64,000 bases of DNA. Source: Thioalkalivibrio sp. ALJ3 (GTDB taxonomy: Bacteria > Pseudomonadota > Gammaproteobacteria > Ectothiorhodospirales > Ectothiorhodospiraceae). A program made the position numbers and the translations under genes. Every line of letters begins with the position of its first letter. Positions within the stretch are counted from its first letter, which is position 1. The stretch spans positions 554,586 through 618,585 of the forward strand of contig NZ_KB897905.1 of NCBI RefSeq assembly GCF_000377205.1, given 5' to 3'. This document shows positions 1 through 64,000 of the stretch, piece by piece. Under the pieces are notes generated by a model. That model ran no database searches and was not told the DNA's origin. It saw nothing but the letters and a program-made list of their open reading frames with translations.

Positions 1-1
1 C

Positions 2-124
2 GGCCACGACACCGGCATCTATGATTGGGACTACCTGCACAAGCTCGGCACGGAGCAGGAAAGTCTGTGGCAGGATTACCTGGATCGGCTGAAAGAGGCC
101 GGCCACGAGCGCAAGACGCACTGA
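2..124 (+). CDS. DUF971-family protein, C-terminal end only (5' truncated by window edge)
   Basis: An open frame enters from the left edge and stops at TGA 122-124, giving about 40 residues that begin [16 protein letters not shown]. This pattern is typical of the end of DUF971 (gamma-butyrobetaine hydroxylase N-terminal-like) proteins, which in many gammaproteobacteria sit directly before ubiE. The stop lies two bases before the ubiE start, so the two are probably co-transcribed. The biochemical role of stand-alone DUF971 proteins is unclear; an iron-sulfur link has been suggested for the family. The fragment is too short to say more. Confidence 0.75.
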
Positions 125-126
125 CG

Positions 127-876
127 ATGAAAGAAGAGCCCGGCAAGACCCACTTCGGCTACCAGAGCGTCCCCGAGTCCGAGAAAGCCTCGCGGGTCGG
201 CGAGGTGTTCCACTCGGTCGCCTCGCACTACGACGTGATGAACGATCTGATGTCGATGGGCATCCACCGCATCTGGAAGCGCTACACCCTGGAGCGCACC
301 GGCGTGCGCCCGGGCATGAAGATCCTGGATCTGGCCGGGGGCACCGGGGACCTGGCCGGGGCCTTTGCCCCGCGCGTCGGGCCGAAGGGGCAGATCGTGG
401 TCTGCGACATCAATGCCTCGATGCTGGAGGCCGGGCGCGACCGCATGCTGGACGAGGGCCACGTGGGCAACCTCGACTTCGTGCAGGCGGATGCGGAACA
501 GCTCCCCTATCCGGATGACTACTTCGACCGCGTGACCATCGCCTTTGGCCTGCGCAACGTGACCCGCAAGGAGCGCGCGCTGGCCGAGATGCGCCGGGTG
601 ATCAAGCCGGGCGGGCGCGTGCTGGTGCTGGAGTTCTCGCAGCCGATGGCGCCGCTGCGCCCGATCTACGATGTTTATTCGTTCAAGATGCTGCCGCTGA
701 TGGGCAAGCTGGTCGCCAACGATGCGGACAGCTATCGCTACCTGGCGGAGTCCATCCGCATGCATCCGGATCAGGAGACCCTGGCCGGGATGATGCGCGA
801 TGCCGGGCTGGAGCGGGTCGAGTATGACAACCTGACCGGCGGCATCGTCGCCCTGCACCGCGGCACGAAACTGTAG
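127..876 (+). CDS. ubiE: Ubiquinone/menaquinone biosynthesis C-methyltransferase UbiE
   Basis: 249 aa, close to the usual 250. UbiE is the SAM-dependent C-methyltransferase of ubiquinone (and menaquinone) synthesis. The SAM motif [10 protein letters not shown] is at residues 67-75 and the acidic ribose-binding residue is in VVCDIN (D94). UbiE signatures YDVMND (35-40) and [10 protein letters not shown] (42-51) are present. I chose the ATG at 127 rather than in-frame starts further upstream, because those would overlap the preceding DUF971 gene. It is first in the run ubiE-ubiJ-ubiB, the classic gammaproteobacterial ubiquinone operon. Confidence 0.96.
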
Positions 877-883
877 CGTTTTC

Positions 884-1507
884 ATGGCCGAACCCATCGC
901 ACTGCCCAGTCCGTTCACGGCCCTGATCGAGGTCGCGCTGAACGAGCACCTGGCGAGCGCGCCGGAGAAGGACCGGGCGCGCTTGGCCGGGCGCGCGATC
1001 GCTATCGTGATCGAGCCCCCGGGGCTGGCCTTTTCACTGGCCGGGGCCGCGGATCGCCTGCAGGTCGTCGGTGGTGTCGAGGACCCGGTAGATGTGCAGC
1101 TGGCGGGCTCGCCGCTGTCGCTGGCCGCGGCGCTGGGGCGCGACGACCGCTCCGGGCTGACCATCACCGGTGACGCCACCGTCCTCTCCGATCTGCAGCA
1201 TGCGCTGCGCGACTCCGGGGTCGACTGGGAGGGGCTGTTCGAGCGCTTTGCCGGCGCCGGGGCCGCCGGGCCGTTGCGCCACCTGCTGGATCAGGCCCGC
1301 GGGAGCCTGCGCCACCTCGGCCGCCGCTCCGCGGAGGATACCGCCGACTATCTGCGCGACGAGCTGGAGTGGCTGCCTGCCGGCGGGGCGTTTGAGGCTT
1401 TTGCCGAAGACGTCGCCGACCTGCGTGACGGAGTCGCCCGGCTGGATGCGCGGCTGCGCCAGATGGAGACCCAGTCCGTCTCCGATACCGACGACCGGCA
1501 GGCCTGA
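884..1507 (+). CDS. ubiJ: Ubiquinone biosynthesis accessory factor UbiJ (SCP2 domain)
   Basis: 207 aa. The N-terminal 110 residues look like an SCP2/sterol-carrier lipid-binding domain ([20 protein letters not shown]). The C-terminal 50 residues are predicted helical and charged, as in UbiJ. In E. coli UbiJ with UbiK helps the late hydroxylation steps of ubiquinone synthesis by binding lipid intermediates. Assignment rests on the domain plus its fixed position between ubiE (7 bp upstream) and ubiB (start codon overlapping the end of this gene). Sequence identity in this family is low, so context carries much of the weight. Confidence 0.88.
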
Positions 1508-3192
1508 TGCGCCGCGCGCTGTACCGGGGGCTGCGGCTGTGGACCATCGCGCGGGTCCTGGTGCGCTATCGCCTCGATGTCATCCTGTTCACGCTGAAGC
1601 CGCTGCGGCCACTGAGCTTTCTGCTCTACCTCGCGCCCTGGAACTGGTTTCGCCGCACTGAAGGCACCCGCGGCGAGCGCATCCGCCGCGCGCTGGAGGA
1701 CCTGGGGCCGATCTTCATCAAGTTCGGGCAGATGCTGTCCACCCGACGCGACCTGCTGCCGGACGACATCGCGATCGAATTGGCGCGGCTGCAGGACCGG
1801 GTGCCCCCGTTCCCGTTCGAGCAGGCGCGCGCGCTGATCGAGGCGGAACTGGAACGCCCGATCGAGATCGCCTTCGCCACGTTCGAGGACACCCCGATCG
1901 CCTCGGCCTCCATCGCCCAGGTACACGCGGCCACGCTGCAGGACGGGCGCAAGGTGGTGGTCAAGGTCGTGCGCCCCGGCATCCTCAAGACCATCCGCGC
2001 GGACCTCGAGGTGATGCACCTGATCGCGGACCTGGCGGATCGCTACTGGTCCGAGGCCAAGCGCCTGCGCCCGCGCGAGGTGGTGGACGAATACGAAAAG
2101 ACCGTCACCGATGAGCTGGACCTGATCCGCGAGGGCGCGAACGCCGCCGCGATCCACCGCAACTTCGAGGACAGCCACCTGCTGTACATCCCGGAGATCA
2201 TCTGGGACTACACCCGCCGCAACGTACTGGTGATGGAGCGCATCGGCGGCATCCCGGTGGCGGACATCGCCGCGCTGCGTGAACGCAATGTAGACCTGAA
2301 GCTGCTGGCCGAACGCGGGGTGGAAATCTTTTTCACCCAGGTATTCCGGCACAACTTCTTCCACGCCGACATGCACCCGGGCAACATCTTCGTCGATGCC
2401 ACCCACCCGGACGACCCGACCTACCTGGCGGTGGACTTCGGCATCGTCGGCTCGCTGCTGGACTCCGACCAGCGCTACCTGGCGGAGAATTTCCACGCCT
2501 TCTTCAACCGCGACTACCGCCGGGTGGCGGAGCTGCACGTGGAATCCGGCTGGGTGCCGAAGGACACCCGCGTGGACGAGTTCGAGGCGGCCATCCGCAC
2601 CGTCTGCGAGCCGATCTTCCAGCGCCCGCTGGAGGAGATCTCCTTCGGCCAGGTCCTGCTGCGCCTGTTCCAGACCGCACGGCGCTTCAACATGGAGGTG
2701 CAGCCGCAGCTGGTGCTGCTGCAGAAGACCCTGCTGAACATCGAGGGCCTGGGCCGCCAGTTGTATCCACAGCTGGACCTGTGGACCACCGCCAAGCCGT
2801 TCATCGAGGACTGGATGCACGAGCGCATGGGCGTGCGCGCATTCATCCGCAATGCGCAGCAGCACCTGCCGCGCCTGCTCGCCCAGCTGCCCGAGATGCC
2901 CATGCACCTGGAAAAGGCCCTGACGGTAGAGGAGCAACGCGCCGAACGCGACGCCGCCCTGCGCCAGCAGATCCGTGACCTGGAAGAGGGGCTGCGCCGC
3001 CAGAACCGCCGGCGACACGAGGCCTGGGGAGGCGCGGGGCTGCTCGCCCTCGCGGGGCTGGCCACCCAGCTCGACGTGCCCACATGGCTCGGCCTAGCCT
3101 GGCCGGCTTGGCCACTCGGCCTGGTCGGCGCCGCCATGCTGCTGTTCGGGCTGCGCCCGGGCCCGTACCGCCGCCCCGTCGACCGTACCTGA
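1507..3192 (+). CDS. ubiB: Ubiquinone biosynthesis regulatory kinase/ATPase UbiB
   Basis: 561 aa, slightly longer than E. coli UbiB (546). It belongs to the ABC1/ADCK/Coq8 atypical kinase-like family. The KxGQ motif (IKFGQ, residues 71-75) is present, then an Ala-rich nucleotide loop (SASIAQVHA), the catalytic HADMHPGN and the VDFG metal-binding motif. Two hydrophobic segments near the C terminus (about 505-550) match the known UbiB membrane anchor. It supports ubiquinone synthesis, probably by ATP-driven handling of lipid intermediates. Its start overlaps the ubiJ stop, so translation is likely coupled. It is followed by the inverted repeat at 3242. Confidence 0.96.
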
Positions 3193-3241
3193 ACCCCACG
3201 AGCCGACTCGCCCGTTCGGCCACGGACCGTGTCGGTGCCGA

Positions 3242-3314
3242 CTGTAGGAGGCCAGCCCTCTGGCCGACAGCGACTTATCCAACACCCCTCGGCCAGAGGG
3301 CTGGCCTCCTACAG
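3242..3314. repeat. REP/BIME-like inverted repeat pair between convergent operons
   Basis: Two 26-bp arms (3242-3267 and 3289-3314) are perfect reverse complements, separated by 21 bp. Each arm carries a GTAG tetranucleotide followed by its own palindrome, GGCCAG-CCCT-CTGGCC. This is the layout of REP sequences mobilised by RAYT transposases and of their inverted pairs (BIMEs). It lies between the ends of ubiB (+) and sucB (-), and the transcript would fold strongly from either side, so it may act as a bidirectional terminator. No RAYT gene is seen in the window. Confidence 0.75.
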
Positions 3315-3344
3315 GGAGCGGCGGGGCGGCCCGGGGCGGCGAGG

Positions 3345-4658
3345 TCAGACGTCGAGGAGCAGGCGTGCCGGGTCCTCGATTGCGTCCTTGATGGCGACGA
3401 GGAAGCGTACGGCGTCGGCGCCGTCGACCAGGCGATGGTCGTAGGAGAGGGCGATATACATCATCGGCCGGATCACCACCTCGCCGTCCACCGCAACGGG
3501 GCGTTCCTTGATCGCGTGCATGCCGAGGATGGCGCTTTGCGGCGGGTTCACGATCGGGGTGGAGAACAGCGAGCCGAACACACCGCCGTTGGTGATCGTG
3601 AAGGTGCCGCCGCGCAGCTCGTCGATGTCCAGCTTGCCGTCGCTGGCGCGTTCCGCGAAGTCGCGGATGCGTCGCTCGATGTCGGCGACGCTGGCGTTGC
3701 CGGTATCGCGCAACACCGGCACCACCAGCCCGCGCGGCGAGGACACGGCGATGCCGATGTCGCTGTAATGGTGGTAGACGATCTCCTCGCCATCCAGCGC
3801 GGCGTTGATGATCGGGAAACGCTCCAGCGCGCGACTGGCAGCGGCGACGAACAGACCCATGAAGCCCAGCTTGATCGAGTGGCGTTTCTCGAAGGTTTCC
3901 TTGTAGCGGGCGCGCAGGTCCATCGCCGCAGACATGTCGATCTCGTTGAAGGTCGTCAGCATCGCGGTGGACTGCTTGGCCTCCAGCAGCCGCTCGGCGA
4001 TGCGCGCGCGCAGACGCGTCATCGGGACACGTTCGATACCGCCGGCGGACGGCGCCCGCTCGCGCTCCGGGGCACGCCCCTGGGGCGACGCCGAAGACGG
4101 CGCCTCGCTGCGGCGCGACCGGTCCGTCTGCACGCGCTCGACGTCCTCGCGCAGGATGCGGCCGTCCTCGCCGGTGCCCTCGACATCCTCGGCCTGGAGC
4201 CCGGCCTCCTGCAGCAGGCGCCGCACGGACGGGCTGGGCGGCGGCGCGGTACCGGAGTCGCGATCCGACGCGCCGCTGGCACTGTCAGGAGTCTGGTCAG
4301 CTGTCCCGGCCTCGGCAGTCTGCCCGGACGTCTCCCCTGACTCATCAGAGGATTGCGCGGGCTCCGGAGGCTCCTCCTCTTCGGCATCGACATCGTTTTC
4401 AACAGACGTCTCGGCCGCACCCAGATAGCCGATTACCGCATCGGTCTTTACGGTGTCACCTTCGCTGACCTCCAGCGACGTCAAGGTGCCAGCAGAAGGG
4501 GCGGAGACCTCGAGCACGACCTTGTCGGTCTCCAGCTCGGCGATCAGCTCATCGCGCTTGACCGCATCGCCCGCCTTCTTGTGCAGGGCGACCACCGTCG
4601 CATCGGCGACGGACTCCGGGAGTTCGGGGACCTGGATCGGGGTGGGGTCGGATGCCAT
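3345..4658 (-). CDS. sucB: Dihydrolipoyllysine succinyltransferase, E2 of 2-oxoglutarate dehydrogenase
   Basis: 437 aa. Domains in order: a lipoyl domain (residues 1-80, lipoyl-lysine K46 in ETDKVVLEV), a long acidic and Ser/Thr-rich linker (about 85-145), a peripheral subunit-binding domain (about 150-185, [10 protein letters not shown]) and the catalytic acyltransferase core ending with the active-site signature [13 protein letters not shown]. It transfers succinyl groups to CoA in the TCA cycle. It follows sucA by 28 bp on the minus strand. No lpd (E3) gene is adjacent. The acidic linker fits a halotolerant host. Confidence 0.96.
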
Positions 4659-4686
4659 CTCTCTTCCTTGTGCCGTGCGTCAGTGT

Positions 4687-7488
4687 TCAGGGCGTGGGGT
4701 GCGGGGTATCGCGCGAGCTGATCGGGCCGAACGCCCGTTCGAGCAGATCCTTCAACTGTGCCTTGTGGACCTCCGGATAACCGACCGCCGGCGCGGCGGC
4801 CGGAGGCCGCGCGACCGCGTGCAGCGTCTGGCCGCGCACCGCCAGCATCGGGTTGATGCGCGGGGCCACGAACTCCAGATAGCCCTGGTTCTCGGGCTCG
4901 TCCTGCACCCAGACAAACTCCTCCGCGTGCGGATAGCGCCCAAGCAACTCGGTCAGGCGCGCCTCGGGGAACGGGTAGCACTGCTCCAGGCGCAGGATGG
5001 CGACATCCCAATGATCGCCCTCGGACTGGCTGGCGGCCAGATCATAGTAGATGCGCCCGCTGGTCAGCAGCACACGCTTGACGGCGTCGGGGTCCTTGAT
5101 GCGCGCATCGTCGATCACGGTCTGGTACTGCCCGTTCGCCAGGGCGTCGAGATCGGAGACGGCCTCCTGGTGGCGCAGCAGGCTCTTCGGGGTCATCACG
5201 ACCAGCGGCTTGCGGTACGGACGCACCATCTGCCGCCGCAGCAGATGGAAGATCTGCGCGGGTGTGGTCGGCACACAGACCTGCATGTTCTCCTGCGCGG
5301 CCAGTTGCAGGAAGCGCTCGGGGCGTGCCGAGGAATGCTCCGGGCCCTGGCCCTCATAGCCATGCGGCAGCAGCAGCGTCAGCCCGCACAGCCGGCCCCA
5401 CTTCTGCTCGCCGGAGGAGATGAACTGATCAATCACCACCTGCGCACCGTTCACGAAATCGCCAAACTGCGCCTCCCAGATCACCAGTGCCTCCGGCGCG
5501 GCGGTCGCATACCCGTACTCGAACGCCAGCACGCCCTCCTCGGACAGCAGCGAATCGATGATCAAAAAACGCGGATGATCCGGATCCAGTCGCCGCAGGG
5601 GTACCAGGGACTTGCCAGTTTCCTGGTCGTGCAGCACCGCATGACGGTGGAAGAATGTCCCACGCCCGGAATCCTGCCCGGACAGACGGATGCGGTAGCC
5701 GTCCTGGATCAGCGCCCCATAGGCGAGCGTCTCGGCCGCGCCCCAGTCCAGCGGCTGTTCGCCCGCGGCCATAGCGCGGCGCGCGTCGAGGACCTTTTGT
5801 ACGCGCGGATGGACCTGGAAGTCCTCCGGCGGTGTGGAGAGCTGGTCCAGCATCCGTGACAGACGGTCGGCCGGGACCCCTGTCTCCACGTCCTGATCCC
5901 AGGTCTGATGCAGGTACGGTTCCCAGTTGGTCGTGGTGCCGTGCCCATTCTGGTGCAGCGACAACGCGACCGGCTCGCCGGCATCCAGACGGCCGCGATA
6001 GGACTCCATCTCGTCGTCCTGGGACTGCTCATCGGTCAGCCCGGCCTCGATCAGTGTGCGGGCGTAAAGCTCGCGGGTCGTCGGCAGGTCACGGATATGC
6101 CGGTACATGTGCGGCTGTGTAGCGGCCGGCTCGTCGGCCTCGTTGTGCCCCTGTCGGCGGTAGCAGACCAGATCGATCACCACGTCCTTGCCGAAGCGCA
6201 TGCGGTAGTCCAGCGCGACCTGGGTGACGAACACCACGGCCTCGGGGTCGTCGCCGTTCACGTGCAGGATCGGCGCATTCACCATCTTGGCGACATCGGT
6301 CGCGTAATGTGTCGAACGCGCGTCCTTGAGCGTGGAAGTGGTAAACCCGATCTGGTTGTTCACCACCACGTGCACCGTTCCCTTGGTGGAGAACCCCCGG
6401 GTCTGGGACATGTTCAGGGTCTCCATGACCACGCCCTGTCCGGCGAACGCGGCATCGCCATGGATCACCACGGGCATCACCCGGTTGCCCTTGCGGTCGC
6501 CGATACGCACCTGGCGGGCGCGCACCGAGCCCTCGACCACGGGCGTCACGATCTCCAGATGCGAGGGGTTGAACGCCAGTGCCAGATGGACCGGGCCACC
6601 GGGTGTCTCGACACCCGAGGAGAAACCCATGTGGTACTTGACGTCCCCGGTGCCACGATCATCACGCGGACGCCCTTCGAACTCGCCGGCCAGTTCCGAG
6701 GGGGCCTTGCCGAACAGGTTGACCAGCACATTCAGGCGCCCGCGATGCGCCATGCCGAGCACGATCTCCTGCAGCCCGCGCGCGCCACCGCGCTGGACCA
6801 GCGCGTTCAGCAGCGGGATCAAGCTCTCCGCGCCCTCCAGGGAAAAGCGCTTTTGCCCGACATAGCGCCGATGCAGATAACGCTCCAGGCCCTCGGCCGC
6901 GACCAGGCGTTCAAGAATGGCCAGCCGCGTATCGTCGTTGAAGTCGAAATGGCCATGGGCCGATTCCAGGCGCTCCTGCAGCCAGCGCTTTTCCTCGGTC
7001 GCCGCGATATGCATGTACTCGGCACCGATCGTCGCGCAATAGGTCTCGCGCAGAACCCGCTCGATCGTGTCCAGGGACACCGGTCCCTCGATGAACAGGG
7101 AGCCGGGATCGAACAGGATGTCCGGGCCGACTCGATCCAGGCCGTGATACTCCCGGCTCAGCTCCACCGGAGGTTCGGGCGCCTCGCGCTCCAGCGGATC
7201 CAGACGCGCCCCGAAGTGGCCCAGGTAGCGATAGGAATTGATGAACTGCAGTACCCGGATCTGCAACTGCTCGTGCGCCAGATCCGGGCGATCGCTGGAA
7301 CGCCGACGGCGCTCCCGACGCCGCGCCCCCTCCAGCGAACGAAAGTAATCGGCCCAGGCCGGCGGCACGGACTCCGGGTCCTCGCGGTAGCGTTCCAGCA
7401 GGGTCTCGGCGAAAAGCAGGTTGTCCGGGTGCAGCTCCTGTCCGGAGACCGGCGTATCCAGCCGGTGCAGCGAGGGCATGTCGTTCAT
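4687..7488 (-). CDS. sucA: 2-oxoglutarate dehydrogenase E1 component
   Basis: 933 aa, the normal length for OdhA/SucA. It is the thiamine-diphosphate E1 enzyme that decarboxylates 2-oxoglutarate and succinylates the lipoyl arm of SucB. The N-terminal segment resembles the E2-binding leader of the family (LFAETLLERYREDPESVPPA). The ThDP region holds HGDAAFAGQG and the C-terminal transketolase-like half holds PHGYEGQGPEHSSARPERFL. It is first gene of a sucA-sucB pair. The flanking gap to uvrD (7489-7665) must hold both divergent promoters; no convincing boxes were picked out. Confidence 0.97.
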   Translation of the reverse strand: MNDMPSLHRLDTPVSGQELHPDNLLFAETLLERYREDPESVPPAWADYFRSLEGARRRERRRRSSDRPDLAHEQLQIRVLQFINSYRYLGHFGARLDPLEREAPEPPVELSREYHGLDRVGPDILFDPGSLFIEGPVSLDTIERVLRETYCATIGAEYMHIAATEEKRWLQERLESAHGHFDFNDDTRLAILERLVAAEGLERYLHRRYVGQKRFSLEGAESLIPLLNALVQRGGARGLQEIVLGMAHRGRLNVLVNLFGKAPSELAGEFEGRPRDDRGTGDVKYHMGFSSGVETPGGPVHLALAFNPSHLEIVTPVVEGSVRARQVRIGDRKGNRVMPVVIHGDAAFAGQGVVMETLNMSQTRGFSTKGTVHVVVNNQIGFTTSTLKDARSTHYATDVAKMVNAPILHVNGDDPEAVVFVTQVALDYRMRFGKDVVIDLVCYRRQGHNEADEPAATQPHMYRHIRDLPTTRELYARTLIEAGLTDEQSQDDEMESYRGRLDAGEPVALSLHQNGHGTTTNWEPYLHQTWDQDVETGVPADRLSRMLDQLSTPPEDFQVHPRVQKVLDARRAMAAGEQPLDWGAAETLAYGALIQDGYRIRLSGQDSGRGTFFHRHAVLHDQETGKSLVPLRRLDPDHPRFLIIDSLLSEEGVLAFEYGYATAAPEALVIWEAQFGDFVNGAQVVIDQFISSGEQKWGRLCGLTLLLPHGYEGQGPEHSSARPERFLQLAAQENMQVCVPTTPAQIFHLLRRQMVRPYRKPLVVMTPKSLLRHQEAVSDLDALANGQYQTVIDDARIKDPDAVKRVLLTSGRIYYDLAASQSEGDHWDVAILRLEQCYPFPEARLTELLGRYPHAEEFVWVQDEPENQGYLEFVAPRINPMLAVRGQTLHAVARPPAAAPAVGYPEVHKAQLKDLLERAFGPISSRDTPHPTP

Positions 7489-7665
7489 TCGCGATGTTCC
7501 GATTACTCTTGCGCGGTGTTGTTACTTGGGACCACTCTCGGCGGCGAGGTTCCCCGCACGGGACCGATGAAGGTTGTGTCCGAGAGTAGCGCGTTTGCGC
7601 GGGCGAAGGCACACGTCCCGCATGCGCAACGTGCGATTCCGCCCGGGTTTCCCTACCATTCGCGC

Positions 7666-9879
7666 ATGGATGTCTCTCCCCTGCTCGATTCCCTGAACCC
7701 GGCCCAGCGCGAGGCCGTGGCCGCCCCGCCGCAACCGCTGCTGGTGCTGGCCGGTGCCGGCTCCGGCAAGACCCGCGTGCTGGTACACCGCATCGCCTGG
7801 CTGATCGGCGTGGAGGGCGTGGCTCCGCACAGCCTGCTGGCGGTCACCTTCACCAACAAGGCGGCGGCCGAGATGCGGGGGCGCATTGAGGCGCTGCTGG
7901 GACACCCGGCGACTGGACTGTGGGTCGGCACGTTCCACGGGCTGGCCCACCGCCTGCTGCGCCAGCACTGGCAGGATGCCCGGCTGCCGCAGGGCTTCCA
8001 GATCCTCGACTCCGACGACCAGTTGCGCATGGTCAAGCGCGTGCTGCGCGGCCTGGAGCTGGACGAGGCGCGCTGGCCACCGAAACAGGCGCAGTGGTAC
8101 ATCAATGCGCGCAAGGACGAGGGCTCGCGCCCGGAACACCTGCCGGATACCGGCGACCCGGTCGCGCGCCAGTGGGTGCGTATCTACACCACCTACCAGC
8201 AGGCCTGCGAGCGCGCCGGGGTGGTGGACTTCGCCGAGCTGATGCTGCGCTCGCTGGAGCTGCTGCGCGACAACAAGGCCCTGCTGGAGCACTACCGCAC
8301 GCGCTTTCGCCATGTGCTGGTTGACGAGTTCCAGGACACCAACGACATCCAGTACGCCTGGCTGCGCCTGCTGGCCGGCGACAGCCCGGTATTCGCGGTC
8401 GGCGACGACGACCAGTCCATCTACGGCTGGCGCGGCGCGAAGATCGAGAACATCCAGCACTTCCAGCAGGACTACCCGGGCACCCAGGTCGTGCGTCTGG
8501 AGCAGAACTACCGCTCCAGCGCCAACATCCTGAACGCCGCCAACGCGCTGATCCGCCACAACTCAGGCCGCCTGGGCAAGGAGCTGTGGACCGAGGACAA
8601 GGAAGGTGCCCCGGTGCGCCTGTACACCGCGCTGAACGAGCAGGAAGAGGCGCGCTTCGTCGCCGAGACCATCGCCCGCCATGTGGACCAGGGCGGGCTG
8701 TACCGCGAGTGCGCGGTCCTGTATCGCTCCAATGCCCAGTCGCGCGTGCTGGAGGAGACCTTCATCGCGCGGCGCATGCCCTATCGCGTCTACGGCGGCC
8801 TGCGCTTCTTCGAGCGCCAGGAGATCCGCGACGCCCTGGCCTACCTGCGCCTGGCCGGAAATGGCGATGACGATGCCGCCTTCCTGCGCGTGGTCAACCA
8901 GCCGCCGCGCGGGATTGGCGAAAAGACCCTGGAGGGCCTGCGTCAGGCAGCCCAGGCGGCGGACACCAGCCTGCTCCAGGCGGCCGCCCATGCGGTCGAC
9001 TCCGACGCCATGCCCGGGCGCGCGCGCAACGCGGTCGCCAGCTTCGTACAGCTGATCCACACCCTGCAGCAGGAGCTGCCGCGCCAGCCGCTCGCCGATC
9101 AGGTGGAACAGGCGATCGAGCGCGCACAGCTGCGCGAGCACTACAAGAAGGAGAAGGGCGAGCGCGGCGAGGCGCGCCTGGAGAACCTGGACGAACTGGT
9201 GGGTGCGGCGCGGGCCTTCGACATGGAATCCACCGCCGAGAGCGAGGAAGGCGAAGGCAACCGCCTGACCGAGTTCCTTGCCCACGCGGCGCTGGAGGCC
9301 GGCGAGGGCGCGGCCGACCCGCACGAGGATGCGGTGCAGATGATGACCCTGCACTCCGCCAAGGGCCTGGAGTTCCCGCTGGTCTTCCTGACCGGCATGG
9401 AGGAGGGCCTGTTCCCCAACGCGCGCTCGCTGGAGGAGCCGGGACGGCTGGAGGAGGAGCGCCGCCTGGCCTACGTCGGCATGACCCGCGCGGAGCAGGA
9501 GCTGTACCTGATCCATGCCGAAACCCGGCGCCTCTATGGCCGCGAGTCCTACAACGTCGCCTCGCGCTTCATCCACGAGATCCCGGAGGACGCGCTGGAG
9601 GTGCTGCGCCCGCAGGCCTCGCCGTATGGCGCAGGGCGCTTCGCAGCCAGCCGCCAGCGCAGCGCGGGCTGTGGATCACTGGATACCGCGGATGCCTCCG
9701 CCCGCGACAATGGTCTGTCCATCGGGGCCCGCGTGCACCATGCAAAGTTCGGCGAAGGCCTGGTTACCCAGTTCGAGGGTTCCGGCAACTCGGCACGAGT
9801 GCAGGTGAACTTCGCCCACGCCGGATCCAAGTGGCTGGTACTCGGCTTCGCCAAGCTCGAGGTCCTGGGCCAGCACTAA
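7666..9879 (+). CDS. uvrD: DNA helicase II (UvrD, superfamily 1A)
   Basis: 737 aa from the ATG at 7666; the frame stays open far upstream, but that part is antisense to sucA and not UvrD-like. The Walker A GAGSGKT is at residues 30-36. Motif II VDEFQDTN is near 220, GDDDQSIYGWRGA follows, then QNYRS (motif IV), and LHSAKGLEF and AYVGMTRA (V and VI). The C-terminal Tudor-like segment (VHHAKFGEGLVTQFEG) marks UvrD/PcrA rather than Rep. It unwinds DNA 3'-5' in excision and mismatch repair. It is monocistronic, with its own terminator at 9881. Confidence 0.96.
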   Translation: MDVSPLLDSLNPAQREAVAAPPQPLLVLAGAGSGKTRVLVHRIAWLIGVEGVAPHSLLAVTFTNKAAAEMRGRIEALLGHPATGLWVGTFHGLAHRLLRQHWQDARLPQGFQILDSDDQLRMVKRVLRGLELDEARWPPKQAQWYINARKDEGSRPEHLPDTGDPVARQWVRIYTTYQQACERAGVVDFAELMLRSLELLRDNKALLEHYRTRFRHVLVDEFQDTNDIQYAWLRLLAGDSPVFAVGDDDQSIYGWRGAKIENIQHFQQDYPGTQVVRLEQNYRSSANILNAANALIRHNSGRLGKELWTEDKEGAPVRLYTALNEQEEARFVAETIARHVDQGGLYRECAVLYRSNAQSRVLEETFIARRMPYRVYGGLRFFERQEIRDALAYLRLAGNGDDDAAFLRVVNQPPRGIGEKTLEGLRQAAQAADTSLLQAAAHAVDSDAMPGRARNAVASFVQLIHTLQQELPRQPLADQVEQAIERAQLREHYKKEKGERGEARLENLDELVGAARAFDMESTAESEEGEGNRLTEFLAHAALEAGEGAADPHEDAVQMMTLHSAKGLEFPLVFLTGMEEGLFPNARSLEEPGRLEEERRLAYVGMTRAEQELYLIHAETRRLYGRESYNVASRFIHEIPEDALEVLRPQASPYGAGRFAASRQRSAGCGSLDTADASARDNGLSIGARVHHAKFGEGLVTQFEGSGNSARVQVNFAHAGSKWLVLGFAKLEVLGQH

Positions 9880-9880
9880 A

Positions 9881-9902
9881 AAGCCCCGCCGAGGCGGGGC
9901 TT
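9881..9902 (+). terminator. Hairpin after uvrD
   Basis: A 9-bp GC-rich stem (AAGCCCCGC / GCGGGGCTT) with a CGAG loop starts 2 bases after the uvrD stop. The A run before it and TT after it make it usable on both strands, so it may also end the convergent gene at 9926. Confidence 0.8.
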
Positions 9903-9925
9903 CGGGTTACGGACTGCAGGACCGA

Positions 9926-10456
9926 TCACTCGATCTTGATGTAGGCGAATCCCTTCTCGTTCTGCAACTCGGCGATGCGTACCACACCCGAGGGCACAAA
10001 CTCGACGTGGTCGTAAACCTCATCCTGGTCCAGACCGATCTGCGAACGGGTGATCTCGCACAACTCCAGCTTGACGCCATGGGTGCTGGCCAAGCTCATC
10101 AGGCGACCGCGCAGGGTATCGCGTTCTTCCTTGAGCTCCTCGTCAGCTTCGAAAGGTGTATCGGCGAGGTCGTCGTCAGTCAGGAAACGGATGCCGTGCG
10201 CGACGAACACGATGCGCACGTCCACATCCATGAACTCGTTCTGATAGTGCGTCATCATGTTGTTGATGCTCGTCAGCATCGCGGAAAAACGCCGGGGGTC
10301 AGCGAAATCGGCGTGATACACCACCTTGGCCTCGGGCTCCATGGCCTCGGCGCGGGGCGTGAACGCCAGCGCGGCGAACAGCAGGCCCGTCAGCATCAGG
10401 GCCATCGCAAAACCGGGCAGGCGTGCCATTCGAACGGCGCGGGAGAGCGGAAACAT
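9926..10456 (-). CDS. Exported DsrE/DsrF-like family protein
   Basis: 176 aa from the ATG at 10456, chosen because AAGGAG lies 8 bases upstream; an earlier in-frame start lacks this. Residues 1-38 form a signal peptide or N-terminal anchor (RMARLPGFAMALMLTGLLFAAL, ending AEA). The rest looks like a DsrE/DsrF-like fold: KVVYHADFADPRRF, a central VRIVFVAHG strand and a C-terminal Cys in KLELCEITR. DsrE-fold proteins often carry sulfane sulfur on such a Cys, and periplasmic forms occur in sulfur oxidisers. A sulfur-handling role is only inferred; there is no gene neighbour to support it. Confidence 0.68.
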   Translation of the reverse strand: MFPLSRAVRMARLPGFAMALMLTGLLFAALAFTPRAEAMEPEAKVVYHADFADPRRFSAMLTSINNMMTHYQNEFMDVDVRIVFVAHGIRFLTDDDLADTPFEADEELKEERDTLRGRLMSLASTHGVKLELCEITRSQIGLDQDEVYDHVEFVPSGVVRIAELQNEKGFAYIKIE

Positions 10457-10616
10457 CGTAGTTCTCCTTGTAGGGTGGTCTTGTCTTATACAGTAGACGT
10501 CGCGACCGGGCCACGCCATCCATAACGGGCTCGCCCCAAGGTTGACGCGAACCTGGGCCAGCGGTATGCTCTGCCGCCTTTTCCAGAACCTAGCGCATCA
10601 ACGCGAGGGAAGTACT

Positions 10617-10886
10617 TTGGCGAATATTGCTTCTGCCCGTAAGCGGGCCCGTCAGGCGGTCAAGAATCGCGCTCACAACATGGCGCTGCGCTCCCGTTTC
10701 CGCACGGCCATGAAGGCTGTGCTGAAACCGTTGCAGCAGGGCGATGCCCAGGCGGCCAGCGAGGCCTACAAAAAGGCCGTGCCGGTCATCGACGCGACCG
10801 TGAGCAAGGGGCTGATCCACCGGAACAAGGCGGCCCGCCACAAGAGCCGTCTGAACGCCCGCATCCGCGACCTGGCCCAGGGCTAA
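10617..10886 (+). CDS. rpsT: 30S ribosomal protein S20, TTG start
   Basis: 89 aa. The family N terminus (M)ANIASARKRARQA begins at a TTG codon (10617), preceded by GAGGGA six bases upstream. The ATG at 10542 is too far upstream and would add residues no S20 has. E. coli rpsT also uses UUG, which is tied to translational self-control by S20, so the rare start is probably functional. S20 binds 16S rRNA early in 30S assembly. The protein is Lys/Arg/Ala-rich along its length. A hairpin (10888-10907) and the strong one at 10931 follow. Confidence 0.97.
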   Translation: MANIASARKRARQAVKNRAHNMALRSRFRTAMKAVLKPLQQGDAQAASEAYKKAVPVIDATVSKGLIHRNKAARHKSRLNARIRDLAQG

Positions 10887-10930
10887 CGGCCCCGGCCGTT
10901 CGGGGCCCTGCTCCGAACCGGATCGCCCGC

Positions 10931-10968
10931 AAAGCCGCGCCCGGATCATGTCCGGGCGCGGCTTTTTG
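10931..10968. terminator. Bidirectional terminator between rpsT and ggt
   Basis: A 15-bp perfect stem (10931-10945 with 10951-10965) with a 5-base loop TCATG, flanked by AAA on the left and TTTTT on the right. It can stop rpsT on the plus strand and ggt (ending at 11005) on the minus strand. Confidence 0.9.
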
Positions 10969-11004
10969 CGTGGACACTCCAGGGCGTAGCCATACGGGCA
11001 CGTA

Positions 11005-12708
11005 TTATTCGATCAGTACGCGGGCACGCCCCTCGCCTCGCGGATCGGAGGCGGCCTCCAGCCGTCCCTCGCCGCGATTCCACAGGATCGCCTGCATGTC
11101 ACCGAACGGCCGCACCTGCGGCACCAGGCGGTGACCACGCGCCACCAATTGTCCACGCGTGTCCATATCGAACACGCTCGTCTCGTGTTCCACGCGGTCC
11201 GGCAGGTACTGGTGATGGTAACGCGGCTGTTCGACGATTGCCTCCGCGTCCAGGCCTTCCACCACACCCAGGATACCGTGCAGCACCATGGTGATGATGC
11301 GGCTCCCGCCCGGGGTTCCCAGGATCGCCACCCGATCGTCGGTCTCGACAAAGGTCGGGCTCATGCTCGACAGGGGCCGCCGATACGGGGCAATCGCGTT
11401 GGCCTCAAACCCGATCAGGCCGTAGGCATTGGGCACGCCCGGCTTGGCCGAGAAGTCGTCCATCTCGTTGTTCAGCAGGACCCCGGTACCGGGCACCACA
11501 TAGCCGGAACCGAACGGGTAGTTCAGCGTCAACGTGGCGGCCACGCGGTTGCCGTCGGCATCGATCACGGAGAAATGAGTCGTTTCCGGGCTCTCGGTGG
11601 CCTGCGCCGGATCCGGAACATCCGCCTGCGGGTCCACCGATAGCGGCAGGTAGCGACTGGGCGTGGCTTCGTCCGGGTGGATGGTCGCACGCAACCCGGC
11701 CGCGTAGTCGCGCGACAATAGCCGCTCCAGCGGCATGTCGACATGATCCGGATCACCCAGGTACTCGGCACGATCACGGTAGGCGCGGCGCATCGCCTCG
11801 ATGGTCAGGTGCGCACGCAGATCCGGGGCCAGCTCTTCGAGGTCGTAGAACGACAGGATGTTGAGGATCTGCCCCAGGGCGACGCCGCCCGAGGACGGCG
11901 GCGATGCGGTGGTAATTCGCGCGCCGCGATACTCGATGTGGATCGGGTCGCGCTCGACGACCTTGTAGCCCGCAAGATCCTTCAGCGTCCAGATACCGCC
12001 CGCCTCGCGCACGCCTTCCACCAGGCGCTCGGCCAGGGCCCCGGTGTAGAAGCCGTCGCGGCCCTCTTCGGCCAGGCGGCGCAGGGTATCGGCCAGGTCC
12101 GGCTGCACCAGGCGCATGCCCGCGTCCGGCACGTCGCCATTATCGAGGAAGATCTGCGCGGCATCAGCGCCATCCCGTAGCGCCTGGTGGCGGAAACTCG
12201 CCATCTGGTTGTAGCGGCCGCCCACCTCGACACCATCTTCTGCCAGGCGGATCGCCGGCTCTAGCGTATCGCCAAGCGGCAGGCTGCCGTAGTGGCGGGA
12301 CAGGTGATCGATACCCGCTGGCATACCGGGGATGCCAGCCGCGAGCACCCCATCGAGCGACAGCCCCTCGACCACCTCGCCATCATCGTCCAGGTACATG
12401 TCGCGATGCGCCTCGCCCGGGGCCGTCTCGCGGGCATCCAGCATTACGCTGCGGTCATTTTCCGCGTCGTAAAGCAAAAAGAACCCACCGCCGCCAAGGC
12501 CGGAACCGTAGGGCTCGGCCACGCCCAGGGCAGCCGTCACGGCGACGGCGGCATCGAACGCGTTGCCCCCTGCGGCGAGGATGCGCTCGCCCGCCGCGGT
12601 GGCCTCCGAATGGGCGGAGGCCACCGCTCCCTGGCCGGGCCCCTCGGCCTGAACGGGCGCCGCCAGCAGGGCGGCAACCAGGGCGACGGGGAGCAGGCGC
12701 CCAAGCAT
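11005..12708 (-). CDS. ggt: Gamma-glutamyltranspeptidase (periplasmic)
   Basis: 567 aa with a clear signal peptide (MLGRLLPVALVAALLAAPVQA). The proenzyme cleaves itself before a catalytic Thr, seen in PETTHFSVIDADGN around residue 377. The large-subunit signature GSGLGGGGFFLLYD and the small-subunit SPPSSGG and PLSSMSPTF motifs are present. It hydrolyses the gamma-glutamyl bond of glutathione and related thiols in the periplasm. It is the last gene of a minus-strand run coaD - ferredoxin - ggt, starting 2 bp after the ferredoxin stop. Confidence 0.95.
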   Translation of the reverse strand: MLGRLLPVALVAALLAAPVQAEGPGQGAVASAHSEATAAGERILAAGGNAFDAAVAVTAALGVAEPYGSGLGGGGFFLLYDAENDRSVMLDARETAPGEAHRDMYLDDDGEVVEGLSLDGVLAAGIPGMPAGIDHLSRHYGSLPLGDTLEPAIRLAEDGVEVGGRYNQMASFRHQALRDGADAAQIFLDNGDVPDAGMRLVQPDLADTLRRLAEEGRDGFYTGALAERLVEGVREAGGIWTLKDLAGYKVVERDPIHIEYRGARITTASPPSSGGVALGQILNILSFYDLEELAPDLRAHLTIEAMRRAYRDRAEYLGDPDHVDMPLERLLSRDYAAGLRATIHPDEATPSRYLPLSVDPQADVPDPAQATESPETTHFSVIDADGNRVAATLTLNYPFGSGYVVPGTGVLLNNEMDDFSAKPGVPNAYGLIGFEANAIAPYRRPLSSMSPTFVETDDRVAILGTPGGSRIITMVLHGILGVVEGLDAEAIVEQPRYHHQYLPDRVEHETSVFDMDTRGQLVARGHRLVPQVRPFGDMQAILWNRGEGRLEAASDPRGEGRARVLIE

Positions 12709-12710
12709 CG

Positions 12711-13514
<804 letters not shown>

Positions 13515-13626
13515 TTAGACCGCAAGGGGTGGGGGCACACCAAACACCCCCACACGGGCATGTTCGGAAAACGCCGGGCCAGGCTTTACACTGCCCCGTC
13601 TCGTCCACCGCCGCCTGAGGCTACCG

Positions 13627-13854
13627 ATGACCGATGACTACCGCCCGCCGCTCGCCGATTACTGGGACCAGCTCGAGGCCCGCTACGGGGGCGGGTTCAA
13701 CTTCCACCAGATCTCGCGCGAGGAACTCGCCCAGCTGATCGAGCACCTGCGCCACGCCGTGAAGGAAGACCCGCAGGTCACGGACGTCGAGAAACAGAAC
13801 CTGGGGCTGGTCCTCAAGCACGCCGAACAGACTCTGGAAAAGCGCAAGGCCTGA
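13627..13854 (+). CDS. Small hypothetical protein, 75 aa
   Basis: 75 aa, acidic to neutral and predicted almost entirely helical (REELAQLIEHLRHAVKEDP, then a C-terminal helix). It has no signal peptide, membrane segment or cysteine. It lies alone on the plus strand between divergent coaD and the convergent peptidase gene. Codon use matches its neighbours and an RBS-like GCCTGAGGCTACC lies just before the ATG. I do not recognise the family. Real-gene confidence comes from the clean frame and the compact fit between neighbours. Confidence 0.6.
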   Translation: MTDDYRPPLADYWDQLEARYGGGFNFHQISREELAQLIEHLRHAVKEDPQVTDVEKQNLGLVLKHAEQTLEKRKA

Positions 13855-13865
13855 CGGGCTTCCCG

Positions 13866-14894
13866 CTACTCCTGCGGCGCGCGTGCTTCCAGCGCCGCGG
13901 GGCAGGACGGCAGGGCGCGACACTGATCGCCGTCGTCAGGCGCCCCGGCCGCAGCCCCCAGGGTCGGGGCATAGCTCCCGGGTCCCGCCAGCTTGCCCGC
14001 GCAACTGGCGGCCTCGCGGGCCTGCTCGCCACACTGGCGGGCAATCAGCACATGGGCCAGGTTGTTCCAGCCCTCGTGCCGTTGCGGATCACGGTCGATC
14101 AACTGACGCAATGCGTCCTCCGCCGTCGGAAGATCGCCCTGGGCGAAGGCCACGTTCGCGAGTCCGACATAGCCAATCGGGTGCTCCGGCCAGCGTTCCA
14201 TCGCAGTCTGATAGCCAGTGGCGGCGGGGCCCAGACGTCCCACCTGCTCCAGCTCGTTCACCGCCCGCAGCCAGCGCAGCGGTTCGGCCGTGGCCGGCAA
14301 CTGGTCCGGTTCGATCACCAGAAAGGCCCAGCGATCACCACGGGCCCAAGTACGCTCGAAGCGGGAAAACGAATTCACATGGCGCTCGATGGGTCCGCTG
14401 CGCAGGTACACCTCGCGCTCTTCCAGGTCGTAGCCCATCACCACGGCAAAATGCCATTCGGGGAACATCGCCACCCCGAGGTTCTGGAACACCACCACCG
14501 GGTTACCCTGCGCCACTTCGCGCAGTATCGCCTCCAGCTGCGGCTCCACGCGGTAGGCCACCAGGTCACGGGCACGGGCCGCCGCGCGCATCTCCGCCTG
14601 CAGGCTGCCCTCGCGGGCCGGGATATAGACCTCGTCGATCAACTCTTCCAGCGAGGCATCGATCCCACGGGCCCCCAGCACCGTGGCCAAGGCTGCCGGA
14701 CCGCACTGGTAATCCTCCTGCGGGAAGAATGGGGTGTCTTCCAGCTCGACGCGGGTGGGCAGGTCGTCCGGGGTTTCACTGGATAGTTGGGCGCTTTGCG
14801 GCGCAGTGGCGCAGCCACTGAGCCAGAGCGCGGCGAACAGGCCGCAAACGAGCGCGGCGAGCCCGGGGGCTCGCCGCCAGAACAAAGGCATCAT
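13866..14894 (-). CDS. PA2778-family cysteine peptidase, lipoprotein with C39-like domain and TPR
   Basis: 342 aa from the ATG at 14894; an upstream in-frame ATG (14933) would overlap the preceding gene. The N terminus carries a lipobox (LWLSGC). A C39-like papain-fold domain follows, with Cys in QEDYQCGPAALATVL and His in PEWHFAVVMGYD. From about residue 230 to 300 there are TPR-like helices (WPEHPIGYVGLANVAFAQGD). This layout matches the PA2778 family, which is regularly next to a PA2779 protein, as here. Substrate unknown; an envelope-processing role is inferred. Confidence 0.8.
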   Translation of the reverse strand: MMPLFWRRAPGLAALVCGLFAALWLSGCATAPQSAQLSSETPDDLPTRVELEDTPFFPQEDYQCGPAALATVLGARGIDASLEELIDEVYIPAREGSLQAEMRAAARARDLVAYRVEPQLEAILREVAQGNPVVVFQNLGVAMFPEWHFAVVMGYDLEEREVYLRSGPIERHVNSFSRFERTWARGDRWAFLVIEPDQLPATAEPLRWLRAVNELEQVGRLGPAATGYQTAMERWPEHPIGYVGLANVAFAQGDLPTAEDALRQLIDRDPQRHEGWNNLAHVLIARQCGEQAREAASCAGKLAGPGSYAPTLGAAAGAPDDGDQCRALPSCPAALEARAPQE

Positions 14895-14901
14895 CAGGTG
14901 T

Positions 14902-15321
14902 CTAGCGTTCGCGGGCAGGGCCCACAAACGCAAAGATATCGGTCACACCGACCGCATCCAGGATCACCAGCACGATGAACACGATCGCGACCACACCCAC
15001 TACACCGGCGGCGCCGGCCGGATCGGTCTCCATGCGGGCCTCAAGCTGGGCCAGCTCGTCCGGCGTCAGGCGGGCTACACGCTCCTGGGCACGGTCGGGG
15101 TCCACCCCCATCTCGACCAGCTTTTCGCGAACAGCCTGATCATCCAGCTGCTTGAGCAGTTGAGCGCGGGTGTCATCAGCGCTCGTCTGCTGGATCATGG
15201 ATCCAGTATCCACCATCCCTACGCCGGCGAAAGCTGGGGTCGCGGGCAACAAGGCCAGCGCCATCGCAACCAGGAAAGCGGCAGGGGCGGACAACCAACG
15301 GCGATGCGGTGCGTGGGACAT
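14902..15321 (-). CDS. PA2779-family exported membrane protein
   Basis: 139 aa from the ATG at 15321, which has AAGGAG seven bases upstream; earlier in-frame starts lack this. It has a signal peptide (AAFLVAMALALLPATPAFA), a soluble helical centre (VREKLVEMGVDPDRAQERVARL) and one C-terminal membrane helix (GAAGVVGVVAIVFIVLVILDA). The centre resembles the PA2779 family, whose gene precedes a PA2778-type C39 peptidase. It ends 7 bp before that gene. The pair may be substrate and processor, by analogy with C39 peptidases; this is not shown. Confidence 0.78.
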   Translation of the reverse strand: MSHAPHRRWLSAPAAFLVAMALALLPATPAFAGVGMVDTGSMIQQTSADDTRAQLLKQLDDQAVREKLVEMGVDPDRAQERVARLTPDELAQLEARMETDPAGAAGVVGVVAIVFIVLVILDAVGVTDIFAFVGPARER

Positions 15322-15487
15322 GGTCGAACTCCTTTTTCGATTGAACAGGCCCGACAATCCGCCGGGAAAGCTATTTCAGTGTACCCGCCGGCTCGGATGC
15401 GCCAAGCCCTGAATCGCTCATTTTTTTAATACCCGTCACGCAATTGAGCGCCATGCCGGACACTCGGACCGCGACACGCGGATGCAA

Positions 15488-15916
15488 TCAGGTCTCCTCG
15501 GCCGGGTCAACCTTCTCGATCTCGTACTCCAGCACCTCGACCGAGCGGGCCCAGGCACCGCCACAGACGCTGTCGTCGCGCGTGCGCTCGCGCATGTCGC
15601 CGGGAGCAATCGTGCCAAAGCGACGCACCGTCGTACGAACGTCGTCATCGAGTTCGCCCGGGCAGGTGTAGGCCGTCTTGGTCACGGTCACATCGACGTA
15701 ATCATCGCTCTCGTTCACCACGCGCCATTCACCACGCACGTTGTCGCAGCCATGGTCGCGCAGGCGGTATTCGACCTTGATATTGTCAGGTGAACCGTCG
15801 GCCGGCAGCCAGTAGGCGCCCTGCGCCGCCACGGTACCGGGCGCGGCGAACGCGAGGCTCATCAAGGCTGCGGCTGAAAAGCCCACCAATGTCCGGTTCA
15901 AAATCTGGCTTGTCAT
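15488..15916 (-). CDS. Exported hypothetical protein with paired cysteines
   Basis: 142 aa from the ATG at 15916, chosen for the GGAGG five bases upstream over a GTG four codons earlier. The signal peptide ends near GTVAAQG. The mature part has three cysteines (DHGCDNV, AYTCPGE, DSVCGGA) and looks like a small beta-rich periplasmic domain (IKVEYRLRDHGCDN, RGEWRVVNESDDYVDVTVTKT). I do not recognise the family. No operon partner. Confidence 0.6.
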   Translation of the reverse strand: MTSQILNRTLVGFSAAALMSLAFAAPGTVAAQGAYWLPADGSPDNIKVEYRLRDHGCDNVRGEWRVVNESDDYVDVTVTKTAYTCPGELDDDVRTTVRRFGTIAPGDMRERTRDDSVCGGAWARSVEVLEYEIEKVDPAEET

Positions 15917-16021
15917 GATGTCCTCCACAATCTCTGGACCTTGGCTGGCCCTCTTGCGTGGCCTTTATCACACATTAGACGCCGGAATTACGCCGTATAT
16001 GCCGTTTCCGGGCGCCACAAA

Positions 16022-16046
16022 GGGTTTTTCCTCACCGGAAAAACCC
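16022..16046. promoter_or_regulatory. 10-bp inverted repeat upstream of the GDCCVxC gene
   Basis: GGGTTTTTCC and GGAAAAACCC flank a TCACC loop, about 40 bp before the start at 16086 and in the divergent gap with the gene at 15488. It could be an operator or a minor hairpin. No assigned regulator. Confidence 0.4.
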
Positions 16047-16085
16047 GTACGTTGACACATGATCGCACCTTCGCCTGAAACTCGG

Positions 16086-16325
16086 ATGAATGAAATCGTC
16101 CTGGATTCGACTCTGACCTGCCCCGAGTGCGGGCACGAGAAGACAGAAACGATGCCTGTCGACGCCTGCCAGTGGTTCTACGAGTGCACGGGCTGCGGCG
16201 TTTTGCTGCGCCCGCTTCCAGGCAATTGCTGCGTGTTCTGTTCCTTTGGAACCGTGCCCTGCCCGCCCCTTCAGCAGAAAGGCCCGGGCGGCTGCTGTAC
16301 ACCCGCGAGACCTTCGGGCCGATGA
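16086..16325 (+). CDS. Small cysteine-rich GDCCVxC-domain protein
   Basis: 79 aa from the ATG at 16086 (an earlier ATG at 16059 is possible). Cysteines come in pairs: CPECGH near the start, CTGCG, then NCCVFCSFGTVPCPP and a final GCC. This matches a small family usually written GDCCVxC, often encoded near heavy-metal or mercury resistance genes; here Gly-Asp is Gly-Asn. The pattern suggests zinc or soft-metal binding. The closest metal gene in the window is the chromate operon 2.5 kb away. Function unproven. Confidence 0.72.
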   Translation: MNEIVLDSTLTCPECGHEKTETMPVDACQWFYECTGCGVLLRPLPGNCCVFCSFGTVPCPPLQQKGPGGCCTPARPSGR

Positions 16326-16334
16326 CCTGGGTGC

Positions 16335-17600
16335 CTACTCCGTCTTGACCTCGAACGGGGGGCAGCGTTTTGGCAGCAACTCACCACGAATGCGTGGATA
16401 GCAGGGGAGGCCGCGCTCGAATGGCGGCGCGTCCTCGCCCTGGATCAACGGCCGCAGATAGTCCCGCGCGGCCTGGGTAATGCCGTAGCCATCCGGGGTG
16501 ATGTAGTTGCGTGGCATGCCCTGTTCGATATCGGCCACGGTCTCCAGCGAGGTGAATCCGATACTCCAGCGGTACGGCTTGCTGGAGTCACGCCGGATGA
16601 TCGGCATGAAGGCATCCTCCCCCGCTACCACACCTTCCACCGCCGCCCGACCACAGGCATAGGCCTGCTCCACATCCACCTTCGACGCAATATGGCGCGC
16701 GGCTCGCTGGATGTAGTCCACCACGGCCCAGTGCAGCTTGTGGCCCGTCTTGTCGCGGATCAGTTCGGCCAGGCGCGGAGCGGCGCCCCCAAGCTGGGTG
16801 TAGGCATAGACATCGTGGTTCTGCGCCACCGAGAACAGGCCCCCGTCGGGATTCTTGAGCCCCTCAGAGACCACCACCACGCAGTAGCCGTGGCGCTCGA
16901 TGGTGCGGTTCAGGTGTTCGAGGAAATCCTCCTGGTCGAACGGGATCTCGGCGAACAGAATCAGCATCGGCGGCTGGCCGTCGAACTCCTGCGCCAGCGC
17001 CGCTGCGGCCGCCAGCCAGCCGGCATGGCGCCCCATCACCTCCATCACGAACACCTTGGTGGAACTGGTATGCATGGATTCGACGTCCAGGCTGGCCTCG
17101 CGTACCGCCGTGGCGATGAACTTGGCGGCGGAGCCAAACCCCGGGCTGGAATCAGTGACGGCCAAATCGTTGTCGATCGTCTTCGGCACGCCGATGGCCT
17201 TGATCGGAAAGCCCATGCGTTCACCCATCTTCGCGATCTTCAGCGCCGTATCCATGGAGCCGCCACCGCCGTTGTAGAAGAAGGTGCCGATGTCGTGGGC
17301 GCGAAAGACCTCGACCAGACGCTCGTACTGCTCCGGGTCCTTGTCCGGGTCGCCCAGGTCAAAGCGGCAGGAGCCAAACGCCCCACCCGGTGTATGGCGC
17401 AGGGCCGCCAGGGTCAGCGGGTCTTCATGATCGAGGTCGATGATCTCTTCGCGCAGGACACCCAGGATGCCGTCGCGCGCCGCATAGACCTTGCCGAAAT
17501 GGGCGGGATGGGCGCGCACCGCCTCGATAACTCCCCAGGCGCTGGCGTTGATGACGGCGGTGACCCCGCCCGACTGGGCATACAGCGCGTTCTGCGGCAT
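16335..17600 (-). CDS. pfp: Pyrophosphate-dependent 6-phosphofructokinase (copy 1)
   Basis: 421 aa from the ATG at 17600, which has GGAGGA upstream; longer in-frame starts are unsupported. PFKA family, with PKTIDND at residues 139-145, where Lys replaces the Gly of ATP-dependent enzymes and marks the PPi type. The phosphate-donor loop reads NGGGGS (110-115), unusual where GGDD or GGND is common. It also has MEVMGRHAGWLAAA. It interconverts fructose-6-P and fructose-1,6-bisP using PPi/Pi reversibly. It is divergent from fbp (220 bp apart), fitting the Calvin cycle and gluconeogenesis. Confidence 0.9.
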   Translation of the reverse strand: MPQNALYAQSGGVTAVINASAWGVIEAVRAHPAHFGKVYAARDGILGVLREEIIDLDHEDPLTLAALRHTPGGAFGSCRFDLGDPDKDPEQYERLVEVFRAHDIGTFFYNGGGGSMDTALKIAKMGERMGFPIKAIGVPKTIDNDLAVTDSSPGFGSAAKFIATAVREASLDVESMHTSSTKVFVMEVMGRHAGWLAAAAALAQEFDGQPPMLILFAEIPFDQEDFLEHLNRTIERHGYCVVVVSEGLKNPDGGLFSVAQNHDVYAYTQLGGAAPRLAELIRDKTGHKLHWAVVDYIQRAARHIASKVDVEQAYACGRAAVEGVVAGEDAFMPIIRRDSSKPYRWSIGFTSLETVADIEQGMPRNYITPDGYGITQAARDYLRPLIQGEDAPPFERGLPCYPRIRGELLPKRCPPFEVKTE

Positions 17601-17820
17601 ATAAATCCTCCATTTTTGTTGGGGGTCCCGGATGGCGAGCAAACGCAGTGCCAGGGCCGTCGCTCCGCCATCAGTGCTACAGATCGGCCACAAAGGGTGC
17701 TTTTGCTACACTATGCCGCCTTTGACACCCGGCGCGCCGGGGCCGTTCGCCCCGCGATGGGGCTGGTGTGCCCCATTTCGCGCTGTGTCGCCCGATTCAC
17801 AACAGCATCAGGATTGCATC

Positions 17821-18834
17821 ATGCATATCGGCACCACTCTGACCAACTGCATCATCGAAACCCAGCGCGGCATCCAGGGCGCAACCGGCGAATTCACCGG
17901 TCTGCTGAACGACATCTCCGTGGCGTGCAAGAAGATCTCCAACCTCGTCGACAAGGGCGATCTGGTTGGCGTGCTTGGCTCCGCCGGCTCCGAGAACGTG
18001 CAGGGCGAGACGCAGAAGAAACTCGACATCATCACCAACGAGGTGTTTATCGAGAGCCTGAGCCACAACGGCCATGCGGCCGGCCTGGCTTCCGAGGAGA
18101 TGGACGAGATCTGCGAGATGCCGGCCGGTGAGCCGCGTGGTCATTACCTCGTGCTGTTCGATCCGCTGGACGGCTCCTCCAACATCGATGTGAACGTCTC
18201 CGTCGGCACGATTTTCTCGATCCTGAAGGCCCCCGAGGGCGTGACCGACCCCAAGACCGAGGACTTCCTGCAGCCGGGCACCAAGCAGGTCGCCGCCGGC
18301 TACTGCCTGTACGGCCCATCCACCATGATGGTGATGGCCACCGGCCAGGGCGTGAAGATGTTCACCCTGGACAAGGACTTTGGCGAGTTCCTGCTGACCA
18401 AGGACAGTGTGAAAATCCCCGAGGACACCCAGGAGTTCGCGATCAACATGTCCAACAGCCGCTTCTGGGAGGCGCCGATCAAGCGCTACATCGACGAGTG
18501 CCTGGCCGGCAAGGAAGGCCCGCGCGGCAAGGACTTCAACATGCGCTGGGTCGCCTCCATGGTCGCCGAGGTGCACCGTATCCTGTGCCGTGGCGGGGTG
18601 TTCATGTACCCGATGGACACGAAGATGCAGGCCAAGGGCACGACCGGCAAGCTGCGCCTGATGTACGAGGCCAACCCGATGAGCTTCATCGTCGAACAGG
18701 CCGGCGGCGCCGCCACCACCGGCCGCGAGCGCATCATGGACATCAGCCCCGAAGGCATCCACCAGCGTGTGCCGGTGGTCCTGGGCGCGAAGAACGAAGT
18801 GGAGCGCATCACCGGCTACCACAACGAGGGCTGA
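17821..18834 (+). CDS. fbp: Class I fructose-1,6-bisphosphatase
   Basis: 337 aa from the ATG at 17821 (AGGA 8 bases upstream). The metal-binding signature FDPLDGSSN is at about residues 113-121. The rest follows class I FBPase, including [32 protein letters not shown] and [13 protein letters not shown]. It removes the 1-phosphate of FBP (and perhaps the SBP phosphate) in the Calvin cycle and gluconeogenesis. It is transcribed away from pfp, placing an irreversible and a reversible, PPi-forming route for the same conversion side by side. Confidence 0.96.
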
Positions 18835-18855
18835 TCCCCACGCCCTTTGTAGCGC

Positions 18856-18885
18856 AAGCCCGGCCCCGCAAGGCGCCGGGCTTTT
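18856..18885 (+). terminator. Rho-independent terminator after fbp
   Basis: A 9-bp stem AAGCCCGGC / GCCGGGCTT with a 10-base loop is followed by TTT. It starts 22 bases after the fbp stop. Confidence 0.85.
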
Positions 18886-18905
18886 TCGTGCCCGAAAGCC
18901 TGTTC

Positions 18906-18941
18906 TTGTAACACCCGTAACGTTACTGCTATATCTGTAAC
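18906..18941 (+). promoter_or_regulatory. chrB promoter with palindromic operator; probably leaderless
   Basis: TTGTAA (18906-18911) and TATATC (18930-18935) are 18 bp apart and resemble sigma-70 boxes. A perfect palindrome GTAACGTTAC (18917-18926) lies between them, and further TGTAAC units occur at 18907 and 18936. The chrB ATG is at 18942, only 6 bases after the -10, with no Shine-Dalgarno sequence. That geometry predicts a leaderless transcript and an operator placed to block the polymerase, perhaps bound by ChrB itself. Confidence 0.5.
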
Positions 18942-19913
18942 ATGGAACCATCGGATACCGACTGGCAACTGCTCATCCTCGCCTTTCAGAGCGGGCAGGA
19001 CTCGACCCGGGTCAGGCTCTGGCGGGCGCTGAAGGCGCTGGGCGCCGCCACGCTGCGCGACGGGGTCTACCTCCTGCCCAATCGCTCCGATCTGCGCGAT
19101 GCCCTGCTGGAGCTGGCGGAATCCGCCCGGGCGGCAGGCAACCAGGCCTACCACCTGCCGGTCGCCGCCAGCGCCCAGGAACAGGTGCATTACCGCAGCC
19201 TGTTCGACCGCGAGGCCGAGTACCGCGCGCTGCAGACCAGCGCCGAGACCCTCCTGGGCCAGCTGCCCGGGCTGGGCGAGGCCGAACTGCTCAAGCGCCT
19301 GCGCCAGATCCACCGCGAGGCGGACCAGCTGCGCCGCACCGACTACTTCCCGGGCCCCGGACGCGACCCATTGGAGGTCCAGTTGTCCCGGCTCGAGTCC
19401 GCGGCCCAGTCGATGCTCTCGCCGGACGAACCTTCGCCCGCACCGGATTCCGGAATCCCGCGGCTGGACTTGGCGGACTACCGGGGCCGGCTGTGGGCTA
19501 CGCGCGCGGCCATGTGGGTGGACCGGGTCGCCAGTGCCTGGCTGATCCGCGAATTCATCGACCCGGAAGCCCGCTTCGTCTGGCTTTCCACCCCGGCCGA
19601 TTGCCCGGCCGAGGCCCTGGGGTTCGACTTCGACGGGGCCGCCTTCACCCACGTCGGCGACCGCGTCACCTTCGAGGTACTGCTGGCTGCCTTCGGCCTG
19701 GAGCAAGACAGCGGCCTCGCCGGCCTGGCCGAGATGGTGCACTTCCTGGATGTCGGCGGCCGCCCCATCCCCGAAGCGCCGGGCTTCGAGAGCATCCTGA
19801 CCGGAGCCAAACAGCAGTGCGCGGACGACGATGCCCTGCTGGCCCGGGTGACCCCGGTGCTGCACGACCTCCGCCAGGCCTATGAACAACAATCCGGAGG
19901 GGCCTCCAGATGA
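18942..19913 (+). CDS. chrB: Chromate resistance protein ChrB
   Basis: 323 aa. The N-terminal domain (about 1-150) has the ChrB_N pattern LWRALKALGAATLRDGVYLLPN, the C-terminal domain (about 185-315) the ChrB_C pattern WVDRVASAWLIREFIDPEARFVWL and GAAFTHVGDRVTFEVLL. ChrB is described as a chromate-responsive regulator of chrBA operons and may also act on chromate. The stop overlaps the chrA start, so expression is coupled. The promoter layout before it is noted separately. Confidence 0.93.
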   Translation: MEPSDTDWQLLILAFQSGQDSTRVRLWRALKALGAATLRDGVYLLPNRSDLRDALLELAESARAAGNQAYHLPVAASAQEQVHYRSLFDREAEYRALQTSAETLLGQLPGLGEAELLKRLRQIHREADQLRRTDYFPGPGRDPLEVQLSRLESAAQSMLSPDEPSPAPDSGIPRLDLADYRGRLWATRAAMWVDRVASAWLIREFIDPEARFVWLSTPADCPAEALGFDFDGAAFTHVGDRVTFEVLLAAFGLEQDSGLAGLAEMVHFLDVGGRPIPEAPGFESILTGAKQQCADDDALLARVTPVLHDLRQAYEQQSGGASR

Positions 19914-21262
19914 CGGATCCCGAGCAGGCGACAACACAACGACCCGACCCGCCCACTCGAGGCGAGGCCTTTCGTTACTGGCTGAAACTCGGCTTCATCA
20001 GCTTCGGTGGCGCCGCCGGGCAGATCGGCATGATGCATGACGAGCTGGTGGAACGGCGTCGCTGGGTCTCCGAGAAACGCTTTCTGCATGCGCTGAACTA
20101 CACCATGGTGCTGCCAGGACCCGAGGCCCAGCAGCTGGCGACCTATCTCGGCTGGCTGCTGCACGGCACCTTCGGCGGACTGATGGCCGGGCTGCTGTTC
20201 ATCCTGCCGTCGCTGTTTCTGATGAGCGGTCTTTCCTGGGCGTATCTGGTCTTTGGCGACGTTCCCACGGTGGAGGCCGTGTTCTACGGCATCAAGCCGG
20301 CGGTGGTCGCGATCATCGTCTATGCCGGCTGGCGCATCGGCGGGCGGGTACTCAACAACGGCCTGCTGTGGCTGATGGCCATCGCGGCCTTTCTGGCGAT
20401 ATTTGCGCTCAACATCCCGTTCCCGTACATCATCATCACTGCGGGTATCCTCGGCTGGCTGGGCAGCCGCGTCTGGCCGGAGCGCTTCCAGAGCGGCGAA
20501 TCGCACGGCACCGGCAGTGCCGAGTCCCATGGCCCGGCAGTAGTGGACGACGACACGCCACCCGCCCCCTGGATGCAGTTCCGCTGGGCACGGGTGATCC
20601 GCTTTCTGGTGGTTGGCCTGGGCCTGTGGGCCGTTGTGTTCGGGACCCTGCTCGCCGTGTTCGGCTGGGATGCCACGCTGACCCGCATGGGGCAATTCTT
20701 CACCCAGACCGCACTGGTCACCTTTGGCGGGGCTTATGCGGTACTGCCCTACGTGTACCAGGGCGGGGTCGAGACCTATGGCTGGCTCAGTCCGACGCAG
20801 ATGATCGACGGCCTGGCCCTGGGCGAATCCACACCCGGCCCGCTGATCATGGTCGTCACCTTTGTCGGCTTCATCGGTGGCTGGACGCAGGCCTTTCTGG
20901 GGCCGGACCAGATCGTGCTGGCCGCCCTGCTGGGTGCGCTGGTCGCGACCTTCTTTACCTTCCTGCCTTCGTTTCTGTTCATCCTGGTCGGCGCACCGCT
21001 GGTCGAGCGCACCCGCGGGGACCTGCACTTTACGGGGCCGCTGACCGGCATCACCGCCGCCGTCGTCGGCGTGATCACGAACCTGGCTGTGTTCTTCACC
21101 TGGCACGTGCTGTGGCCAGACGGATTCGAAGGTGCATTCGAATGGTTCTCGGCACTGATGGTCATTGCCGCCTTCATCGCCCTGGCCCGTTTCCGGGTCG
21201 GGATCATCCCGCTGATCGCTGTCTGTGCCGCCCTCGGTGCGGGCTATCAGCTTCTGCTCTAG
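19910..21262 (+). CDS. chrA: Chromate efflux transporter ChrA (two-domain type)
   Basis: 450 aa, the long-chain CHR type with two homologous halves. The first half opens ISFGGAAGQIGMMHDELV with LPGPEAQQLATYLGW; the second repeats as VTFGGAYAVLPYVYQG with GESTPGPLIMVVTFVG. About ten hydrophobic helices can be counted. It exports chromate from the cytoplasm; chromate usually enters by sulfate uptake systems, so a sulfate-producing organism has good reason to keep it. The ATG overlaps the chrB stop. Confidence 0.95.
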   Translation: MTDPEQATTQRPDPPTRGEAFRYWLKLGFISFGGAAGQIGMMHDELVERRRWVSEKRFLHALNYTMVLPGPEAQQLATYLGWLLHGTFGGLMAGLLFILPSLFLMSGLSWAYLVFGDVPTVEAVFYGIKPAVVAIIVYAGWRIGGRVLNNGLLWLMAIAAFLAIFALNIPFPYIIITAGILGWLGSRVWPERFQSGESHGTGSAESHGPAVVDDDTPPAPWMQFRWARVIRFLVVGLGLWAVVFGTLLAVFGWDATLTRMGQFFTQTALVTFGGAYAVLPYVYQGGVETYGWLSPTQMIDGLALGESTPGPLIMVVTFVGFIGGWTQAFLGPDQIVLAALLGALVATFFTFLPSFLFILVGAPLVERTRGDLHFTGPLTGITAAVVGVITNLAVFFTWHVLWPDGFEGAFEWFSALMVIAAFIALARFRVGIIPLIAVCAALGAGYQLLL

Positions 21263-21273
21263 GAGTACGTGAC

Positions 21274-22233
21274 ATGCTGAAAAAAACCCGCAACAGGGCC
21301 CTGCTCGTTCTGGCCCTGGCGGCTTTGGCTTTAAGCCCGATGCTCGCGGCCAAGGAAGCGCCCATCCTGCCGGAGCCCGAGGCGGTCTCGGATCATGCCC
21401 ATGCGTGGGTCGGGCCGTACGGCGGGCCGGACACCGAAAACCAGGGCTTTCGCATGAACCTGGGTTACGTGGTCGGCGAAGACGCCGTGGCCGTGATCGA
21501 TTCTGGCCATACCCCGGAGATGGCCAAAGAGATGCTGGAGCATATCCGCGCCACGACAGACAAGCCGGTGCGTTACGTGATCAACACCAATTCGCAGCCG
21601 CACCGCTTCATGGGCAATGACGTCTTTCGCGAGGCCGGCGCCGACATCCTGGCCGCTCCCGAGGCCGCTGATCGCATGCAGGGGAACGCCTCGATGTTCG
21701 CCATGCAACTCGAGAACGCACTGGATCGGCCGGAAGGCTCCACCGAGCAGCCCGAACCACCGAACGTGATGGTCGAGGATCGCGAGGAGCTGGACCTGGG
21801 GGGCATCACCCTGGACGTTCGCCATGTGGGCAGCGCCCACACCCACGGCAGTCTGATCGCGGTGGTCGAGCCCGACAACGTCGTGTTTGCCGGCGACGTG
21901 CTCTACGGGGGCCGCCTGCTGGCCATCCTGCCCGACGGCAGCATGGAGGGCTGGCTGGAGGCCTATGAACTCCTGCAGGATGAATACGCGGATGCGAAAT
22001 TCATCCCGGGCCACGGTGAGCCGGGCGCACTGTCGACCTTCGACCACCCGACCCACGACTACCTGCGCGCGCTGTGGGACCACATGTACGAGGCGGTGGA
22101 CATGGGCACCGACATGCAGTCCGCGATCCGCGCCTTTGACGACTCGCCCTGGCAGGATCTGGCCGACTTCGACGACCTGGCCCCGCGCAATACGAATATC
22201 GCCTATCAGGAAGCCGAAAGCGCCCTGTTCTAG
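21274..22233 (+). CDS. Exported metallo-beta-lactamase-fold protein with altered metal site
   Basis: 319 aa with a signal peptide (ALLVLALAALALSPMLAA) and an MBL fold. The usual HxHxDH ligand motif is replaced: residues 104-115 read NTNSQPHRFMGN, so the expected His, His, Asp, His positions are N106, Q108, H110 and R111. Later motifs remain (HVGSAHTHGS, FAGDVLYGG, FIPGHGEPG). It begins 11 bp after chrA behind AGGAG and ends before a 12-bp hairpin, so it belongs to the chromate operon. Such a site may bind one metal or none; the activity is unknown. Confidence 0.82.
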   Translation: MLKKTRNRALLVLALAALALSPMLAAKEAPILPEPEAVSDHAHAWVGPYGGPDTENQGFRMNLGYVVGEDAVAVIDSGHTPEMAKEMLEHIRATTDKPVRYVINTNSQPHRFMGNDVFREAGADILAAPEAADRMQGNASMFAMQLENALDRPEGSTEQPEPPNVMVEDREELDLGGITLDVRHVGSAHTHGSLIAVVEPDNVVFAGDVLYGGRLLAILPDGSMEGWLEAYELLQDEYADAKFIPGHGEPGALSTFDHPTHDYLRALWDHMYEAVDMGTDMQSAIRAFDDSPWQDLADFDDLAPRNTNIAYQEAESALF

Positions 22234-22242
22234 CGACCAGCC

Positions 22243-22270
22243 ACGTCCGGCGCCCGCCGGCGCCGGACGT
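22243..22270 (+). terminator. Hairpin closing the chrBA operon
   Basis: A 12-bp perfect stem (22243-22254 with 22259-22270) with a CGCC loop is followed by a short T run. It lies 10 bases after the stop of the MBL-fold gene and before the convergent ldhA. Confidence 0.8.
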
Positions 22271-22296
22271 TTCGCTCGACCGCTTTACGATCCGCC

Positions 22297-23298
22297 CTAT
22301 ACGATCCGCCCATCGAGTTGCGCGCCCGCACTCGGGTCATCGAGCATCGTGCGCAGATTGTTGCTGGTCTGCTGCGCAATACTTTCCAGAGCTTCGCGGG
22401 TCAGAAAGGCCTGATGGCCGGTCACCAGCACGTCGTCGCGCTGCATCAGCCGCGCCAGACGGGCGTCCGGAAGCCCCTGCGCCGACCAGTCATAGAAGAA
22501 CAGGCCGGCTTCATCTTCATAGACATCGAGCCCCAGCCCGCCCAGTTGCCCCGAATCGAGCGCCGCTTCGGCTGCGTCGGTATCGAGCAAGCCGCCTCGC
22601 CCGGTATTGATCAACAACGCACCACGCGGCAACCGTGCAATGCGTTCGGCATTCATCAGATAGCGTGTCTCGGGGGTAAGCGGGCAATGCAGACTCACCA
22701 CCTCGGAGGCCGCCAGCAGATTGTCCAGCGCACAGTACTCGACCCCAGCGGCCTGCAGATCCGGATTGGGGTAGGGGTCGTACGCCAGCACATGCGCCCC
22801 GATGCCCTGAAGCGCACGCGCGAAGGCGGAGCCGATATTGCCTGTGCCAATCACGCCGACGGCGCGCCGCGCCAGATCGAAACCCACCAGGCCCGTCAGG
22901 GCGAAATTGCCGCGCCGCACGCGCTCCCAGGCCTGCGGGATATGGCGGTTCAGAGCCAGCAACAACGCCAGTGCATGTTCGGCGACGGCATTGGGGGAGT
23001 AGGCGGGCACACGGGCACACTGCATGTCCAGCCCCTGGGCGTGCGCTCGATCCAGGTTGTCGCAACCAGCGCAACGCAATGCAATCACCCGAATACCAAA
23101 GTCACGAAGCCGGTCGAGTACAGCCGGCCCCAGGTCGTCGTTCACGAATGCACAGATCGCACCCGCGCCCTCTGCCTCGCTCACCGTCCTGGCGTCGAGC
23201 TTGGCTTCGATGAAGCGGGGTTCAAGACCGACCTGTCGAAAAGCCGGGGTCAAAAACTCGCGATCATGGCTCTGCGTACTGAATACGGCGACTTGCAT
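22297..23298 (-). CDS. ldhA: D-lactate dehydrogenase / D-2-hydroxyacid dehydrogenase
   Basis: 333 aa from the ATG at 23298, the start used by LdhA relatives (MQVAVFSTQSHDREFL); a longer frame upstream has no support. The NAD-binding motif GVIGTGNIGSAFA, the catalytic Arg in INTGRGGLLDT, Glu in YEDEAG and His in TGHQAFLT are all visible. LdhA reduces pyruvate to D-lactate. In an autotroph this suggests fermentation of stored carbon in the dark or without oxygen, by inference. It stands alone, divergent from the PDC gene. Confidence 0.9.
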   Translation of the reverse strand: MQVAVFSTQSHDREFLTPAFRQVGLEPRFIEAKLDARTVSEAEGAGAICAFVNDDLGPAVLDRLRDFGIRVIALRCAGCDNLDRAHAQGLDMQCARVPAYSPNAVAEHALALLLALNRHIPQAWERVRRGNFALTGLVGFDLARRAVGVIGTGNIGSAFARALQGIGAHVLAYDPYPNPDLQAAGVEYCALDNLLAASEVVSLHCPLTPETRYLMNAERIARLPRGALLINTGRGGLLDTDAAEAALDSGQLGGLGLDVYEDEAGLFFYDWSAQGLPDARLARLMQRDDVLVTGHQAFLTREALESIAQQTSNNLRTMLDDPSAGAQLDGRIV

Positions 23299-23595
23299 CA
23301 ATATCGGCTCCACACGAAACAATCGCACCCATCTTCGCGGCAGGCGAGCCACGAGCCAAGTCGCCCGCACTTCGACGACCGCATATGTCGTGGCATGGTT
23401 GCATCACCAGCACACACTGTGCCAGCACGCCCCTGGCGCCACGCCATCGTCCAGTCGCCGGTGCATGCCTGCAGGCACAGTTCCTGCTAAATACCGACAG
23501 CGTCAGTAACACGCGAACGCCCGGAGGCCCGTCACGACAGTGCCATCCATGATCGGGGATAATCACGCTGCACTGAGAAGAGGCGACAGCGCACC
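23299..23595. other. Divergent intergenic region ldhA / PDC-domain gene
   Basis: 297 bp without a gene that I can support. It should contain promoters for both flanking genes. I see no strong boxes, hairpin or repeat. Short frames in it have atypical composition and were not accepted. Confidence 0.5.
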
Positions 23596-24546
23596 ATGAC
23601 GGAACTGAAAAAGGCAATCGAGCACCAGCGCGAATACCTGGAGGCCCGACTACAGGAGCCGCTGGCCGACATTGCAACGCGCCTGAGCGCAGCCTGGCCA
23701 CAACGCGAGACGCTGGATTCGATCCTGGAGGAGGCGATCCGGCAAATCCCCGAGGCCACCTTCGTGTATGCGCTGAATACCGAGGGTATCCAGCTGTCCG
23801 ACAACATCTCGCGCAGCGGCGTGCTGCCGGAACATTTCGGTCGCGACCGCTCGCAGCGTCCCTACATGAAGGAAGCCGTGCCGGCCGAGGGCTTTCTGCT
23901 CTCGGAGGCGTACATCAGCCTGCTCGGTCGCCGCCCGTCACTGACTGCGCTGCAGCTGGTGCGCGACAAGAACGGCACGGCACTCGGCTTCCTGGGTGCG
24001 GACTTCGACCTGCGCAACCTGCCGGATCTGTCGGAGGACCTCTACGAGGAGCCCAGCGAGTGGCGTCAGATCAAGGGCGATCCGTCCATCCGTGGAACGC
24101 TGTTTCTGCAAAGCCGCACCGAGAGTCTGATGGACCAGAACATGGACACCGCGCTGGCCATCCTGGACGAACTGTTTACCGAACGCGGCGTGTTCCAGGG
24201 GGTGTTCCACTTTTCCAGTTCGCGGGCGACGCTCTGGACCACCGAGGACCCTTACCGCTACCGCATCCTGACCCACGAGTCGCTGGCCGATCCGGATGTC
24301 TGCCTCGCCTTCCCTCACGAACCGTATCCGGAGGAGGCCCTGATCCCGAAGGAGGCCGTTGGCCGCGTACTGCAGGGGCTGAAGGCCCTGCGCTTTGCCG
24401 ACGAAACCATCTACCTGCGCTCGGCTTCGATAAACCTGTTCAACGGCATGGTCAGCCTGACCTTCTCCTGCGACGGCTCCCACTACATGACCTGGGACGA
24501 CTTCCTCGGCCGCTCCATCGACTTCTGGATCGGCGCCACGGGTTAA
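23596..24546 (+). CDS. PDC/Cache-like sensor domain protein, soluble
   Basis: 316 aa without a signal peptide or membrane helix. The first half reads like a PDC (Cache-type) sensor: an N-terminal helix, then FVYALNTEGIQLSDNIS, DRSQRPYMKEA, FLLSEAYISLLGRRPSLTA and GFLGADFDLRNL. PDC domains are normally periplasmic sensors of receptors; here the domain seems free and cytoplasmic. The second half (about 165-316) is unrecognised, ending in a compact DGSHYMTWDDFLG region. It precedes a PP2C phosphatase by 72 bp, suggesting a signalling link. Confidence 0.65.
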   Translation: MTELKKAIEHQREYLEARLQEPLADIATRLSAAWPQRETLDSILEEAIRQIPEATFVYALNTEGIQLSDNISRSGVLPEHFGRDRSQRPYMKEAVPAEGFLLSEAYISLLGRRPSLTALQLVRDKNGTALGFLGADFDLRNLPDLSEDLYEEPSEWRQIKGDPSIRGTLFLQSRTESLMDQNMDTALAILDELFTERGVFQGVFHFSSSRATLWTTEDPYRYRILTHESLADPDVCLAFPHEPYPEEALIPKEAVGRVLQGLKALRFADETIYLRSASINLFNGMVSLTFSCDGSHYMTWDDFLGRSIDFWIGATG

Positions 24547-24618
24547 AGGACGCCCGTCGCACTGACAGTAGCCCGTCCTCTGGGCCATGATGGGCACGAC
24601 ATCAGGCAGGGGCCCGGT

Positions 24619-25449
24619 ATGGAGACCGCAGTAGCCAAGGAGATCGGTGGGCGCCGCGAACAACAGGACGCGGCCTGTGTATTGACCTGTCCGGACAACC
24701 AGCATGCGCTGCTGGTGGTGGCCGATGGTATGGGCGGGCACGCCGACGGGGCGTTTGCGGCGCGCACGGCGATCACTACCGCCGAGCGCCTGTGGGACGA
24801 CTGCGCTGCCCACCCGCAGGATCCGCCGGCACTGCTGGAGAATCTCTTTCGCCAGACGCAGGCCGCTCTCCATGATCCCGGAGCCGCGCCCGACAAACAA
24901 CCAGGCACCACGCTGGTGGCGCTGTATGTCGGGCCAGAGCGGGCCTGGTGGGCGCACTGCGGCGACAGCCGTCTGTATCACTTCGAGGGGGAGCGCCTGA
25001 TGACGCGCACCCGGGACCACACCCGCGTGCAGGCGCTGGTCGATGCCGGCGAGATCCGCGAAGAAGACATGGCAACACACCCCGAACAGAACCAGCTCCT
25101 GCAGGCCCTGGGCGTAGTGGATCCGTTACGGGTGGACCATGGCGATGCCCCGCTGACATCCGACAGCCGCTTCCTGCTGTGCTCCGATGGATACTGGGAA
25201 CAGCTGGGTCCCGAGGAGAGCGCTCGATGGATGAGTCACCCGGATCTTCAGGCAGCCTGTACACAGGCGGCCGCCCGCGCGGCACAGCGCGGCGGCGCGC
25301 ATGGCGACAATGTGTCCATCACCGTATGGCGTGCACAGGCCATGACCACCCCCGATCGGCACCACCTGCGTGCCGCCATCCGGCCGATGCTGCTGGGAGG
25401 TCTGCTACTGCTCGCCGTCCTTGCCATCCTCTTCTGGCCCCTGGACTGA
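24619..25449 (+). CDS. PP2C-type serine/threonine phosphatase with C-terminal membrane anchor
   Basis: 276 aa. PP2C metal motifs are complete: RREQQDA (D17), VVADGMGGHADG (D36), CGDSR, LLCSDGYWE and HGDNVS. A single hydrophobic helix (PMLLGGLLLLAVLAILFWPL) ends the protein, anchoring the phosphatase on the cytoplasmic side. No protein kinase gene is near, so its substrate is unknown. It is followed 2 bp later by the LysM lipoprotein gene and is likely co-transcribed with it. Confidence 0.88.
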   Translation: METAVAKEIGGRREQQDAACVLTCPDNQHALLVVADGMGGHADGAFAARTAITTAERLWDDCAAHPQDPPALLENLFRQTQAALHDPGAAPDKQPGTTLVALYVGPERAWWAHCGDSRLYHFEGERLMTRTRDHTRVQALVDAGEIREEDMATHPEQNQLLQALGVVDPLRVDHGDAPLTSDSRFLLCSDGYWEQLGPEESARWMSHPDLQAACTQAAARAAQRGGAHGDNVSITVWRAQAMTTPDRHHLRAAIRPMLLGGLLLLAVLAILFWPLD

Positions 25450-25451
25450 AC

Positions 25452-26468
25452 ATGACGCGTCTTGTTGTCGGGGCAGCAATTCCCCTCGTCGCCCTACTAG
25501 CCGGCTGCGCGATACTGGGAGTCGAAGGGGATGAACCGGTCACCGAGGTACCCGAGGTTTCAGAAGAGGCCCCTGCAGAAGGATCCGCGCCGGCGGAGGA
25601 CCTGGCCATCGCGGAGATCATCGAGGCCCTGCAGGAAGGGGACATAAAACGGGCAGATCCCGCGCTGGACCGATTCCTGGAGGAAGAGCCCGAGCACAGG
25701 GTCGCGCGCAGCCTGCGCGCGCAGCTGGATGCGGACCCACGCGAGGAACTGGGCTCGGCCTACTTTTCGCACACCGTGGAGCCGGGTGAGACACTGGGCC
25801 AGCTGGCCCGACGGTACCTGGGCGACGCCAATCGCTTCCTGATCCTCGCACGCTACAACGATATCGATCGCCCGTCGCGGCTACTGGCGGGCCAACGCCT
25901 GCGCATACCGGAGACTGCCGCGCGCGAGGCACCCGCCGCCAATGCAGAGGGGCTCGACGAGCAGTTGGCGGCCCTTGGCGGAAGGGACGACGAAGATGCC
26001 TACCTGCGCGCGATCGAGGCCGACCTGGAGGCGGGTCGTTACGGAGAGGCGCGCGATGGGGTGCGGCAGGCGCGTGCACAGGCCGATAATGGCCTTCGGG
26101 GGCAGCGACTCGACGAGCTGGAACGCGCGGTGGAGGGCCGCTACTGGGAGCAGCGCGGGCACGAGGCCCGGGATGCGGGTGACGCCGAGGCCGCGTTGGC
26201 CGCCTACGACCGCGCACTGGAGGCCGACTCCAGCCGTGACGCGGCCCGGGAGGCGCGCGAGAAACTGCGTGAACAGCGCAAGGACGAGCTGCATTCAGCG
26301 GCCATCCAGCGTTACCGCAATCAGGACCTGGAAGAGGCGATTGCCCTGTGGGACGAGGCGCTAAAGCTGGACCCCGAGTTCGAGGCCGCACGCGGATACC
26401 GCCTGCGGGCCTTGGAACTGCAGCGCCGCCTGGAGCGGCTGGGACGCTCGGAAGAAGGCGCTTCCTGA
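25452..26468 (+). CDS. LysM-domain lipoprotein with TPR repeats
   Basis: 338 aa from the ATG at 25452, 2 bp after the PP2C stop. A lipobox LLAGC gives lipidated C19. An acidic linker follows, then a LysM domain (about 103-152, HTVEPGETLGQLARRYLGDANR and LLAGQRLRIP) that should bind peptidoglycan. The C-terminal half holds TPR-like helices (AALAAYDRALEADSSRD, AIALWDEALKLDPEFEAARGYR). A similar LysM-TPR layout is common in envelope scaffold proteins. Role inferred: an envelope partner of the phosphatase cluster. Confidence 0.85.
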   Translation: MTRLVVGAAIPLVALLAGCAILGVEGDEPVTEVPEVSEEAPAEGSAPAEDLAIAEIIEALQEGDIKRADPALDRFLEEEPEHRVARSLRAQLDADPREELGSAYFSHTVEPGETLGQLARRYLGDANRFLILARYNDIDRPSRLLAGQRLRIPETAAREAPAANAEGLDEQLAALGGRDDEDAYLRAIEADLEAGRYGEARDGVRQARAQADNGLRGQRLDELERAVEGRYWEQRGHEARDAGDAEAALAAYDRALEADSSRDAAREAREKLREQRKDELHSAAIQRYRNQDLEEAIALWDEALKLDPEFEAARGYRLRALELQRRLERLGRSEEGAS

Positions 26469-26473
26469 GCCGG

Positions 26474-27109
26474 TCAGACCCCGTATTCGGCGCGGTAGGC
26501 GCGCAGGGCCTCGAGGTGCTCGGGGGCGCGGCCGGTCTGCTCCAGCATCTGCACCAGGTCCCCCAGCCGAGCCACGCGCACGACCTCCATTCCCAGATCG
26601 TCCTCGACCTCCTGAATCGCCGAGCGCTCGCCACGGCCGCGCTCTTCGCGATCCAGGGCAATGGCCACCGCCACTGGCGTGGCGCCCGCCGCGCGGATCA
26701 AGTCCACCGATTCACGGATCGCGGTGCCGGCGGTGATCACGTCGTCCACGATGAGTACGCGCCCGGCCAGTGGTGCGCCCACGATGTTGCCGCCCTCGCC
26801 ATGGTCCTTGGCCTCCTTGCGGTTGAAGGCCCAGGGACGGTCCATGTCGTGATCGCGATACAGTGCTTCGGTGACGGCCGCGGCCAGCGGGATGCCCTTG
26901 TACGCAGGGCCAAAGACCAGGTCAAAGGCGACCCCGGAATCGACGATTGCCTGCGCATAGAACTCGCCCAGGCGCACGAGATCGGAGCCCCGGTTGAACA
27001 GGCCGGCATTGAAGAAATACGGGCTCACCCGCCCCGACTTCAGTGTGAACTCGCCAAAGCGCAGTACGTCGCGTTCCAGGGCATAGTCGAGAAAGGCATG
27101 GGCGGTCAT
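26474..27109 (-). CDS. pyrE: Orotate phosphoribosyltransferase
   Basis: 211 aa, standard length. It joins orotate to PRPP to form OMP in pyrimidine synthesis. The PRPP motif [16 protein letters not shown] is clear, as are the N-terminal [14 protein letters not shown] and [11 protein letters not shown] substrate regions. It converges on the LysM gene (6 bp between stops) and is divergent from xthA. A dihydroorotate dehydrogenase-like gene lies at 48015. Confidence 0.97.
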
Positions 27110-27183
27110 CGTGGGGCTCCGGTCGGAAAACGCCGTATTCTGACACAGCCGTGGCCGTAATCATCGGGCCAGCCCTTTCCTGC

Positions 27184-27199
27184 ACCGGCGCGCGCCGGT
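27184..27199. promoter_or_regulatory. 16-bp perfect palindrome in the pyrE/xthA divergent gap
   Basis: ACCGGCGCGCGCCGGT lies 14 bp before the xthA start and 75 bp before pyrE. It may be an operator or a hairpin in the xthA leader. GC-rich palindromes also arise by chance in this genome. Confidence 0.3.
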
Positions 27200-27212
27200 A
27201 TTGTTCCCCGCC

Positions 27213-27986
27213 ATGCGCATACTCTCGATGAACGCCAACGGCATCCGTGCCGCCGCCCGCAAGGGCTTCTTCGACTGGCTCCCGGCGACCGAGGCCGACG
27301 TGGTCTGCATCCAGGAGACCAAGGCTCAGATCCACCAGATTCAGGGCGAGCCTTTCCATCCCCCCGGCTACCACAGCGCCTACGTGGATGCGGTAAAGCC
27401 CGGCTACAGTGGCGTGGCCCTGTACAGCCGACGCCAGCCGGACGAGGTGATCACGCGCATCGGCTTCGAGGAGGCGGACAACGAGGGCCGCTATGTGGAG
27501 ATGCGCTTCGGGGAACTTTCCGTGGTGTCGCTCTACCTGCCATCGGGTTCCTCGGGGGACCACCGGCAGGATTCCAAATGGCGGTTTCTGGACTTCTTCC
27601 GGCCGTGGCTGGCCGAGCGCATGCAGGACGGGCGCGAGTGGGTGATCTGCGGCGACTGGAACATCGCCCACAGGGAGATCGACCTGCGCAATTGGAAATC
27701 CAACCAGAAGAACTCGGGCTTCCTGCCCGAGGAACGCGCCTGGCTGGATCACCTGTTCGACGAGATCGGCATGGTGGATGTATTCCGCCGGCTGGACGAC
27801 CGTCCCGAGCAGTACACCTGGTGGTCCAATCGTGGCCAGGCCTGGGCAAAGAACGTGGGCTGGCGCATCGATTACCAGATCGCCACCCCCGGCATCGCGG
27901 AGACCGCCCGGGACCCGTACATCCATACGGATGATCGCTACTCCGATCACGCCCCGTTCTGGATCGACTATGACTACACGCCCTGA
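27213..27986 (+). CDS. xthA: Exodeoxyribonuclease III (AP endonuclease)
   Basis: 257 aa from the ATG at 27213, matching the family start MRILSMNANGIRAAARKG. The EEP nuclease motifs are seen: Glu in CIQETKAQ, SLYLPSG, GDWNIAHREIDL (catalytic Asp/Asn), and the terminal SDHAPFW (catalytic His). It nicks at abasic sites and degrades duplex DNA 3'-5' during base excision repair. Followed 18 bp later by ampG. Confidence 0.95.
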   Translation: MRILSMNANGIRAAARKGFFDWLPATEADVVCIQETKAQIHQIQGEPFHPPGYHSAYVDAVKPGYSGVALYSRRQPDEVITRIGFEEADNEGRYVEMRFGELSVVSLYLPSGSSGDHRQDSKWRFLDFFRPWLAERMQDGREWVICGDWNIAHREIDLRNWKSNQKNSGFLPEERAWLDHLFDEIGMVDVFRRLDDRPEQYTWWSNRGQAWAKNVGWRIDYQIATPGIAETARDPYIHTDDRYSDHAPFWIDYDYTP

Positions 27987-28004
27987 TTACGCACAGGCGT
28001 CCGC

Positions 28005-29432
28005 ATGAGCACGGCCGCCGAGTCGCAGAACCGCCCGGACCGCGACTGGCGAGCGGCGCTGGCCGTCTACCGCCACCCGCGGGTGGTGGGCATGCTGTTC
28101 CTCGGTTTTGCCGCCGGACTTCCGCTACTGCTGACGGGTGGCACCTTTACCGCCTGGCTGCGCGATCTCGGGGTCGAACTCGCCTCCATCGGTTTCCTCT
28201 CCTGGGTGGGCATGGCGTACAGCATCAAGGTGCTGTGGGCCCCGATCGTGGACCGGATGCGACTCCCGTTGCTAACCCGGATCTTCGGGCGCCGGCGCGC
28301 CTGGATGCTGGCCGCGCAGGCCACCATCATGCTGGGGCTGTTCGGGATTGCCTTCACCGACCCCACCGAGCAGCTGTGGCTGGTCGCGGTATGGGCGGTG
28401 CTCACGGCCTTTGGGGCCGCCACCCAGGATATTGCGATTGATGCCTACCGCATCGAGGCGGTCAGCCAGGAGCGGCAGGGGGCAATGGCGGCCGCCTACG
28501 TCTTCGGCTATCGCGTGGCCCTGCTGACCGCCGGTGCGGGGGCATTGCATATCGCAGCCGCCGGCAACTGGAGCCTTTCCTACGCTGCGATGGCCACGCT
28601 GATGCTGGTCGGGGTCGTCTGCACCCTGATCGTGCGCGAGCCGGAAGTCGCGACGCGCGACGCGAAGACCACGCAACTGGAAGAGCGCGTGGTGCATTAC
28701 ATCAACAACACCGCGGACACCGGCCTCTGGCGGGACTTCAAGGCCTGGTTCATCGGCGCAGTCGTGTGTCCGTTCGTGGAGTTCTGGCAGCGCTTCGGAA
28801 AGATCGCCCTGCTGGTGATCGCGTTCATCGCCATCTTCCGCATCAGCGACATCTTCATGGGCGTGATGGCCAATCCGTTCTATCTGGACCTGGGCTTTAC
28901 CAAAGACGAGATCGCCAATATCGCGGCGGCCTTCGGGCTGGCGATGACCCTGACGGGAGCCGCCCTTGGCGGATTGCTGGTGGTGCGTTTCGGGATCATG
29001 CGCATGCTGATCGCCACCGCCATCCTGGCCCCGGCCACCAATCTGACGTTCTCCTGGCTGGCCACGCTGGGGCCGGAGCTCTATGGCCTCGTATTCGCGA
29101 TCATGGCGGACAACCTCTCCGGCGGGATGGCGATCTCGGTTTTCATCGCCTATCTCTCCAGCCTGACGAATTCGGCTTACACCGCCACGCAATATGCCTT
29201 GTTCAGCTCGATCATGACCCTACCGGGCCAGTTCCTGGCCGGCTTTACCGGCATATTCGCCGAGCATCTTGGTTGGTTCTGGTTCTTCGCGAGTTCTGCG
29301 CTCATTGGTATTCCCACCATCCTGCTGGCGCTTGCCCTGATGCGCTGGGCCAACCCGGACCGCATGGCCCAGCCTGGAAGGCCACCGGAACTGCAAGAAC
29401 CGCCGCAGGAACAAGAACGCTCCCCTTCGTAG
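28005..29432 (+). CDS. ampG: AmpG-family muropeptide permease (MFS)
   Basis: 475 aa with about 12-14 hydrophobic helices. The AmpG pattern is visible: an N-terminal GFAAGLPLLLTGGTFTAWL, WVGMAYSIKVLWAPIVDR, GAATQDIAIDAYRIE and, in the C-terminal half, SIMTLPGQFLAGFTGIFAEHLGW. AmpG imports anhydromuropeptides for cell-wall recycling. It stands just after xthA. No ampD or beta-lactamase gene is near, so a recycling role is more likely than resistance induction. Confidence 0.9.
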   Translation: MSTAAESQNRPDRDWRAALAVYRHPRVVGMLFLGFAAGLPLLLTGGTFTAWLRDLGVELASIGFLSWVGMAYSIKVLWAPIVDRMRLPLLTRIFGRRRAWMLAAQATIMLGLFGIAFTDPTEQLWLVAVWAVLTAFGAATQDIAIDAYRIEAVSQERQGAMAAAYVFGYRVALLTAGAGALHIAAAGNWSLSYAAMATLMLVGVVCTLIVREPEVATRDAKTTQLEERVVHYINNTADTGLWRDFKAWFIGAVVCPFVEFWQRFGKIALLVIAFIAIFRISDIFMGVMANPFYLDLGFTKDEIANIAAAFGLAMTLTGAALGGLLVVRFGIMRMLIATAILAPATNLTFSWLATLGPELYGLVFAIMADNLSGGMAISVFIAYLSSLTNSAYTATQYALFSSIMTLPGQFLAGFTGIFAEHLGWFWFFASSALIGIPTILLALALMRWANPDRMAQPGRPPELQEPPQEQERSPS

Positions 29433-29501
29433 AGACTTACCGGGGTTCAAGACGCCCCCCCTCGCATGGCCCCGCAGGCCCAGACCTGAGCGACACAAAA
29501 T

Positions 29502-29529
29502 CGCCCGCCGGCGATGAACATCGCGGGCG
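29502..29529 (-). terminator. Terminator of the apr operon (minus strand)
   Basis: CGCCCGC (29502-29508) pairs with GCGGGCG (29523-29529), with an inner CGATG/CATCG stem. On the minus strand it is followed by GATTTTGTG, a T-rich tail. It lies 58 bp after the stop of the 54-residue ORF and can end the aprMBA transcript. Confidence 0.65.
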
Positions 29530-29586
29530 GGCGGCAGGTAAGGCTGCGCCCCGTTCGACAAGGGGCGGTTGTCGGCTACCCCGGCT

Positions 29587-29751
29587 TCAGGGGCGCTTCG
29601 GTGTGGTGTACTCGGCCTCTTTCTGGAAGGACTCCCAGATCGTTTCGTAACCGACAAACCCCTTTTCGTTAGGCGGCATCTGACGGGTCACGAGATAACG
29701 GGACTTGCCATCCGGGACCTGCGGGTGTTTCTTCTCGGTATCCTGGCTCAT
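29587..29751 (-). CDS. Small 54-residue protein at the end of the apr operon
   Basis: 54 aa starting MSQDTEKKHPQVPDGKS and ending EYTTPKRP, with an RBS-like GAGGTGAA six to seven bases before the ATG. It is hydrophilic, Lys/Glu/Pro-rich, cysteine-free and without a membrane segment. The central RYLVTRQMPPNEKGFVGYE could form a short beta structure. It is the last frame before the probable operon terminator at 29502 and follows the SlyD-like gene by 92 bp on the same strand. I do not recognise it; a role linked to sulfite oxidation is inferred from place only. Confidence 0.6.
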   Translation of the reverse strand: MSQDTEKKHPQVPDGKSRYLVTRQMPPNEKGFVGYETIWESFQKEAEYTTPKRP

Positions 29752-29843
29752 GTTTCATTCACCTCGCTTCGATGAAAAAAAGGGGATGGGACACTCACGT
29801 CTCGCTCCCCAGACATACTGACAGGCCGGGTGAACCGGCTCCA

Positions 29844-30356
29844 TCACTCGATGGGCACCGCTCGTCCGCTGTCGATTTCCGGGCCCGACTCCACCTTGCC
29901 ACCATGCTCGATTTCTTCAGCAGTGGCATCACGCACCAACAACACATTCAGCTTGAAAATCACCTGTCGGCCACACAGTGGGTTATTGCCATCGATGGTG
30001 ATCGTCTTGTCGTCGAGCCGCGTAACCAGAAAGTTCTTGGTCTGGCCTCGATCGTTTTCCATCAGGATCGCCGTACCGACTTTGCGGTACTCCTCCGGCA
30101 CGTTTTCGATCGCTTCCGTGATCACCAGGGACTCGTCGCGCGGACCGTACAGCGCATTGCAATCGATGGGGACCTCGATGGTTTCGCCCTGCGCCTTGCC
30201 CTCAAGCTCGCCCATCACCTTGGGCGACAGGACTTCATTGACGCCGTGCACATAACCCAGCGGGAACTCGACCTCGGTCAGGACCTGGCCGGATTTCTCG
30301 TCGATGACCTGATAGTTCAGTTCGACGTACTTGTTGTCCTTGATTACATCTGTCAT
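29844..30356 (-). CDS. FKBP-type peptidyl-prolyl isomerase, SlyD-like
   Basis: 170 aa. It opens with the SlyD-type FKBP pattern (VELNYQVIDEKSGQVL, PLGYVHGVNEVLSPKVMGELEGKAQGE), then an insert-in-flap segment (NALYGPRDESLVITEAIENVP) and a returning FKBP strand (DGNNPLCGRQVIFKLNVL). The His/Cys-rich metal-binding tail of E. coli SlyD is absent. It would speed prolyl isomerisation and chaperone folding in the cytoplasm. Position behind aprA suggests help with folding or cofactor insertion of Apr, which is inference. Confidence 0.88.
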   Translation of the reverse strand: MTDVIKDNKYVELNYQVIDEKSGQVLTEVEFPLGYVHGVNEVLSPKVMGELEGKAQGETIEVPIDCNALYGPRDESLVITEAIENVPEEYRKVGTAILMENDRGQTKNFLVTRLDDKTITIDGNNPLCGRQVIFKLNVLLVRDATAEEIEHGGKVESGPEIDSGRAVPIE

Positions 30357-30372
30357 TCAAAGTCCCGCAATC

Positions 30373-30723
30373 TCAAAAAATGGACGCACCGAAGATCCGC
30401 ACCTCGCCTTCCTCGTAACCGAGGACCATGCGGCCAAGCCACTCGCCTTCCTTCTTCGTGCTGCGCACCCGGTACAGAACGGTCACGTGTTCGCCGCGAC
30501 GGATGATGCCGAGGAAATCCCAGTCCTCCTTCAGGTTGCGGGTCAGTTCGCTCTGGGCGAACTGTTTGCCCACTTCAACCTCGTTAAGGCCGAACAGCAG
30601 ATGATAGGAGAACCGGCGGACGAACTTGCCGTACTGGCCCTTGTTCGAGTACTTGATCAGATCACTCCACATGGGGTGGGCGATCTCCAAGATCTCCTCG
30701 TCGGAGTGATCGATGATGTTCAT
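30373..30723 (-). CDS. Conserved-looking hypothetical protein downstream of aprA
   Basis: 116 aa from the ATG at 30723, which has AGGAG six bases upstream; an ATG 14 codons earlier (30765) is the alternative. It is soluble and cysteine-free, with a helical N-terminal half (DEEILEIAHPMWSDLIKYSN, YGKFVRRFSYHLL) and a beta-rich C-terminal half (WDFLGIIRRGEHVTVLYRVR, GEWLGRMVLGYEEGEVRIFG). The second half resembles small NTF2-like or SnoaL-type folds in rhythm, without a firm match. It lies between aprA and the SlyD-like gene in the same direction. Confidence 0.65.
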   Translation of the reverse strand: MNIIDHSDEEILEIAHPMWSDLIKYSNKGQYGKFVRRFSYHLLFGLNEVEVGKQFAQSELTRNLKEDWDFLGIIRRGEHVTVLYRVRSTKKEGEWLGRMVLGYEEGEVRIFGASIF

Positions 30724-30880
30724 CGACGTCTCCTGCGGTGTCTGTGCTTCAGCTGCACTGGTCATGTTGAAACCCCCGGGGGGTGGCGGTTGAAAGAGAA
30801 GACCAACGCGCGAACGCGTTGGCCAACGCTGCTTCCGGTCGTGGTGACGGGGTCGCAGCCGACCCCGTCACGTTAGTACC

Positions 30881-32779
30881 CTAGGCTTCCGCTTTCTCGG
30901 GCTCGGCCGGGGCCTCGTCCTTGTCGACCAGGTGATAGCACGGCGCCTTCTCCATGGTGTACTCGCCGGTCTTCGGATCACGACGGGAGACCGTCAGGTG
31001 ATGCCAGTTCTTGTCGTCGAGCTTCATGTAGTCGCCGCGATAGTAGTAGCCCGGCCAGCGCGTTTCCTTGCGGAACAGCGTGTGGTGGAAGACGCTCTCG
31101 GCCGTGCGTACGCGGTGCTTCAGCTCCCAGGCACGCAACAGCTCGTGGATGTCCTCCGCGGCCAGCTTTTCCAGGTCCTCTTCGAGGATGTGCATCTTCT
31201 TCAGGCCGATATTGAGCAGCTTTTCGTTGGTCATGTAGCTGACCGTCACGCCACCGCAGTATTCGTCCATCAGCTTCTGCAGGCGGTCAAGGCCCTGGCG
31301 CGGGTTGATGTAGTTCGGGTTGACCGAACCGGCAACAACCTCGTTGCGGTAGATCTTGTAGTGCTCGAGCGGTTTGTAGATCTCCTCTTTGCGCTTGTTG
31401 ATCTGCGAATCGGAGACGCGGATACCGTCGGCCTTGCCATCGTCGATGTACTTGCAGGCAGCCTTCGCGGCCAGCCGGCCTTCGGTGAAGGAACCGGAGG
31501 AGAACGCATGCGGCGTCCCGCCCACGGCGTCGCCGGCACCGAACAGGCCTTCGACACTGGTCATGCGATTGTAGCCCCAGAAGTACTCGGGCGGGGAGAC
31601 ATCCTCCGGACCGGAGCACCAGGCGCCGCAACCCGTTGCGTGCGAGCCCATCACGTAGGGCTCCGAGGTGGTCAGCTCGGGGTTCTCGTTCTTGGGGTCG
31701 ACGTCGGTGGCGGCCCACAGCACAGCCTGGCCGACGGTCATGCCCAGGAAGTTTTCCCAGCCCACCTCTTCAAGGTGCGGATCCTGGAAGGCCTCCATGG
31801 TAACCATGTGGATCGGACCACGACCAGCGTTCACTTCGTTGAGGAAGGCATGGTTGCGCAGGCAGGTCGGGATCGGACGGTGGGTCCGGTGGGAGGCCTC
31901 CGGATCGAGGTACTCCTTGCCGACCATCTCCTGTAGCCCTGGCCACCACTTGGACTCGTACTCTTCACCGTTGCAGTTCTGCGTACGGGTCTTCAGGTGC
32001 AGGAAGTAGGCACCGACCGGGCCATAGCCATCCTTGAAGCGGGCCAGCACGATGCGGTTTTCCATCTGGGTCATCTTGGCGCCGGCATTGATCAGCAGAC
32101 CGTAGGCCGAACCGGAAGACCACGGCGCGTACCAGACGCGGCCCGCACCTTCACCGACCGAACGCGGCTTGAAGATCATCGAGGCGCCGCCCGCGGCAAC
32201 GATTACCGTCTTCGACTTAAAGACGTGATAGTTGCCGGTACGCACATTGAAGCCCACGGCCCCGGCCACCCGGTTCTCCTTGGACTCGTCCATCAGGAGA
32301 TGGGTGACACAGATGCGGTTGTAGATCGTGTCGGCGGACTTCTTGGCGGCCTCGGCCACGATCGGCTTGTAGGACTCGCCGTGGATCATGATCTGCCAGC
32401 GGCCCTCACGCTGGTAGGCCCCCGTCTTCGGGTCGCGCATCAGCGGGAGACCCCACTCCTCGAACTGGTGCACGGTGGAATCCACGTGGCGCGCCATGTC
32501 GAACAGCAGATCCTCGCGCACCATACCCATCAGGTCGATGCGGGCGTAGCGCACGTGGTCTTCTGGGTTGTTCTCGCCCCAGCGGGTCCCCATGTAGCAG
32601 TTGATCGCGTACAGGCCCTGCGCCACCGCGCCGGAACGGTCGATGTTGGCCTTTTCAGCAATCACGACCTTCTTGTCCTGGCCCCAGAACCGGGCTTCCC
32701 AGGCGGCACCCGTGCCGCCCAGGCCGGCGCCACAAACCAAGATGTCGATGTTGTCTTCGACGATTGTCTTGTAGGCCAT
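30881..32779 (-). CDS. aprA: Adenylylsulfate (APS) reductase alpha subunit AprA
   Basis: 632 aa, the usual size. A flavoprotein of the fumarate-reductase fold: the FAD loop GAGLGGTGAAWEARFWG is near residue 17, with EKANIDRSGAVAQGLYAIN and the APS-site segments RWQIMIHGESYKPI and SGPEDVSPPEYFWGYNRM. In sulfur oxidisers it joins sulfite and AMP into APS, passing two electrons to AprB. The start codon overlaps the aprB stop (ATGA). Direction (oxidative) is inferred from soeABC and the presence of aprM. Confidence 0.97.
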   Translation of the reverse strand: MAYKTIVEDNIDILVCGAGLGGTGAAWEARFWGQDKKVVIAEKANIDRSGAVAQGLYAINCYMGTRWGENNPEDHVRYARIDLMGMVREDLLFDMARHVDSTVHQFEEWGLPLMRDPKTGAYQREGRWQIMIHGESYKPIVAEAAKKSADTIYNRICVTHLLMDESKENRVAGAVGFNVRTGNYHVFKSKTVIVAAGGASMIFKPRSVGEGAGRVWYAPWSSGSAYGLLINAGAKMTQMENRIVLARFKDGYGPVGAYFLHLKTRTQNCNGEEYESKWWPGLQEMVGKEYLDPEASHRTHRPIPTCLRNHAFLNEVNAGRGPIHMVTMEAFQDPHLEEVGWENFLGMTVGQAVLWAATDVDPKNENPELTTSEPYVMGSHATGCGAWCSGPEDVSPPEYFWGYNRMTSVEGLFGAGDAVGGTPHAFSSGSFTEGRLAAKAACKYIDDGKADGIRVSDSQINKRKEEIYKPLEHYKIYRNEVVAGSVNPNYINPRQGLDRLQKLMDEYCGGVTVSYMTNEKLLNIGLKKMHILEEDLEKLAAEDIHELLRAWELKHRVRTAESVFHHTLFRKETRWPGYYYRGDYMKLDDKNWHHLTVSRRDPKTGEYTMEKAPCYHLVDKDEAPAEPEKAEA

Positions 32780-33258
32780 CAGTAGTACACCCCTTCTTTC
32801 AGTTTGAGACCGGCGGCCTCAAGCGTGTGCAGATCCCCCTCATCCATGCGGATGTACTTGGGCTCGTTGAACAGCAACTGGCTGTCCCGCATCGACTTGT
32901 CCGGCGCGGGCACGTCGGCCAGCTGCGGGATGTGCTTGCCCCAGGGCTTGGTAGTGATCGGCGACAGGAAATTCTTTTCCCGACCATCGCGGAACTTGAT
33001 CTTCCAGGCGATGGTGCCGCGCTCTTCGTCGCGGTCGACGCGCACGCTGTGGCCCAGAGGCGCGAAGTCCGCGTAGCCGCGTACGTCAATGGCGTGGTGC
33101 GGGCAGGCCTTGACGCAGGAATAGCATTCCCAGCACATGTTGGGTTCGATGTTGTAGGCACGACGGGTGGTTTCGTCGATATGCATGATGTCTGACGGGC
33201 AGATGTCCACGCAGTACCCACAGCCATCGCAACGGGTCATGTATACGAAAGTTGGCAT
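32779..33258 (-). CDS. aprB: APS reductase beta subunit AprB (ferredoxin-like)
   Basis: 159 aa. Two [4Fe-4S] motifs are seen: CDGCGYCVDICPSD near residue 10 and CWECYSCVKACPHHAID near 42. The C-terminal half (TTKPWGKHIPQLADVPAPD onwards) is the extended tail that wraps around AprA in known structures. It carries electrons from the AprA flavin to the membrane partner. It lies between aprM and aprA; the stop overlaps the aprA start. Confidence 0.97.
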   Translation of the reverse strand: MPTFVYMTRCDGCGYCVDICPSDIMHIDETTRRAYNIEPNMCWECYSCVKACPHHAIDVRGYADFAPLGHSVRVDRDEERGTIAWKIKFRDGREKNFLSPITTKPWGKHIPQLADVPAPDKSMRDSQLLFNEPKYIRMDEGDLHTLEAAGLKLKEGVYY

Positions 33259-33300
33259 GGTAGTCCTCGATCGATGCTGATGTTCGGGTAAATGGCTTTA

Positions 33301-34128
33301 TTAGTAGTGGTTGGGCTCTTCGCGCTGGATACCCTTCCCCATGTCCATCGGCGCGTCACGCAGCAACTCCATCGAGTGGCGCTGCTGTTGCTCGGGGTCG
33401 TCGCGCGTGAGGGTCGGGAGGTTCTCGGCGGAACCATCAGCCCGGGTAAGGCGCTTCTGATAGGCCGCGGCGGGCTTGAAGAACATGTGCGCGAACTTGG
33501 ACCAGTAGACCGTCGCGAACAGCGTCGTGGTGGCCGCCAGGAACAGCGCAAAGAACAGCCAGCCGAGCGCAGTACCCTGGGTCAGCGACCACAGGATGGC
33601 GAACGTCGACATCGCCAGCAGCGACACGATGAACAGGTCGGCACGGACCAGCTGGTACCAGCGGCGACCTTCGGAATTCACATCGACGCGAATGAAGAAC
33701 CAGAACCAGTAGCCACCAAAGGCGAGCGACAGAGCACCCAGGTGCCACAGGACCGGCCACACCCCGGCTGCCGGCTCGGTCGCGTAACCAAAGATCAGCA
33801 CGGCGGAGGAGACCACAAACACGATAAAGCCCCACATGGTGAAGAGGTGGGAGGCGCGACGCGTCGGATTCTTGAATTCGCCAGAGGTGATGACCTCTTT
33901 CCCGATGGTCTGCATCGCCATCGAAAATTTCTCGCCACCACTCACGGTACGGGTTGCGTTCTTTTCCCCTTTCTTGGCGTTCTCGAAGAAATACGTGGCG
34001 CTCCTCTTGTGCATCATGTCGAGGATCGTGCCAGCAGCCACCAGGATGACCATGAGCACGACATACCACTGCATTGCGGCTGGTGGAATAAACGCAGCCA
34101 GTTCGGCAAAGGGATTACTAGTGATCAC
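33301..34128 (-). CDS. aprM: APS reductase membrane anchor AprM
   Basis: 275 aa from the GTG at 34128, chosen because a perfect AGGAGG stands 9 bases before it; a GTG 12 codons upstream lacks such a site. About five to six membrane helices are visible (MQWYVVLMVILVAAGTI, TMWGFIVFVVSSAVLIFGY, VLWHLGALSLAFGGYWFWFF, LFIVSLLAMSTFAIL, GWLFFALFLAATTTLFATVYW). In phototrophic and chemotrophic sulfur oxidisers aprM precedes aprBA and is thought to link Apr to the quinone pool, replacing QmoABC. No qmo genes are seen here. Confidence 0.88.
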   Translation of the reverse strand: MITSNPFAELAAFIPPAAMQWYVVLMVILVAAGTILDMMHKRSATYFFENAKKGEKNATRTVSGGEKFSMAMQTIGKEVITSGEFKNPTRRASHLFTMWGFIVFVVSSAVLIFGYATEPAAGVWPVLWHLGALSLAFGGYWFWFFIRVDVNSEGRRWYQLVRADLFIVSLLAMSTFAILWSLTQGTALGWLFFALFLAATTTLFATVYWSKFAHMFFKPAAAYQKRLTRADGSAENLPTLTRDDPEQQQRHSMELLRDAPMDMGKGIQREEPNHY

Positions 34129-34645
34129 GGCGTCAGGCCTCCTCAACATGTCCAATTGGCCCACCGAGTCTGTGATAAATCGATCTTGCGCTTCAAATCA
34201 AACTTGCTTGCCGCGACATAAGCGGAATGAATGGGTCGATATGCTAATTTAGGGAAACGCTAATCTATGGCGTCAGCCGCCGCTTTATCCCGTACTGGGA
34301 TTCCACCCTGAGCCGGTATCTGTTTGGAAAGTCGTGGCACGCGGCCTTTGGCATCGTGCAACCCATGGTTGCGGGCCTGTCGACCACGAACGACCGGCCG
34401 GAGGCGCGGGGCCCCGGACCGAGCCGCGTCGACCCTGCCCACCACAGGCCCCTTGTGTCAGCGCAGGCTGGATAGGGGTCAAGTAACCCGGCGCTTTATG
34501 GACTATCTTGTGCTACGTTCGGGTTCGACTCGCACGGCGGCCAAACACGCGCCCGGCCGATCGCATGCGATCCGAGCACGACATCCGGCGGCTTCGGCCG
34601 CCCCATACATAGCCCACAACCAGCGTCGGCAGGAGACAAAGCCCC
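34129..34645. other. Divergent intergenic region aprM / sat
   Basis: 517 bp without a gene that I can support. It should hold the promoters of the apr operon and of sat. A copy of the TAGGGAAAC motif is at 34250-34269. The GC-rich stretch 34380-34480 contains short frames on both strands but none with good composition or an RBS. A GGAG Shine-Dalgarno-like site (GGCAGGAGAC) stands before the sat start. Confidence 0.5.
34250..34269 (+). repeat. Copy of the TAGGGAAAC dispersed motif
   Basis: TAGGGAAACGCTAATCTATG matches the motif found on stop codons at 49016, 52472 and 57291. Here it is intergenic, about 120 bp before the aprM start on the other strand. Confidence 0.5.
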
Positions 34646-35836
34646 ATGATCAAACCGCACGGTGCAGACACCCTGAAGCCCCTGTTTGTCTACGAACCCG
34701 AGCAACATCACGCCCTGTTGAAAGAGGCCGAAACCCTTCCCTCCGTGATGATCAGCTCCGCTGCCGCGGGCAACGCCGTCATGATGGGAGGCGGCTATTT
34801 CACGCCTCTGACCGGCTTCATGAACGTCGCCGACGCGATGAGTTGCGCGGAAAACATGAGGACCACCAGCGGGCTGTTTTTCCCGGTCCCTGTGGTCAAC
34901 CTCCTGGAGAACGCGGATGCCATTCGCGGGGCCAAGCGCATTGCCCTGCGCGACCCCAACATGGAAGGGAATCCGGTTCTCGCGATTCAGGAAGTCGAGG
35001 CGATCGAGGAGTTCACGCCCGAGCAGATGGCGACCATGACCGAGAAGGTCTATGGCACGACCGACATGGAGCACCCCGGAGTGGCCGCCTTCAACAGCGT
35101 AGGCCGCGTCTGCGTGTCGGGTCCCATTCAGGTACTTCACTTCTCCTATTTCCAGGACGACTTCCCCGACACCTTCCGCACCGCCGTGGAGATCCGCAAC
35201 GAGATCGCCGAACGCGGCTGGAACAAGGTGGTGGCCTTCCAGACCCGCAATCCGATGCACCGCGCCCACGAAGAGTTGTGCCGCATGGCGCTGGAGCAGC
35301 TCAATGCCGATGGCGTGGTGATCCACATGCTGCTGGGCAAGCTGAAACCCGGCGATATCCCGGCCCCGGTGCGGGACGCCGCGATTCGCAAGATGGCGGA
35401 GATCTACTTCCCTCCGAACACGGTGATGATCACCGGTTACGGCTTCGACATGCTCTATGCGGGGCCGCGAGAGGCGGTGCTGCACGCGCTGTTCCGCCAG
35501 AACATGGGGGCCACCCATTTCATCGTCGGTCGTGATCATGCCGGCGTGGGGGATTACTACGGCCCGTTCGATGCCCAGACCGTCTTCGATACGGACGTCC
35601 CGGACGGCGCCTTGGAGATCGAGATCTTCCGGGCGGACCATACCGCCTTCTCGAAAAAGCTCGGCCGCGTTGTGATGATGTGCGATGCGCCCGACCACAC
35701 AAAGGAGGACTTCGTGCTCCTGTCCGGCACCAAGGTGCGCGAGATGCTGGGCCGCGGCGAGGCGCCTCCGGTCGAGTTTTCGCGCCCGGAAGTGGCGGAG
35801 ATCCTGATGGACTACTACCAGAGCATCAACAAGTAG
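34646..35836 (+). CDS. sat: Sulfate adenylyltransferase (ATP sulfurylase), dissimilatory type
   Basis: 396 aa, the homo-oligomeric Sat type rather than CysDN. The nucleotide site FQTRNPMHRAHEELC and the GRDHAGVGDYYGPFDAQ loop are present, and the C-terminal APS-kinase domain of other Sat proteins is absent. In the oxidative direction it turns APS and PPi into sulfate and ATP, the substrate-level phosphorylation step after Apr. It is divergent from aprMBA and ends at a double hairpin. Confidence 0.97.
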   Translation: MIKPHGADTLKPLFVYEPEQHHALLKEAETLPSVMISSAAAGNAVMMGGGYFTPLTGFMNVADAMSCAENMRTTSGLFFPVPVVNLLENADAIRGAKRIALRDPNMEGNPVLAIQEVEAIEEFTPEQMATMTEKVYGTTDMEHPGVAAFNSVGRVCVSGPIQVLHFSYFQDDFPDTFRTAVEIRNEIAERGWNKVVAFQTRNPMHRAHEELCRMALEQLNADGVVIHMLLGKLKPGDIPAPVRDAAIRKMAEIYFPPNTVMITGYGFDMLYAGPREAVLHALFRQNMGATHFIVGRDHAGVGDYYGPFDAQTVFDTDVPDGALEIEIFRADHTAFSKKLGRVVMMCDAPDHTKEDFVLLSGTKVREMLGRGEAPPVEFSRPEVAEILMDYYQSINK

Positions 35837-35840
35837 CGGG

Positions 35841-35899
35841 ACCGGGCTGCGGCCCGGTTCACGAGGAGAAATGGTGGCGGGGAATCCCGCCACCGTTTT
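35841..35899 (+). terminator. Double hairpin after sat
   Basis: The first stem is ACCGGGC / GCCCGGT (35841-35858). The second, 9 bp, GGTGGCGGG / CCCGCCACC (35873-35894), is followed by GTTTT and is the stronger terminator. It also separates sat from the convergent CBS gene. Confidence 0.85.
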
Positions 35900-35903
35900 G
35901 CAT

Positions 35904-36509
35904 TCAGTAGGTCTTCGACAATGCCGCCTGGATCTCGGCGAAGGTCCGTGCGACATCGAATGTCTGCACCGACACCCCCAGCTGGCGGCCAATCTGCGTG
36001 GCCGAGAACATACCCCGGATGCGGGTCTCACCAGTAGCCGGGTCAGTCTGCCCGACCAGCGCATGCTGACGCCCCCAGTCCTTCAGGGTCGCGATAATGT
36101 CGCCGACATCGGCCTGCATCACCCGCTGCATGTCCAGGAGATCCACGTCCTCCAGGGGCGCCATCAGGTCGCGCACTCGCAGGTCCTCGTGCCGCAGGCC
36201 ACGCTCGTTGACCATCTGGATCGGGCGTTCTCCCTGCGTGTCACGCGCCGTGATCAGACCACGCACGCGCCGCGCATCGTCGACCACAATCAGCAACCGC
36301 ACACCCTTGGCAATCATCTGCTCCGTCGCCTGACCCAGTGTCGCGTCGGGACCGATCGTGGCCACCGGCACGCGGCGGAAGTCGGTCAGCACACACAGGG
36401 CCGAGGAGGCCAGCGTGACCCGCGGTTCCTCGTCGGTTACCTGCTGCAGCCCGGTTCCGGGAGCCGCCTTGCTCGATGGCAGGGGTTTGTGCGGAAATTC
36501 TGCGGTCAT
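35904..36509 (-). CDS. CBS-domain pair protein
   Basis: 201 aa from the ATG at 36509, which has GGAGAAAC upstream; a longer frame has no RBS. Two CBS motifs fill most of it: VATIGPDATLGQATEQMIAKGVRLLIVVDDARRVRGLITARD and the second half ending GRQLGVSVQTFDVARTFAEI. CBS pairs usually bind adenine nucleotides and report energy state. Its placement beside sat and apr, which consume AMP and PPi, makes AMP/ATP sensing attractive, but that is inference. Confidence 0.8.
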   Translation of the reverse strand: MTAEFPHKPLPSSKAAPGTGLQQVTDEEPRVTLASSALCVLTDFRRVPVATIGPDATLGQATEQMIAKGVRLLIVVDDARRVRGLITARDTQGERPIQMVNERGLRHEDLRVRDLMAPLEDVDLLDMQRVMQADVGDIIATLKDWGRQHALVGQTDPATGETRIRGMFSATQIGRQLGVSVQTFDVARTFAEIQAALSKTY

Positions 36510-36641
36510 CGCGTTTCTCCATCCAGGGTGGGAACCTAGACGATGCCCTGACAAACGCGTGCTGACAAGCCAACCCCGTGCGACACGAGCATTGCCGCGA
36601 TATGCGACAGACGGGGATAGCCCCCAACGGCCCCCGACAGG

Positions 36642-37178
36642 TCACTGCGTTGCGGCCGCAGCCTCCTCCGGCGTCGGCCGGATCTCGAACGACATGCTGT
36701 CGAGGTCCCCCAGCGCCCAGGTAGCCTCGGGCGCACCAAGACCGGCCACAGTACCTGGATTGACGACCCAGGTGGTCCCGTCCTTCACATGCGGTTGCTG
36801 GCGAATTTCAGTCTCGTGGCTGTGCCCGCAGCAAACGAGATCGTAGTCTCCCGTGCAGGCCATTGCATGGGCGTAGTGGGGATAATGCGTGACAAAGATG
36901 CGGCGGCCACCGAGGGTGATGGTGGCATCCAGCCCGTAGTAATGCAGCAGGCCGTTGGACTGGTGGGCGATGCGCGAGATCGCGACCGGGTCACCCAGGT
37001 TGTTGCCATGCACCGCGTGGATCGGCACACCCAGCTTCAGCGAGGCGCGCAGCGTATTTCCGCCAATTACGTCACCACAGTGGATGACGGCCTCGGCCCC
37101 CGCGGCAATACCGGCCTCGATCGCCCGGGCCAGCATGGGGCCGCGGTCATGGCTGTCGGAAACAATGCATACCTTCAT
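36642..37178 (-). CDS. YfcE/MJ0936-type metallophosphoesterase
   Basis: 178 aa. The calcineurin-like motifs are complete: SDSHDRG (DxH, residues 7-10), HCGDVIG (GD), HGNNLGD (GNH-like, with Asn for the His), THYPHYAHA and CCGHSHE (GHxH). Such enzymes hydrolyse phosphodiesters with two metal ions; natural substrates are unknown. It is divergent from soeA. The Asn-Asn-Leu in place of GNCD/GNHD is common in this subfamily. Confidence 0.88.
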   Translation of the reverse strand: MKVCIVSDSHDRGPMLARAIEAGIAAGAEAVIHCGDVIGGNTLRASLKLGVPIHAVHGNNLGDPVAISRIAHQSNGLLHYYGLDATITLGGRRIFVTHYPHYAHAMACTGDYDLVCCGHSHETEIRQQPHVKDGTTWVVNPGTVAGLGAPEATWALGDLDSMSFEIRPTPEEAAAATQ

Positions 37179-37415
37179 GGGATTCGCAGGCCTCTGTTTT
37201 CAAAATCCTGGCGCGAAACCATAACACTGCCGCGTCCATGCTCGCGGCCACTCCCAATCCGGGCCTCTCGCGAAACCGATCGCCGGATGCCCGATTGCTC
37301 CCGAAATGCCTTGTGGTGGACCCCCCGGAACTGCATAGTGGGAGTAACCCCGGGCGGCACACAGGGGGACGCAAGTATATCGTAATTGTCTAAACTTTCA
37401 AGGCGTTAACGATCT

Positions 37416-40280
37416 ATGGCACAGACCCCGTCGCACGAAATCAAGAACACCACCTGTTACATGTGCGCCTGCCGTTGCGGCATCCGGGTGCACCTGCGTG
37501 ACGGGGAGGTGCGCTACATCGATGGCAACCCCGAGCACCCGATCAACGAAGGCGTGATCTGCGCCAAGGGCGCCTCCGGGATCATGAAGCAGCACTCGCC
37601 GGCACGGCTGACCCAGCCGCTGCGGCGCAAGGCCGGCGCCGAGCGCGGCGATGCCGAATTCGAGCCGATCTCCTGGGAGGAGACCTTCGAGATCCTCGCC
37701 GAGCGCCTCGGGCACATCCGCGAGACCGACCCGAAGCGCTTTGCGCTGTTTACCGGGCGCGACCAGATGCAGGCCCTGACCGGGCTGTTCGCCAAGCAGT
37801 TCGGCACCCCCAACTACGCAGCACACGGCGGCTTCTGCTCGGTGAACATGGCCGCCGGCATGATCTACACCATCGGCGGGTCGTTCTGGGAGTTCGGCGG
37901 CCCCGACCTGGAACGCTCGAAGCTGTTCGTGATGATCGGCACCGCGGAGGACCACCACTCCAACCCGCTGAAGGTCGCAATCTCCAAGTTCAAGCGCCAG
38001 GGCGGGCGCTTTATCTCCATCAACCCGGTGCGCAGTGGCTACTCCGCGATCGCCGACGAATGGGTCCCGATCCGTCCGGGGACCGACGGCGCCCTGCTGC
38101 TGGCGCTGATCCACGAGATCATCAACAAGGGCCTGTACGACCGCGACTTCCTGGTGCGCTACAGCAATGCCGGCCAGCTCGTGAACATGGACGAGGAGCA
38201 GGACGAGTTCGGCATGTTCCTGCGTACCGAGAAGCCGCCTGAAGAAGGCTGCTACGACGCACAGAATCAGCTCTGGTGGGATCGCAAGACGGGTCGCCCG
38301 GTCGCCACCCATACCCCGGGGGCCGATCCCTTCCTGCTCGGCGAATTCACACTCGACGACGGGACACGGGCGAAGCCCTCGTTCCAGCTGCTGCAGGACC
38401 GGGTCGCGGAGTACACCCCGGAGTGGGCCGAGCGCGTCACCGGCATACCGGCCAAGGATATCCGCCGCCTGGCTCACGAGATGGGCGTGACCGCGCGTGA
38501 TCAGCGCATCGAACTGCCGATCGCCTGGACCGACTCCTGGGGCGTGGAGCACGAGTCGGTCACCGGCAACCCGGTTTCCTTCCATGCGATGCGCGGGCTG
38601 GCCGCCCACTCGAACGGCTTCCATACCATCCGTTCGCTGTCGATCCTGATGTCGCTGCTGGGCACGATCGACCGCCCCGGTGGCTTCCGCCACAAGGCCC
38701 CGTTCCCGCGTCCGATCCCGCCCTGCGCCCGCACCCCGAAGGGGCCGGAGGGCGTGCAGCCCGGCAAGCCGCTGGACGGCATGGTGCTCGGCTGGCCGGC
38801 CAGCCCGGACGACCTGTTCGTGGACGACAAGGGCGAGCCGGTCCGGCTCGACAAGGCCTTCTCCTGGGAGTACCCGCTGGCCGTGCACGGCATGATGCAC
38901 AACGCGATCACCAATGCCTGGCGCGGCGACCCCTACCCGATCGACACCCTGCTGATCTTCATGGCCAACATGGCGTGGAACTCGACCATGAACACGGAAG
39001 AGGTCCGCAAAATGTTGAACGACAAGGACGACAACGGGGAATACAAGATCCCGTTCCTGGTCGTCGCGGATGCCTTCCAGTCGGAGATGACTGCGTTTGC
39101 CGACCTGATCCTTCCGGACACCACCTATCTGGAGCGCCACGACGTGATGTCGATGCTGGATCGCCCGATCTCCGAGTTCACCGGCCCGGTGGATTCGGTG
39201 CGCATCCCGGTGGTGCCACCCAAGGGCGAGTGCAAGCCCTTCCAGGATGTACTGATCGAGCTCGGGTCGCGTCTGAAACTGCCGGCCTTCGTGAACGAGA
39301 AGGGCGACCGCAAATTCCGCGACTATCCGGACTTCGTGGTCAACTACGAGACCGAGCCGGGTTCCGGCATCGGCTTCCTCGCCGGGTGGCGCGGCAAGGG
39401 CGGCGAGAAGTCCCTGCGCGGCGAACCGAACCCCAACCAGTGGGAGATGTACGCGAAGAACAACTGCGTCTTCCAGTACGAACTGCCACGCAGCTACCAG
39501 TACATGCGCAACTGGAACAAGGGCTATCTCGAGTGGTCGCAGCGCAACCGCATCACGCGCTATGGCGAACCCGTGCTGATTCACCTCTACTCCGAGGTGT
39601 TGATGAAGTTCCGCGCCGCCGCCCAGGGCAAGGGGACCACACGCAAGGTGCCGGCGCACCTGACCAAGCGCGTCGAAACCTTTTTCGATCCACTGCCCTT
39701 CTATTACGACCCGTTGGAACACCAGTCCACGGACAAACACACCTACCCGCTGGCCGCGGTCACCCAACGGCCGATGGCGATGTACCACTCCTGGGACTCC
39801 CAGAATGCCTGGCTGCGCCAGATCCACGCCCACAACCTGCTGTACGTAAACGCGCGCACCGCGCGGGCCGCCGGCATCGAGGACGAGGACTGGATCTGGG
39901 CGGAAAGCCCCTGGGGCCGAGTGCGCTGCATGGCCAAGTACTCGGAGGCCGTCGAACCCGGCACCGTCTGGACCTGGAATGCAATCGGCAAGGCCGCGGG
40001 GGCCTGGAACCTGACCCCGCGCGCCAACGAGGCGCGCAAGGGCTTCCTGTTGAACCACCTGATCTCCGAGGAGCTGCCGGGGCATGACGGCCCGATCTCG
40101 AATTCCGATCCGGTCACCGGTCAGGCGGCCTGGTATGACGTCCGCGTACGAATCTACAAGGCCGAAGAAGGGGAGCCGCAGGAGACCTCCCCCCAGTTCA
40201 AGCCGCTCAAACCGTATCCCGGCCAGTCCACACGGGCACGTGTTTTGAACTTCTTTGCGGGCATAGGAGGCAAGAAATGA
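37416..40280 (+). CDS. soeA: Sulfite dehydrogenase (quinone) molybdopterin subunit SoeA
   Basis: 954 aa, a DMSO-reductase-family molybdoenzyme. The N-terminal [4Fe-4S] motif is C14xxC17xxxC21 then CAKG near residue 49. No Tat signal is present, so it is cytoplasmic, as in SoeA and unlike PsrA/PhsA. The MGD-binding region includes MIGTAEDHHSNPLK and PVRSGYSAIADEWVPIRPGTDGA. With SoeB and SoeC it oxidises sulfite to sulfate and feeds the quinone pool. The soeB start overlaps its stop (ATGA). Confidence 0.92.
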   Translation: MAQTPSHEIKNTTCYMCACRCGIRVHLRDGEVRYIDGNPEHPINEGVICAKGASGIMKQHSPARLTQPLRRKAGAERGDAEFEPISWEETFEILAERLGHIRETDPKRFALFTGRDQMQALTGLFAKQFGTPNYAAHGGFCSVNMAAGMIYTIGGSFWEFGGPDLERSKLFVMIGTAEDHHSNPLKVAISKFKRQGGRFISINPVRSGYSAIADEWVPIRPGTDGALLLALIHEIINKGLYDRDFLVRYSNAGQLVNMDEEQDEFGMFLRTEKPPEEGCYDAQNQLWWDRKTGRPVATHTPGADPFLLGEFTLDDGTRAKPSFQLLQDRVAEYTPEWAERVTGIPAKDIRRLAHEMGVTARDQRIELPIAWTDSWGVEHESVTGNPVSFHAMRGLAAHSNGFHTIRSLSILMSLLGTIDRPGGFRHKAPFPRPIPPCARTPKGPEGVQPGKPLDGMVLGWPASPDDLFVDDKGEPVRLDKAFSWEYPLAVHGMMHNAITNAWRGDPYPIDTLLIFMANMAWNSTMNTEEVRKMLNDKDDNGEYKIPFLVVADAFQSEMTAFADLILPDTTYLERHDVMSMLDRPISEFTGPVDSVRIPVVPPKGECKPFQDVLIELGSRLKLPAFVNEKGDRKFRDYPDFVVNYETEPGSGIGFLAGWRGKGGEKSLRGEPNPNQWEMYAKNNCVFQYELPRSYQYMRNWNKGYLEWSQRNRITRYGEPVLIHLYSEVLMKFRAAAQGKGTTRKVPAHLTKRVETFFDPLPFYYDPLEHQSTDKHTYPLAAVTQRPMAMYHSWDSQNAWLRQIHAHNLLYVNARTARAAGIEDEDWIWAESPWGRVRCMAKYSEAVEPGTVWTWNAIGKAAGAWNLTPRANEARKGFLLNHLISEELPGHDGPISNSDPVTGQAAWYDVRVRIYKAEEGEPQETSPQFKPLKPYPGQSTRARVLNFFAGIGGKK

Positions 40281-41008
40281 CCCAACTCGCCCTCGTCATC
40301 GATCTCAACGTCTGCGTGGGCTGCCACGCCTGCGTGACCAGTTGCAAGGAATGGAACACCTCCGGCGACGCCGGTCCGCTGGTCGACCAGAATCCCTACG
40401 ACGCGGACCCTACCGGTACGTTCTTCAACCGGGTGCAAACCTTCGAGGTGGGTGAATACCCGAACACCGAGACGGTGCACTTTCCGAAGTCCTGCCTGCA
40501 TTGCGAGGAGCCGCCCTGCGTACCGGTGTGTCCGACCGGCGCCTCCTACAAACGCGAGTCGGACGGCATCGTGCTCGTCGACTACGACAAGTGCATTGGC
40601 TGCAAGTACTGCTCCTGGGCCTGCCCCTACGGCGTGCGCGAGGTGGACGCCGAAAGCAAGGTGATGACCAAGTGCACCCTGTGCGTGGATCGCATCTATG
40701 ACGAGGAGTTGCCGGAATGGGACCGCAAGCCGGCCTGCGTGCGGGCCTGCCCGACCAATGCGCGACTGTACGGCGATATCCATGACCCCGAGTCGGTCGT
40801 CTCGAAGGCGATCCGCGAGGCGGGTGGCTACCAGTTGATGCCGGAATGGGGGACCAAGCCGGCCAACCATTACCTGCCACGGCGCAAGACCCAGCTGACC
40901 ATCCGCGAGGACGAGGTGGAACGCGCGGACAATCCGCTGAAGATCGACAGTCAGTTGCCGAAGCCCGGGCAGGACGAACCCTCGCTCGACGACGTCACCA
41001 GCTGGTAA
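40277..41008 (+). CDS. soeB: Sulfite dehydrogenase iron-sulfur subunit SoeB
   Basis: 243 aa of the DmsB/PsrB type with four [4Fe-4S] clusters: CVGCHACVTSCKEW near the start, CLHCEEPPCVPVCPTGA, CIGCKYCSWACPYG, and KCTLCVDR with CVRACPTNAR. It passes electrons from the molybdenum subunit to SoeC. No export signal. Gene order A-B-C with overlaps and short gaps is that of soeABC. Confidence 0.95.
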   Translation: MTQLALVIDLNVCVGCHACVTSCKEWNTSGDAGPLVDQNPYDADPTGTFFNRVQTFEVGEYPNTETVHFPKSCLHCEEPPCVPVCPTGASYKRESDGIVLVDYDKCIGCKYCSWACPYGVREVDAESKVMTKCTLCVDRIYDEELPEWDRKPACVRACPTNARLYGDIHDPESVVSKAIREAGGYQLMPEWGTKPANHYLPRRKTQLTIREDEVERADNPLKIDSQLPKPGQDEPSLDDVTSW

Positions 41009-41025
41009 ACAGGGACGAAGACACT

Positions 41026-42009
41026 ATGCATCCAGCCTTCTCGGTCATTTTTCTCACCACCCTGATCGGCGCCGGACAGGGCCTGTTTCTCGGCCTGTTC
41101 GGTGCCGAAGCCCTGAGCCTGCTGGGCGTGCTGCCGCCCCCGGGTTCGGACTTCCTGGCGCTTGGCTCCGCGCTCGCGCTGGCCTTCCTGGTGCTGGGAC
41201 TGGTCGCCTCGTTCTTTCACCTGGGTCGGCCGGAACGCGCCTGGCGCACCGCCACCAAGTGGCGCACCTCCTGGCTCTCGCGCGAGGTGATCGTGCTCCC
41301 GGCGTTCATGGGCCTGGTGTTTCTCTACGGCGCGGCCCATGCATTCGGGTTCAACCCGCCCCTGGGTACGCTGGCCGGAGACATACCCGTGCTGCCAACC
41401 ATGGTGCTCGGTGCGATCGGGGCGTTGCTGGCCATCGTGCTGTATGTCACCACCGCAATGATCTATGCCTGCATCAAGTTCCTGCAGGAATGGCATTCGC
41501 CACTGACGGTGGTGAACTACACCGTGCTGGGCGCCGCCAACGGCTTTACCCTGGCCGCCGCCTATGCTGCCTGGGCCGGTGTCCCGCTGGTCGCCTTCAT
41601 GGCGACGGTGGCGATCGTGCTGACCGTTCTGGGGCTAGGCACCCGCAGCGCGTCGCTGGTGCGCAACGCCCGCATCAAGTCGAAGTCGACCCTGCAGACC
41701 GCGATCGGGGTGAAGCACCCGAAGATCCAGCAGAAGTCCCAGGGCTTCATGGGCGGGTCGTTCAATACGCGGGAGTTCTTCCACCACATGTCGGCGGCAT
41801 TTCTGCGCGGGATGAAGTGGATCTTCCTGCTAGGCGCGTTCGTGGTCCCGGCGATCCTGCTGCTGGTCGTGCTGGTCACTCGGGTCGACCCGGTCAACGT
41901 GCTGATCGCCGCGTTCGTGATTCAGTATCTGGGCATGGTCGCCGAGCGCTGGTTCTTTTTCGCCCAGGCCAACCACCCGCAGAACATCTACTACCAGTCA
42001 GTCGCCTGA
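41026..42009 (+). CDS. soeC: Sulfite dehydrogenase membrane anchor SoeC (DmsC-like)
   Basis: 327 aa from the ATG at 41026. About eight membrane helices can be counted, starting AFSVIFLTTLIGAGQGLFL. The DmsC-type segments FFHLGRPERAWRTATKWRTSWLSRE and IKFLQEWHSPLTVVNYT are visible. It should donate electrons to ubiquinone, whose synthesis genes open this window. Last gene of the operon; the next gene converges on it. Confidence 0.93.
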   Translation: MHPAFSVIFLTTLIGAGQGLFLGLFGAEALSLLGVLPPPGSDFLALGSALALAFLVLGLVASFFHLGRPERAWRTATKWRTSWLSREVIVLPAFMGLVFLYGAAHAFGFNPPLGTLAGDIPVLPTMVLGAIGALLAIVLYVTTAMIYACIKFLQEWHSPLTVVNYTVLGAANGFTLAAAYAAWAGVPLVAFMATVAIVLTVLGLGTRSASLVRNARIKSKSTLQTAIGVKHPKIQQKSQGFMGGSFNTREFFHHMSAAFLRGMKWIFLLGAFVVPAILLLVVLVTRVDPVNVLIAAFVIQYLGMVAERWFFFAQANHPQNIYYQSVA

Positions 42010-42079
42010 CCATGACCGGGGGCGGTCCGTCCGCCCCCGGTACATCATTCATTATCCGGGCACACCCGATCCGGCCCGG

Positions 42080-43246
42080 TCAGCCGGCAGGCCAGCCCTC
42101 GGTCGCAATCCCCTCGCCCAGGTCGACCTCGACCAGGCGGCGACGCACTTCCAGCAGCTTTTCTACAAGGGCCGGTTCGACACGCTCGTAGGCCTCCGCG
42201 TCCGGCACCCGGTTGACGACGACGCCCAACAGTTCGGTGATCGCGTTGCCGATTGAATTCTGACTAATGGTCACGATCAGACGACCCTCGTCATTGCGGT
42301 AGATCAGCTGCTTGAAGGCCGGCTGCCAGCGGATCGCATGGGCGTACTTGGCATCCGTGAAGCAGCGATCGCGTACCTTCTTCGCGGTCTTCAGGAAATC
42401 GTTGTTGAACAGCAGAACCTCCTCCACCGCATCGGGAAAATGTACGCCCTCGGGCATCGGCGCATTGCGGGTGGAGACCTGCGAAAAGAAGGTCCGGTAG
42501 AAGTCCAGAAAGCCCTGCAGGACCGCGTCGTATTCCCGCCAGAAGCGGATATCCTTCAGCGCCTCGACCCCACCCTGGATCTCCCAACTCGGGAGGCCGT
42601 GCGGGTAGCCGGTCAGCCCCAGGCGTGCCTGGTGATCCGTAGCGGGACGCAGGATTTGCAGATCCAGGGCCCGGGTAAAAAACGTCCGATAGACATCGCG
42701 CATATAGGCCTGGAACAAGCTGTGCTGGCCGCCATCGGTCAGGTTGGGGTTGCCGGGATCCGCCAGTGGCGCCTCGGTCAGCGTCGCCATGGGAAAGACG
42801 ATGAAGTGATTGTGCAGCATGCGGATGCTGGGCACGCCCGGCGCGGTCAGCGGCCAAGTCGCGTCCAGGCTGGCCTCGCCCGCCAGCACCAGGGCCTCGG
42901 CCGGGTCCGGATACTGCTCCAGCATGTACTCGATGATCACCCCGTTCATCCGATTCCAGACATGCCGCACCGGCTCCGGCACCTGGGTGCGCCGCACTGG
43001 GCGCCCCATCGGGTCGAGGATGGTCTGCGAGGTGTTGTAGATGATGGAGCAGTCGAATTCGTTGCTGTGCCCCAGCGCCTTGCGGTAGAGCAGGAGGTTC
43101 TCCGGATTCACCAATAATCCGTTGTTGTGGACCAGGTCGGCGAGGTTTTCGGTGCTGTTGAAGAACTCGTTGGGCTTCATGCCTTCCGGGATATCCAGGG
43201 GGATAGGCCGAAAGGGCGTGGTGATCTCGCGGGGGCCGGCTTGCAT
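42080..43246 (-). CDS. Unrecognised 388-residue cytoplasmic protein beside soeABC
   Basis: 388 aa without signal peptide, membrane helix or cysteine cluster; it contains one Cys (EFDCSI). Notable spots are LHNHFIVFPMATL near the middle, PVRRTQVPEPVRHVWNRMNG, and ENLLLYRKALGHSNEFD. The C terminus is a charged helix (ALVEKLLEVRRRLVEVDL). AAGGAG lies 11 bases before the ATG. I do not know the family. It converges on soeC and is divergent from adk. Length, codon use and clean frame argue for a real gene. Confidence 0.7.
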   Translation of the reverse strand: MQAGPREITTPFRPIPLDIPEGMKPNEFFNSTENLADLVHNNGLLVNPENLLLYRKALGHSNEFDCSIIYNTSQTILDPMGRPVRRTQVPEPVRHVWNRMNGVIIEYMLEQYPDPAEALVLAGEASLDATWPLTAPGVPSIRMLHNHFIVFPMATLTEAPLADPGNPNLTDGGQHSLFQAYMRDVYRTFFTRALDLQILRPATDHQARLGLTGYPHGLPSWEIQGGVEALKDIRFWREYDAVLQGFLDFYRTFFSQVSTRNAPMPEGVHFPDAVEEVLLFNNDFLKTAKKVRDRCFTDAKYAHAIRWQPAFKQLIYRNDEGRLIVTISQNSIGNAITELLGVVVNRVPDAEAYERVEPALVEKLLEVRRRLVEVDLGEGIATEGWPAG

Positions 43247-43284
43247 GTCGGTCGATGACTCCTTACGGGGCGGGTGTCAGATAG

Positions 43285-44052
<768 letters not shown>

Positions 44053-44057
44053 AAAAA

Positions 44058-44087
44058 GACCCGCCTGGCATTCCGGGCGGGTCGTCT
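44058..44087 (+). terminator. Terminator after adk
   Basis: An 8-bp stem GACCCGCC / GGCGGGTC (44058-44083), preceded by A7 and followed by GTCTTG. It starts 5 bases after the adk stop. Confidence 0.75.
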
Positions 44088-44115
44088 TGATTGGGGCCGC
44101 GGCCCCGCGCCTACT

Positions 44116-44148
44116 GCCCCTGGCCCCGAACACGGGACCAGGGGCTTT
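44116..44148. terminator. Second hairpin between adk and the convergent pfp copy
   Basis: GCCCCTGG (44116-44123) pairs with CCAGGGGC (44138-44145), with extra inner pairs and TTT after it. It lies just beyond the stop of the minus-strand gene at 44156 and may serve both directions. Confidence 0.65.
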
Positions 44149-44155
44149 CTTGTTA

Positions 44156-45364
44156 CTAGCGACCGAGTACCTTGGTCACCTTGTTCTGACGCAGGCGATA
44201 GGCGTCCGGCATGCCCGAGCCCAGCAACGGGCGCAGATACATGCGGAAGGCGTCGGTGACGTCGGTGCCTGAGGCATCGATGAACTCGTCCGGCATGACC
44301 TTGGTCTTGCCGGCGACGGCCTCCAGCGGCACGTACTCGTAGTCCACCGAATAAAAGCCGGTACGCTTGATCGCGACCGAGCCGTCGCGGCCCTGCCACA
44401 TCGCAAACTGCACGGCCTTCTCGCCCACCTCGCGGGCCTCGCGCTGGTCGACGTCCGAGACACAGCCAATAAAGGCACGTTGCAGATAGCCGAAGGTGTC
44501 GCCGCGCACGCGCTTGACCCCCAGCTTTTCCCGGATCTCGCCACAGAGCATGTCGGCCAGGGCGCCGGTGCCCGAGAGCTGAACATTACCGTGGGCATCC
44601 TTCTCGACATCCTTGGCGAGCTTGGTCGCAATCGGTTCTCCGTCCGCGTCGTGGATCCCCTCGCTGACCGCGATCACGCAGCGGCCGTAACGGTCCATGG
44701 TCGCCTTGACGTCCGAGAGGAAGCGGTCGACCTCGAACACCCGTTCGGGCACATAGATCAGATGTGGCCCGTCGTCCGGGAATTTCTTCCCGAGGGCGGA
44801 GGCCGCGGTCAGGAATCCGGCATGGCGGCCCATGACCACTGCCAGATAGATCCCCGGCAGGGCATAGTTGTCGAGGTTGGCGCCGACAAAGGCCTGGGCC
44901 ACAAACCGCGCCGCCGAGGGAAAGCCCGGCGTATGGTCGTTCTCCACCAGGTCATTGTCGATCGTCTTCGGAATGTGCACGCAACGCATCGGATAGTTGG
45001 CCTTGCGCGCCTCCTCGCTGACGATACGCACGGTGTCGGAGGAATCGTTGCCGCCGATATAGAAGAAGTAGGTGATCCCGTGGGCCTTCAGGACCTTGAA
45101 GATCTCCTTGCAGTAATCGAGGTCCGGCTTGTCACGCGTGGAGCCCAGTGCCGAGGAGGGCGTCCGAGCGACCATCTCCAGGTTGTGGGTGGTCTCCTGG
45201 GTCAGGTCCAGGAATTCCTCGTCGATGATCCCGCGGACCCCGTGGAAGGCCCCGTACACCAGTTCGACGTCGGTAAACTTTCGGGCCTCGAGGACCGCAC
45301 CCACCATGGATTGATTGATTACCGCCGTCGGGCCTCCACCCTGGGCGATCAGAACCTTGGCCAT
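44156..45364 (-). CDS. pfp: Pyrophosphate-dependent 6-phosphofructokinase (copy 2)
   Basis: 402 aa with AAGGAGGAG before the ATG. PFKA family, distinct from the copy at 16335: IGGNDSSD at 103-110 and PKTIDND at 132-138, the latter marking PPi as phosphate donor. Further motifs are VVMGRHAGFLTAAS and YVPERVFEVDRFL. The two copies are clearly different subfamilies, not a recent duplication. It can make PPi when run from FBP to F6P; Sat needs PPi. Convergent with adk. Confidence 0.88.
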   Translation of the reverse strand: MAKVLIAQGGGPTAVINQSMVGAVLEARKFTDVELVYGAFHGVRGIIDEEFLDLTQETTHNLEMVARTPSSALGSTRDKPDLDYCKEIFKVLKAHGITYFFYIGGNDSSDTVRIVSEEARKANYPMRCVHIPKTIDNDLVENDHTPGFPSAARFVAQAFVGANLDNYALPGIYLAVVMGRHAGFLTAASALGKKFPDDGPHLIYVPERVFEVDRFLSDVKATMDRYGRCVIAVSEGIHDADGEPIATKLAKDVEKDAHGNVQLSGTGALADMLCGEIREKLGVKRVRGDTFGYLQRAFIGCVSDVDQREAREVGEKAVQFAMWQGRDGSVAIKRTGFYSVDYEYVPLEAVAGKTKVMPDEFIDASGTDVTDAFRMYLRPLLGSGMPDAYRLRQNKVTKVLGR

Positions 45365-45631
45365 CCTTACTCCTCCTTATTGCGACTGCAGTGCGAACAA
45401 ACCGGGGACCCGCCGCGAAGCGACCGGGGCTTCTCGATTTCACGAAGCCCGAAGATAGCAAATTCCACAACGCCCGTATGCAAACGTCTTCTTTATTATC
45501 AAAGGCTTATAAAGGAGGCTGACCGAGCCCGCCGGACCCCATGACGGGATGCGCAGGGCTCGGTTCGATCAGGAAGGGAAAGCGCCCGAGGGAGACGCCG
45601 AGCAAGGCCGGCGCCCCTTCCCCGGGCGATG

Positions 45632-46507
45632 TCAGTCGTCGCGCAGGTGCTGATTGACGAAGCGGGTGACGCGGATCATCGCGTCACGCGAGGCCAGGTC
45701 GTCGGCGAAGGTGCGGTTGTTGCCGTTACGAAAATCGAAGCCGCGGCCAACGCCCGGATACTCGATCCAGGTCACATCACCACCGCGGCTTTCCAGCCCG
45801 TCGGCGGCCATCTTGGCGGTCCGGTGGCGCTGATACTGCTCGTCCTCGCCGATCAGGATCATCATCGGGATCTCGAGCTGGTTCACCTCGTTGGCATAGC
45901 GATACACCTGATGGGGTTCGCCGAGGTTCGGGTCCTGCAGATGCGGGTAATAGCCAGCCCAGCAGGCGACATCTTCGACCTGCCGCTCGTAGGTCACCGC
46001 CACCTTCAGCGTCTTGTAACCCCCGCGCGAAAGAGACACCAGGCAGGCACGGTCCCCAACGATGTCGTCGCGCTCGAGCAGGACATCCAGACCCTTGTTC
46101 AGATCACCTTCCAGCTCGTAGTCATGATCCAGCGGATGGCTCTCCATGAAACGACCGGTGTACATGTCCGGCGCCATCACCACGAAGCCCCGCGCGGCCA
46201 GACGCTTCACATGAAACTCGGCCAGATCGCCCAGGCCTCGCCGACCGTGGGCCCAGAGGATGGCGGGGTAGGCCTTGCCATCGGCAGGACGCGCGACCAT
46301 GGCCGGAATGTCCACGCCGTCGCGTTCGTACTCGAAACGCTCGACCTGCACCTCGTGGTTTTCAAGATCGGAATACAGGACACCATCCTCCCACCAGTCG
46401 TCATTCCACCACCAGTTGTCGGAACCGGTGGGTTCGTCCGCGGCGAGCGGTGCGACAATGAGGCTGGCGGCAGCCAGCAGGCTGAGCGAGCGCAGAGCAG
46501 AAAACAT
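45632..46507 (-). CDS. Exported dienelactone-hydrolase-like protein, copy A
   Basis: 291 aa from the ATG at 46507, the same length as copy B. Signal peptide to about residue 23 (LAADEP). An alpha/beta-hydrolase of the dienelactone hydrolase type: AYPAILWAHGRRGL, GFVVMAPDMYTG, the nucleophile elbow SLSRGG (S160) and acid D222 in LIGEDEQY. The usual catalytic His position in GxxHGF is Arg (R255, GVGRGFDF). It is the second gene of a tandem duplication with the gene at 46571. Substrate unknown. Confidence 0.82.
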   Translation of the reverse strand: MFSALRSLSLLAAASLIVAPLAADEPTGSDNWWWNDDWWEDGVLYSDLENHEVQVERFEYERDGVDIPAMVARPADGKAYPAILWAHGRRGLGDLAEFHVKRLAARGFVVMAPDMYTGRFMESHPLDHDYELEGDLNKGLDVLLERDDIVGDRACLVSLSRGGYKTLKVAVTYERQVEDVACWAGYYPHLQDPNLGEPHQVYRYANEVNQLEIPMMILIGEDEQYQRHRTAKMAADGLESRGGDVTWIEYPGVGRGFDFRNGNNRTFADDLASRDAMIRVTRFVNQHLRDD

Positions 46508-46570
46508 AAACCCCGGACCTTTTTTTGAGACCACGCGGGCTACCCGGCCGGCGCCCCTCCCTGGGCGATT

Positions 46571-47446
46571 TCAGTCGTCGCGCAGGTGCTGATTGACGAA
46601 CTGGGTAACGCGGATCATCGCGTCACGCGAGGCCAGGTCGTCGGCGAAGGTGCGGTTGTTGCCGTTACGAAAATCGAAGCCGCGGCCAACGCCCGGATAC
46701 TCGATCCAGGTCACATCACCACCGCGGCTTTCCAGCCCGTCGGCGGCCATCTTGGCGGTCCGGTGGCGCTGATACTGCTCGTCCTCGCCGATCAGGATCA
46801 TCATCGGGATCTCGAGCTGGTTCACCTCGTTGGCATAGCGATACACCTGATGGGGTTCGCCGAGGTTCGGGTCCTGCAGATGCGGGTAATAGCCAGCCCA
46901 GCAGGCGACATCTTCGACCTGCCGCTCGTAGGTCACCGCCACCTTCAGCGTCTTGTAGCCCCCGCGCGTGATGGACACCAGACAGGCACGGTCACCCACG
47001 ATGTCGTCGCGCTCGAGCAGGACATCCAGCCCCTTGTTGAGGTCGCCTTCCAGTTCGTAGTCGTGATCCAGCGGATGGCTCTCCATGAAACGGCCGGTGT
47101 ACATGTCGGGCGCCATCACCACGAATCCCCGCGCCGCCAGACGCTTCACATGAAGCTCGGCCAGATCATCCAGGCCTCGCCGACCATGGGCCCAGAGGAT
47201 GGCGGGGTAAGCCTCGCCATCGGCGGGGCGCGCCACCATTGCCGGGATGTCCACGCCGTCGCGCTCGTATTCGAACCGCTCGATCTCGACTTCGTGATTC
47301 TCGAGATCGGAATACAGGACACCATCCTCCCACCAGTCGTCATCCCACCACCAGTTGTCGGAACCGGTGGCTTCGTCCGCCGCGAGCGGCGAGACGATAA
47401 GACTGGCGGTGGCCACCAGACAGAGCGCACGAAGAGCAGAAAGCAT
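46571..47446 (-). CDS. Exported dienelactone-hydrolase-like protein, copy B
   Basis: 291 aa, nearly identical to copy A over its C-terminal half. The nucleophile position is Thr (SITRGG, T160; codon ACG against TCG in copy A), and the His position is again Arg (R255). Signal peptide, WWWDDDWWED acidic-aromatic cluster and the two hydrolase strands are kept. If the Ser-to-Thr change is real, this copy is probably weak or inactive as a hydrolase and may bind rather than cut. It lies 63 bp upstream of copy A in the same direction. Confidence 0.82.
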   Translation of the reverse strand: MLSALRALCLVATASLIVSPLAADEATGSDNWWWDDDWWEDGVLYSDLENHEVEIERFEYERDGVDIPAMVARPADGEAYPAILWAHGRRGLDDLAELHVKRLAARGFVVMAPDMYTGRFMESHPLDHDYELEGDLNKGLDVLLERDDIVGDRACLVSITRGGYKTLKVAVTYERQVEDVACWAGYYPHLQDPNLGEPHQVYRYANEVNQLEIPMMILIGEDEQYQRHRTAKMAADGLESRGGDVTWIEYPGVGRGFDFRNGNNRTFADDLASRDAMIRVTQFVNQHLRDD

Positions 47447-47551
47447 AAATCCCGAACCCCTTTTTCTTTGAGGCCGCGAGGGCTACCCGGCCGGAGCCCC
47501 GCAGCGATGAGCTACGTCTCAGAGCTTAGAGCAAAGCGCGATGTCCTGCCT

Positions 47552-48016
47552 TTACTCCCCGCCCGGAAAACCAATCTGGCGCCAGGCCTCGTAGACCACC
47601 ACAGCCACCGCGTTGGAGAGATTCAGGCTGCGGCTGTCGGGCTGCATGGGCAGGCGCAAGCGATGCTCGGGAGGCAGCGCTTCGAACACCGATTCGGGAA
47701 GACCGCGGGTCTCCGGGCCGAACAGCAGGGCATCGCCGGACCGGAACCCGGCCTGGTCGTAACGGGCCTGCCCGCGCGTGGTCAGGGCGAACACGCGTTG
47801 CGGCCGGGTCGATTCCCGCCACTGTTCGAGGCTGTCATACTCTTGCACCCGGGCCAGCTCGTGATAGTCGAGCCCGGCGCGGCGCGCGCGGGCGCTGTCC
47901 AGCTCGAAACCGAGCGGGTGGATCAGGTGCAACGCCGCCCCGGTGTTGGCCGCCAGACGAATAATATTGCCCGTGTTCGGCGGGATTTCCGGTTCATAAA
48001 GGACGATGTGAAGCAT
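47552..48016 (-). CDS. trmL: tRNA (cytidine(34)-2'-O)-methyltransferase TrmL
   Basis: 154 aa from the ATG whose complement is 48014-48016, matching the family start [26 protein letters not shown] knot motifs are [11 protein letters not shown] and [22 protein letters not shown]. It methylates the wobble ribose of leucine tRNAs. The start codon overlaps the divergent start of the gene at 48015 (shared CATG), so its leader and RBS lie inside that gene. Confidence 0.94.
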
Positions 48017-49007
48017 GAGTGATTCGCGCACCGATCCGCGGCTGGCCGTTGATTTCTGCGGGCTGCATTTGAACACGCCCCTGGTGCTGCTGTCCGGCTG
48101 TGTCGGCTTTGGCGAGGAATACACCCGGGTCGCCGGGTTCTCCAACCGCGACGCAGGTGCGATCTGTCTGAAGGGCACGACCGGCCAGGCACGCCTGGGC
48201 AACCCGCCGCACCGCGTCTACGAGACCCCGGATGGCATGCTGAACGCGATCGGGCTGCAGAATCCGGGCGTGGACAGGGTGGTGGACGAGATCCTGCCCG
48301 TGCTCGATTTTGAGGAGACGCGCTTTTTCGCCAACGTCTCCGGCTCGACCATCGAGGAGTACATCGAGGTCACCCGGCGTTTCGACGACTCGCCGATCGA
48401 TGCCATCGAGATCAACATCTCCTGCCCCAACGTGAAAGAGGGCGGCGTGGCCTTCGGCAACGACCCGGAGATGTCCGCACGCGTGGTCGAGGCCTGCCGT
48501 TCGGTGACCTCCAAGCCACTGATCACCAAGCTCTCGCCCAACCAGACCGACATTGCCGAGAACGCGCGCCGCTGTATCGACGCCGGGACCGACGGCTTTG
48601 CAGTGATCAACACCCTGATGGGCATGGCGGTCGACGTCGAGAACCGCCGCGCGGTGATCGGCAACAACCAGGGCGGACTGTCCGGCCCGGCGATCAAGCC
48701 GATCGCGCTATTGAAGGTACAGCAGGTCTATCAGGTGGCCGCGCCGCACCACATCCCGATCATCGGCCAGGGCGGCGTGCTGACCGCGCGCGACGCGCTG
48801 GAATTCCTGATCGCTGGCGCCAGTACCGTGGGTGTCGGGACGGGGCTGTTCTACGACCCGCTGTGCCTGCCGAAGATCCTCGACGGCATCCGTGACTACA
48901 TGGATCGCCACGGGATCGAGCAGGTCAACGAACTGACCGGAACCCTGCAGCTCAACAGCGGGATCTCCGCCTGCGCGGCACCGGCCCCGGAAGACCCCAC
49001 GACCTGA
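48015..49007 (+). CDS. Class 1B-like dihydroorotate dehydrogenase catalytic subunit
   Basis: 330 aa, a FMN TIM-barrel of the PyrD/PreA group. Visible motifs are [23 protein letters not shown] (active-site Cys loop), [25 protein letters not shown] and [23 protein letters not shown]. It resembles the class 1B (NAD-linked, PyrD/PyrK) form, but no pyrK is adjacent; the true substrate could be dihydroorotate or another dihydropyrimidine. The ATG overlaps the start codon of trmL on the other strand. A hairpin follows the stop. Confidence 0.85.
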
Positions 49008-49015
49008 CCCGGCTC

Positions 49016-49041
49016 AAGGAAACACTGATCCATGTTTCCTT
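49016..49041. terminator. Hairpin between dihydroorotate dehydrogenase and ntrC, made of the dispersed motif
   Basis: AAGGAAACA (49016-49024) pairs with TGTTTCCTT (49033-49041) over an 8-base loop. It is a copy of the TAGGGAAAC motif and its minus-strand half contains the ntrC stop codon (TAA 49042-49040). It can act on both strands. Confidence 0.6.
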
Positions 49042-50476
49042 AGTCGTCGTCGATGCCCAGTTCCTGAATCTTGCGGGTCAGGGTGTTGCGGCCCCAGCCC
49101 AGCAGGGCGGCGGCCTGCTGGCGGTGGCCGCCCGTCACATTGAGCGCCTCGCGGATCACCGTGCGTTCCAGTTGCGGCAGCACCCGCCCGAGCAGGTCGC
49201 GCTCGCCTTGCTGCCAGTGCGTCCGTGCCACCTGAGCCAGGTCGCTGGTCCAGTCGCGGGGCGAGGGATGGTGCGTATCGGCCAACTCGCCGCGCACCTC
49301 CGCGGGCGGGCTCTCGTGATGCAGCTCGGCCGGCAGGTCGTCCAGATGCACCTCCCGACCCGAGGCCATGACCGTAAGCCAGCGGCAGGTGTTTTCCAGC
49401 TGGCGAACGTTCCCCGGCCAGGGCAGACGTTGCAGCTCGCGCACCACCTCCGGACGCATGGTTTTCGCCTCGACCCCCAGCTCGCGCGCCACCTCGGCCA
49501 TGAAATGCTGCACCAGCAGCGCGATGTCCTCGGGGCGCTCGCGCAACGAGGGCACATGGATGCGGATCACGTTCAGGCGATGGAATAGGTCTTCGCGGAA
49601 CAGGCCGGCGCGAACGCGCTCCTCGAGGTCCTGATGGGTCGCGGCGATGATGCGCACGTCCACGCGGATCGGGGTGTGCCCACCGACGCGATAGAAGGTG
49701 CCGTCCGCCAGCACCCGCAACAGACGCGTCTGCAGATCGAACGGCATGTCGCCGATCTCATCGAGGAACAGCGTGCCGCCATCAGCCTGCTCGAAGCGGC
49801 CCTTGCGGCTCTGACTGGCACCGGTAAAGGCGCCACGCTCATGGCCAAACAACTCGCTTTCCAGCAGATCTTTCGGGATCGCGGCGGTGTTCAATGCGAT
49901 CAATGGCTGGTCGGCGCGCGGGCTGTGCTGGTGCAGGGCTCGCGCAACCAGTTCCTTGCCGGTACCGGATTCGCCATTAATCAAGACGGTGATGTTGCTG
50001 CGCGACAGACGCCCGATCGCGCGGAACATCTCCTGCATCGCCGGCGCCTCGCCGATGATGGGTGTGTCCTCGATCCGGGCACCTCCCTCGGCGTTTTGCT
50101 GTGCGGTCGCCCGCGCCTCCAGCGCCCGCTGAACCAGGGCCACGGCATCGTCGATGTCGAAGGGCTTGGGCAGGTACTCGAAGGCCCCCGTCTGGTAGGC
50201 CCCGACCGCGCTCTCGAGATCCGAAAAGGCCGTCATGATGATCACCGGCGGCGGATCCGGACGGGTCTGCATGCGCGCCAGAAAATCGAGGCCGTTAAGT
50301 CCCGGCATACGGATGTCGGCCACCACGGTATCCGGGGCCTCGTCCGTCTCGAGAGCGGCCCAGGCCGCGTCGGCCGTTTCGAACCCGCGCACCTGTATAC
50401 CGGCACGCTGCAGGGCACGATCCAGCACCCACCGGATCGAGTCGTCGTCGTCAATGATCCAGACGATGGGGTCCAT
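49040..50476 (-). CDS. ntrC: Nitrogen regulation response regulator NtrC
   Basis: 478 aa from the ATG at 50476, which overlaps the ntrB stop (ATGA). The receiver domain carries D54 in VVADIRMPG and [12 protein letters not shown] at the start. The AAA+ sigma-54 activator domain has GESGTGKE (Walker A), GAFTGA and the LFLDEIGDM (Walker B). The Fis-type HTH at the end reads [26 protein letters not shown]. It activates sigma-54 genes under nitrogen limitation. Its stop codon is part of the repeat at 49016. Confidence 0.97.
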
Positions 50477-51573
50477 CAGGCAGCGGCCTCCTGGGTCTTT
50501 TCGGATTCGATGGGCAGCAGGATGTCGAACGAAGTGCCGCCCGGTCGGGAGTGACATTCAATGAGTCCGTTGTGCAACTGGATCAGGCTCTGCGCGATGG
50601 GCAGACCGAGCCCGGTGCCGGCGGCGCGCCCGGTCACCATCGGGAAGAAGATGCGCTCGCGGATCTCCTCCGGGATGCCGGGGCCGTTGTCCCGCACACT
50701 CAGGCGCGCCACCAGTCGGTGGCGGTGGCCGGAAATGGTGTACTGGCGCAATACGCGCGAGACCAGAGTGATCTCGCCACCCTCGTTCAGCGCCTGCACC
50801 GCGTTTTGCACCAGATTCAGGATGGCCTGCACCAGCATGTCGCGATCGGCGCGCACATCGGGGATGCTCGGGTCGTAGTCGCCGCGGATCTTCAGGCCCA
50901 ACGGCAACTGCACGCTGACGAGGCCGCGCACATGCTCGAGTACTTCGTGCAGATTGACGGCCTCGAAACGGGGCAGGTTGTGAGGCCCGAGCATGCGATC
51001 GACCAGACCACGCAGCCGGTCCGCTTCGCGGATGATGATGCCGGTGTATTCCTTCAACCCGTCATCGTCCACCTCGCTGGCCAACAACTGTGCCGCGCCA
51101 CGCAAACCACCCAGCGGGTTCTTGATTTCGTGCGCCAGCCCCCGGGTTACCGCACGCGTGATCGCCTGCTGCTTCTGTAGCTGCTCTTCCCGGCTGATGC
51201 GCTCATGGCGATCAATGGCATTCAACTCGAACAGAAGCTGTGGTCCCGAGCCGTCGTCGCCACGCAGCGGCGTGATGGTGATGTCCGCCAGAAAGGGCTC
51301 GGCGCGCAAGGGCTCCATCTGTCGTGCCCTCAGGGTGATCGGCTGATCGAGCGAAAGCACCGACCGCAGCCGGCTGGACAGGCTGCGGTCGAGCCGGAGC
51401 CACTGTCCCAGCCCGTGGCCGACAATGCGCTCGCGGCTGAGGCCCAGCAGGACCTCGGCCGCACTGTTCAGACTCACCAGGCGCAACTCGTCATCCGTCA
51501 CCAGCACGGCGGTGGACAGGTCGTCCCACCAGGGCCAGGGAGCTGGAGCGGACTTGGCAACGGGATTGTTCAT
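50476..51573 (-). CDS. ntrB: Nitrogen regulation sensor kinase NtrB
   Basis: 365 aa from the ATG at 51573; the codon before it is TTG, an alternative start. An N-terminal PAS domain (LVTDDELRLVSLNSAAEVLLGLSRERIVGHG) is followed by the phospho-acceptor H-box TRGLAHEIKNPLGGLRGAAQLL and the ATP lid DNGPGIPEEIRERIF with GLGLPIAQ. It is soluble, as NtrB is. Phosphorylates NtrC; controlled by PII. A 37-bp palindrome lies 111 bp upstream. Confidence 0.96.
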   Translation of the reverse strand: MNNPVAKSAPAPWPWWDDLSTAVLVTDDELRLVSLNSAAEVLLGLSRERIVGHGLGQWLRLDRSLSSRLRSVLSLDQPITLRARQMEPLRAEPFLADITITPLRGDDGSGPQLLFELNAIDRHERISREEQLQKQQAITRAVTRGLAHEIKNPLGGLRGAAQLLASEVDDDGLKEYTGIIIREADRLRGLVDRMLGPHNLPRFEAVNLHEVLEHVRGLVSVQLPLGLKIRGDYDPSIPDVRADRDMLVQAILNLVQNAVQALNEGGEITLVSRVLRQYTISGHRHRLVARLSVRDNGPGIPEEIRERIFFPMVTGRAAGTGLGLPIAQSLIQLHNGLIECHSRPGGTSFDILLPIESEKTQEAAA

Positions 51574-51683
51574 CAACGGACCTCAAGCAGGAATCGCGCC
51601 AAGCGGGGGTACCTCGCGGGTTGGATTGCCTGCGGGCGGGAAAGCGGTTATAGCGGATTCCATTAGGGCACCCAGCGAGGCCT

Positions 51684-51720
51684 GCCCCATTATAGTGCTT
51701 TATATGCACTATAATGGGGC
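51684..51720. promoter_or_regulatory. 37-bp palindrome upstream of ntrBC, NtrC-site-like
   Basis: GCCCCATTATAGTGC (51684-51698) and GCACTATAATGGGGC (51706-51720) are perfect 15-bp inverted arms around TTTATAT. Each arm is close to the known enterobacterial NtrC site GCACTATATTGGTGC upstream of glnA. It lies between the stop of the DUF4124 gene and ntrB. There is no T run, so operator fits better than terminator. Confidence 0.6.
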
Positions 51721-51750
51721 GTTCGCTGCACGCCAATGGTGCGATCGGTG

Positions 51751-52407
51751 TCAGTTCGGCGGAGTCTGCGGGGCTTGCGGCTGCGGAGCCCGCGGGGCCT
51801 GCGGGGCACGAGGGGCCTGTGGCGCCCCGCCTTGGGGAAACTGCTGCGGACGCTGTTGCTGCTGCTGTTCGCGCGGAATGGCCATACGCAGCACGTTGAA
51901 CTGAATGGGTTCGCTGCTGGCAAGCTCCTGCCCGGCGTCGTCCTCCACCCGGGCCTGCAGGCTGTACTCGCCGCGATCGAGACCCTCGAACGTGATATTG
52001 GAGCCACGGCTATCCCCAGCCTCTTCGCCGTTCAACAACCAGACCACACGGTGGCCGGCGTCGGCGTCCAGTGCCGGGTTCAGCTCGATCTCGGCAGTAA
52101 CATTGCCATCGTTGGCTCGCACGCCGGAACCATCCTCCGGCTGCGTGATGGCGATGCGCTCGTAGCCTGGCGGCGCGTCCTCCTCCTGCTGCTGAGGTCG
52201 AACCGGGCGCTGCAGGATCTCGCGGGCGCCCTCCAGTGGCACACCGCGCATGGGTTCGCGCACATCGACCGACTCGCTGGCGCGGCCCTCGGGAGGACGG
52301 TCGCCAAAGTGCACATTGCCCTGGTCATCGGTCCAGCGGTAGATCTCGGCCTGGGTCAGCGCCGGGAGGCACAACGCGATTAGAAACAGCACCCAGACCT
52401 TGTTCAT
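51751..52407 (-). CDS. Exported DUF4124-domain protein
   Basis: 218 aa with a signal peptide (VWVLFLIALCLPALTQA). The DUF4124 signature EIYRWTDDQGNVHFGDRPPEG follows immediately. The centre resembles an Ig/fibronectin-like domain (HRVVWLLNGEEAGDSRG, EYSLQARVEDDAGQEL). The tail, from about 185, is a Pro/Gln/Ala/Arg low-complexity run with repeated APRAPQ units. Envelope location is likely; function unknown. DUF4124 genes are often near glnA/ntrBC in gammaproteobacteria, as here. Confidence 0.85.
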   Translation of the reverse strand: MNKVWVLFLIALCLPALTQAEIYRWTDDQGNVHFGDRPPEGRASESVDVREPMRGVPLEGAREILQRPVRPQQQEEDAPPGYERIAITQPEDGSGVRANDGNVTAEIELNPALDADAGHRVVWLLNGEEAGDSRGSNITFEGLDRGEYSLQARVEDDAGQELASSEPIQFNVLRMAIPREQQQQQRPQQFPQGGAPQAPRAPQAPRAPQPQAPQTPPN

Positions 52408-52447
52408 CGCCGATCTCCTTGGGCCGGTATCCTTGATCAGCCCCCTC

Positions 52448-52497
52448 TAGGGAGCACCGATCTGTCAGCCTGGGAAACACTGATCAGTGTTTCCCTA
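52448..52497. repeat. Two adjacent copies of the dispersed motif, one a perfect 24-bp palindrome
   Basis: Copy 1, TAGGGAGCACCGATCTGT, is at 52448-52465. Copy 2 is a perfect 24-bp palindrome at 52472-52495, whose arms are GGGAAACACTGA and TCAGTGTTTCCC. On the minus strand copy 2 starts with the TAG stop codon of the gene at 52495. The palindrome may also end that transcript. Confidence 0.65.
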
Positions 52498-53337
52498 GGC
52501 GGCGCGCACCCACAATCCCTGCACGCGGGCCGCGTGCCCCTGCAGCGCAACGAGCCGTTGCCGCTCGGACTCGCCCGCCGCACCCGATTCGCGCCGGGCG
52601 ATCCAGTCCTCCAGCGCCGCCAGGCGCAGCAACGTCGGTGCCGCGCCGCGCTCGATCGCGGCCAGCGGGCGCCTGGCATGGTAGCCCGCCAGCAACGCAC
52701 GGTAGGCATCGCCACGGATCTCGCCCGCCTCGTCCACCGCGAGCGCCAGCGCGATGCGGGCGAGCTGCCAGAAAGCGGGCACCGGCGCCGGTGGCATCAC
52801 CAGATCCGCGGGCCCCGCCCCATCCGGATAGACCCGCACCGAGTGCCAATAGCTCCCGGCCAGCGGCAGATCCTCGAAACGATAGAGGCTCTGGTGGCGG
52901 AGTTCGGCATCCAGCGTCTCCCGCTCGTCGGCCGACAGCGTCTGGCCCAGCGAATCGGCGCGTTCACGCAGCAGCTGTTGCAGCACCCCGCGGCGGTAGC
53001 CCGTGGCGTCCGGCATCGCACTCGCCGGATGCCGCGCCTGCCAGTTGGCGGCCTGCTGTCCCAGGGCATCGAGGCTTCCGGGGCCCTCGGCGGACAGCGG
53101 CTCGCGTAACGCCTGGCCCCGATCCAGCAACAAGGTTCGCATCCCATCGGCATCGGCCATGGCCAGCGGGCTGATGCCTGCGTCGTCAAGCGCAGCCTCG
53201 ATACCGGAGGCGGCATCCGCCGACAAACGCAGACACTGAACGGGCTGCCCCGCCAGCAAGGCCTCGCCCTCGCGAAACTCGATGCTTACCCCGCAGGCCT
53301 CGGCACAGGCCTGGCAGTCGTTTTCGTTCATTACCAT
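52495..53337 (-). CDS. Unrecognised 280-residue protein with N-terminal cysteine pair
   Basis: 280 aa (or 278 from the second ATG). The N terminus has CQACAEACGVSIEF, then a mostly helical Ala/Leu/Arg-rich body. A middle segment LYRFEDLPLAGSYWHSVRVYPDG and PAPVPAFWQLARIALAL are the most distinctive. No signal peptide or membrane helix. It overlaps the stop of the DUF2782 gene upstream, and its own stop is inside the dispersed motif. I do not recognise the family. Confidence 0.65.
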   Translation of the reverse strand: MVMNENDCQACAEACGVSIEFREGEALLAGQPVQCLRLSADAASGIEAALDDAGISPLAMADADGMRTLLLDRGQALREPLSAEGPGSLDALGQQAANWQARHPASAMPDATGYRRGVLQQLLRERADSLGQTLSADERETLDAELRHQSLYRFEDLPLAGSYWHSVRVYPDGAGPADLVMPPAPVPAFWQLARIALALAVDEAGEIRGDAYRALLAGYHARRPLAAIERGAAPTLLRLAALEDWIARRESGAAGESERQRLVALQGHAARVQGLWVRAA

Positions 53338-53729
53338 TGGAAGATCACCCAGGACGGCGGTACGAAATCGGGTTCCAGCTCGCGCTGTCGGCGATCGAGC
53401 AGGCCGTCGCCGGTGCTGTCGATCAGGTAGTAGGAGGGACCGGCCGCGGGGATCACCTCAACCATCACAAGCTGCCCGCCCATGCGGTACTCGCGCCGGG
53501 TCTCCCCATCGCGTTCGATGATCACGATGTCGGCCTCTTCCAGGCCGCGCTGCTCGCGCGCGCGTTCGTCGAGCACGGGCGGCGCGGGGTCGGCCTCGGC
53601 CTCGTCCGGCATCTCGGGCGGCGGCGGGGCATCGTCCCACTCGCGCTCCTGCTGGGCAATGGCCAAAGCCGGCGCGAGAAAAAGACCGGCCAGGATGGCG
53701 GCGGAATAATGGGGGTGCTTGGCGGCCAT
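53331..53729 (-). CDS. Exported DUF2782-family protein
   Basis: 132 aa from the ATG at 53729, with GGAG eight bases upstream; a GTG two codons earlier overlaps the stop of the preceding gene and is also possible. Signal peptide ends near AIAQ. The DUF2782 pattern DIVIIERDGETRREYRMGGQLVMVEVIPAAGPSYYLID and the C-terminal PSWVIFQW are clear. DUF2782 genes are typically close to polA in gammaproteobacteria. Function unknown. It overlaps the next gene. Confidence 0.85.
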   Translation of the reverse strand: MAAKHPHYSAAILAGLFLAPALAIAQQEREWDDAPPPPEMPDEAEADPAPPVLDERAREQRGLEEADIVIIERDGETRREYRMGGQLVMVEVIPAAGPSYYLIDSTGDGLLDRRQRELEPDFVPPSWVIFQW

Positions 53730-53731
53730 GC

Positions 53732-54457
53732 TCACAGCTCCATCATGCGTTTCTTTTCTTCCGCGGAAGGCTCGAAGCTGCGCGCCTCGTAATGCTCGAA
53801 GATCACGTCCACGACGTCTTCCGGGGCATCCACCAACGAGTATAGCTTCAGGTCCTCGGCATCGATTGTGCCTTCGGACACAAGAGTGTCGTCGAACCAG
53901 TGCAGAAGCCCCTTCCAGAACTCGGAGCCGACCAGCACGATCGGGATGCGCCGGGTCTTGCCGGTCTGCACCAGCGTCAGGATCTCCGCCAGTTCGTCCA
54001 GCGTGCCAAAGCCGCCAGGGAGCACCACGTACGCAGAGGCGTACTTCACGAACATCACTTTGCGCGAGAAGAAGTGACGAAACCCGAGGCCGATGTCCTG
54101 ATAGGGGTTGGCGCTCTGCTCGTGAGGGAGCTGGATATTCAGGCCGATGCTTGGCGACCGGCCGGCGTAGGCACCCTTGTTGGCCGCCTCCATGATGCCC
54201 GGGCCGCCGCCGCTGACCACCGCGAAGCCGGCATCCGACAACTGGCGGGCAACCTCTTCGGCCAGCTGGTAATGCGGATGCCCCGGCGGAAAGCGCGCGG
54301 AGCCAAAGATGCTCACGGATGGTTTGATATGCGCCAGGCGCTCGAAACCCTCCACGAACTCCGCCATGATCTGGAAGATCTTCCAGCTCTCGCGGGTCAG
54401 GGCGGAATCGTCAATGGGGCGCAGGCCGGGGTGTTCGGCGCGTTCGCGGTCGTTCAT
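53732..54457 (-). CDS. LOG-family (TIGR00730) putative nucleotide phosphoribohydrolase
   Basis: 241 aa from the ATG at 54457 (GAGGAAC upstream); the frame stays open beyond but that part has no RBS and unlike composition. The LOG signature is FAVVSGGGPGIMEAANKGAY and YVVLPGGFGTLDELAEILTLVQTG (PGGxGTxxE). Such enzymes release free bases from nucleoside monophosphates; in plants this makes cytokinins. The bacterial role is unclear. It is first of a minus-strand run LOG - DUF2782 - 280-aa protein, divergent from polA. Confidence 0.88.
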   Translation of the reverse strand: MNDRERAEHPGLRPIDDSALTRESWKIFQIMAEFVEGFERLAHIKPSVSIFGSARFPPGHPHYQLAEEVARQLSDAGFAVVSGGGPGIMEAANKGAYAGRSPSIGLNIQLPHEQSANPYQDIGLGFRHFFSRKVMFVKYASAYVVLPGGFGTLDELAEILTLVQTGKTRRIPIVLVGSEFWKGLLHWFDDTLVSEGTIDAEDLKLYSLVDAPEDVVDVIFEHYEARSFEPSAEEKKRMMEL

Positions 54458-54572
54458 GCGGCGGGTTCCTCGTGTCGAAGGCCAAGCGTAACGGCCGCCC
54501 CGGGTCCGTACAAATGGTCGTGGCCTGAGACGGGGCTGTAGAATGGCGCGCACCTTCCGTACGGATGCCGCA

Positions 54573-57293
54573 TTGATGCCACAACCACCCCTTGTCCTGG
54601 TCGACGGCTCGTCATATCTGTTCCGGGCCTTCCATGCCCTACCGCCGCTGACCGCGCCGGATGGCGCCCCGACCGGGGCGATGATCGGTGTGGCGAACAT
54701 GCTGCGCAAGCTGCGCGCGGACTACGGCCCGGAACACATGGCGGTGGTGTTCGACGCCAAGGGCAAGACCTTCCGCGACGACATTTACCCGGAATACAAG
54801 GCCACCCGCCCGCCCATGCCGGAGGAGCTCGCGGCCCAAATTGAACCGCTGCATGAACTGGTGCAGGCCATGGGGCTGCCGCTGCTGTGCGTCGAGGGGG
54901 TGGAGGCCGACGACGTGATCGCGACCCTGGCCGACCAGTCGGCCCGCGCCGGGCACGACGTGGTGATCTCGACCGGCGACAAGGATCTCGCCCAGCTGGT
55001 GAATGACCGCATCACGCTGGTCAACACCATGAGCGGGGTCACACTGGACCGTGAGGGCGTGCAGGAGAAGTTCGGCGTGGCCCCGGAGCAGATCGTCGAC
55101 TACCTCGCTCTGATGGGCGACAGCGTCGACAACATCCCGGGCGTGGACAAGGTAGGCCCCAAGACCGCGGCCAAGTGGATCGCGACGTACGGCGACCTCG
55201 ACACCATCCTGGAACAGGCCGGCGATATCGGCGGCAAGATTGGCGAGAACCTGCGCGCCGCGGCCGACCGCCTGCCCACCTCGCGGGAGCTGATCACGGT
55301 CAAGCGCGATGTCGAGCTGGACGTCGGCCCCGACGATCTCAACATCCGCGAGCCGGATCACGGGCGCCTGCTGGAGATGGTGCGCCGCTACGGCTTCACC
55401 CGCTGGCGCGCGGAGCTGGAGGGTGGCGAAGCCGAGGCCGGCGACAGCGCCGACAACGGGGGCAATCCGGGCCCGTCCCAGGCGAAGGGCGACTACCGCA
55501 CGTTGCGCGAGGAGACCGAACTGGCCGAGCTGCTGGAACGCCTGGACAAGGCCGACCGGGTCGCCTTCGACACCGAGACCACGAGCCTGGATGCCATGCG
55601 CGCCGAGATCGTCGGCATGTCCTTCGCCTTCGAGCCGGGCACCGCGTACTACCTGCCGCTGGCCCACACCGGGCCGGATGCCAAGCCGCAGCTGCCACGC
55701 GAGAAGACGCTCGAGCGCCTGAAGCCGTGGCTGGAGTCGGAGCGCCACGGCAAGCTGGGCCACCACCTGAAGTACGACCGCAACGTGCTGGGCAATCACG
55801 GCATCACCCTGCGCGGCATCGTTGACGACACCCTGCTCGAGTCGTTCTGTCTGGATGCCGGAGCCAACCGCCACGACCTGGACTCCCTGGCCGAGCGTCA
55901 CCTGGACTACCAGACCACGCACTACGAGGACGTGGCCGGCAAGGGGGCCAAGCAGATCCCGTTCGCCGAGGTGGATATCGGCATCGCCACCGATTACGCC
56001 GGCGAGGATGCCGACATCTGTCTGCAGCTGGATGCGGTGTTCCAGCCGCGCCTGCAGGCGGCCGAAGGCCCAGCATTTGTCTATCGCGAGATCGAGATGC
56101 CACTGGTCCCGGTGCTGGCGGATATCGAACGCGTGGGCGTAAAGGTGGACCCGGACCTGCTCGGCGAGCAGAGCCAGGAGCTGCTGGCCGAGATGGAGCG
56201 CATCGAGCGCGAGGCCTTCGAGGAGGCCGGCGGCGAGTTCAATCTCGGCTCGCCCAAGCAGATCCAGGAGATCCTGTTCGAGCGCCTGGGCCTGCCGGTG
56301 CTGCGGCGCACGCCCAAGGGCCAGCCCTCCACCGCCGAAGACGTGCTGGAGCAAATGGCGGACGACTACCCCCTGCCGCGCCTGATCCTCGAGCACCGCG
56401 GCCTGTCCAAGCTGCGCAGCACCTACACCGAGACCCTGCCCCGGCGCATCCACCCGGAGACCGGGCGGGTGCACACCTCCTACCACCAGGCGGGGGCGGC
56501 CACCGGGCGGCTGTCATCCTCGGAGCCGAACCTGCAGAACATCCCGGTGCGCACCGAGGCCGGCCGGCGCATCCGCCGCGCGTTCATCGCCGAAACGGGC
56601 CACCAGCTGCTGGCGGCGGATTATTCGCAGATCGAGCTACGTATCATGGCCCACCTGTCGCAGGATGCCGGCCTGCTGAAGGCCTTTGCCGAGGGCCAGG
56701 ACATCCACCGCGCGACCGCCGCCGAGGTCTTCGGGCTGGACTCGGAACAGGTCTCCGGCGATCAGCGTCGCGCGGCCAAGGCGATCAACTTTGGCCTGAT
56801 CTACGGCATGTCCGCCTGGGGCCTGGCGCGCAACCTCGGCATCGAGCAGGGCGAGGCGCGCGAGTACATCGAGCGCTACTTCAAGCGCTATCCCGGCGTG
56901 CACGACTATATGGAACGGGCGCGCGCCTCCGGGCGCGAGAACGGCTACGTCGAGACCCTGTTCGGCCGCCGCCTGTACCTGCCGGAGATCAACAGCCGCA
57001 ACGGGGCGCGACGCCAGCAGTCCGAGCGCGTGGCCATCAATGCCCCGATGCAGGGCACCGCCGCCGACATCATCAAACGCGCGATGGTGGGGGTCGCGAA
57101 CGACCTCGCAGGGGCGAAGATCGATGCCCGCATGATCATGCAGGTCCACGACGAACTGGTGTTCGAGGTGGCCGATACGTCGGTGGACGACCTGACCACG
57201 CTGGTGCGCAAGGCCATGAGCGGGGCCGCCGATCTCGAAGTGGAGCTGGTCGTGGACGTCGGTGTCGGCGCCAACTGGGACGACGCCCACTAG
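54573..57293 (+). CDS. polA: DNA polymerase I
   Basis: 906 aa from the ATG at 54573, where homologues start (MPQPPLVLVDGSSYLFRAFHA). An in-frame ATG at 54543 overlaps a TAGAAT -10-like hexamer, so it is less likely. All three domains are present: 5' nuclease (to about 290), 3'-5' exonuclease with an intact VAFDTETTSLD motif, and polymerase motifs DYSQIELRIMAHLS (A), RRAAKAINFGLIYG (B) and VHDELVFEV (C). Roles in Okazaki processing and repair. The stop TAG is the first codon of the dispersed motif. Confidence 0.96.
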   Translation: MMPQPPLVLVDGSSYLFRAFHALPPLTAPDGAPTGAMIGVANMLRKLRADYGPEHMAVVFDAKGKTFRDDIYPEYKATRPPMPEELAAQIEPLHELVQAMGLPLLCVEGVEADDVIATLADQSARAGHDVVISTGDKDLAQLVNDRITLVNTMSGVTLDREGVQEKFGVAPEQIVDYLALMGDSVDNIPGVDKVGPKTAAKWIATYGDLDTILEQAGDIGGKIGENLRAAADRLPTSRELITVKRDVELDVGPDDLNIREPDHGRLLEMVRRYGFTRWRAELEGGEAEAGDSADNGGNPGPSQAKGDYRTLREETELAELLERLDKADRVAFDTETTSLDAMRAEIVGMSFAFEPGTAYYLPLAHTGPDAKPQLPREKTLERLKPWLESERHGKLGHHLKYDRNVLGNHGITLRGIVDDTLLESFCLDAGANRHDLDSLAERHLDYQTTHYEDVAGKGAKQIPFAEVDIGIATDYAGEDADICLQLDAVFQPRLQAAEGPAFVYREIEMPLVPVLADIERVGVKVDPDLLGEQSQELLAEMERIEREAFEEAGGEFNLGSPKQIQEILFERLGLPVLRRTPKGQPSTAEDVLEQMADDYPLPRLILEHRGLSKLRSTYTETLPRRIHPETGRVHTSYHQAGAATGRLSSSEPNLQNIPVRTEAGRRIRRAFIAETGHQLLAADYSQIELRIMAHLSQDAGLLKAFAEGQDIHRATAAEVFGLDSEQVSGDQRRAAKAINFGLIYGMSAWGLARNLGIEQGEAREYIERYFKRYPGVHDYMERARASGRENGYVETLFGRRLYLPEINSRNGARRQQSERVAINAPMQGTAADIIKRAMVGVANDLAGAKIDARMIMQVHDELVFEVADTSVDDLTTLVRKAMSGAADLEVELVVDVGVGANWDDAH

Positions 57294-57310
57294 GGAAACA
57301 CCGACTAATG
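57291..57310 (+). repeat. Copy of the dispersed motif on the polA stop codon
   Basis: TAGGGAAACACCGACTAATG begins with the polA stop and runs into the ATG of the next gene at 57308. It is the same motif and orientation relative to the stop codon as at 52495 and 49040. Confidence 0.6.
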
Positions 57311-57805
57311 TTCACCCACCGTTTCAACCGGATTGCCGCCTGGCTGGTGGCCCTGCTGCTGCTCGCGACGGCCTGGGTTCTGGCCGACCGTTACCTGGAT
57401 GATGGCGGCTCGGTGGGTCTGCCGGTGGTCCAGCCGGAGGCCTGCGATCTGAATGCCGGGTCATGCACAGCCGAGTTAGCCGAGGGAGGCACGATCACGC
57501 TCGCCATCAGTCCGCGGCCTGTACCCATGCTGAGCGAGCTCCAGTTGCAACTGGTGCTGGATCAGCAGGCGCAGGAGGTCCTGGGGACGCACGATACGCT
57601 GGAACTCGATCTGGCGGGCGTGGAGATGTTCATGGGCTACCAGCGCCCGACACTGGAGCACACCGGCGAAGGCCGGTACCACGGCACGACCACCCTGCCG
57701 ATCTGCGTGACTGAATCCATGACCTGGGCCGCCACGGTCATGCCCGCTGGCGCCCCGGACGAGGCCTTTGCACAATTCCGTTTTGTCACGGCGCGCGATC
57801 ACTGA
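57308..57805 (+). CDS. Membrane-anchored FixH/YtkA-like protein before SCO
   Basis: 165 aa. One N-terminal helix (IAAWLVALLLLATAWVLADRY) anchors an outside domain. It has a cysteine pair (ACDLNAGSC) and a FixH/YtkA-like pattern (GVEMFMGYQRPTLEHTGEGRYHGTTTLPIC). This fold sometimes binds copper with Met and His side chains; M and H are abundant here. The neighbour SCO gene, 10 bp away, makes copper handling for cytochrome oxidase plausible. It is an inference. Confidence 0.65.
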   Translation: MFTHRFNRIAAWLVALLLLATAWVLADRYLDDGGSVGLPVVQPEACDLNAGSCTAELAEGGTITLAISPRPVPMLSELQLQLVLDQQAQEVLGTHDTLELDLAGVEMFMGYQRPTLEHTGEGRYHGTTTLPICVTESMTWAATVMPAGAPDEAFAQFRFVTARDH

Positions 57806-57815
57806 TGAGTCCGTT

Positions 57816-58463
57816 ATGAACCGTATACCCGTCAGCAGTCTGTTCTGGGCCTTCGCGGTGGTCGCCGCCGGAGCCCTGCTCGTGTACGTCACCCTGGAGC
57901 CGGGCGAGCCGCCGGCGCGCGATTTCGCGGGTCACGCACAACTGCCCGTTGCCGACGACGTACGGGGCGGACCCATCGAGCTGCCAGTGGCGACCCACGC
58001 GGAGCGCTTCGACCTGGACGACTACGCGGGCCAGTACGTCTGGCTGTATTTCGGCTATACCAGCTGCCCGGACGCCTGCCCGACCAGCCTGGGCTGGATT
58101 GGCGGGGCGCTGAACCGCCTGCCGGACGACATGCAGGGCCAGGTGAACGGCGTGTTGATCAGCGTCGACCCGGAACGTGATACCGAAGACCGTATGGCGG
58201 ATTACGTGGGCCATTTTCATGCCGACATGCACGCGGCGACCGGGCCCGAGGACGACTTGCGGCCGGTGGCCGAGCGTTATGGCGTCTACTTCGAGCGCCA
58301 TGCAACCGATTCCGCCATGGGCGATGTCATCGACCACAGCTCGTCCACCTACTTGATCGGGCCCGATGGCGAACTGCTGGAAATCCACCCTCACGGGACC
58401 AGCGCCGCCGAACTGGTCGAGTCCCTGCTGGGGCACGCGCAGTCCGGGGAAGACGCTGATTAA
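57816..58463 (+). CDS. SCO1/SenC family copper chaperone
   Basis: 215 aa from the ATG at 57816. One N-terminal membrane helix (SSLFWAFAVVAAGALLVYV) anchors a thioredoxin-fold domain. The copper site is complete: CPDAC (CxxxC, in GYTSCPDACPTS) and the later His in DHSSSTYLIGPDGE. It delivers copper to the Cu-A site of cytochrome c oxidase or reduces its cysteines. The upstream FixH-like gene is a likely partner. Its C terminus (GAAGACGCTGATTAA) partly resembles the dispersed motif. Confidence 0.93.
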   Translation: MNRIPVSSLFWAFAVVAAGALLVYVTLEPGEPPARDFAGHAQLPVADDVRGGPIELPVATHAERFDLDDYAGQYVWLYFGYTSCPDACPTSLGWIGGALNRLPDDMQGQVNGVLISVDPERDTEDRMADYVGHFHADMHAATGPEDDLRPVAERYGVYFERHATDSAMGDVIDHSSSTYLIGPDGELLEIHPHGTSAAELVESLLGHAQSGEDAD

Positions 58464-58570
58464 GGGGTGATTTCTTGTTGCCTGGCGCACGCGCTCAGGA
58501 GTGTGAAGCCAGTCACGGTCATTTAGGCGAACCGGTGGAACTCCAGCCGACAAACGCTTTCATATTCTAC

Positions 58571-58683
58571 AAGCGCTCTAGCCCAGCGCGAGCCCGCTTC
58601 TCTCCCTGAGCGGGCAGGCCTCGCTCCCCCCTGTCGAGGCCGAATCTTGCCCCGGTCCCACCCCAAGGCCGGGGCATTTTTTT
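58571..58683 (+). ncRNA. Candidate small RNA in the polA-engB locus (Spot 42/ErsA position)
   Basis: The 259-bp gap between SCO and engB has no supportable gene but ends in a strong terminator: TGCCCCGG (58648-58655) pairs with CCGGGGCA (58669-58676), followed by T7. Upstream a sigma-E-like promoter is possible, GGAACT at 58537 and TCATA at 58560, spacing 17. Between them GCCCGCT / AGCGGGC (58592-58615) forms a hairpin with a CU-rich loop TCTCTCCCTG. Predicted transcript about 113 nt. The same locus holds Spot 42 in E. coli and the sigma-22-dependent ErsA in Pseudomonas, which gives synteny support only. Confidence 0.45.
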
Positions 58684-58722
58684 GTCTGGGGTTCATGGTT
58701 CGCGTCCGAAGGCGGGCCGCGG

Positions 58723-59337
58723 TCAGTCTGCAGCCGGTTGGAGCCACTCAGTCAGCAGACCGCGCAAATCGTCGACCCCCTGATTCTTCAATGAAGAAAA
58801 GGTCTGCAAGGTCGCTTCTACCCCCAACCCTTCCAGCTCGCGCTGGGTCGCGTGCAACTGTTTGTCGGCCGCCTGCCGCGAGAGCTTGTCAGCCTTGGTC
58901 AGCAGGCAATGCAACCGACAGCGGTCCAACGGCACCCATTCCAGCAGCTGACGGTCAAGATCGGTCAGGGGACGACGGATGTCCATGATCAGTACCAGCC
59001 CTGCCAGGCACTCGCGCGACTGCAGGTAATCCCCCAGCAGCCGATCCCAGCGCTGGCGCTGACCTGCGGACACCTTCGCGTAGCCATAGCCGGGCAGATC
59101 CACCAGTCGCCAGTCGTCCCCCGGAGGAAGTGCGAACAGATTGATCTCCTGGGTACGCCCCGGCGTGCGACCCACCCGAGCCAGGGCCTTGCGACCGCAC
59201 AGGGCATTCAGGGCGCTGGACTTGCCGGCATTCGAACGCCCGGCGAAGGCGATCTCGATGCCGTCATCCTCCGGGAGCTGTTCGACCTGGGCCACGCCAC
59301 GCAAAAAGCGGGCTTCACGGAATTGGGGTTCGGACAC
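58723..59337 (-). CDS. engB: Ribosome biogenesis GTPase EngB (YihA/YsxC)
   Basis: 204 aa from the GTG at 59337, with AGGAACG nine bases upstream; this fits the usual 200-210 aa. A longer frame has no RBS. The G motifs are GRSNAGKSSALNALC (G1), GRTQEINLF region (G2), DLPGYGYAKVS (G3), TKADKLS (G4) and SSLKNQGVDDL (G5). It is needed for 50S assembly. It is divergent from cytochrome c4 and converges on the candidate sRNA. Confidence 0.94.
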   Translation of the reverse strand: MSEPQFREARFLRGVAQVEQLPEDDGIEIAFAGRSNAGKSSALNALCGRKALARVGRTPGRTQEINLFALPPGDDWRLVDLPGYGYAKVSAGQRQRWDRLLGDYLQSRECLAGLVLIMDIRRPLTDLDRQLLEWVPLDRCRLHCLLTKADKLSRQAADKQLHATQRELEGLGVEATLQTFSSLKNQGVDDLRGLLTEWLQPAAD

Positions 59338-59378
59338 GAGAGAGCGTTCCTTGGCCGAGTGCGGTGCTCGGGATATTT

Positions 59379-59408
59379 TTGAGCGCAATTTAGCATTGTG
59401 CTATAAAC
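59379..59408 (+). promoter_or_regulatory. Sigma-70-like promoter of the cytochrome c4 gene
   Basis: TTGAGC (59379-59384) and TATAAA (59403-59408) are 18 bp apart in an AT-rich patch unusual for this window, 90 bp upstream of the c4 start. The two sites also sit in the divergent gap with engB. Confidence 0.6.
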
Positions 59409-59497
59409 TGCGCCGCTTATGTTGATCGCCCTGCCAAGGGGCACAAGGAACGCGGGTCCGACCCGGCACGCATATACATGCAGGAGAATTTTCGACC

Positions 59498-60121
59498 ATG
59501 AACCACAAGCTTTCCGCTCTCTTTGCTGCCCTGTCCGTCTCCCTGCTGCTCCCGCTGTCGGCAGCCCAGGCAGGCGATCCCCAGCGCGGCCAGGGAATCT
59601 CCCAATCCTGCGCGGCCTGCCACGGGGCGGACGGCAATTCGACCAATCCGGAGTGGCCGAAGCTCGCGGGGCAGCACCCGAAGTACATCGTCAAGCAGCT
59701 GCGCGACTTCAAGGAGGGCGAGACCCGCTCCGACTCCCTGATGGCGGGCGAAGTCGCGGACCTGGACGAGCAGGACATGCGTGACCTGGCCGCCTTCTAC
59801 GCCGAACAGTCCGGCACCACCGAGACCGCCGACGAGGACGTCGTCGAGCGTGGCGAGCGTATCTACCGGGGCGGCATCCCGTCGAAGGACGTCGCGGCCT
59901 GTATCGCGTGCCACGGCCCGAACGGGCAGGGCAACCCGGAGGCCATGTTCCCGAAAGTCGCGGGGCAGCACGCCACCTACAGCGCGAACCAGCTGCGCAA
60001 GTTCCGTGACGGCGAGCGCACCAACGACGCCGGCCGCATGATGCGCAACGTGGTTCAACGCATGTCCGACGAAGACATCGAAGCCGTGTCGCAATACATG
60101 GCCGGGCTGTCGTCCGACTGA
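59498..60121 (+). CDS. Dihaem cytochrome c4
   Basis: 207 aa. The signal peptide ends AAQAG. Two haem sites are visible, SCAACHGADG and ACIACHGPNGQG, each followed by a Met-containing segment (SLMAGEVADLDEQDM and RMMRNVVQRMSDEDIEAV). This doubled layout is the cytochrome c4 pattern. It carries electrons in the periplasm, usually to a cbb3- or other terminal oxidase. Followed by the ResB/CcsA haem-attachment genes, which would mature it. Confidence 0.95.
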   Translation: MNHKLSALFAALSVSLLLPLSAAQAGDPQRGQGISQSCAACHGADGNSTNPEWPKLAGQHPKYIVKQLRDFKEGETRSDSLMAGEVADLDEQDMRDLAAFYAEQSGTTETADEDVVERGERIYRGGIPSKDVAACIACHGPNGQGNPEAMFPKVAGQHATYSANQLRKFRDGERTNDAGRMMRNVVQRMSDEDIEAVSQYMAGLSSD

Positions 60122-60166
60122 GCGTGCAGGAGCGGCCGTGCAGTGCAGGCGGCGAACCTCCCAGGG

Positions 60167-60194
60167 AAGGGGCGGCCATGGCCGCCCCTTTTTT
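60167..60194 (+). terminator. Terminator after cytochrome c4
   Basis: A 10-bp stem AAGGGGCGGC / GCCGCCCCTT with a CATG loop is followed by a T run. It separates the c4 gene from resB. Confidence 0.9.
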
Positions 60195-60386
60195 GCTGTC
60201 CAGGGCGGACAAAACCCGCCACCGCCGGGAATGGCGAACGGGTTGTGCACGTCACACAGATCGGACCACAGAGGTCGGCCGCTTCTCATAACAGGGTTTG
60301 CGCGAAACTTCCGTGCAGTTTGTCTAGGAAATTGAACCCAGACAGGGGTGCTTCGCATAGTCGCGAAGGCTAAAGCAGGTTACAAA

Positions 60387-62444
60387 ATGTCGAATAACGA
60401 ACAGGTGGCAGGTTCTTCCCCAGCAGCCACCGCCCGCAGCAAATCCGCCCGCGCTCCGCGACGCAGCCGCATCCTGGTCGAGTTCATGGGGTCAATGAAT
60501 CTGGCGATCACCTTGCTGGTGGCGCTGGCCATTGCCTCCGTAATCGGCACCGTGCTCGTCCAGAACCAGCCTTATACCGATTATCTGATCGACTATGGCC
60601 CGTTCTGGCACGAGATCTTCGCCGGCATGGGGCTTTACCAGGTCTATTCCGCCACCTGGTTCCTGCTGATCGTCACCTTCCTGGTGGTTTCCACCTCGTT
60701 CTGCGTCTATCGCCAGAGCCCGGGGATCCTGAAGGACCTGCGACGCTACAACCTGCAGGTGAAAGAGAAATCCCTGCGTTCGTTCCACTCCAGCGCAACC
60801 GGCGAACTGGATCAGTCGCAGGACGAGTTCCTGGATCATGCCCGGCGCGTACTGAAGGCTCAGGGCTTCAAGGCACGCGAGAAGAAATCCGAAGGGCAGA
60901 CGGTGATCGCGGCCATGAAGGGCCGCTGGAATCGCCTCGGCTACCTGCTGACCCACGTCGGCATCGTGGTGATCTGTGTGGGCGCGCTCGCGGACGGGCA
61001 GACCCTGCTCAAGGTAAACGAGTGGCTGGGCAATATCGAGATCGAGACCCGTGGCATCCCGGTGTCCGAGGTGCCGAAGTCAGCCTGGGTGCCCGTATCC
61101 AATCCCTCGTTCCGCGGGATGGTCGAGATCCCGGAGGGCTCCTCCGCGGATGTGGTGTTCCTGCCGATGCGCGAGGGCTATTTCGTCCAGCAACTGCCGT
61201 TTCGCATCGAACTGGAGGAGTTTCGCATCGAGCGTTTCTCCACCGGGGCGGAAAGCTCCTACGAGTCGGACCTGATCATTCATGACCCGAACCGCGATGA
61301 GCCCCTGCGCCACACAATCTCGGTCAACCACCCGCTAATCTACAACGGCTACGCGATTTATCAGGCCAGCTTTGCCGACGGCGGGACCAAACTGGACATC
61401 GAGGCCATCCCGCTGGGGGCGGAAGCGCTGCGTTCGCTGGAGGTTCCGGGCCGGGTATTCCAGGAGCAGGAGATCCCGACGCCGCAGGGTGACACGCGGA
61501 CCATCGAGTTCATCGACTTCCGTGACGAAAACGTCGTCCCACTGTTGAACGAGGAAGGGCAGCGAGAAAACCGACACCTCGGTCCCGCATTTGACTTCCG
61601 CCTGATGGACCGCACCGGCCACGGGCTGTACTACCGCAACTACATGCGCCCTGCGTTGCAGGAAGGCGCGATGTACTTCCTCAGCGGCGTGCGCGAGAGC
61701 CCGGGCGACGAGTTCCACTACCTGTTCCTGCCAGCAGACGCCGATGACTCGCTGGACCGCTTCCGCACCTACCTGGCGATGCTGCACAACGCCGAGGTGC
61801 GCAATGCCATCGCGCGCGAAGTCGCGGCCGATGACCCCTCCGGTGCCGCGATCGCCCAGACCACGGCGGAACTCATGCGCCTGTTTGCCGAAGGCGGCTA
61901 CGGGGCCGTGCACGCCGAGCTTGACCGACGCGTACCGGAAGAACAGCGCGAGCAGGTCGGACAGCTCCTCATGCGGGTGCTGCATGCCGGGTTGCAGGCC
62001 CTGTACATGGAGGTCCTCGAGGATGAGGGTGTCGTCTCGATCCAGGAAGAGGAACAGCGCTGGCTGGAAGACGCCGTCTCGGCGATTAACGCGATCAGCC
62101 TTTATGAATCACCGTTCTTCTTCCAACTCACGGACTTCGAGCACCGCGAGGCTTCGGGTCTGCAGATCGCACGTGCGCCGGGACAGAGCACCGTGTACAC
62201 CGGCAGCGTGATGCTGATCATCGGGATCTTCCTGATGTTCTACGTGTCCTATCAGCGTCTGTGGATTATCGCCCGACGCCGCGAGGACGGCGACGGAACG
62301 CAGGTGACCATGGCCGGCACCAGTAACCGGCACAAGGTAGAATTCGAGAAACGTTTCGCGCATCTTAAGCGCTGGATCATCGATCAAAAGCCGGCCAACG
62401 GGTCCGACGATGATCACCGTGAATCAACCAATAAGAACGACTAA
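60387..62444 (+). CDS. Cytochrome c biogenesis protein ResB
   Basis: 685 aa from the ATG at 60387; the GCAGG upstream supports it over longer starts. ResB/CcsB family, one of the two System II haem-attachment proteins. N-terminal membrane helices (GSMNLAITLLVALAIASVIG, WFLLIVTFLVVSTSFCVY) precede a large periplasmic domain and one C-terminal helix (GSVMLIIGIFLMFYVSY). It works with CcsA, 25 bp downstream, to present haem and apocytochrome. Confidence 0.93.
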   Translation: MSNNEQVAGSSPAATARSKSARAPRRSRILVEFMGSMNLAITLLVALAIASVIGTVLVQNQPYTDYLIDYGPFWHEIFAGMGLYQVYSATWFLLIVTFLVVSTSFCVYRQSPGILKDLRRYNLQVKEKSLRSFHSSATGELDQSQDEFLDHARRVLKAQGFKAREKKSEGQTVIAAMKGRWNRLGYLLTHVGIVVICVGALADGQTLLKVNEWLGNIEIETRGIPVSEVPKSAWVPVSNPSFRGMVEIPEGSSADVVFLPMREGYFVQQLPFRIELEEFRIERFSTGAESSYESDLIIHDPNRDEPLRHTISVNHPLIYNGYAIYQASFADGGTKLDIEAIPLGAEALRSLEVPGRVFQEQEIPTPQGDTRTIEFIDFRDENVVPLLNEEGQRENRHLGPAFDFRLMDRTGHGLYYRNYMRPALQEGAMYFLSGVRESPGDEFHYLFLPADADDSLDRFRTYLAMLHNAEVRNAIAREVAADDPSGAAIAQTTAELMRLFAEGGYGAVHAELDRRVPEEQREQVGQLLMRVLHAGLQALYMEVLEDEGVVSIQEEEQRWLEDAVSAINAISLYESPFFFQLTDFEHREASGLQIARAPGQSTVYTGSVMLIIGIFLMFYVSYQRLWIIARRREDGDGTQVTMAGTSNRHKVEFEKRFAHLKRWIIDQKPANGSDDDHRESTNKND

Positions 62445-62469
62445 CCGGTAGCAGTCGGAGGAGCGATCC

Positions 62470-63642
62470 ATGTCAGTACCCCACGAGGCCCTGGATTTTG
62501 AACGGCCCAGCATCTTCCGGCGCATCCGGCCGCTCGACTGGGCATACTTTGCGCTGGTGCTCGCCGTTGCCGTAATCGCGCACTGGCAATATGGCCACCT
62601 GATGGATCGTTATGACACCGGCGGGCTGATCCTGGCCGCCGGCATGAGCGCCTGGCTGGGCTGGTTCTGGCGGCCCTGGCAGCTCTTTTCCATCATCGTC
62701 GCCGCGCTCTCGCTGTTCGGCGTCTGGCTGTACGGTGACGACCTGGCCCGCGGCAGTACGAATTTCTGGCTGAACTACGTGGGCTCCGGTCAGGCGGGCG
62801 TGATGTGGATGAGCGTGATGCTCTACATGGCCACTGCGACCTACATCCTGGGCCTGTTCAGCAAATCCGACTTCCCGTCTCGCCTCGGGGCCGCGTTCGC
62901 CTGGATTGGGTCGGGCGCCGGCCTGATGGCGCTGATGGTCCGCTGGCGCGAGATCTATCTGACCGATCCGACCTGGGGCTACATCCCGGTGTCCAACCTC
63001 TACGAGGTGTTCATCCTGCTCGCGGTGATGACCACGCTGATGTACCTGTACTACGAGCAGCGCACGGGCCAGCGCACCATGGGCGCGTTCGTGATGCTGG
63101 TGATCGCGGCCTCGGTGACCTTCCTGCTGTGGTACATGTGGGATCGCCAGGCGCACGAAATCGAACCGCTGGTGCCTGCCCTGAACTCCTGGTGGATGAA
63201 GATCCACGTGCCGACGAACTTTGTCGGCTACGGCGGATTTGCCATCGCGGCCATGCTGGGCGTGGCCTACCTGCTGAAACACCGCTTCGAGCGCACCCGA
63301 CCGGATGCCGCGATCACCCACCGGCTGCCCAGCAAGGAGGCACTGGACGGCGTGATGTACAAGGCCATCGCGATCGGTTTCGCCTTCTTCACCATCGCGA
63401 CCGTATTGGGTGCGATGTGGGCGGCCGAGGCCTGGGGCGGCTACTGGACCTGGGATCCGAAGGAGACCTGGAGCCTGATCCTGTGGCTGACCTACGCCTC
63501 CTGGCTGCACATGCGATTCACCAAGGGCTGGCGCGGACCGGTCATGGCCTGGTGGGCCATCATCGGCCTGTTCGTGACCACGTTCACCTTCCTCGGCGTG
63601 AACATGTTCCTGTCCGGCCTGCATTCCTACGGAGAGCTGTAA
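62470..63642 (+). CDS. ccsA: Cytochrome c biogenesis protein CcsA/ResC
   Basis: 390 aa with about eight membrane helices. The Trp-rich haem-handling signature is complete near the end: WGGYWTWDPKETWSLILWL. Conserved His residues flank it. With ResB it forms the System II cytochrome c synthetase on the periplasmic side. No Ccm (System I) genes are seen. Overlaps nothing; dsbA follows without a gap. Confidence 0.95.
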   Translation: MSVPHEALDFERPSIFRRIRPLDWAYFALVLAVAVIAHWQYGHLMDRYDTGGLILAAGMSAWLGWFWRPWQLFSIIVAALSLFGVWLYGDDLARGSTNFWLNYVGSGQAGVMWMSVMLYMATATYILGLFSKSDFPSRLGAAFAWIGSGAGLMALMVRWREIYLTDPTWGYIPVSNLYEVFILLAVMTTLMYLYYEQRTGQRTMGAFVMLVIAASVTFLLWYMWDRQAHEIEPLVPALNSWWMKIHVPTNFVGYGGFAIAAMLGVAYLLKHRFERTRPDAAITHRLPSKEALDGVMYKAIAIGFAFFTIATVLGAMWAAEAWGGYWTWDPKETWSLILWLTYASWLHMRFTKGWRGPVMAWWAIIGLFVTTFTFLGVNMFLSGLHSYGEL

Positions 63643-64000
63643 ATGAGGCGTCGTGATTTCCTGAGTGCGATGGGTGGAGCCGGGCTGCTGCTGGCCACCG
63701 GCACCAGCCTGGCGGCCGAGTATCGGGACGGCCAGAACTTCCGTACGATTCAGCCGCCTGTGCCAACCGGCCTGGACGATGGCAAGATTCAGGTCGTCGA
63801 GGTGTTCTGGTACGGCTGCCCGCACTGCTACTCATTCGAGCCCTATGTCCAGGAATGGCAGAAGGGGCTGGACGACGATGTCGAGTTCGTTTATCTGCCC
63901 GCGCCGATGAACGATGTCTGGGCCCTCCATGCGCGCGTGTTCTACACCGCGCAAAAGCTGGATGTCCTGGACGAAGTCCACCAGGCCTTTTATGACGCCA
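63643..64000 (+). CDS. dsbA: DsbA-type thiol:disulfide oxidoreductase, Tat signal, 3' truncated by window edge
   Basis: 119 residues are present. The N terminus MRRRDFLSAMGGAGLLLA has a twin-arginine RRxFL motif, unusual for DsbA, which mostly uses Sec/SRP export. The thioredoxin-fold active site is CPHC in FWYGCPHCYSFEPYV, as in DsbA. It starts directly after the ccsA stop, so co-transcription is likely. It would oxidise or, with ResB/CcsA, manage thiols of exported cytochromes. The C-terminal part is outside the window. Confidence 0.88.
   Translation, partial: MRRRDFLSAMGGAGLLLATGTSLAAEYRDGQNFRTIQPPVPTGLDDGKIQVVEVFWYGCPHCYSFEPYVQEWQKGLDDDVEFVYLPAPMNDVWALHARVFYTAQKLDVLDEVHQAFYDA

Follow-up and report, generated by a model that had tools for sequence, protein, structure and literature searches.

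Three separately named small RNAs stand closest to the element described here. Transcription of ErsA, from Pseudomonas, is sigma-22-dependent. The RNA targets mRNAs; Hfq takes part for several of them but not for amrZ (PMC8575079, PMC5819304, PMC8395346). A review terms ErsA a functional orthologue of Spot 42 (PMC8395346). Repression by sX13 of Xanthomonas relies on three C-rich loops, which pair with G-rich motifs close to start codons, and is independent of Hfq (PMC3771888). The Burkholderia RNA anti-hemB, or ncS04, is seen in Northern panels and is an independent transcript (PMC4603805, PMC5688073). It co-purified with Hfq (PMC4603805), and in Table 2 of PMC5688073 none of the conditions changes it significantly.

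In openly licensed PMC papers we found no account of anti-hemB, ErsA and sX13 as one family with a mostly sigma-E-type promoter, and none of these papers mentions two of the three names. In a survey of ncRNAs in 50 genomes, Thioalkalivibrio included, engB and anti-hemB are absent from the main text (PMC11109978).

The window, by which we mean the whole stretch of 64,000 nucleotides that was analysed, holds an element that is a homologue of an already described family. An earlier note on this DNA had proposed a third, unannotated member or functional analogue in the Spot 42/ErsA locus. The nearest described relative is Burkholderia anti-hemB (Rfam RF02837), so that there is no unlisted third kind.

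A predicted small RNA between an SCO-like reading frame and engB

The intergenic gap at 58464-58722 (259 bp) is flanked by the stop of an SCO-like reading frame (58463) and by the stop of engB on the minus strand (58723). The name SCO is the label of the earlier note; NCBIfam gave no match for this frame. The features in and around the gap are:

54543-57293, plus strand: polA, upstream of the RNA (NF004397 and TIGR00593 over cut-off)
57308-57805 and 57819-58463: two reading frames that separate polA from the RNA in the window's genus
58537-58564, plus strand: sigma-E-like promoter, GGAACT (58537-58542), 17-nt spacer, TCATA (58560-58564), predicted transcription start at about 58571
58571-58683, plus strand: predicted small RNA of 113 nt, homologue of anti-hemB (fold z -4.82; RF02837 46.8 bits at 58591-58683)
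58573-58589, plus strand: hairpin H1, formed by 5 pairs in this copy and less certain than the other three hairpins
58592-58615, plus strand: hairpin H2 with the near-invariant, predicted anti-Shine-Dalgarno loop CUCUCCCU at 58600-58607 (fold, loop conservation, stem covariation)
58617-58641, plus strand: hairpin H3 with loop UCCCCCCU at 58625-58632 (fold, covariation)
58648-58683, plus strand: intrinsic terminator, hairpin H4 (58648-58676, C-rich loop 58658-58666) and U7 tail (fold, covariation)
58723-59355, minus strand: engB, a YihA/YsxC GTPase (TIGR03598, 220.6 bits), convergent with the RNA; provisional start codon
59498-60121, plus strand: diheme c-type cytochrome gene, a conserved neighbour past engB ("c4-like" is our label; no NCBIfam model is over its cut-off)

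All that had been read from the gap beforehand, a hairpin with a CU loop, a run of seven T (58677-58683) and GGAACT followed after 17 nt by TCATA, is found in the sequence. The CU-rich loop thus stands, at 58600-58607; its hairpin is one of four and not a single one, and C-rich loops are found in H3 and H4 as well. The 113-nt RNA folds with -56.5 kcal/mol against a mean of -39.88 for shuffled sequences, none of 200 shuffles equals it (z -4.82), and the 93-nt core of the RNA reaches a z of -5.45. The plus strand of 58571-58683 is very probably an sRNA gene with an envelope-stress-type promoter, and the earlier proposal of an independent gene of about 113 nt agrees with the sequence. A simple scanner reported neither a terminator nor a sigma-70 promoter at the gap; the H4 loop has 9 nt and lies outside the scanner's limit of 3-8 nt. 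A mechanical list of reading frames further includes a TTG frame at 58647-58988, mostly antisense to engB. Covarying stems and the absence of an ATG from the predicted transcript led us to reject a protein-coding reading of it.

No Rfam family is at or above its cut-off in the 64-kb window. When 58300-58900 was scanned permissively, RF02837 was the best match with 46.8 bits (E 8.4e-10) over the full length of the model (1-81). Since the gathering score of this family is 49.5 and the window copy is 2.7 bits short of it, we call the RNA a homologue of RF02837 and not a formal member. Its structure (the H2 hairpin with a CUCCC loop, a second hairpin and the terminator) and its convergence with engB are those of RF02837. 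The models of sX13 (RF02232) and ErsA (RF01719) give 23.7 and 17.7 bits on the window copy, both below a cut-off of 50. The locus is that of ErsA, judged by sequence, as it lies in the polA-engB interval behind a promoter of sigma-22/sigma-E type. The same interval gave 14 Rfam matches up to E 10, and the Spot 42 model was not one of them. Elsewhere in the own genome RF02837 reaches at most 22.7 bits; these places, together with two matches of our own model R1 (see below) of 32.0 and 30.0 bits, were rejected as extra copies, being without a CUCCC loop and with no PolA or EngB nearby.

Conservation of address, promoter and structure

For the earlier note, missing conservation in close relatives would have been one ground for refutation; its reading withstands this check, as RF02837 matches 45 of the 47 genomes of the host's GTDB family (E<=1e-3; 9 of the 47 over the cut-off). 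In 26 of the 30 loci examined in this family, the stretch contains engB downstream of the RNA and on the other strand; L012, L013, L021 and L031 are the exceptions. The first three of these have a second RNA copy, some hundreds of bases from the first and on the other strand, and polA is convergent to the first copy. At several loci of genus g1 polA and the RNA are separated by the same two reading frames as in the window; other genera have polA directly adjacent.

Over an even sample of the class, 142 of 369 genomes are matched by RF02837 (E<=1e-4), 20 of them over the cut-off. Outside the host family there are 138 such genomes; coordinates were listed for 128, and the other 10 were left out of the count of distances to engB. 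An EngB match exists in 113 of the 128 and lies on the same contig as the RNA in 92, at a distance of 2 kb or less in 83 of these and farther away in 9. RNA and engB are convergent in 78 of the 83 near pairs. Because the search for the RNA is blind to engB, this proximity is independent evidence of orthology. Of 100 further matching loci 60 were included. Across the class, engB is convergent and downstream within the locus in 41 of 58 loci; polA is often found upstream and the cytochrome gene often past engB. The predominant order is polA>RNA><engB, as at spf of E. coli, and hemB replaces polA in betaproteobacteria.

The promoter on its own is weak, since the same loose pattern has 25 start positions on the plus strand of the window, the candidate included; it becomes convincing, as a prediction from sequence, only by its conservation. 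We searched 130 nt upstream of the RNA for GAACTT (one mismatch, GAAC fixed), a spacer of 15-17 nt and TC, keeping all 118 loci, which are not independent because close relatives are among them. The pattern occurs in 95 of the 118 loci; 50 shuffles give a mean of 2.7 and a maximum of 6, and 11 of 505 control windows contain it. A spacer of 16 nt is present in 86 of the 95 loci, and 94 of the 95 boxes are located 24-42 nt upstream of H2. Of the 23 loci where it is missing, 14 show a near variant when inspected by eye; the other 9 show nothing of the kind. The conserved pattern resembles the sigma-E consensus, and the earlier claim of a sigma-E-like promoter agrees with the sequence, its type and distance being kept in 95 of the 118 loci. 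The own genome codes for Hfq and for one RpoE over the cut-off, and a box of the same promoter type is found 73 nt upstream of rpoE. Among the matches listed, named Burkholderiaceae have AAACTTT, a spacer of 16 or 17 nt and TCATA, or something weaker, and most named Comamonadaceae have no sigma-E-like box by eye. In named Comamonadaceae loci such as L183, L206 and L198 the RNA is located beside hemB; there is no EngB in the stretch examined and no sigma-E-like box.

A first alignment (A1: 35 sequences, with the 5' hairpin) had poorly aligned stems and 12 pairs in RNAalifold, and was replaced by a second one, A2. For this, L115, L038, L042, L043, L044, L048 and L049 were removed by hand, and an identity filter then kept 58 of the 118 loci. 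A2 was aligned by MAFFT without structure, and the structure was written by hand with the help of RNAalifold. Double changes are seen in 18 of its 20 pairs, and the covariation of 0.321 compares with 0.167 ± 0.010 for shuffles and a maximum of 0.153 for the slid structure. A third, model-fitted alignment of 124 distinct rows (A3) has double changes in 20 of 20 pairs and a covariation of 0.415 (shuffles 0.170 ± 0.006, slid maximum 0.121). The counts of A2 are less biased, because A3 was fitted to the model. H1, with at least 4 pairs, forms in 115 of the 118 loci against 96.2 expected.

Three C of the H2 loop CUCCC are invariant among the rows without a gap at that place (2.00 bits); in the 5' strand of the stem, by contrast, values go down to 0.64 bits. 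Of 128 rows, 108 contain CTCCCT, 105 have at least four consecutive C in the H3 loop and 92 at least three in the H4 loop. A fixed CU loop on varying stems looks like a pairing seed, and CUCCC is the complement of GGGAG; the anti-Shine-Dalgarno role suggested for this loop at the outset is therefore in keeping with the sequence. The duplexfold energies of the three loops with a consensus Shine-Dalgarno string (-6.6, -7.0 and -9.3 kcal/mol) had no control and carry no weight.

The covariance model R1, built from the 58 sequences of A2, matches 205 of the 369 class genomes at E<=1e-4 and 172 at E<=1e-7. Since its E-values are too optimistic, the 33 matches with E above 1e-7 are doubtful unless their position supports them. 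Strict filters in turn drop true matches: L273 of genome G410 gets 44.6 bits when searched alone, yet G410 is outside the 205. A search of named genomes with a pattern derived from H2 gave at least 120 stretches. Among the matches listed, R1 reaches at least 36.5 bits on 110 of the 120, in genera such as Burkholderia, Paraburkholderia, Cupriavidus, Variovorax, Azoarcus, Propionivibrio, Nitrosospira, Methylovorus, Vogesella, Ectothiorhodospira and Salinisphaera; the other 10, mostly from other phyla, look like chance. Again among the matches listed, EngB is present in 70 of the 110 stretches, always within 1.5 kb and convergent in 69 of the 70; within 1.5 kb of the RNA, HemB is found in 70 stretches and PolA in 9. 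In Burkholderia ambifaria (L178) the order is cytochrome gene, engB, RNA, hemB. The name anti-hemB therefore reflects the adjacent gene in betaproteobacteria.

Several loci carry more than one RNA. Tandem arrays of four copies occur at L096 and L105 and of five at L100; three copies are found in Salinisphaera shabanensis (L151) and in Endozoicomonas sp. G2_2 (L191), and two in Nitrosospira briensis (L222). All these are possibly sibling sRNAs. L038 (G152) and L043 (G306) are over the RF02837 cut-off and lie away from engB, L043 with two copies, and are maybe extra, transposed copies. A metagenome-assembled genome labelled Klebsiella pneumoniae (L266, CAMDRJ010000108.1) has a betaproteobacterial hemB-RNA-engB locus and is probably mislabelled or a mixed bin.

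Relationship to ErsA, sX13 and Spot 42

We consider it quite likely, from the sequences, that anti-hemB, ErsA, sX13 and the window RNA are one class-wide family. We do not put this more strongly because scores alone reach noise; the claim is based on position, promoter and reciprocal matches taken together. A2, the source of R1, holds no genome of the two families in which the ErsA model (f160) or the sX13 model (f13) exceeds its cut-off, so that the ErsA- and sX13-bearing families were left out of the model. Judged by these RNAs, f160 should be the Pseudomonadaceae and f13 the Xanthomonadaceae.

In a search of whole genomes the best R1 match is on ErsA in 8 of 8 genomes of f160 among the matches listed (33-37 bits). 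ErsA was identified at these places by RF01719 in seven genomes (107-139 bits) and by position in the eighth, G207. In 7 of 7 loci of f160 that were read, polA is upstream, engB is convergent downstream, and a GAACT(T/A) box is followed by TCAGA; the RNA of G207 has GAACTT and TCATA, with polA upstream. On sX13, R1 gives 38-40 bits in 3 of 3 loci. Outside the class R1 matches 18 genomes of the same phylum at E<=1e-4 with 29.6-36.6 bits. At seven of these matches (L299-L305) tblastn found no PolA or EngB, and one overlaps a tRNA; we took the out-of-class matches as noise and not as homologues. Since noise thus reaches 36.6 bits, the ErsA scores prove nothing without position.

In the reciprocal searches, the ErsA model matches 25 of the 369 class genomes (E<=0.01), one of them over the cut-off. 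The other 24 matches lie on the RF02837 place in 13 cases and on an R1 match of at least 30 bits in 20, with only 31-32 bits in G080 and G284; four (G346, G159, G265, G099) are off any RF02837 or R1 place. From the sX13 model there are matches in 16 of 369 genomes, three over the cut-off, and among the other 13 eight are on the RF02837/R1 place (G216, G128, G278, G323, G410, G182, G067, G321) and five are off it or not found on it. Two loci, L134 (G189) and L138 (G301), score with both models, with 31.6 and 29.1 bits for ErsA and 55.8 and 42.6 bits for R1. By eye their RNAs look intermediate, which recommends them for studying how ErsA evolved.

It could be argued that the RNA is real and related to anti-hemB, and that ErsA and sX13 are separately evolved C-rich sRNAs at the same locus. 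The window copy does score low with both foreign models (23.7 bits for sX13, 17.7 for ErsA), unrelated sRNAs repeatedly have C-rich loops and GC-rich terminators, R1 noise goes up to 36.6 bits, and the 4 of 24 ErsA-model and 5 of 13 sX13-model matches mentioned are off the anti-hemB/R1 places. We regard a separate origin as unlikely: the RNAs share their address and orientation next to polA, ErsA has a promoter of this type in the corresponding position, the reciprocal matches coincide in position, and two loci score with both models.

Spot 42 is a different case. At its E. coli locus the order is polA>spf><yihA, in the same orientation, and R1 gives on spf itself 13.9 bits (E 0.017 over 28,615 bases), where R1 noise reaches 22.3 bits over 0.7 Mb. 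Homology to Spot 42 was tried with Rfam and R1 at the E. coli locus and is not claimed, because 13.9 bits are within this noise. Thus, from the kinship at the polA-engB address that had been suggested, the part concerning ErsA is borne out by sequence, and the part concerning Spot 42 does not go beyond the address, with no Rfam match and an R1 score in the noise. Spot 42 is controlled by CRP and is not known to depend on sigma-E. As a tentative scenario, for which we have rather less than even confidence, the gammaproteobacterial ancestor (betaproteobacteria included) may have carried, between polA and engB, a single sRNA that was driven by sigma-E and had an anti-Shine-Dalgarno loop. From it anti-hemB/ncS04, sX13, ErsA and the window RNA would descend, some lineages having expanded it in tandem; Spot 42 would be the same locus after a promoter switch and the loss of the C-rich H2 hairpin.

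Proposed function and comparison with known systems

Probably, 58571-58683 encodes a trans-acting, CU-rich sRNA, the local copy of one old sRNA beside engB (between engB and polA, or hemB in betaproteobacteria), to which anti-hemB/ncS04 of Burkholderia, ErsA of Pseudomonas and sX13 of Xanthomonas would belong as well. The envelope-stress sigma factor RpoE would read the GGAACT/TCATA promoter, and the 113-nt RNA would end at the H4-U7 terminator. Stable stems would display the C-rich loops, chiefly CUCUCCCU of H2 with the help of H3 and H4, and these may base-pair with target mRNAs at G-rich Shine-Dalgarno or start regions and so block ribosome binding. Hfq would probably sit on the U tail, a step that is doubtful because sX13 acts without Hfq (PMC3771888) and so does ErsA on amrZ (PMC5819304). 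What the sequences themselves show is the structure with its covariation, the invariant loop, the conserved promoter, the synteny and the overlap between the models of anti-hemB, ErsA and sX13. That the RNA is transcribed in this organism, is controlled by sigma-E, binds Hfq and represses targets is what we infer: by homology with ErsA, sX13 and ncS04 it should appear under envelope stress and keep ribosomes off mRNAs with G-rich start regions.

An action by protein binding, for instance as an Hfq sponge, in place of mRNA pairing would fit the co-purification of ncS04 with Hfq (PMC4603805) and the simple C/U runs of the loops. It appears very unlikely to us, as the homologues sX13 and ErsA pair with mRNAs, sX13 without Hfq (PMC3771888, PMC5819304, PMC8575079), and CUCCC is the exact complement of GGGAG. 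The name anti-hemB hints at a cis-antisense regulator of engB, or of hemB in betaproteobacteria, and convergence with engB in 78 of 83 near pairs and in 69 of 70 named loci with EngB (among the matches listed) would be expected of one. Yet in the window the terminator would halt transcription 41 nt before the engB stop, the conserved part is the loop, and the RNA is kept when neighbours are lost: the sX13 locus L270 has polA and no EngB, and EngB is absent from 40 of the 110 named stretches among the matches listed, some of which end early. We give such a cis role hardly any credence. Least of all do we believe in a mere terminator, 3' UTR piece or insulator of convergent genes without trans function, for, although the terminator at the end is strong and the flanking genes converge, the RNA is kept while the upstream gene varies (SCO-like frame, polA, divergent hemB), a terminator needs neither an invariant loop nor its own promoter, tandem copies exist, and in Burkholderia ncS04 is transcribed on its own (PMC5688073, PMC4603805).

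With a trans-acting sRNA of one family as the preferred reading, three separately named sRNAs fall together and one covariance model spans 205 of 369 class genomes, 172 at E<=1e-7. What is known of ErsA and sX13 turns into predictions for many genomes, and the near-invariant putative anti-Shine-Dalgarno loop behind a conserved sigma-E-type promoter offers a concrete hypothesis.

Among the known systems, anti-hemB/ncS04 of Burkholderia (RF02837) shares with the window RNA the H2 loop, the terminator, the convergent engB and the cytochrome gene past engB. It differs in having hemB and not polA upstream and, in named Burkholderiaceae, a promoter of AAACTTT type or weaker; its length is 105 nt (PMC5688073), that predicted for the window RNA 113 nt. 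ErsA of Pseudomonas (RF01719), with 132 nt (PMC5819304), resembles it in the order polA>RNA><engB in 7 of 7 loci read, in its C-rich loops, in its R1 match and in a promoter of the same type, GAACT(T/A)-N16-TCA, but has no closed H2 hairpin with a CUCCC loop. sX13 of the Xanthomonadaceae (RF02232) is likewise located downstream of polA and matched by R1 with 38-40 bits, whereas no engB is present in the locus read (L270). Spot 42 (spf) of Escherichia coli has the address and the orientation in common with the window RNA; unlike it, the spf sequence is without the C-rich H2 loop and gives no significant match in sequence or structure.
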